Shown here one piece after another: positions 1 to 20,486 of a stretch of DNA of 20,486 bases. Both the position numbers and the translations under genes were made by a program. The notes beneath the pieces were generated by a model that saw only the letters and a list, made by a program, of their open reading frames with translations, was not told where the DNA came from and did not search any database. This stretch comes from a virus, in IMG/VR virus record IMGVR_UViG_3300008448_000849, positions 1 to 20,486 of that record; one strand, written 5' to 3'. Position 1 is the first letter of the stretch, and each line of letters begins with the position of its first letter.

Positions 1-642
1 CATTATGACATAAATGCTGAGGTTCTACAACGATGGAAAGATTCAATTGACGTCTTGAATCTAGAACAAAATATTGGACTGTGTCGAGGAACGAATTTAG
101 GCGTATATAATGCTCGACATGATAAAATTTTAATTGTTAATGATGATAATGTATTTCCACGATTTTGGGACACAACATTAGAAGATGATTTTGTTTCAGA
201 TAGCGTAATCACTCCTAATCAAATTGAACCATATCCTAGTATGTTCAACCAATTTCATATAAAGGATCTGGGATGTTCAGCTAGCGAATTTGATTTAGAA
301 ACTTTTTGGTTATATGACTATCATTATGCATCCGGAGATAAAACTGAGGAATGTGGATCTACATTACCTATATTCATGTCTAAACAAGATTTTATTAGAA
401 TTGGCGGATGGGATGAAAACTATGAAATGGGAATGGTAGCAGATTGGGATTTCTTTTTAAAATGTCAACTTTCAGGTTTAAAAATGATTAGAACATGGAA
501 TTGTCACTTTTATCATTTTGCATCGGCATCTACAAATGGAGCTATGCGACAACAGGCCGAATCAAAAGGACATGAGTATGCTCGCTACAAATGGGGTAGT
601 TATATAAAACATGATCCAAAAACTAACTTGAAATATATCTAG
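1..642 (+). CDS. Glycosyltransferase, family 2-like (5' end outside window)
   Basis: The reading frame is open from the first base, so the gene starts upstream; 213 codons are visible before the stop. The part seen looks like the back half of a GT-A fold enzyme that moves a sugar from a nucleotide donor. N-I-G-L-C-R-G-T-N-L-G is followed by ILIVNDDN (visible residues 43-50), which fits the metal/nucleotide-binding DxD region. Further on, GGWDENYEMG and ADWDFF match the acceptor-side WDE and (E)DWD signatures of family 2 enzymes. In a phage it may decorate the virion, DNA or host surface glycan; the substrate cannot be read. A TTG at 55 is not a believable start because family sequence continues upstream of it. 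The family call is fairly sure, the role is open. Confidence 0.75.
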   Translation, partial: HYDINAEVLQRWKDSIDVLNLEQNIGLCRGTNLGVYNARHDKILIVNDDNVFPRFWDTTLEDDFVSDSVITPNQIEPYPSMFNQFHIKDLGCSASEFDLETFWLYDYHYASGDKTEECGSTLPIFMSKQDFIRIGGWDENYEMGMVADWDFFLKCQLSGLKMIRTWNCHFYHFASASTNGAMRQQAESKGHEYARYKWGSYIKHDPKTNLKYI

Positions 643-645
643 TGT

Positions 646-660
646 CATATTTATACTAAA
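646..660 (+). promoter_or_regulatory. Possible promoter -7 region upstream of the lysis cluster
   Basis: CATATTTATACTAAA fills much of the 40-bp gap before the first lysis gene and resembles the AT-rich elements in other gaps here. A TTG at 628-630 lies 21 bp before TATACT (652-657), so a TTG-N21-TATACT promoter is possible. The match is weaker than at 12556 or 13836. Confidence 0.35.
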
Positions 661-682
661 GTTACCAAACAAAGGCATCGTT

Positions 683-886
683 ATGGCAAAGTGGAATTTT
701 GATATGAAGAAAAATTATTACAAGCCAACGCCGGCGAAGTGGAGAAAATTAGGAGATGCATTGCTAGGTGTTAGCACTACCATTACCGGATTTGCTATTT
801 ATGAAGAAGCAAAATGGTTAGCAATCTCAGCTTTAATTTTTGGTGTAGTTGGTAAATTTTTAACGAACTTTTTCGGAGAAGATTAA
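683..886 (+). CDS. Small membrane protein, holin-like candidate
   Basis: This 67-aa protein has a basic, aromatic N-terminus (KWNFDMKKNYYKP) followed by hydrophobic stretches at about residues 27-40 and 46-63 separated by EEAKW, which suggests a hairpin of two membrane segments with a short charged tail (FFGED). An AAAGG element at 672-676 sits 6 bp before the start codon. The gene lies 2 bp upstream of the amidase endolysin, so it may be a holin or lysis accessory protein. Size and position support this, but the sequence carries no diagnostic holin motif that I can name. An inner-membrane protein of other function remains possible. Confidence 0.6.
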   Translation: MAKWNFDMKKNYYKPTPAKWRKLGDALLGVSTTITGFAIYEEAKWLAISALIFGVVGKFLTNFFGED

Positions 887-888
887 AC

Positions 889-1560
889 ATGGCATTAGAG
901 TTATCTAAAATTAAACAAGTACCGCTAAGCGAATCACAATATTTTAAAACCGAAGTAAAGAAGCATCAGATTGTGTTGCATCACACTGCTGGTAATAGTT
1001 CTGGCGTAGCAACCATTCAGAATTGGAATACTGACGATCGAGGTCGTATAGCAACCTGCGTAACAATATCAGGACCAGGGAAGAATTCCACAGATGGTGA
1101 AATTTGTCAAGCATTTTCTTCACGCCATTGGGCATACCACCTAGGTGTTAAACAAGAAGTGTTTCGTGCATACAAAGTTCCATACGTCGAACTAGACAAG
1201 CATTCAATTGGTATTGAAATATGCAATTGGGGACAACTAGAAAAACGTGGCGATAAGTTTTATAGTTATGTAGATCGAGAAGTTCCTAAAGAAGCTGTAA
1301 CGGAATTAGCAGAGGCATATAAAGGCCATAAATACTTTCACCGATATTCAGATGCTCAAATTGAAGCAGTGCACGATTTACTTGTGTATTGGAGATCACA
1401 ATACAACATAGACCTAACTTTTAACTATGATCAGTGTTTCACAGTAAACACAAAAGCTTTACGTGGAGAAACCGGATTATATACTCACAATTCATATCGA
1501 AAAGATAAAATTGATATTTATCCGTGTCCTAGAATGATAACCATGCTAAAAACATTGTAA
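889..1560 (+). CDS. N-acetylmuramoyl-L-alanine amidase (endolysin, amidase_2 type)
   Basis: This 223-aa protein likely cuts the amide bond between N-acetylmuramic acid and L-alanine in peptidoglycan at the end of infection. IVLHHTAG (28-35) gives the first zinc histidine (H31/H32). SIGIEICNWG (106-115) is the central strand with E110. H200 and C213 in the closing H-x12-C-P stretch match the second histidine and the cysteine ligand of the T7-lysozyme class. The length fits a single catalytic domain without a separate wall-binding domain, although 25-30 residues beyond the core (about 117-200) form an insertion relative to minimal amidases. There is no signal peptide, so release would depend on a holin. 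Its stop overlaps the start of the holin gene (TAATG at 1558-1562), implying coupled translation. Confidence 0.88.
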   Translation: MALELSKIKQVPLSESQYFKTEVKKHQIVLHHTAGNSSGVATIQNWNTDDRGRIATCVTISGPGKNSTDGEICQAFSSRHWAYHLGVKQEVFRAYKVPYVELDKHSIGIEICNWGQLEKRGDKFYSYVDREVPKEAVTELAEAYKGHKYFHRYSDAQIEAVHDLLVYWRSQYNIDLTFNYDQCFTVNTKALRGETGLYTHNSYRKDKIDIYPCPRMITMLKTL

Positions 1561-1994
1561 TGGAGACACTAAAATTGAAAACAACGGCACTAATGACAGT
1601 ACTTTCAGTATCCGGTACACTTGCATTTATTGGAAGTTATTTCTTCAACATGACAATGGATCATGCAGAGCAATACCTATCTTTGGTCTGCGTTGTGCTG
1701 CTGGATGGATTTTTTGGAATAATTGCCGGATGCAAACGAGAAGGCTTCCAAACCAGAAAAGCATTAAAGGTTCTAGTAACCATGGTGGTGTGGATCATAT
1801 TCATGACCGTTCTGTTATCTGTTGAACATGGATTTTCGGGTACGGATTGGCTGAGTGAAACAATTCTGATTCCGTTTATTGTGTTTCAGATACTAAGTGC
1901 TTTAAAAAATGCATCAATGGCTGGATTAATTCAAGCAGATCTTTTAAACACAATCTTAGATAAAATTGACAATCATAAAGGCGAACGTATTTGA
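1560..1994 (+). CDS. Phage holin, holin_4 / superfamily II-like
   Basis: This 144-aa membrane protein has about four hydrophobic segments, near residues 9-28, 40-56, 70-87 and 101-115. The motif LLDGFFGIIAGCKREGF followed by TRKALKVL closely follows the core of the Bacteroidota/Firmicutes phage holin_4 family, where an aspartate-glycine loop precedes a small-residue helix and a basic patch. The charged C-terminus (DKIDNHKGERI) would face the cytoplasm. It would form membrane holes that let the upstream amidase reach the wall. Its start codon overlaps the amidase stop, a standard endolysin-holin cassette arrangement. The family call is good, the topology is inferred. Confidence 0.8.
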   Translation: METLKLKTTALMTVLSVSGTLAFIGSYFFNMTMDHAEQYLSLVCVVLLDGFFGIIAGCKREGFQTRKALKVLVTMVVWIIFMTVLLSVEHGFSGTDWLSETILIPFIVFQILSALKNASMAGLIQADLLNTILDKIDNHKGERI

Positions 1995-2024
1995 TTTTAT
2001 CAGAATAATTCATATTATTCAAGT

Positions 2025-2372
2025 ATGAGTTACAGACATATCGCATTAGCATTCTTATTATTTATCATTGGTCAAATACTAGTATGGGTACAAGTAAACG
2101 GTCCATTAATTTGGCCATGGGCAAAAACGTGGCGATGGGCATTGATGATTTTGGGTGTTCCAATCACTGCATTGTTCATGGAGGCAACAAATCTAGTTGT
2201 GCAGGGATTTGGAGGTTTATTTTGGCCAGGTCGTTTCATTTCATTTTGTGCCGGCATTTTCATTTTTACGTTAATGACATATTGGTTTCGTGATGAAGCA
2301 ATCAACATGAAAACCATGGTTTCTCTCGGATTAGCATTTGCTTTGATAATTGTGCAGCTCTTTTGGAAATAA
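2025..2372 (+). CDS. Four-helix membrane protein of unknown function
   Basis: This 115-aa protein is almost entirely hydrophobic, with four likely membrane segments at about 5-23, 35-58, 66-87 and 94-113. Short loops are rich in tryptophan (PLIWPWAKTWRW, FWPGRF). There is no signal peptide cleavage site and no enzymatic motif. It follows the holin by 30 bp, with a possible promoter in the gap (TTTG 1990-1993, TATTATTC 2013-2020, 19 bp apart). It could be a second holin, an antiholin or a membrane protein altering host transport; the sequence does not decide. Confidence 0.6.
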   Translation: MSYRHIALAFLLFIIGQILVWVQVNGPLIWPWAKTWRWALMILGVPITALFMEATNLVVQGFGGLFWPGRFISFCAGIFIFTLMTYWFRDEAINMKTMVSLGLAFALIIVQLFWK

Positions 2373-2381
2373 TCATATTTA
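2350..2381 (+). promoter_or_regulatory. Putative Bacteroidota-type promoter abutting a start codon
   Basis: TTG at 2350-2352 and CATATTTA at 2374-2381 are 21 bp apart, close to the Bacteroidota -33/-7 layout. The -7 element ends only 7 bp before the ATG at 2389, so transcription would start at or next to the start codon and give a leaderless or nearly leaderless mRNA. Confidence 0.45.
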
Positions 2382-2388
2382 TTAGTAT

Positions 2389-3753
2389 ATGATACGCGAA
2401 TACGAAACACAGAGCACATTGAACCCAAAGCTGTGGAATGGAGATAAACTTCGTCCTAAACTTCGTGCTGGTTTCATTAAAATTGCCAAAGCCTTTTATG
2501 ATTTTCTGGAAACGGATGCAACTATACTAGATATAATAATCATAGGAAGCAGTGCCAATTACAATTGGACCGAGCATAGCGATATTGATTTGCATGTAGT
2601 GATCAATTATTTAGAAGTTGGTGATAATCTGCATTTAGTTAACAACTACATGCACGCCAAAAAAAGCGTATGGAACAACAATTATCCGTTAACATACAAG
2701 GGTATGAACATTGAATTGTATGCACAAGATTCAAATCAAGAAATGCATTCATCGGTAGGATCATATTCACTACTACATAACAAATGGATACAGAAGCCGA
2801 GTTCCGATACAGTATCAGTAGACGATTCAGCCATACAACAAAAAGCAGAACCATATGAATATGAGATTGATTCGCTTCGAGAAACGGACCCGAGAATCCA
2901 ACAACGCATAGAAAACATAAAACAACGACTTCAGCATCTCCGACAAACCGGATTAGAAGCAGAAGGTGAATATTCTATAGAAAACATGGCATATAAACAT
3001 CTACGTAATAAAGGATATTTAGAACGTTTAAAACGATTAGAACAAAAGGTTACAATGGGTCGCCTTTCTGTAGAACATGTTGTAAATGAACGCGATGGTG
3101 GCTCTAAGACAGGAAAAACTGCGGAGTTAGCTAGCAAAGCAAAACAGCATGCGCGTAAAATTGTAAATGCGGTAAAAACCGAATCTGCAGAAACTAAACA
3201 AGCCATGGCCATGCTATTGCAGTATCTGAATGGAGAGAAACTAACAGACACTGAATGGAAATGGATTCGGGGTCAAATGGGCGATGTTGTGAAACTATTA
3301 GGATTAACTACAATGGCAATTGCACCGGGTGGTAGCTTGGTTGCTATACTAGCAAAAGCATTGAAAGCTGATAAATACTTGTTGCCATCTGCATTTAAAA
3401 CAGATAAAGATGTTACCGAATCATTGGTAATGCACATCACCGGAAAACAAAAATTAGATCAAGCAGGATGGGATCGTGTTATGCAGTCAACAGCTGGAGT
3501 ACAGGACCCACAAGGACAATGGAAACATCCGGGCCGGTGCACAATGATACCTAGCAATCAAATCACCATGCAGAACGTAAAAGTTCCAGTGCTAGGAATT
3601 GATGACACCGGCCATGCAGAATACATGCAACCTGGAGAAACCTACACATATCCAGGAACCCAGGTATTTGAAATTCCACATACCGCACAATGGCAAACCA
3701 TGATTATACAACTTCGTAACGCAATGCAAAATGGAGCACAATATGCAAAATAA
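2389..3753 (+). CDS. Nucleotidyltransferase fused to a LETM1-like region
   Basis: This 454-aa protein has at least three parts. Residues 49-110 look like a DNA polymerase beta-type nucleotidyltransferase: IIIGSSANYNW holds the GS signature (53-55), SDIDLH holds the two metal aspartates (D65, D67), and E109 in MNIEL is a candidate third carboxylate. Residues 165-235 are charged and likely helical. Residues 265-337 contain a pattern seen in bacterial LETM1-like proteins: a charged helix, then QMGDVVKLLGLTTMAIAPGG, a hydrophobic helix and LLPSAF. The last 100 residues (350-454) hold a small domain I do not recognise, rich in aromatic and proline residues. The transfer substrate is unknown. It may be a virion or injected protein given its neighbours. 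Domain one is well supported; domain two is a pattern match. Confidence 0.7.
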   Translation: MIREYETQSTLNPKLWNGDKLRPKLRAGFIKIAKAFYDFLETDATILDIIIIGSSANYNWTEHSDIDLHVVINYLEVGDNLHLVNNYMHAKKSVWNNNYPLTYKGMNIELYAQDSNQEMHSSVGSYSLLHNKWIQKPSSDTVSVDDSAIQQKAEPYEYEIDSLRETDPRIQQRIENIKQRLQHLRQTGLEAEGEYSIENMAYKHLRNKGYLERLKRLEQKVTMGRLSVEHVVNERDGGSKTGKTAELASKAKQHARKIVNAVKTESAETKQAMAMLLQYLNGEKLTDTEWKWIRGQMGDVVKLLGLTTMAIAPGGSLVAILAKALKADKYLLPSAFKTDKDVTESLVMHITGKQKLDQAGWDRVMQSTAGVQDPQGQWKHPGRCTMIPSNQITMQNVKVPVLGIDDTGHAEYMQPGETYTYPGTQVFEIPHTAQWQTMIIQLRNAMQNGAQYAK

Positions 3754-3943
3754 ACCCGTAGGATTGGGTAGCGATATCAAAAAGATTACCAAAGCAACCG
3801 GATTAGATCAGTTAGCAAAACGTATTGCACAGATACTAGATGAAGATTGTGGGTGTGATGACCGCGAAGCTTGGTTGAATGAAAAAACACAGAATTGGCC
3901 CATATATAAAAAAAGGAATATGAATAATGGCAATAATAAATAA
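3743..3943 (+). CDS. Small Cys/Asp-motif phage protein (DCGCDDRE)
   Basis: This 66-aa protein begins with a glycine/lysine helix (GLGSDIKKITKATGLD) and carries a short acidic-cysteine motif, DEDCGCDDREAWLNE, near residue 34-48. The CGC pair plus acidic residues suggests a small metal or redox site, but this is speculative. I place the start at ATG 3743 rather than the in-frame ATG 3731, because GGAG at 3733-3736 then sits 6 bp upstream. Either choice overlaps the end of the preceding gene. I recall similar DCGC-D-R-x-LN proteins from phages, without a known function. Confidence 0.6.
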   Translation: MQNKPVGLGSDIKKITKATGLDQLAKRIAQILDEDCGCDDREAWLNEKTQNWPIYKKRNMNNGNNK

Positions 3944-4553
3944 AACTGGTATTACCGATGGTGGTACTATTCAATCAGAACATGTTACTCGTGCAATCGA
4001 TGCATTAAGTGGCGGTAGCACAGATACCGTTGTAGCAACAGGATCCTTTTCTGGATCATTTACTGGCACTGCTTCGTTTGCTGTTACATCGAGTTATGCA
4101 TTGAATGCAGGTACATCTGGCAATAACAATGTTTCACTGCAGTTTACACATGGTACCTGGATAACATCATCCACTACGCCATATTACTATGGTAATTATG
4201 GTTCGACACAGCCTGTTGTTGATATTAATAAAATTGGGGTAACAAGTCCATGGACAGGAACATTGGTATCTGCTAGTATTTCAGTATTCAACGAAAATCC
4301 ATCTGGTGCTAATAAAATTAATTTTTCTGTGGTCCGGGACGGAGCCGGCACCCCTGTTAGTAAATCAATATCCACTGCGCAGATCAGCACGGCTAATAGT
4401 TTTGGTAGCGACACCTATGTTAAAAGTCTAGTCGATCCTACGCCATTCACTGCATCATTTGGCGATATGTTATCGATTAAAATAGTAAGCACCGGCGGAG
4501 CAATCAACGGATTAAATTGTAACTCCACAGTTACTTTAATTTTTGAAGTTTAA
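3927..4553 (+). CDS. Tail-fibre or virion decoration-like protein
   Basis: This 208-aa protein is rich in Ser, Thr, Gly, Ala and Val and has no cysteine-rich or enzymatic motif; its only Cys is C198 near the end. After a conserved-looking N-terminus (IINKTGITDGGTIQSEHVTRAIDAL), residues 38-60 form the low-complexity run GSFSGSFTGTASFAVTSSY, a beta-repeat type common in phage fibre and neck-whisker proteins. The remainder (about 68-208) alternates polar and hydrophobic residues and looks like a beta-sandwich that could bind a host surface. AAAGGA (3912-3917) lies 9 bp before ATG 3927, and the gene overlaps its upstream neighbour. No signal peptide is present. The structural role is likely, the exact virion position is not readable. 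Confidence 0.6.
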   Translation: MAIINKTGITDGGTIQSEHVTRAIDALSGGSTDTVVATGSFSGSFTGTASFAVTSSYALNAGTSGNNNVSLQFTHGTWITSSTTPYYYGNYGSTQPVVDINKIGVTSPWTGTLVSASISVFNENPSGANKINFSVVRDGAGTPVSKSISTAQISTANSFGSDTYVKSLVDPTPFTASFGDMLSIKIVSTGGAINGLNCNSTVTLIFEV

Positions 4554-4571
4554 TTGATAAAAACATATTTA
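4542..4571 (+). promoter_or_regulatory. Putative promoter before the small holin
   Basis: TTTG (4542-4545) and CATATTTA (4564-4571) are separated by 18 bp. The expected transcript would begin near 4577 and include the strong ribosome-binding sequence AAAGGA (4576-4581) ahead of ATG 4590. Confidence 0.4.
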
Positions 4572-4589
4572 TAATAAAGGAAAAATATT

Positions 4590-4757
4590 ATGAAATTGAC
4601 AAAAGAACAAATTTTAGGAATTATGCGTCACGTGTTAACATTTGTTGGCGGTATCTTGGTGATGCATGGTATTGCAGACGAAACGGCAGTAACTGAAATT
4701 GCTGGTGGCATTATGACACTTACTGGTGCTATTTGGTCTGTTGTAGCAAAGGCATAA
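4590..4757 (+). CDS. 55-aa Pam3-gp28-like putative phage holin
   Basis: This short ORF encodes MKLTKEQILGIMRHVLTFVG at its N-terminus, then one hydrophobic hairpin with a central charged turn (GIADETAVTEIAGG), and it ends IWSVVAKA. Size and the pattern KEQ-x-G-x-x-RH-x-LTF-x-GG, D-E/T, IG/AG, IWS-x-V-x-K match the family that annotation pipelines call Pam3-gp28 putative holin, from memory. A good Shine-Dalgarno (AAAGGA, 4576-4581) lies 8 bp upstream. The start of the next gene is 1 bp past its stop. It is the second or third holin candidate of the region and may pair with the muramidase at 5618 rather than with the amidase. Confidence 0.75.
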   Translation: MKLTKEQILGIMRHVLTFVGGILVMHGIADETAVTEIAGGIMTLTGAIWSVVAKA

Positions 4758-4758
4758 C

Positions 4759-5208
4759 ATGAAACGACTTGACGAATGTGGTTGTAGTTCAAACATGAAT
4801 CATGATACTACTGAAAACTACATGTTTTTTCAGAACCTAAAAACTATTAAAAAAATGGTTGATGCTATGCTACAAATGGATCCATCACAGATTGACCAGA
4901 TGCTATCTAATGGACATGGTTGGGCAGTGGATCACATTGCAACGTCAAAAGACGATGTGGAAGAAGTTGGTGGGTTCTTAATGGGAGCATCACATTCGAC
5001 TGATTCATATAACACACAACAACCACAATTCATCCCAGCTGACTTTAAAAATCATCTGAGACAATTGATGCCAGAACGCATTGAGAAAACTGATGCTGGT
5101 TATTTTGCTACTACAGAAACAGGTCGTCGATTATCAAAGAAACCTAAAACAAAAAAAGCTGCATTAAAACAACTTGCAGCTGTTGAAATATCAAAACATA
5201 AACGATAA
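4759..5208 (+). CDS. Conserved-looking phage hypothetical with C-terminal KPKTK motif
   Basis: This 149-aa soluble protein has two segments. Residues 20-75 form a helical domain (FFQNLKTIKKMVDAMLQMD, then IDQMLSNGHGWAVDHI and a helix ending FLMG). Residues 90-149 end in a basic tail, LSKKPKTKKAALKQLAAVEI followed by SKHKR. That tail resembles one I have met repeatedly at the end of phage and large-virus proteins, where its role is unknown; it could bind nucleic acid. The N-terminus carries a CGC pair (residues 7-9) like the small protein at 3743. The stop overlaps the next ATG (TAATG at 5206-5210). No catalytic site is visible. Confidence 0.6.
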   Translation: MKRLDECGCSSNMNHDTTENYMFFQNLKTIKKMVDAMLQMDPSQIDQMLSNGHGWAVDHIATSKDDVEEVGGFLMGASHSTDSYNTQQPQFIPADFKNHLRQLMPERIEKTDAGYFATTETGRRLSKKPKTKKAALKQLAAVEISKHKR

Positions 5209-5621
5209 TGGAAAAGCTTAAACATCTCTTAATCGAGGCTAACACTAAATGTCCCGTAGCAACGCAGGATATGCATGTTAATTTAGAAAATCGTCAACAT
5301 GCAATCGATGAATATTATTACGGTCCGGCAAATCCAGAAAAGCCAGGTAAGTATTGGAAAGATGCTGCTAAGCGTTGGAAAACAACAGAGGCCGAAGTTA
5401 AATCGATGCGATGCGGTAACTGTGCGGCATTTGACCAAACAAAGAAAATGTTGAGTTGCATAGAAAAGGGCATTAAGACCGGCCATTACGGGAATGAACC
5501 AGGCATCGATGCAAAATCAACTATTAAAAAAGCAGATTTAGGTTATTGCAATGTGTTTAAATTCAAGTGTGCAGCTGATAGAACTTGTACAGCATGGCTA
5601 ACTGGAGGTCCACTAAAATGA
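5208..5621 (+). CDS. Cys-rich phage protein with putative capsid-targeting tag
   Basis: The 137-aa product starts MEKLKHLLIEANTK. The LIE-A step fits the (L/I)-x-E cleavage rule of T4-type prohead proteases, and the same tag begins three nearby proteins. The mature part has seven cysteines: C15, then the cluster C69-x2-C72-x11-C84 and C114, C121, C127, in the context MRCGNCAAFD and GYCNVFKFKCAADRTC. Such spacing suggests a zinc or iron-sulfur site. The preceding AKRWKTTEAEVKSM stretch looks helical. I do not recognise an enzyme. Its stop shares ATGA with the muramidase start, suggesting that the two are made together and perhaps travel together in the virion. Confidence 0.6.
   Translation: MEKLKHLLIEANTKCPVATQDMHVNLENRQHAIDEYYYGPANPEKPGKYWKDAAKRWKTTEAEVKSMRCGNCAAFDQTKKMLSCIEKGIKTGHYGNEPGIDAKSTIKKADLGYCNVFKFKCAADRTCTAWLTGGPLK
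5604..5608 (+). promoter_or_regulatory. Strong Shine-Dalgarno that sets the muramidase start
   Basis: GGAGG ends 9 bp before ATG 5618. It supports that start over the upstream in-frame ATGs at 5585 and 5594. Confidence 0.6.
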
Positions 5622-6343
5622 TCAATCTAAAAAATTTATTAACGGAATCTATAACTACAGATCCAGAATATGTTGCATACATTAAAGATCAGGAAGGTTC
5701 GATAAAAGATCCACGTGGCTTTCATAAAGCATATCGAGATTCAGTGGGTGTTTGGACAATCGGATATGGTCACACCGGACCAGATGTTAAACCTGGTATT
5801 AAATGGCCAGAAAGTAAAGCAGAAGCTCAGTTAAAGCGAGATTTAGCAGAAGCTGAGCTCAAGGTAAAAAACTATATCACAAAGAAATTTCCTGGTAAAA
5901 CATTGAATTCTACGCAGTTAAAAATGCTTACTGACTTTGCATTTAACCTAGGTAACCTTTCTGAGTTCCCGAAATTCACTGCCGCTGTAGTTCGAAAGGA
6001 TTGGAAGACCGCATCTCAAAACTATAAAAGATATGCCGGCGGTAAAGAATTAACAAAACGAAATTCGGATTTCTTTAATAAATTTTTAAAACCATTACTA
6101 TCACAACCAACAGCTGTTGATAACACACTAATTACGCCAACTGGTGGTTTCGGACCAAAGATGCAACGAGCGGTGAATGCCGCAAAACAAAATACATGGT
6201 TAGTTCAAGCAGGGGACACGCTAACTGGTATTGTGGATAAATTAATTACAGTTGGTTACACAACATCAGTAGCTTCTATTAAAAAGTTAAACGGATTAAA
6301 AACCGATATGATACAATTAGGTCAAAAACTAAAATTGAAATAA
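5618..6343 (+). CDS. GH24 muramidase (T4-type lysozyme) with C-terminal LysM domain
   Basis: This 241-aa enzyme would hydrolyse the MurNAc-GlcNAc glycan bond. The T4-lysozyme triad is visible: E26 in DQEGS, D41 in YRDSVG and T47 in WTIGYGH, with the D-to-T spacing of six kept. LTDFAFNLG (about 112-120) corresponds to the helix that follows the active-site cleft. Residues 194-241 form a LysM module (WLVQAGDTLTGIVDKL, then IKKLNGLKTDMIQLGQKLKL) that would anchor it on peptidoglycan. The N-terminus MINLKNLLTES resembles the cleavable capsid tag shared with neighbours, so it may be a virion-borne lysin for entry rather than a lysis enzyme. I chose ATG 5618 over 5585 because of GGAGG at 5604-5608 and the ATGA overlap. 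Confidence 0.88.
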   Translation: MINLKNLLTESITTDPEYVAYIKDQEGSIKDPRGFHKAYRDSVGVWTIGYGHTGPDVKPGIKWPESKAEAQLKRDLAEAELKVKNYITKKFPGKTLNSTQLKMLTDFAFNLGNLSEFPKFTAAVVRKDWKTASQNYKRYAGGKELTKRNSDFFNKFLKPLLSQPTAVDNTLITPTGGFGPKMQRAVNAAKQNTWLVQAGDTLTGIVDKLITVGYTTSVASIKKLNGLKTDMIQLGQKLKLK

Positions 6344-6372
6344 TTGGATTACTGATACTATTTCTATATAAT
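6344..6372 (+). promoter_or_regulatory. Possible promoter before the ClpS cluster
   Basis: TTG (6344-6346) and TATATAAT (6365-6372) are 18 bp apart in the 35-bp gap ahead of the gene starting at 6379. Support is moderate because the gap is AT-rich overall. Confidence 0.35.
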
Positions 6373-6378
6373 AATGAT

Positions 6379-6621
6379 ATGGGAAATACCGCAAATAAAA
6401 ATTATATAGAGCAGTTATTCAGAGACTCTATCAACGTGATGAAAACTGATGAATGGCATTGGCCAACACATTGGGATCATGATCGTAAGCTTAGATTTCT
6501 AAATGATTCATTAAATTATGCAGCACAATATGAATATTGGGAACAAGCTGCTATCATACGAGACGTGCAACTAATACTCAATCAGGACACAGATGGCACA
6601 GTATCAGATCATACTAAATGA
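6379..6621 (+). CDS. Small UVR-motif-like protein
   Basis: This 80-aa protein contains RKLRFLNDSLNYAAQYEYWE and then QAAIIRDVQLILNQD (about residues 33-70). The L-x-x-A-x-x-x-E-x-W-E-x-A-A-x-I-R-D pattern is close to the UVR helical hairpin found in UvrB, UvrC and McsA-like proteins, where it mediates protein contacts. An aromatic segment with three histidines and three tryptophans (EWHWPTHWDH) precedes it. It overlaps the ClpS gene by 29 bp, so the two are translationally linked. UVR motifs also occur in regulators of Clp proteases, which makes the pairing with ClpS noteworthy, but a shared function is inference. Confidence 0.5.
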   Translation: MGNTANKNYIEQLFRDSINVMKTDEWHWPTHWDHDRKLRFLNDSLNYAAQYEYWEQAAIIRDVQLILNQDTDGTVSDHTK

Positions 6622-6835
6622 TGACAATGTTAACACGTTTGACCATGTTATTGATACACTAATTGATGTGTGTGGACACAACTATTACCAAGCTGTTCAG
6701 TGTGCTACCATTGTGCATAACAACAAGCAATGTGTGGTGTTTCAAGACAACAAAGAATCCTGCGAACATGTTTGCAGTATATTGTGTGAAGAAGGATTGA
6801 ATGCAATTACGGAACGAATAAAACGAAAAAAATGA
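6593..6835 (+). CDS. clpS: ClpS-like N-degron adaptor
   Basis: The 80-aa product is a compact ClpS domain without the usual long N-terminal extension. Recognised features are IILNDDNVNTFDHVIDTLID (6-25), CGHNYYQAVQCATIVH (27-42) and a C-terminal helix. In bacteria ClpS hands proteins with destabilising N-terminal residues to ClpA. Pocket residues include the Asn-Asp-Asp cluster (here within 9-12), F16 in the gatekeeper region and H42 in the IVH motif. The spacing is one residue longer than in common Bacteroidota ClpS (NDD-VNTF against NDDN-VNTF), so an ungapped alignment would place DDN in the pocket. AGGA at about 6583-6586 precedes ATG 6593. It presumably redirects or blocks host ClpAP. Confidence 0.85.
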   Translation: MAQYQIILNDDNVNTFDHVIDTLIDVCGHNYYQAVQCATIVHNNKQCVVFQDNKESCEHVCSILCEEGLNAITERIKRKK

Positions 6836-7008
6836 TTAAATGGTTACGGCGTATACGAATTGGCGTGCTACACGCAACATATCATCGCAACATGAAACGA
6901 GCGAATCAGTCTCGAACTAAACAAGACATTGTTAAATTTAAAAAATACATTTACCGGGCAGAAGATGCCTGGAGAAAACTAGTTATATTAATCGAAAAAA
7001 ACAAGTAA
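6832..7008 (+). CDS. 58-aa basic hypothetical protein
   Basis: The ORF starts in an ATGA overlap with the ClpS stop and encodes a strongly basic protein: MIKWLRRIRIGVLHATYHRN, then a lysine-rich middle and an amphipathic helix (KKYIYRAEDAWRKLVILIEK). It has no cysteine or catalytic motif. The basic N-terminus could contact membrane or nucleic acid. It is supported by its position in a tightly overlapped chain and by the plausible coding pattern; function unknown. Confidence 0.5.
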   Translation: MIKWLRRIRIGVLHATYHRNMKRANQSRTKQDIVKFKKYIYRAEDAWRKLVILIEKNK

Positions 7009-7012
7009 AGTT

Positions 7013-7399
7013 ATGGGTAAAAAATCAGTATACTCTGGAGAATCTGCAAAAGATCGTTCAATCAATTTAATGGATAAATTCATATCCAGAACCGTTAATC
7101 GAGAAAAACATTTACCAAAACTACCAGGGCGTAGAAAAGATCCTGCAGTGCCAATTAATTTATGGCCATTGCGCGACCAACTAGAATATTGGGAAACCAG
7201 AACAGATGCTGACCGATTTGATGAACGATATTCTGCATACTCCATATGGTATGATGCTGTTAAACAACTCAGTGGAGTGTATCACAGAACATTTGTAGAC
7301 TTTACGGGTCAGTTAAAAACAGAGATGCATGAAATGTGGGAATCTAAAACAACTCCAAAAGAAGCAGTACGATTGCTCAGAAAAAAGGGCGTATATTAA
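7013..7399 (+). CDS. Hypothetical protein
   Basis: This 128-aa soluble, charged protein has no motif I recognise. It begins with a Ser/Lys-rich segment (MGKKSVYSGESAKDRS), has a central proline-tryptophan stretch (VPINLWPLRDQLEYWETRTD) and ends in helices with KTTPKEAVRLLRKKGVY, which has the look of a small helix-turn-helix. The start follows the previous stop by 4 bp and its stop overlaps the HNH gene (TAATG at 7397-7401). Being co-transcribed with an HNH protein it might be a DNA-binding partner, but nothing proves it. Confidence 0.5.
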   Translation: MGKKSVYSGESAKDRSINLMDKFISRTVNREKHLPKLPGRRKDPAVPINLWPLRDQLEYWETRTDADRFDERYSAYSIWYDAVKQLSGVYHRTFVDFTGQLKTEMHEMWESKTTPKEAVRLLRKKGVY

Positions 7400-7953
7400 T
7401 GGAACCAAAGCAGTATAAATATGTATATGGTCGTGGGCGTTCTGCATTTGATTTACCAGAATCAGATATCCGGTATGCCATGGCAAACACAAAATCCAAT
7501 GCCGAAGCAGCCCGATTCATGAAAGTGTCTTTTGATACTTGGAAGAAGTATGCATGCATGTATGTGGATCGTGACACCGGTAAAACATTGTATGAGTTAC
7601 ACACAAATCAGGCTGGCATCGGAATACCAAAAGATACTGCTAAAGCAACATCAGGCCCATATGCAATCGATAAAATTTTGCAAGGTGAGTATCCAAATTA
7701 CCCAACATGGAAGCTTCGCAACAGGATCCTTGCTTTGAGTATTTTGCCAGATGCTTGCTCATGCTGTGGTTACTCGGAACCTAGAATTACCGATGGTACA
7801 GTACCGCTACTTTTAGACCATATGGATGGTGATGTAACCAACCACCGCATAGAAAATTTACAGCTACTTTGTCTTAATTGTTACTATCAACAAGTAGGAT
7901 CTCCATTCAATTCTGATAAAGAACATTTTTGGAACTATAACTTGCTTTGTTGA
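7399..7953 (+). CDS. HNH endonuclease-like protein with N-terminal HTH-like region
   Basis: The 184-aa protein has an N-terminal helical part (ANTKSNAEAARFMKVSFDTW, 29-48) resembling a recruited helix-turn-helix, and a C-terminal zinc-stabilised HNH fold. C120/C123 and C158/C161 form the two CxxC zinc knuckles. LLLDHMDGD (137-145) supplies the first catalytic His (H141), and N148 or N153 the central Asn. The residue after the last knuckle, usually His (CxxCH), is Tyr162 here. That could lower or change nuclease activity. It resembles homing or free-standing HNH proteins of phages. Its stop lies just upstream of the next gene, whose putative promoter sits inside its 3' end. Confidence 0.75.
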   Translation: MEPKQYKYVYGRGRSAFDLPESDIRYAMANTKSNAEAARFMKVSFDTWKKYACMYVDRDTGKTLYELHTNQAGIGIPKDTAKATSGPYAIDKILQGEYPNYPTWKLRNRILALSILPDACSCCGYSEPRITDGTVPLLLDHMDGDVTNHRIENLQLLCLNCYYQQVGSPFNSDKEHFWNYNLLC

Positions 7954-7959
7954 TATTTA
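7928..7959 (+). promoter_or_regulatory. Putative Bacteroidota-type promoter within the HNH 3' end
   Basis: TTTG (7928-7931), exactly 20 bp, then GATATTTA (7952-7959). The -33 box is inside the HNH coding region. Transcription would start near 7965, at the ATG of the zincin gene, giving a leaderless message. Confidence 0.5.
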
Positions 7960-7964
7960 TTAAT

Positions 7965-8720
7965 ATGATATCAATGAAAACACTTATTATCGAAGGACGT
8001 TATGACGCGTTAGTTACACAGCTATCAAACAAACTACTCAAAGTTGTTAAAGATAGTTACTCCGCGGTATCAGAGTCTAATGGTGAATTTGCTGGTGTTA
8101 AGATATATTTTAAAACAGGTGAAGACCGTCCTGAAATTGCAGATACTGAATTATTCAATGAAATATATTTTGAAGAAGTCGAGAATGCAACTATTCCATT
8201 AGATTTCTATTTATCATTGCGAGTACAATGGGTCGAAGGATTAAATGATTTACGATACGGTGGTGATGCTTATAATGAAACTGCAGAAGATGCTGACGAC
8301 TTAACTCCACCATTAATCGAAGTTAGATTTGAATTAGACCCAGCAGAGTATCCCAAAGTATTAAGTGACATAGCTATGCAGTTACGAGATATACTTCGTC
8401 ACGAAATTGAACATACAACACAATCGGGGTGGAATACTAAACGAGGAAAATATTTGCCAAGTGATATGAGTATTCGAAATAAAATTCAATCCGGGAAAAT
8501 TCCAGCATATCGTTATTTCATGTTGGATAAAGAAATTCCAGCCATGCTTCAAGGCCTATATCTCAAAGCAAAGAAATCTAGAACACCATTCAAATCAGTA
8601 GTAGATGAATTTTTAAATGCATGGGTTGTTACTAAGCATATTACCGTATCGCAACGAAATCAAATTTTGAATACATGGAGATCATATCTTCCTAAATTAG
8701 GAATACGTCAGGAGTTGTAA
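7965..8720 (+). CDS. HExxH zinc metallopeptidase-like protein with putative capsid tag
   Basis: Read from ATG 7965 the product has 251 aa. LRHEIEHTTQSG contains HExxH (146-150), the zinc and catalytic core of zincin peptidases. E190 in LDKEIPAMLQGLYLKAK, 40 residues on, is a candidate third ligand. The N-terminus MISMKTLIIEGRYD matches the tag shared with 5208, 5618 and 8720 and has IIE-G as a possible prohead-protease cut. An acidic loop (about 104-113) precedes the core. The in-frame TTG at 7947 is unlikely because it would add hydrophobic residues unlike the tag; ATG 7974 is an alternative start. The target protein is unknown; an injected protease acting on host proteins is one option. Confidence 0.65.
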   Translation: MISMKTLIIEGRYDALVTQLSNKLLKVVKDSYSAVSESNGEFAGVKIYFKTGEDRPEIADTELFNEIYFEEVENATIPLDFYLSLRVQWVEGLNDLRYGGDAYNETAEDADDLTPPLIEVRFELDPAEYPKVLSDIAMQLRDILRHEIEHTTQSGWNTKRGKYLPSDMSIRNKIQSGKIPAYRYFMLDKEIPAMLQGLYLKAKKSRTPFKSVVDEFLNAWVVTKHITVSQRNQILNTWRSYLPKLGIRQEL

Positions 8721-10621
8721 TGCATAAGTTAAAGACACTTTTAGAGACACAATTAATTAAAGAAGCACTACCATTACATGTTGCTAAAAGTTATGTTAAA
8801 ATGGGCGATAGGCGGGGTAACAATCCACATATCGAAGATCAAATGGATAGTATCCTAGATTTTATAAAACAACAACCTGATGCTAAAGTTTCTCGACGTG
8901 GAGATCGTGTAGCAGTGCCATTCGATGTAGAGGTTGTAATATCTGATTCCCCACCATCGCAACAATTAATTAAATTCTACAATGCATTGGATAAGGAACG
9001 TGAACAGGCTAATTTTCAAATTATGAAAAGTGCTGATCAAAAAGGTAAACGTACGTTTCATGGATATGCAAATTTATTCTCCTTAGCAATGCCGACCATA
9101 AAAGACCAGTATGGTCGCGAAGTTAAGATGTCTAAATATATTACAGCCGTAATGACAGCAGCAGATCGCGGAGTACGTGATATGGTTGAAAAGTTACTTA
9201 AGCCAGATCCTGATACTGGTAAATTAGTTCTGATTCAGAACGACGGCAAGAAAATACCAGCTGACGAAGCCCGTGCTAGATATCGAAACATTATAAAAAT
9301 TGAAATTGAAAAATTAATAAAACAATACAATGAAATACCAGAAGTAGAAGAATTGCGATCTGCGAAACCGAAAAGATATTACATAATATTTTCGAAACAC
9401 CCATATGACATAGCAGGTATGAGTACAGATCGTGGATGGACTAGTTGCATGAATTTGTACCAAGGTTCGAATGCTAGTTACATTCAATATGATATCGAAG
9501 TTGGTACTATGGTTGCATATCTAGTTAAAGAAGAAGATTTAAATATTAAAAATCCAACAGCTCGTATTGCAATAAAACCTTATGTAAACATCACAGATAT
9601 AAAAGATGTACTTTACGAGCCAGAAGAAAAAACATATGGAACTGCTAGAAATGAGTTTTGGCTACAAGTAAATAGATTAGTTACAGCTGCACAGCCTAAT
9701 AAATCAGGTACATTTAAATTAATAGATACGTTATATTGTGATAGTAAAGCAAGAATAACAAAGTATTCAGATCCCAAGCTTCCAGCAAAAATAGAACGTT
9801 TATTACAAAATAAACAACAAGCTTCTACAATTGATGAAGCAAATTATCTATTAACTAATTATTATCAAGTACCATCTGGCGATTTTAGTAAAATCACATA
9901 CTCAGACCAAGATAAGTTATACATCGATGCTCCGCTATATATAGTTGTTCCACCAGCTCTTAATTATAGTCCAGTTGCTATAAATTACTGCACCGCGTTT
10001 ATTATAACAAATCCGGTGTCATATGATTCATTCCCTGTGGATGTTACGGATTTAGTTATACACCAGCCTAATAAATCAGACTTCGTCGGATTAAATACTG
10101 AAATTCGAAATCGTCTATCGTTATATGGCGGCGATATAAATAACTTTAATGGATTGCTACCAGGCGTACGTAATATAACAGTATCGTCGAAACCACAAAC
10201 TAAAACAGTTATAAGATCGTTCCGAGGATTACCATCCACTGTTAATATAATAGACATTCCATTGAATATGAACAATACATCACTCGTGTTGGATATGACA
10301 TTAGAGGAAATGATTGCTGACTTAAAACCGGTTGGTTTAATTAATCTAAACTTATATTTAGATGTTGACTATCTAAATCGATTAATCGCAGTAGACGCTG
10401 CTTCGTCATTTGCTGGCAAGTTTATGGATTCATTATATGAAAAAATGAAATCTATTCCAATGTATCATGACGGAGATTCTATACGAAAAGGATCTCAATA
10501 TTATAGGTTGATGGGCTGGTTGTCTAGACAGTTACCGACAATTATGAGTTGTACCCAATACCGAGCTGGACATATAAATTTACAAAAACTACCCGAATGG
10601 GCATACCCGGAAAATTGGTAA
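8720..10621 (+). CDS. Large conserved-looking phage protein of unknown function
   Basis: This 633-aa protein is among the largest of the window and I cannot name its family. It starts MHKLKTLLETQLIKEALPLH, again with the tag-like LKxLLE. A distinctive block at 222-290 (IIFSKHPYDIAGMSTDRGWTSC, GTMVAYLV, ARIAIKPY) looks like a conserved core with Ser, Arg, Trp and Cys positions that could be catalytic. I have seen this block in other phage proteins without assigned roles. The C-terminal half (about 380-620) alternates hydrophobic and polar residues and has a repeat-like beta/helix character. Its ATG overlaps the zincin stop (TAATG), so the two are probably coupled. It could be an injected or structural virion protein. 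Confidence 0.6.
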   Translation: MHKLKTLLETQLIKEALPLHVAKSYVKMGDRRGNNPHIEDQMDSILDFIKQQPDAKVSRRGDRVAVPFDVEVVISDSPPSQQLIKFYNALDKEREQANFQIMKSADQKGKRTFHGYANLFSLAMPTIKDQYGREVKMSKYITAVMTAADRGVRDMVEKLLKPDPDTGKLVLIQNDGKKIPADEARARYRNIIKIEIEKLIKQYNEIPEVEELRSAKPKRYYIIFSKHPYDIAGMSTDRGWTSCMNLYQGSNASYIQYDIEVGTMVAYLVKEEDLNIKNPTARIAIKPYVNITDIKDVLYEPEEKTYGTARNEFWLQVNRLVTAAQPNKSGTFKLIDTLYCDSKARITKYSDPKLPAKIERLLQNKQQASTIDEANYLLTNYYQVPSGDFSKITYSDQDKLYIDAPLYIVVPPALNYSPVAINYCTAFIITNPVSYDSFPVDVTDLVIHQPNKSDFVGLNTEIRNRLSLYGGDINNFNGLLPGVRNITVSSKPQTKTVIRSFRGLPSTVNIIDIPLNMNNTSLVLDMTLEEMIADLKPVGLINLNLYLDVDYLNRLIAVDAASSFAGKFMDSLYEKMKSIPMYHDGDSIRKGSQYYRLMGWLSRQLPTIMSCTQYRAGHINLQKLPEWAYPENW

Positions 10622-10645
10622 CGTATATTTATTATAAAGATATAT

Positions 10646-11119
10646 ATGGAAAAAATGTATATAGATGAATCAGATCCTTGTTGGAGTGGATATGAAATGA
10701 TTGGAATGAAGAAAAAAGGAGGTCGTAAGGTTCCTAATTGCGTTCCAATTGCAGAAGCCGAAGGATATTGTCCACAATGCCTAGTAGAATATATTGAACG
10801 AAACCAAAATGAATCAGAATACATTACTGTTATGCAACCAGGCCTCAATGAAGCGGAATACCAAGGACGCAAAGTTAAACTAGGTAAACCAATGCGTGGC
10901 GATATTAAGAAATTCAAAGTTTATGTTCGCAACGCCGAAGGCAATGTAGTTAAAGTTAACTTTGGACATGGAGGTACCTCAGCAAAAAGAGCTGGGCAGA
11001 AAACAATGCGTATACGCAAATCAAATCCAGCACGCCGCAAAAGTTTCAGAGCACGCCATAATTGTGAAAATCCAGGACCGAGATGGAAAGCAAGATATTG
11101 GTCTTGCCGAGCTTGGTAA
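10646..11119 (+). CDS. Basic phage protein with conserved GYEMxGxKxKxGRKVPNC motif
   Basis: The 157-aa product carries two recognisable blocks. The first is PCWSGYEMIGMKKKGGRKVP (11-30) followed by NCVP, a motif I know from phage and large-virus proteins. The second is the basic C-terminal half, EYQGRKVKLGKPMRGDIKKF (71-90), KVNFG, and finally RRKSFRARHNCENPGP and ARYWSCRAW. Cysteines C12, C32, C42, C45, C140 and C154 may form metal sites (YCPQC is a CxxC). LNE-A at 68-71 would fit a prohead protease cut separating the blocks. A promoter-like TATATTTATTATAAAG (10624-10639) precedes it. A nucleic-acid-binding virion protein is plausible. Confidence 0.6.
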   Translation: MEKMYIDESDPCWSGYEMIGMKKKGGRKVPNCVPIAEAEGYCPQCLVEYIERNQNESEYITVMQPGLNEAEYQGRKVKLGKPMRGDIKKFKVYVRNAEGNVVKVNFGHGGTSAKRAGQKTMRIRKSNPARRKSFRARHNCENPGPRWKARYWSCRAW

Positions 11120-11143
11120 TTTGAATATTTTTTATTATATATA
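11113..11143 (+). promoter_or_regulatory. Putative promoter before the 11157 gene
   Basis: TTG (11113-11115), exactly 20 bp, TATATATA (11136-11143), then a GGGAG ribosome-binding site (11146-11150) ahead of the GTG start. The -33 box lies in the end of the upstream gene. Confidence 0.45.
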
Positions 11144-11156
11144 AAGGGAGAACGAA

Positions 11157-11351
11157 GTGGCAGATCGCATCGAAGAAATCATGCTAGAAGCGTACGCATC
11201 TGGTATACATGAACAGGTATTTGAAGTTGTGAATCGAATAAAACATGATCATCGGTTTGATCTGAGTAAAGCATATGAAATTGCATTACACCAAACAAAG
11301 TCAAGATATGAAACAGGAAACGATACGGATGTATGTGGGAGCAACGCGTGA
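11157..11351 (+). CDS. Small helical hypothetical protein, GTG start
   Basis: This 64-aa protein starts with GTG 11157, supported by GGGAG at 11146-11150. It is probably two or three helices: ADRIEEIMLEAYASGIHEQV, then a VVNRIKHDHRFDLSKAYEIAL segment. The second half, with a hydrophobic face ending D-L-S-K-A-x-x-x-A-L, resembles the end of the 76-aa protein at 18299 (RLDISDAIVLGL), so the two may be members of one small phage family. Function unknown. Confidence 0.5.
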   Translation: MADRIEEIMLEAYASGIHEQVFEVVNRIKHDHRFDLSKAYEIALHQTKSRYETGNDTDVCGSNA

Positions 11352-11460
11352 ATCACAACGCGAACAAGGCTTCTTCGATGGCAGGTTTGTAACCAGAACC
11401 CAAGCATCCAAAAAACAGTATACACGTAAAACCAAACATAAAAAGAACAACGATGAATAA
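11329..11460 (+). CDS. 43-aa basic hypothetical protein
   Basis: The ORF overlaps its neighbours on both sides (stop of 11351, start of 11453). I favour ATG 11329, because AGGA at 11314-11317 precedes it by 11 bp and MYVGATRESQREQGFFDGRF reads as a plausible domain start; ATG 11308 is an alternative. The C-terminus is lysine/arginine-rich (KKQYTRKTKHKKNNDE). No motif identifies a function. Confidence 0.4.
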   Translation: MYVGATRESQREQGFFDGRFVTRTQASKKQYTRKTKHKKNNDE

Positions 11461-12523
11461 ATTAGTACTACTATTTGTATTTTTAGCAGGATTTGCAAGA
11501 ACGCAGGTCATTATTAATTACGATTACATGGAAACGTGGAACTGGGCAGGAGTATGGTTCACGCCAGCACCTACCACAGGTTGGTTCACCAATGCATTTG
11601 TTTCGCCAAACACTAGTGCTGTGATATATGGACAAGGCAACGGCACATCTGCAAATGAACAAGATTGGTATTCGCTTCCCAATGTTACTGGGTTAGATCC
11701 AACAAAGTCATATCAATTTCGTTTTAGATTGGCATCATATGCATTTTCGAATCCTATTTCCACCTCTCGGGGAGTTGATGCTGCAGATTATATTTCCGTG
11801 CAGATTTCTACCAATGGCGGGGCAACATATGTAACTGAATTGAGAATAACCGGCAACAGCAATGCTACATGGCCGTACACTTCAACAGGTACTATTACTC
11901 ATATTGCAAACGGAGTATTTACAAATACCGCTGCACCTGCAGGCGATATATACACAGCACCAGCCGGTGGTGGAGTAACATCACCTACATTCATTAATCT
12001 AAATTTACCAGCTGGTATAACACAGATTGCAGTTGATCTTTTTTGTAGGGTAAACGCAGCCGGCGAAGAATGGTGGATTGATAATGTTGAACTAGTAGAA
12101 TTACCAGCATTGCCTGTGGAAATGATTGAATTCGTTGGAACTAACACTCAGCAAGGCAATATGATTGTGTGGAAAACGGCATCAGAACATAACTCGGATT
12201 ACTATTTAATAGAGCGATCAACATCAGGAGAATTTGATGAAACGAGTATCATTGCTAACAAAACTGCTGCGGGTTGGAGCACAGAGATTATCAACTATGC
12301 ATACATTGACAATTCATTTCAACGAGGTATAAATTACTATCAGTTAACACAAGTTGACCGAGATGGGCAATTCAAGACATATGGTCCTATTGCTATTGAT
12401 AACACGCATAGCGGTGTTATAGTCAAACTAATTAATGCCCTCGGACAACAAGTACCAGAAACAGCAACTGGCGTGCTTTTCGAAATATACTCAGATGGAT
12501 CTATCAGACAGGTAATTCGATAA
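11453..12523 (+). CDS. Secreted protein with T9SS-type C-terminal architecture
   Basis: The 356-aa product begins with a Sec signal peptide (K3, hydrophobic 4-14, likely cut near residue 17-18). Residues 20-217 look like a beta-sandwich adhesin or carbohydrate-binding domain with many Gly, Thr, Asn and aromatic residues (W28, W30, W35, W44; EEWWIDNVEL at 205-214). Residues 220-315 match the module that precedes sorting domains in Bacteroidota secreted proteins: LPVEMIEFVG, then VWKTASEHNSDYYLIERS, INYYQLTQVDRDGQFKTY. The last 34 residues (VKLINALGQQVP, GVLFEIYSDGS, VIR) resemble a shortened type IX sorting domain. The phage may export it through the host T9SS, or it may have captured a host surface gene. 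Its ATG overlaps the 43-aa gene. Confidence 0.75.
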   Translation: MNKLVLLFVFLAGFARTQVIINYDYMETWNWAGVWFTPAPTTGWFTNAFVSPNTSAVIYGQGNGTSANEQDWYSLPNVTGLDPTKSYQFRFRLASYAFSNPISTSRGVDAADYISVQISTNGGATYVTELRITGNSNATWPYTSTGTITHIANGVFTNTAAPAGDIYTAPAGGGVTSPTFINLNLPAGITQIAVDLFCRVNAAGEEWWIDNVELVELPALPVEMIEFVGTNTQQGNMIVWKTASEHNSDYYLIERSTSGEFDETSIIANKTAAGWSTEIINYAYIDNSFQRGINYYQLTQVDRDGQFKTYGPIAIDNTHSGVIVKLINALGQQVPETATGVLFEIYSDGSIRQVIR

Positions 12524-12555
12524 CATATCACATATCAAAAATAGTTTTTATTATA

Positions 12556-12587
12556 TTTGGATTCTTCAATTATTTTGCTTATATTTA
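12556..12587 (+). promoter_or_regulatory. Bacteroidota-type promoter of the AAA+ ATPase gene
   Basis: TTTG (12556-12559), exactly 20 bp, TATATTTA (12580-12587), in the 86-bp gap before the ATPase. This is the closest match in the window to the -33 TTTG / -7 TAnnTTTG rule of Bacteroidota vegetative promoters. Transcription would start near 12593, 17 bp before the ATG. Confidence 0.6.
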
Positions 12588-12609
12588 AAATATAAAAATA
12601 AAATAAGTT

Positions 12610-13758
12610 ATGAAGAAAGAATTGTATGGTATTGTTACCGTCACTAAGAACGGTATGCGTGTATTAGAAGTTGGAACTAACATTGACATTACTAGCATGT
12701 TCCGCGATGATATGATCGCATTAGCTGCCCAGAATCTAGAGGCACTTAAATGGAATCCGGAAACTAACCGAGCAAAACGGATTGCGATGTCAGAAGTCCC
12801 AACTGAACTCTCTACAGCCCCCGTCGATCAACCAAATGCTGTGAATGATCCGGTGTTGGCTTTGATTAACAAGGCACATGAAATCAAACCAGCTGATCTG
12901 GAAATGTCGAACACTAAATGGAAGTATCTGGTTAGATCTGCATTGCGCGGAAAAAACATCATGATGGTAGGACCTGCAGGTTGCGGCAAGACTCAAGCCG
13001 CAAAATCTCTTCCAGAAGCAACAGGTCGCCCATTCTTTTATTTTAACTTAGGAGCAACACAAGATCCTAGATCTACTTTGATTGGTAACACTCACTTTAA
13101 AGATGGTGAGACTACTTTTGATGAATCGGCTTTTGTTAAAGCAATTCAGACAAAGGATGCTGTGGTTCTGCTCGATGAGCTATCACGTGCACACCCTGAG
13201 GCTTGGAATATCTTGATGACAGTTCTAGACGAAGGTCAGCGATATCTGAGATTGGATGAAGATGTTAACGCACCTACTATTCACGTAGCAGAGGGCGTAT
13301 CATTCATTGCAACGGCAAATATTGGTACTGAGTATACATCTACGCGTGTGATTGACCGAGCAATTATGGATCGATTCGAAATCATTGAGGTTGATATCTT
13401 GTCAATGGAACAAGAGAAGTCTTTGCTAAAATACAAGTTTGGTAATCGAGTGTCAGATGATCTTATCCATGCAGTTGCAGATATTGCAGACGCAACACGC
13501 AAAGAATGGAGATCAGAAGAAGGTAAACTGAGCACTATGATTTCGACTCGTATGACAGTTCGTGTCTGTGATCTTTTAGCAGATGATTTCACATTGTTAG
13601 AAGCATCTGAGGTTGCTATTCTTCCATTCTTTGATGCAGCCGGAGGCGCTGACTCTGAAAGGACATTTGTTAAGCAGATTATCCAGAAACATATGGCAAC
13701 GGCCGATAATGATATTTTCAATACAGGTGAAGCCACCGAAGCAAATAACCCATTCTAA
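12610..13758 (+). CDS. MoxR/CobS-like AAA+ ATPase
   Basis: This 382-aa protein has an N-terminal accessory part (1-100) and one AAA+ module. Walker A is GPAGCGKT (121-128), Walker B VVLLDE (185-190), sensor 1 TAN (235-237), and DRAIMDRFE (249-257) carries the arginine finger. The sequence DPRSTLIGNTHF, with an insert near 150-170, and EAWNILMTVLDEGQ mark the MoxR/CobS type rather than a clamp loader. These ATPases work with von Willebrand A proteins as metal-insertion or complex-remodelling chaperones. The VWA partner is the next gene (13884), separated by a terminator and a new promoter, so the pair can be set at different levels. T4-like cyanophages carry CobS-like genes; here the substrate is unknown. 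Confidence 0.88.
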   Translation: MKKELYGIVTVTKNGMRVLEVGTNIDITSMFRDDMIALAAQNLEALKWNPETNRAKRIAMSEVPTELSTAPVDQPNAVNDPVLALINKAHEIKPADLEMSNTKWKYLVRSALRGKNIMMVGPAGCGKTQAAKSLPEATGRPFFYFNLGATQDPRSTLIGNTHFKDGETTFDESAFVKAIQTKDAVVLLDELSRAHPEAWNILMTVLDEGQRYLRLDEDVNAPTIHVAEGVSFIATANIGTEYTSTRVIDRAIMDRFEIIEVDILSMEQEKSLLKYKFGNRVSDDLIHAVADIADATRKEWRSEEGKLSTMISTRMTVRVCDLLADDFTLLEASEVAILPFFDAAGGADSERTFVKQIIQKHMATADNDIFNTGEATEANNPF

Positions 13759-13775
13759 TTTCTTTTTCATAGCTC

Positions 13776-13823
13776 AAAAGAGACAGTTACGGCTGAAAAG
13801 AACCGGCACGACCTGTCTCTTTT
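13776..13823 (+). terminator. Rho-independent terminator with an extended structured loop
   Basis: AAAAGAGACAG (13776-13786) pairs perfectly with CTGTCTCTTTT (13813-13823), an 11-bp stem followed by further T residues. The 26-nt loop has its own possible CGG/CCG pairing (13790-13792 with 13803-13805). It lies 18 bp past the ATPase stop. The long loop is unusual for a simple terminator. Confidence 0.75.
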
Positions 13824-13835
13824 TCTATAATCTGG

Positions 13836-13866
13836 TTGGATTATATCATTTAATTTCTTATATTTA
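13836..13866 (+). promoter_or_regulatory. Bacteroidota-type promoter of the VWA gene
   Basis: TTG (13836-13838) in GGTTGGA, exactly 20 bp, TATATTTA (13859-13866), followed by AAAGAG (13873-13878) before ATG 13884. It lies just after the terminator and repeats the -7 octamer of the upstream ATPase promoter, so the two genes appear to share a promoter class. Confidence 0.6.
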
Positions 13867-13883
13867 TAGTATAAAAGAGAACT

Positions 13884-16097
13884 ATGGAAAAACAATCAAA
13901 TATTCGTGTAAGGTCTGCGGTTAGTTCAAGATTCGGTTTTGGAGGTTATCGTGAAGAAGCTTCTAAATTCTGGATGTCAGATTCATTTGAATTCAACCAA
14001 GATCGCAACCAGACTGATGTAACTAAGTTAGCAGCTGCTCAACGAGCTATTGGTAATTTTGTGAATATCGTTACCGGCAAACAGATCCCAGTGCTTTTTA
14101 ATAAACGTGGTGGTGATAGTTATACCGATGGCAATCATGTTGTGATAGGTACTAAACTAGATGGCAAGAATTTTGACCCTGCGGTTGGATTGGCATTGCA
14201 TGAAGGATCGCATATTGCATATACCGATTTTGGAATGTTCAAATCAACGAGTGGGAATTCAGTTAATTCATTGTCAAACACCAAGATGGCAAACATAGTT
14301 CGTATGCATGGAGTAGATCCTGATATGACCATGACAGAACGAGAGTTTGGGATCATTAAAGATTTGCTTAACTGGATCGAGGATCGTCGCATTGATTACA
14401 TCATGTATAAGAATGCTCCAGGATATCGAGTTTATTACGAAGCAATGTATGATAAGTACTTCAATGACAAGATCATTGACAAGGCACTTCGCGAAAATGT
14501 TAAGTGCGATGAAGATTATGAATGCTATATGTTTCATATCATAAACTTCACTAATCCTAGCAGAAATATCAATACATTGAAACGACTTCGCAATATCTGG
14601 AATCTGATAGATTTATCCAGAATCAATCGTTTGCAAAATACTCAGGATGCATTAGTACTAGCGATTGGGGTGTATCGAATAATGCAAAGTGCAGTAACGG
14701 ATGCATCTGTGTTACAGTCTGCTATTGAAAAACAAAAGAAGTTCCTGAACGGAGAAGTAGATAAAGAGAATGATACGCCAGATGATAATGCAGAGCCTGG
14801 TTCACCCGGTCCTGTCGCTCCTAGTGCTAATCGAGATGATGCAGATGATAAAGACTACGAAGATGAAGATCACGAAGATGAAGACCGGGACGATGAAGAT
14901 TGGGATGGCGAAGATGATGACCTCGAAGATGAAGATGAACGCGTCCCCGGCCTAGCAGATGCTATGGCAGAACAAACGGCATCGGAATTGTTATCGGATA
15001 AAGAACGGCAGAAACTTGACAAGGCAATTGAAAAGCAAAAGTCTTTTCTAAGTGGCGATGTCAAGAAGGATGGTGCTCTATCTAAACAAGAGGCCGCACT
15101 AGTAGCTGCAGTTAAAGAATCTGGCACCGAAGTTGTAAATGTCGCAACCGGTGCTGGTAACAGTGCAATGGTATCTACTATTGTGATTAAAAAATTAACT
15201 GCCGGTATTATATGTAATATGTCGGATCTATTCCATCATGGATCAGATGATGTAGTTAATGGTAAAGTTGATTTATCTAGTGATACATACACAGCTCGAC
15301 GCTTCCAGAAACGACAAGGTGTAGTAACAAAAGGCCTATTATTAGGCAAGCAACTCGGAGCAAAATTGCAGGTTCGAAATGCAGATCGCACTCTGAAAAC
15401 TACTCGTTTGCAGAATGGTAAAATTGATAGACGATTGGTGTCTCAGTTAGGATATGACAATGCTAATGTGTTTCATAAAATTGTAACTGATAGATACAAG
15501 AATTATTTTATTCACATTTCAATTGATGCTTCGGGGTCAATGAGTGGAGGTAAATTCGATAAGGCGTTGATCTCTGCAATCGCGATTGCTCAAGCAGCAT
15601 CTATGACAACTGGCATTCGAGTTCAAATATCACTTCGCGGAACATCATCTAGATTTGGTGGTAAACATGACCGATGTGTTACTATCATGGCGTATGATTC
15701 GGCCACTGACAAAATGAGCAAGATACAGAGTTACTTTAAATATCTAGATGTTTATGGTTGTACGCCGGAAGGGGTTTCTTTCAAAAGCATCGAGCCATTG
15801 TTGAGAACTCAAAGCAAAAGTGATGAAGTTATCTTTATAAATTATTCAGATGGTGCACCGACCGTAGTATCTGGTATGCATATGTCTCCAGAAGATTTTA
15901 CTAAGAAGACTATCAATGAGTTCCGCGAACATGGGTTTAACATTATTAGTTATTTTATATGTGAATCTACTCCACACCATTCCACTAAAAAGGTATTCAC
16001 TTATATGTACGGTACCGATGCATCGTTCATTCAACCTGAGAACATGATTGATGTGGCAAAGACAATGAATTCTAAATTTCTAGAAATTGAAAAATAA
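13884..16097 (+). CDS. VWA-domain protein with HExxH metallopeptidase-like domain (CobT-like)
   Basis: The 737-aa protein combines three parts. Residues 95-172 hold ALHEGSHIAYT (HEGSH at 106-110, a HExxH zinc site) and NWIEDRRID (163-171), whose E166 is a candidate third ligand, as in CobT-like and M48-like proteins. Residues 318-352 form an acidic linker of Asp/Glu, a hallmark of CobT. Residues about 540-735 are a von Willebrand A domain with the MIDAS start SIDASGSMSGG (D548, S550, S552), T636 in GCTPEG and a NYSDGAP motif. The linker is flanked by two copies of AIEKQK-x-FL-x-G-(E/D)-V (280-291, 381-393). With the MoxR-like ATPase upstream, it probably forms a metal-dependent remodelling machine. 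The metal, protease activity and target are unknown. Confidence 0.82.
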   Translation: MEKQSNIRVRSAVSSRFGFGGYREEASKFWMSDSFEFNQDRNQTDVTKLAAAQRAIGNFVNIVTGKQIPVLFNKRGGDSYTDGNHVVIGTKLDGKNFDPAVGLALHEGSHIAYTDFGMFKSTSGNSVNSLSNTKMANIVRMHGVDPDMTMTEREFGIIKDLLNWIEDRRIDYIMYKNAPGYRVYYEAMYDKYFNDKIIDKALRENVKCDEDYECYMFHIINFTNPSRNINTLKRLRNIWNLIDLSRINRLQNTQDALVLAIGVYRIMQSAVTDASVLQSAIEKQKKFLNGEVDKENDTPDDNAEPGSPGPVAPSANRDDADDKDYEDEDHEDEDRDDEDWDGEDDDLEDEDERVPGLADAMAEQTASELLSDKERQKLDKAIEKQKSFLSGDVKKDGALSKQEAALVAAVKESGTEVVNVATGAGNSAMVSTIVIKKLTAGIICNMSDLFHHGSDDVVNGKVDLSSDTYTARRFQKRQGVVTKGLLLGKQLGAKLQVRNADRTLKTTRLQNGKIDRRLVSQLGYDNANVFHKIVTDRYKNYFIHISIDASGSMSGGKFDKALISAIAIAQAASMTTGIRVQISLRGTSSRFGGKHDRCVTIMAYDSATDKMSKIQSYFKYLDVYGCTPEGVSFKSIEPLLRTQSKSDEVIFINYSDGAPTVVSGMHMSPEDFTKKTINEFREHGFNIISYFICESTPHHSTKKVFTYMYGTDASFIQPENMIDVAKTMNSKFLEIEK

Positions 16098-16623
16098 ATG
16101 AATACGCACAGAGAACAAAAGAACGGCCGGGTAGTTATGCTACCGGTATATGTTAGCAATCATATTACTGATGAAATGATTGAACTATTCATGCAATCCG
16201 GCGATGCATTATCAGTTAATTCCGGACATATATCCGAGCAGGTTGTGTTACCATATCTTGAAAATCATTTTAGATGTAAAGGTGTTATAGCCAATGCAGA
16301 TGGATATGATCATTTATTTGATAATGGTATTCGCAATGAACACAAAAAGTTAGCAATCCGGAAGACATCTGCTGCCGCAAAGAACATTGGCGAAAACAAA
16401 CAAGGAAAGTGTGATACCATATCATTTCATCATGCTCCGGCAAATGCAATTTATGTTATTAATTCAGAAACGTTTTATAGCAATGCCATTTTAAATTACG
16501 ATAAAACAGGTAACTGCTATGATGTAAACTTCTATGCTGATATGCAACTTAAAGGCAAAGGCAAAAGAATCGGATGCAATGCATGGAAAAATACAAAAAT
16601 GTTGTTAGATCACGCGCAAAAAA

Positions 16624-16634
<11 letters not shown>
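16098..16634 (+). CDS. Possible PD-(D/E)xK-type nuclease
   Basis: The 178-aa protein begins immediately at the VWA stop. I see a candidate restriction-endonuclease-like core: E47 in GHISEQVVLPYL, D75 in YDHLFDNGI and E81-H-K83 in RNEHKKLAI, a spacing that fits E, D and (E)-x-K of PD-(D/E)xK enzymes. A Gly/Lys stretch (NIGENKQGKCD) and an alpha/beta-like segment follow (FHHAPANAIYVINSE). The match rests on few residues, and an unrelated small enzyme or a structural role is possible. Being downstream of the AAA+/VWA genes hints at a joint function, but nothing in the sequence proves it. Confidence 0.4.
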
Positions 16635-18298
<1,664 letters not shown>

Positions 18299-18299
<1 letters not shown>

Positions 18300-18529
18300 T
18301 GGAACAGCGACTATTTAAAGAGTTAAAAAAGATTACAGCAAAACGACGTTTGAAGCCGGTGGAGGATATCCATCGGTCTTTGGACATCGTGGAACATGTA
18401 TTGCGGGAAGCTGAAGACTTTAAATTAACTGCCGAAGTAGTTACATGGGCACTAAAACACATGAAAGAAAATCCACGTTTAGATATATCTGATGCAATTG
18501 TGTTAGGTTTAGACGAGTGGGTCAAATAA
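18299..18529 (+). CDS. 76-aa helical protein coupled to groEL
   Basis: Its ATG overlaps the groEL stop (TAATG), which implies coupled translation. The product is mostly helical (EQRLFKELKKITAKRRLKPV, then HRSLDIVEHVLREAEDFKL) and ends with RLDISDAIVLGLDEWVK. The end resembles the end of the 64-aa protein at 11157 (RFDLSKAYEIAL). It is not a GroES (too short, no Gly-rich mobile loop, no beta pattern), so it is not a disguised co-chaperonin. It might be a small adaptor acting on GroEL, which would need testing. Confidence 0.55.
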
Positions 18530-18550
18530 GAACTTTTAAAGGCATTTAAA

Positions 18551-18880
18551 ATGAAAGTAAGCCAAGAAGACATCTGCGGAGAGATCATTCGCGACACTGA
18601 CGTATATCAAGTAATTGATAATAAATTCTTAGATAATTTAACTTTATCCAAGACAATACTATATCCTACACAAAAAACAGGCGGGCATAGCCACGAAGGA
18701 TTAGAAGAAGTATACTTTTTCAAAACCGGTACCGGCATAATGAAATTAGATGAAACTGAAATTCCTGTACATGCAGGAGACATCGTATTAATTCCCACAG
18801 GAGCATTTCATCAAGTATTCAATACAATGACAGATGAAGATTTAGAATTCGTTTGTGTGTTTCAAAGCTATACTCGATGA
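18551..18880 (+). CDS. Cupin-domain protein
   Basis: This 109-aa single-domain cupin has GHSHEGLEEVYFF (45-57) as motif one, with H46, H48 and E52/E53 as metal ligands, and IPTGAFHQVFN (81-91) as motif two with H87. The spacing between motifs and the sole domain fit the small cupin_2 class, which includes sugar isomerases and sensors. Substrate cannot be deduced. It follows the groEL-coupled gene by 21 bp and its TGA overlaps the next ATG. Phages use such proteins in surface-sugar modification, but that is only one option. Confidence 0.75.
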   Translation: MKVSQEDICGEIIRDTDVYQVIDNKFLDNLTLSKTILYPTQKTGGHSHEGLEEVYFFKTGTGIMKLDETEIPVHAGDIVLIPTGAFHQVFNTMTDEDLEFVCVFQSYTR

Positions 18881-19089
18881 GACCAGTATACAAACACAAT
18901 GATACTGCGTATCTAATACTATCACAAAAACCAATACATCACTTTGCACGTACATTTGACGATCCAGCCGACATGGAAATTGTGCAACAATACATGCACG
19001 CCGTAGGGGCGGATCACGTGTTACGAACACAGACACATTTCATGTTTTGCGAAACGGTACCAGATGTAGATTTTGAAATTATAGAATAA
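18877..19089 (+). CDS. Hypothetical protein, 70 aa
   Basis: I start it at ATG 18877 (ATGA overlap with the cupin stop) instead of an in-frame ATG at 18853 inside the cupin gene, because overlap starts are the rule here. The product (MRPVYKHNDTAYLILSQKPI, then HHFARTFDDPADMEIVQQYM and an end in DVDFEIIE) looks like a small mixed alpha/beta protein. It contains no catalytic motif that I can name. Function unknown. Confidence 0.5.
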   Translation: MRPVYKHNDTAYLILSQKPIHHFARTFDDPADMEIVQQYMHAVGADHVLRTQTHFMFCETVPDVDFEIIE

Positions 19090-19100
19090 ATTATTATAAT
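19071..19100 (+). promoter_or_regulatory. Possible promoter before the 19106 gene
   Basis: TTTTG (19071-19075) and TATAAT (19095-19100) are separated by 19 bp in and next to the 16-bp gap. Initiation would fall at about the start codon of the 84-aa gene at 19106. Confidence 0.35.
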
Positions 19101-19105
19101 AGGTT

Positions 19106-19360
19106 ATGACAGAACGAGAAATACAATTGTTAGGTTTCGAACAATTTATCGAAGATAGCGATCCAGAGGTTCCTTTCCACTATTACACATACACCATTGC
19201 TACCGGATTTTCGTTTATAAGCAATTCTTCTGATGAAACGGAAAATGGAGATTGGTATGTTGAATTTTTTGATTCAGATCCACAGATTCGTTTCCATAAG
19301 TTTGAAGAAGTACAGTCACTAATTAATTTACTAGAAAAACGAATTGTCAATGGCAAATAA
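19106..19360 (+). CDS. Hypothetical protein, 84 aa
   Basis: The product is acidic (DSDPEVPF, DSDPQIRFHKFEE) with a beta-like centre (FHYYTYTIATGFSFISNSSD, WYVEFF) and an amphipathic end helix (EEVQSLINLLEKRI). This alternating layout suggests a small single-domain protein, maybe one that binds a partner. The AATAGG near 19098-19103 is a weak ribosome-binding sequence. The gene overlaps the DUF1653-like gene by 11 bp. I do not recognise a family with certainty. Confidence 0.5.
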   Translation: MTEREIQLLGFEQFIEDSDPEVPFHYYTYTIATGFSFISNSSDETENGDWYVEFFDSDPQIRFHKFEEVQSLINLLEKRIVNGK

Positions 19361-19604
19361 ACAATACCCACAACCAGGAGAAAAATGGCAACACTATAAA
19401 GGAGGCCAATACGAAATTGTTTGTATGTGTAACCATACAGATACAAATGAAGAACTTGTAATTTACCGTTCACTTTCCTTTGGAGGATTTCATGCTCGTC
19501 CGTATAGTGAGTGGCATGATGAAGTTGAATCTCCGTTTTTGGATCCGGCTGGGAGGAAATATACAACAAATCGTTTTTCAAGATATCTTAGAACACAAAT
19601 ATGA
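19350..19604 (+). CDS. DUF1653-like protein
   Basis: The 84-aa product (from ATG 19350; the in-frame TTG at 19344 lies 6 bp earlier) reads PQPGEKWQHYKGGQYEIVCM, then NHTDTNEELVIYRSL and RPYSEWHDEV. This is the PG-x-x-x-H-x-KG-x-x-Y-x-V and T-x-E-x-LV-x-Y-R-x-L pattern of the small DUF1653 family, known in many bacteria and phages but without a clear role. It is a beta-rich cytoplasmic protein with no signal peptide. Its end overlaps the next ATG by 4 bp. Confidence 0.7.
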   Translation: MANKQYPQPGEKWQHYKGGQYEIVCMCNHTDTNEELVIYRSLSFGGFHARPYSEWHDEVESPFLDPAGRKYTTNRFSRYLRTQI

Positions 19605-19807
19605 AAAAACTATTAATTATTTTACCTTTACTTGTTGCATGTAAATCAAGTAAAAACGCAAACTGTGACGCTTATGGTGCAGTCTATGTAGAACAAGACA
19701 CAATCGTTTTAACCACAGAACATATTAATTTGAATGGTAGGTGTTCTACGGATACAACTATGATTACTTATATGACAGATACATTTAGAATACCAAAACA
19801 AAGATAA
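19601..19807 (+). CDS. Small lipoprotein
   Basis: The 68-aa precursor starts MKKLLIILPLLVAC: two lysines, a hydrophobic core and the lipobox LVAC, with the lipidated cysteine at position 14. Lysine and serines follow it. The mature part of about 54 residues is polar with many Thr, and has two further cysteines (C22 and C48), possibly a disulfide in the periplasm. Phage lipoproteins often act in superinfection exclusion or as lysis accessory proteins; either could apply. It overlaps the DUF1653 gene by 4 bp and ends in the same junction repeat as its downstream neighbour. Confidence 0.65.
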   Translation: MKKLLIILPLLVACKSSKNANCDAYGAVYVEQDTIVLTTEHINLNGRCSTDTTMITYMTDTFRIPKQR

Positions 19808-19814
19808 AGATGAA
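19795..19814 (+). repeat. 20-bp gene-junction repeat, copy 1
   Basis: AAAACAAAGATAAAGATGAA covers the last codons of one gene, its stop and the next start. An identical copy is at 20136-20155. Both encode a KQR C-terminus and place ATG directly after AAAG. Confidence 0.6.
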
Positions 19815-20148
19815 TGATTTTAAGAAAATATATTCACTTGATGATTTTGAGGATGAACAAATAGTTTATCTTAAAACTCGTGGGTCAGTTGCTTTTGAAA
19901 AACATCATTTTGGTAGTGTTAAACACGGTAGTGGATTCAGAAATAATGGAAACGGATATCATCCATATTCGTCTGTGTTTGATATACCGGAGTTAATGCA
20001 AAATCATGGATTTTTCCTTAATGAAAATGATTATATTGAGTGGAAAACTGAATGGAGTAAGAAAAATATTTGTGGATGTTGCCAACAATATAAACCATAT
20101 ACAACCGATATCTCTACAGGTAAAGAAGTATATTTAAAACAAAGATAA
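19810..20148 (+). CDS. Hypothetical protein, 112 aa, with CGCC motif
   Basis: The product has an N-terminal acidic half (YSLDDFEDEQIVYLKTRG), a Gly/His/Asn-rich middle (HFGSVKHGSGFRNNGNGYHP) and a C-terminal CGCCQQY segment that might bind a metal with one or two nearby histidines. I do not recognise the family. ATG 19810 lies in copy 1 of the junction repeat, 2 bp after the lipoprotein stop. The gene ends in KQR as part of copy 2. Confidence 0.5.
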   Translation: MNDFKKIYSLDDFEDEQIVYLKTRGSVAFEKHHFGSVKHGSGFRNNGNGYHPYSSVFDIPELMQNHGFFLNENDYIEWKTEWSKKNICGCCQQYKPYTTDISTGKEVYLKQR

Positions 20149-20155
20149 AGATGAA
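20136..20155 (+). repeat. 20-bp gene-junction repeat, copy 2
   Basis: Identical to 19795-19814 over all 20 bases. It contains the end of the 112-aa gene and the start of the 71-aa gene. GATAAAGATGAA recurs a third time at 20352-20363 in a shorter form. Confidence 0.6.
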
Positions 20156-20366
20156 AACATATAGACGTGTCACCTACATTCAGGCCAAAATATTTGAGAA
20201 AGGTGATGAAGATAAAATGGTGGGTAAAATACCTTTTTTAAACGGAGAAATCGGATCGTTTGGTGAAGATTATTTGGTGTTTGGGCCATATGGAGTCAAG
20301 TGGTTATGTGAGAAAAGAATCTTTGAAAAGATGTATGAATTAGAAATAGATGATAAAGATGAATAA
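20151..20366 (+). CDS. Hypothetical protein, 71 aa
   Basis: This small protein shows a beta-like segment near the N-terminus (YRRVTYIQAKIFEKGDE), then PFLNGEIGSFGEDYLVFGPY and an acidic tail (ELEIDDKDE). The sequence between D/E-rich ends is probably one compact domain. No motif gives a function. It begins inside the junction repeat and its final codons overlap the start of the next gene by 8 bp. Confidence 0.5.
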   Translation: MKTYRRVTYIQAKIFEKGDEDKMVGKIPFLNGEIGSFGEDYLVFGPYGVKWLCEKRIFEKMYELEIDDKDE

Positions 20367-20486
20367 AGAAAGATACAACCAGATCATTGATGAGGCTAAT
20401 ACAAATTATTTAAGAAATTGTTTGGACACAAAGTGGATGAAAGAAGATTTCTATTTTGATGGTAGTCCTAGACATCACCTTTATTT
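20359..20486 (+). CDS. Hypothetical protein, 3' end outside window
   Basis: ATG 20359 opens a frame (MNKERYNQIIDEANTNYLRN, then a charged stretch with DFYFDG and RHHLYF) that continues past the last base. It overlaps the 71-aa gene by 8 bp. The 42 visible residues are insufficient to name a family. Confidence 0.45.
   Translation, partial: MNKERYNQIIDEANTNYLRNCLDTKWMKEDFYFDGSPRHHLY

Follow-up and report, generated by a model that had tools for sequence, protein, structure and literature searches.

A probable capsid-targeting tag at the N-termini of unrelated proteins in an uncultured T4-like phage

Why do four phage proteins with unrelated bodies begin alike? The question is raised by a virus record of 20,486 bases, a 20-kb fragment of the genome of an uncultured T4-like phage, which we call, over its whole length, the window. 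The best explanation we can offer is that the shared N-terminus is very probably a capsid-targeting sequence of the kind known from phage T4.

Four proteins with one N-terminus

The four tagged genes lie between positions 5208 and 10621 (in the following, an arrow marks a cleavage site).

5208..5621, + strand: Cys-rich protein, 137 aa; tag MEKLKHLLIE at 5208-5237, predicted cut E10↓A11
5618..6343, + strand: muramidase, 241 aa; tag MINLKNLLTE at 5618-5647, predicted cut E10↓S11
7965..8720, + strand: HExxH protein, 251 aa, zincin-like; tag MISMKTLIIE at 7965-7994, predicted cut E10↓G11
8720..10621, + strand: 633-aa protein; tag MHKLKTLLE at 8720-8746, second conserved site QLIKE15↓A16, to 8764

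The first-pass annotation had claimed that these N-termini are alike and that the bodies behind them are unrelated. Both statements stand. All four tags are present in the sequence, and without them the bodies group by similarity into four distinct clusters. The Cys-rich protein, the muramidase and the HExxH protein fit the strict pattern Mxx[phi]xx[phi][phi]xE; the 633-aa protein, which begins with MHKLKTLLETQLIKE followed by A from position 8720, is one residue short, with its Glu at position 9 and not 10. The muramidase ORF as listed opens at an upstream TTG (5585), and its homologues begin at the ATG at 5618. The start of the HExxH protein at 7965 sits within a longer ORF.

The muramidase has a Phage_lysozyme domain of the GH24 type (PF00959, residues 36-145, E=4e-20, above the cut-off) and a LysM domain (residues 196-240, E=9e-8). 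The HExxH protein, with its HEIEH at 8400-8414, has no match in Pfam or the PDB, and its AlphaFold2 model is poor (pLDDT 53). The model of the Cys-rich protein is also poor (pLDDT 40); public entries for its relatives bear the name "high potential iron-sulfur protein". The 633-aa protein belongs to no Pfam family, its residues 203-403 resemble giant myophage proteins, and a related-locus search of viral contigs with this protein returned no matching stretch. Sequence searches of the PDB yielded no useful match for three proteins, and Pfam matches to "Death", "Chromo_shadow" and "ThuA" fell below the cut-off and were treated as noise.

Two further proteins of the window lack the tag.

889..1560, + strand: N-acetylmuramoyl-L-alanine amidase (PF01510, E=1.4e-10), untagged
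10646..11119, + strand: 157-aa protein, untagged; its homologue in the related record G002 has a tagged N-terminal extension, MIKLTNLLNEDLRRWV

The untagged amidase is the likelier candidate for an ordinary endolysin. The window also encodes a GroEL of 538 aa (16683-18299), whose homologues in three related phages are 81-89% identical, and a MoxR-type AAA ATPase that adjoins a VWA-domain-like protein (12610-16097), an arrangement kept in four related phages.

One could argue that such short N-termini resemble each other by chance, given that the strict pattern turns up at 0.25% of positions (a background rate of 0.0025 per internal position). Calculated from this rate, the three matches among about 30 genes of the window alone have a p of about 6e-5. 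When the window is pooled with five related records, whose homologues are not independent of each other, 37 of 857 N-termini match where 2.2 are expected (p=1e-32; the 857 genes were called by greedy ORF picking, and a few starts are possibly wrong). The narrower Leu-Lys form occurs 33 times in the same six records (0.33 expected), and G002 alone has 14 matches among 209 N-termini (0.5 expected). In near relatives, the number of different tagged proteins per phage reaches about fifteen.

The tag is also conserved within families, in counts that include some overlapping or near-identical loci. The strict form is found in 60 of 60 members of the HExxH family, where E10, GRYD and HExxH are invariant across 28 aligned homologues, and in 58 of 61 members of the lysozyme family. 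In the Cys-rich family 50 of 63 members have the strict and 58 of 63 the loose form. All five members of the 633-aa family have their own form of the tag (MIRLK[PR][LI]LE[IT]QLIKEA or MHKLKTLLETQLIKEA), and in a 110-aa family all 48 are tagged, with the form shifted by one residue. The pooled excess, the conservation in 60 of 60 members of one family and the exact tag on 37 families leave a chance resemblance with a vanishingly small probability: it is refuted by the data.

A modular peptide in two versions

The 37 families come from a scan of IMG/VR for a single degenerate exact tag pattern, which fixed positions 2, 3, 5 and 10 and allowed Leu or Phe at positions 4, 7 and 8. The scan found 103 stretches, compared to 8 with a codon-reversed control. 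An ORF of at least 60 aa is begun by 83 of the 106 tag matches and by 0 of the 8 control matches, and the bodies behind the exact tags belong to 37 unrelated families, compared to none for the reversed control. The residue after the predicted cut (P1') is variable in this set, hence not every tag need be cut.

Shared 5' ends could also reflect an element that works on DNA or RNA, such as a translation start or a promoter, or recent duplications spread by recombination, with no role in targeting. Several tags in one genome are indeed very alike, and a TATTTATTAAT-like box lies ahead of some of them. However, the DNA that flanks the tags within single genomes is unrelated both up- and downstream (27-36% identity), and 30-41% of the residues that tags have in common are encoded by different codons. 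Hence, selection acts on the peptide. The pattern also persists through a change from Leu to Phe at positions 4 and 7. The codon differences largely refute an explanation at the level of DNA, which we regard as highly improbable.

A box like ATATTTATTAAT directly precedes some start codons (window 7944-7964) and is found upstream of several tagged genes. In four large records the coding strand has only about 1.3-2.3 times as many copies of TATTTATT as the other strand. The box is possibly a late promoter of these phages.

Positions 4 and 7 vary together. Across the families both are Leu in 25, both are Phe in 11 and only one family is mixed (Fisher p=1.4e-8). Of the loci or records that contain two or more strict-tagged families, 63 are entirely of the Leu type, 13 have Phe at position 4 throughout and 1 is mixed, in a tally that covers few independent clades and some overlapping loci. 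The body of the Cys-rich protein is nearly constant, whereas its tag differs by clade (MEKLKHLLIE versus MKKFIPFLLE). The class of the tag follows the phage or contig, not the protein, within these few independent clades.

Other N-termini may form further classes. In G001 and G002 a tag is followed by NMRRFGTKNL. In Flavobacterium phage immuto (L131; e.g., genes at 4878, 5464, 6390, 20215 and 21216) different proteins have other N-termini in common, namely (F)DLKKFLVENKLTxNS and MKKSxLxxIIKEEL. Both sets are possibly further tag classes.

Probable targeting and cleavage, and the likely fate of the cargo

In T4 the internal proteins (IPs) and Alt are head proteins; mutations in the tag of IPIII show that targeting works mainly through residues 4 and 7 and processing through residues 8 and 10, and the protease gp21 cuts after L/I-X-E, releasing propeptides of 10-19 residues (PMC9026906). 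The tags of the window match this sequence at its four functional positions (4, 7, 8 and 10). Position 4 is Leu or Met and position 7 is Leu in the clade of the window, versus Tyr or Phe. In three of the four tags residue 8 is aliphatic and residue 10 is Glu; the 633-aa protein combines E9 with the alternative I13-K14-E15. All lie at the N-terminus, inside the first 10-19 residues. Run on the T4 genome, the strict pattern picks out IPII, IPIII, gp24, Alt and 61.1, as well as a single match that is probably false.

More tagged N-termini and a gp21-like protease had been predicted for the rest of the genome. Both are found in relatives; the window record itself contains no protease, and at 20 kb the fragment is too short to hold one. 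Its gene order is syntenic with G001 (169 kb), G002 (160 kb), G003 (131 kb) and G005. A Peptidase_S77 (PF03420, E 1e-33 to 1e-41, above the curated cut-off) is present in G001-G004 and G006. Its alignment with T4 gp21 spans the GELxHP and GxSSRGxGS motifs, and it has an N-terminal LIVE site near the position of LIE9 in T4. S77 is also present in Flavobacterium phage immuto. The pro-region of the major capsid protein in these relatives ends in LVKE↓A, and its counterpart in T4 gp23 is FLTE↓A. The Cys-rich body has no tag in three complete phages that lack S77 (DSL-LC01, ctYwJ313 and ctnlZ23). Another body carries the tag in L173 but lacks it in the S77-less ctYwJ313 (67% identity over 81 aa). 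S77 is present in all 8 tag-bearing records of at least 110 kb. Since 2 of the 3 background records in this size range also encode it, we do not count the 8 of 8 as an association.

The gp22-like scaffold protein has tag-like segments of its own (LKSILSE-VN, IIEAILRE and LEAIIRE; G001:46178, G002:67503, G003:81502), kept in three phages. These might be cleavage sites or the segments that the tag imitates. We do not claim mimicry of the LKSILSE segments, since T4 gp22 shows no clear counterpart.

The first-pass annotation placed the start of the mature 633-aa protein at T10. Here it probably erred: L4 and L7 are kept and L-I-K-E15↓A16 is conserved in 5 of 5 members of the family, which resembles T4 IPI and makes this a better site than E9↓T10. 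The predicted mature N-terminus is A16. Its broader proposal of a capsid-targeting and cleavage signal is strongly supported at the level of sequence, by the match to the T4 positions, by S77 in syntenic relatives, by the dozens of unrelated bodies that carry the tag and by its absence from the same bodies in S77-less phages.

The tag would work as follows. In the infected cell it would dock its cargo to the inner core of the assembling prohead through the hydrophobic residues 4 and 7. After assembly, the S77 protease would cut past the Glu of [L/I]-x-E, which is E10, or probably E15 in the 633-aa protein. The freed cargo would stay inside the head with the DNA and would probably be ejected alongside it into the host. 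Docking, cleavage and packaging appear highly likely, judging from the tested agreement of the pattern and the protease in relatives. Injection, for which we argue by analogy with T4, is somewhat more probable than its opposite.

T4 gp24 is a shell protein that is cleaved by gp21 and remains in the shell. It matches the pattern, hence a tag-like N-terminus alone does not imply injection, and the tagged proteins could be targeted to the head and cut only to serve in its assembly or to stay in shell or core. In G006 a tagged 126-aa protein is indeed encoded beside the protease, within the head gene cluster. Most tagged bodies, however, are encoded away from that cluster, and the cargo includes lysozyme, tail-lysozyme-like and HExxH proteins, like the T4 Alt and IPs, which are injected. 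We consider such a purely structural role unlikely. The tag could instead send proteins to the tail or elsewhere in the infected cell. Muramidases are commonly tail-associated, and the phage of the window encodes a GroEL that could recognise N-termini. Against this, the match to the tag of the T4 IPs holds position by position, the IPs and Alt are head proteins, and the tag is found on many proteins that are not tail-like. An address other than the head is very unlikely, and capsid targeting followed by cleavage remains our preferred reading.

The presumed cargo and its known counterparts

The tagged lysozymes of G001-G006 belong to different families: PF00959, the PF18013 tail-lysozyme type and, in one case, a protein that combines GDSL with peptidoglycan-binding domains. 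Also tagged are two HExxH families and proteins with DUF6267 and DUF6934, as is a ParB-like protein with weak PHROG support. Other tagged proteins look kinase- or ADP-ribosyltransferase-like by eye only, and Pfam gave no confirmation. Such cargo resembles T4 Alt and the IPs.

Some proteins with different bodies also have the C-terminus (K/R)YDASGIDTPGDPxM in common (G003:43642-44082 and 44098-44589; G002:103396-103920; G005:19508-20281; G001:97098-97751). Nine proteins have YDASGIDTPGDPxM or a shorter variant, and all nine are tagged at the N-terminus as well. Possibly it is a second signal, for targeting or for cleavage; it could also be a recombination cassette. In immuto, gp088 (L131:9715-12438, 907 aa) has a C-terminal HExxH domain after an internal VMAE↓GRYD site. 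It also has another HExxH-type motif and a part that resembles NadR. Its sequence suggests a polyprotein cut by the prohead protease.

To learn which proteins are injected with phage DNA normally takes virion proteomics, and this cannot be done for phages that are not in culture. The tag offers a way to list, from sequence alone, the proteins that a phage probably packs and injects. Such a tag would yield candidate injected effectors for many phages from the environment, and the first to be pointed out would be enzymes of anti-defence and takeover. With the paired Leu/Phe code, the docking partner becomes a testable question. Our most general proposal is tentative, and we would put it slightly below an even chance: that in a large, uncultured branch of T4-like phages a swappable address with a co-adapted L/L-or-F/F code brings about a dozen exchangeable proteins of each genome into the head, to be injected, some with YDASGIDTPGDPxM as a possible second signal. 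The cargo would consist of cell-wall hydrolases, HExxH proteins and apparent kinase-, ADP-ribosyltransferase- and ParB-like proteins.

The mechanism of the tag is already known from T4, and our finding extends it; it is not a new kind of mechanism. The Leu-type variant, the paired code and the size and kind of the cargo set appear undescribed in the titles and abstracts of the literature searched. None of the open papers found to name the capsid targeting sequence deals with these phages, judged by title and abstract.

The closest counterparts are T4 IPI, IPII and IPIII (MKTYQEFIAE↓A) and Alt, which likewise combine an N-terminal tag of about ten residues with unrelated bodies and an S77 protease in the phage group. 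The IP tag has the same hydrophobic residues 4 and 7, aliphatic residue 8 and Glu 10, in a propeptide of 10-19 residues. It differs in having Tyr or Phe where the clade of the window has Leu, or at position 4 also Met, usually with Lys at 5. Large related records have about 8-15 tagged genes each, compared to 3-5 known in T4, and their predicted cargo includes cell-wall hydrolases and HExxH proteins, unlike that of T4. IPI is a close parallel to the 633-aa protein: it docks through F4 and F7 and is cut late, at ITE19↓A, while the 633-aa protein has L4 and L7 and its best [L/I]-x-E↓A site at E15. The 633-aa body, however, is unrelated and much larger, and it also has E9. A further parallel is found in phiKZ and SPN3US, where the propeptides of ejection proteins mark head cargo that is cut by a gp21-related protease after x-x-E (PMC9026906). 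In phiKZ the cut follows S/A-x-E, and no short tag of ten residues like that of the window is described there.
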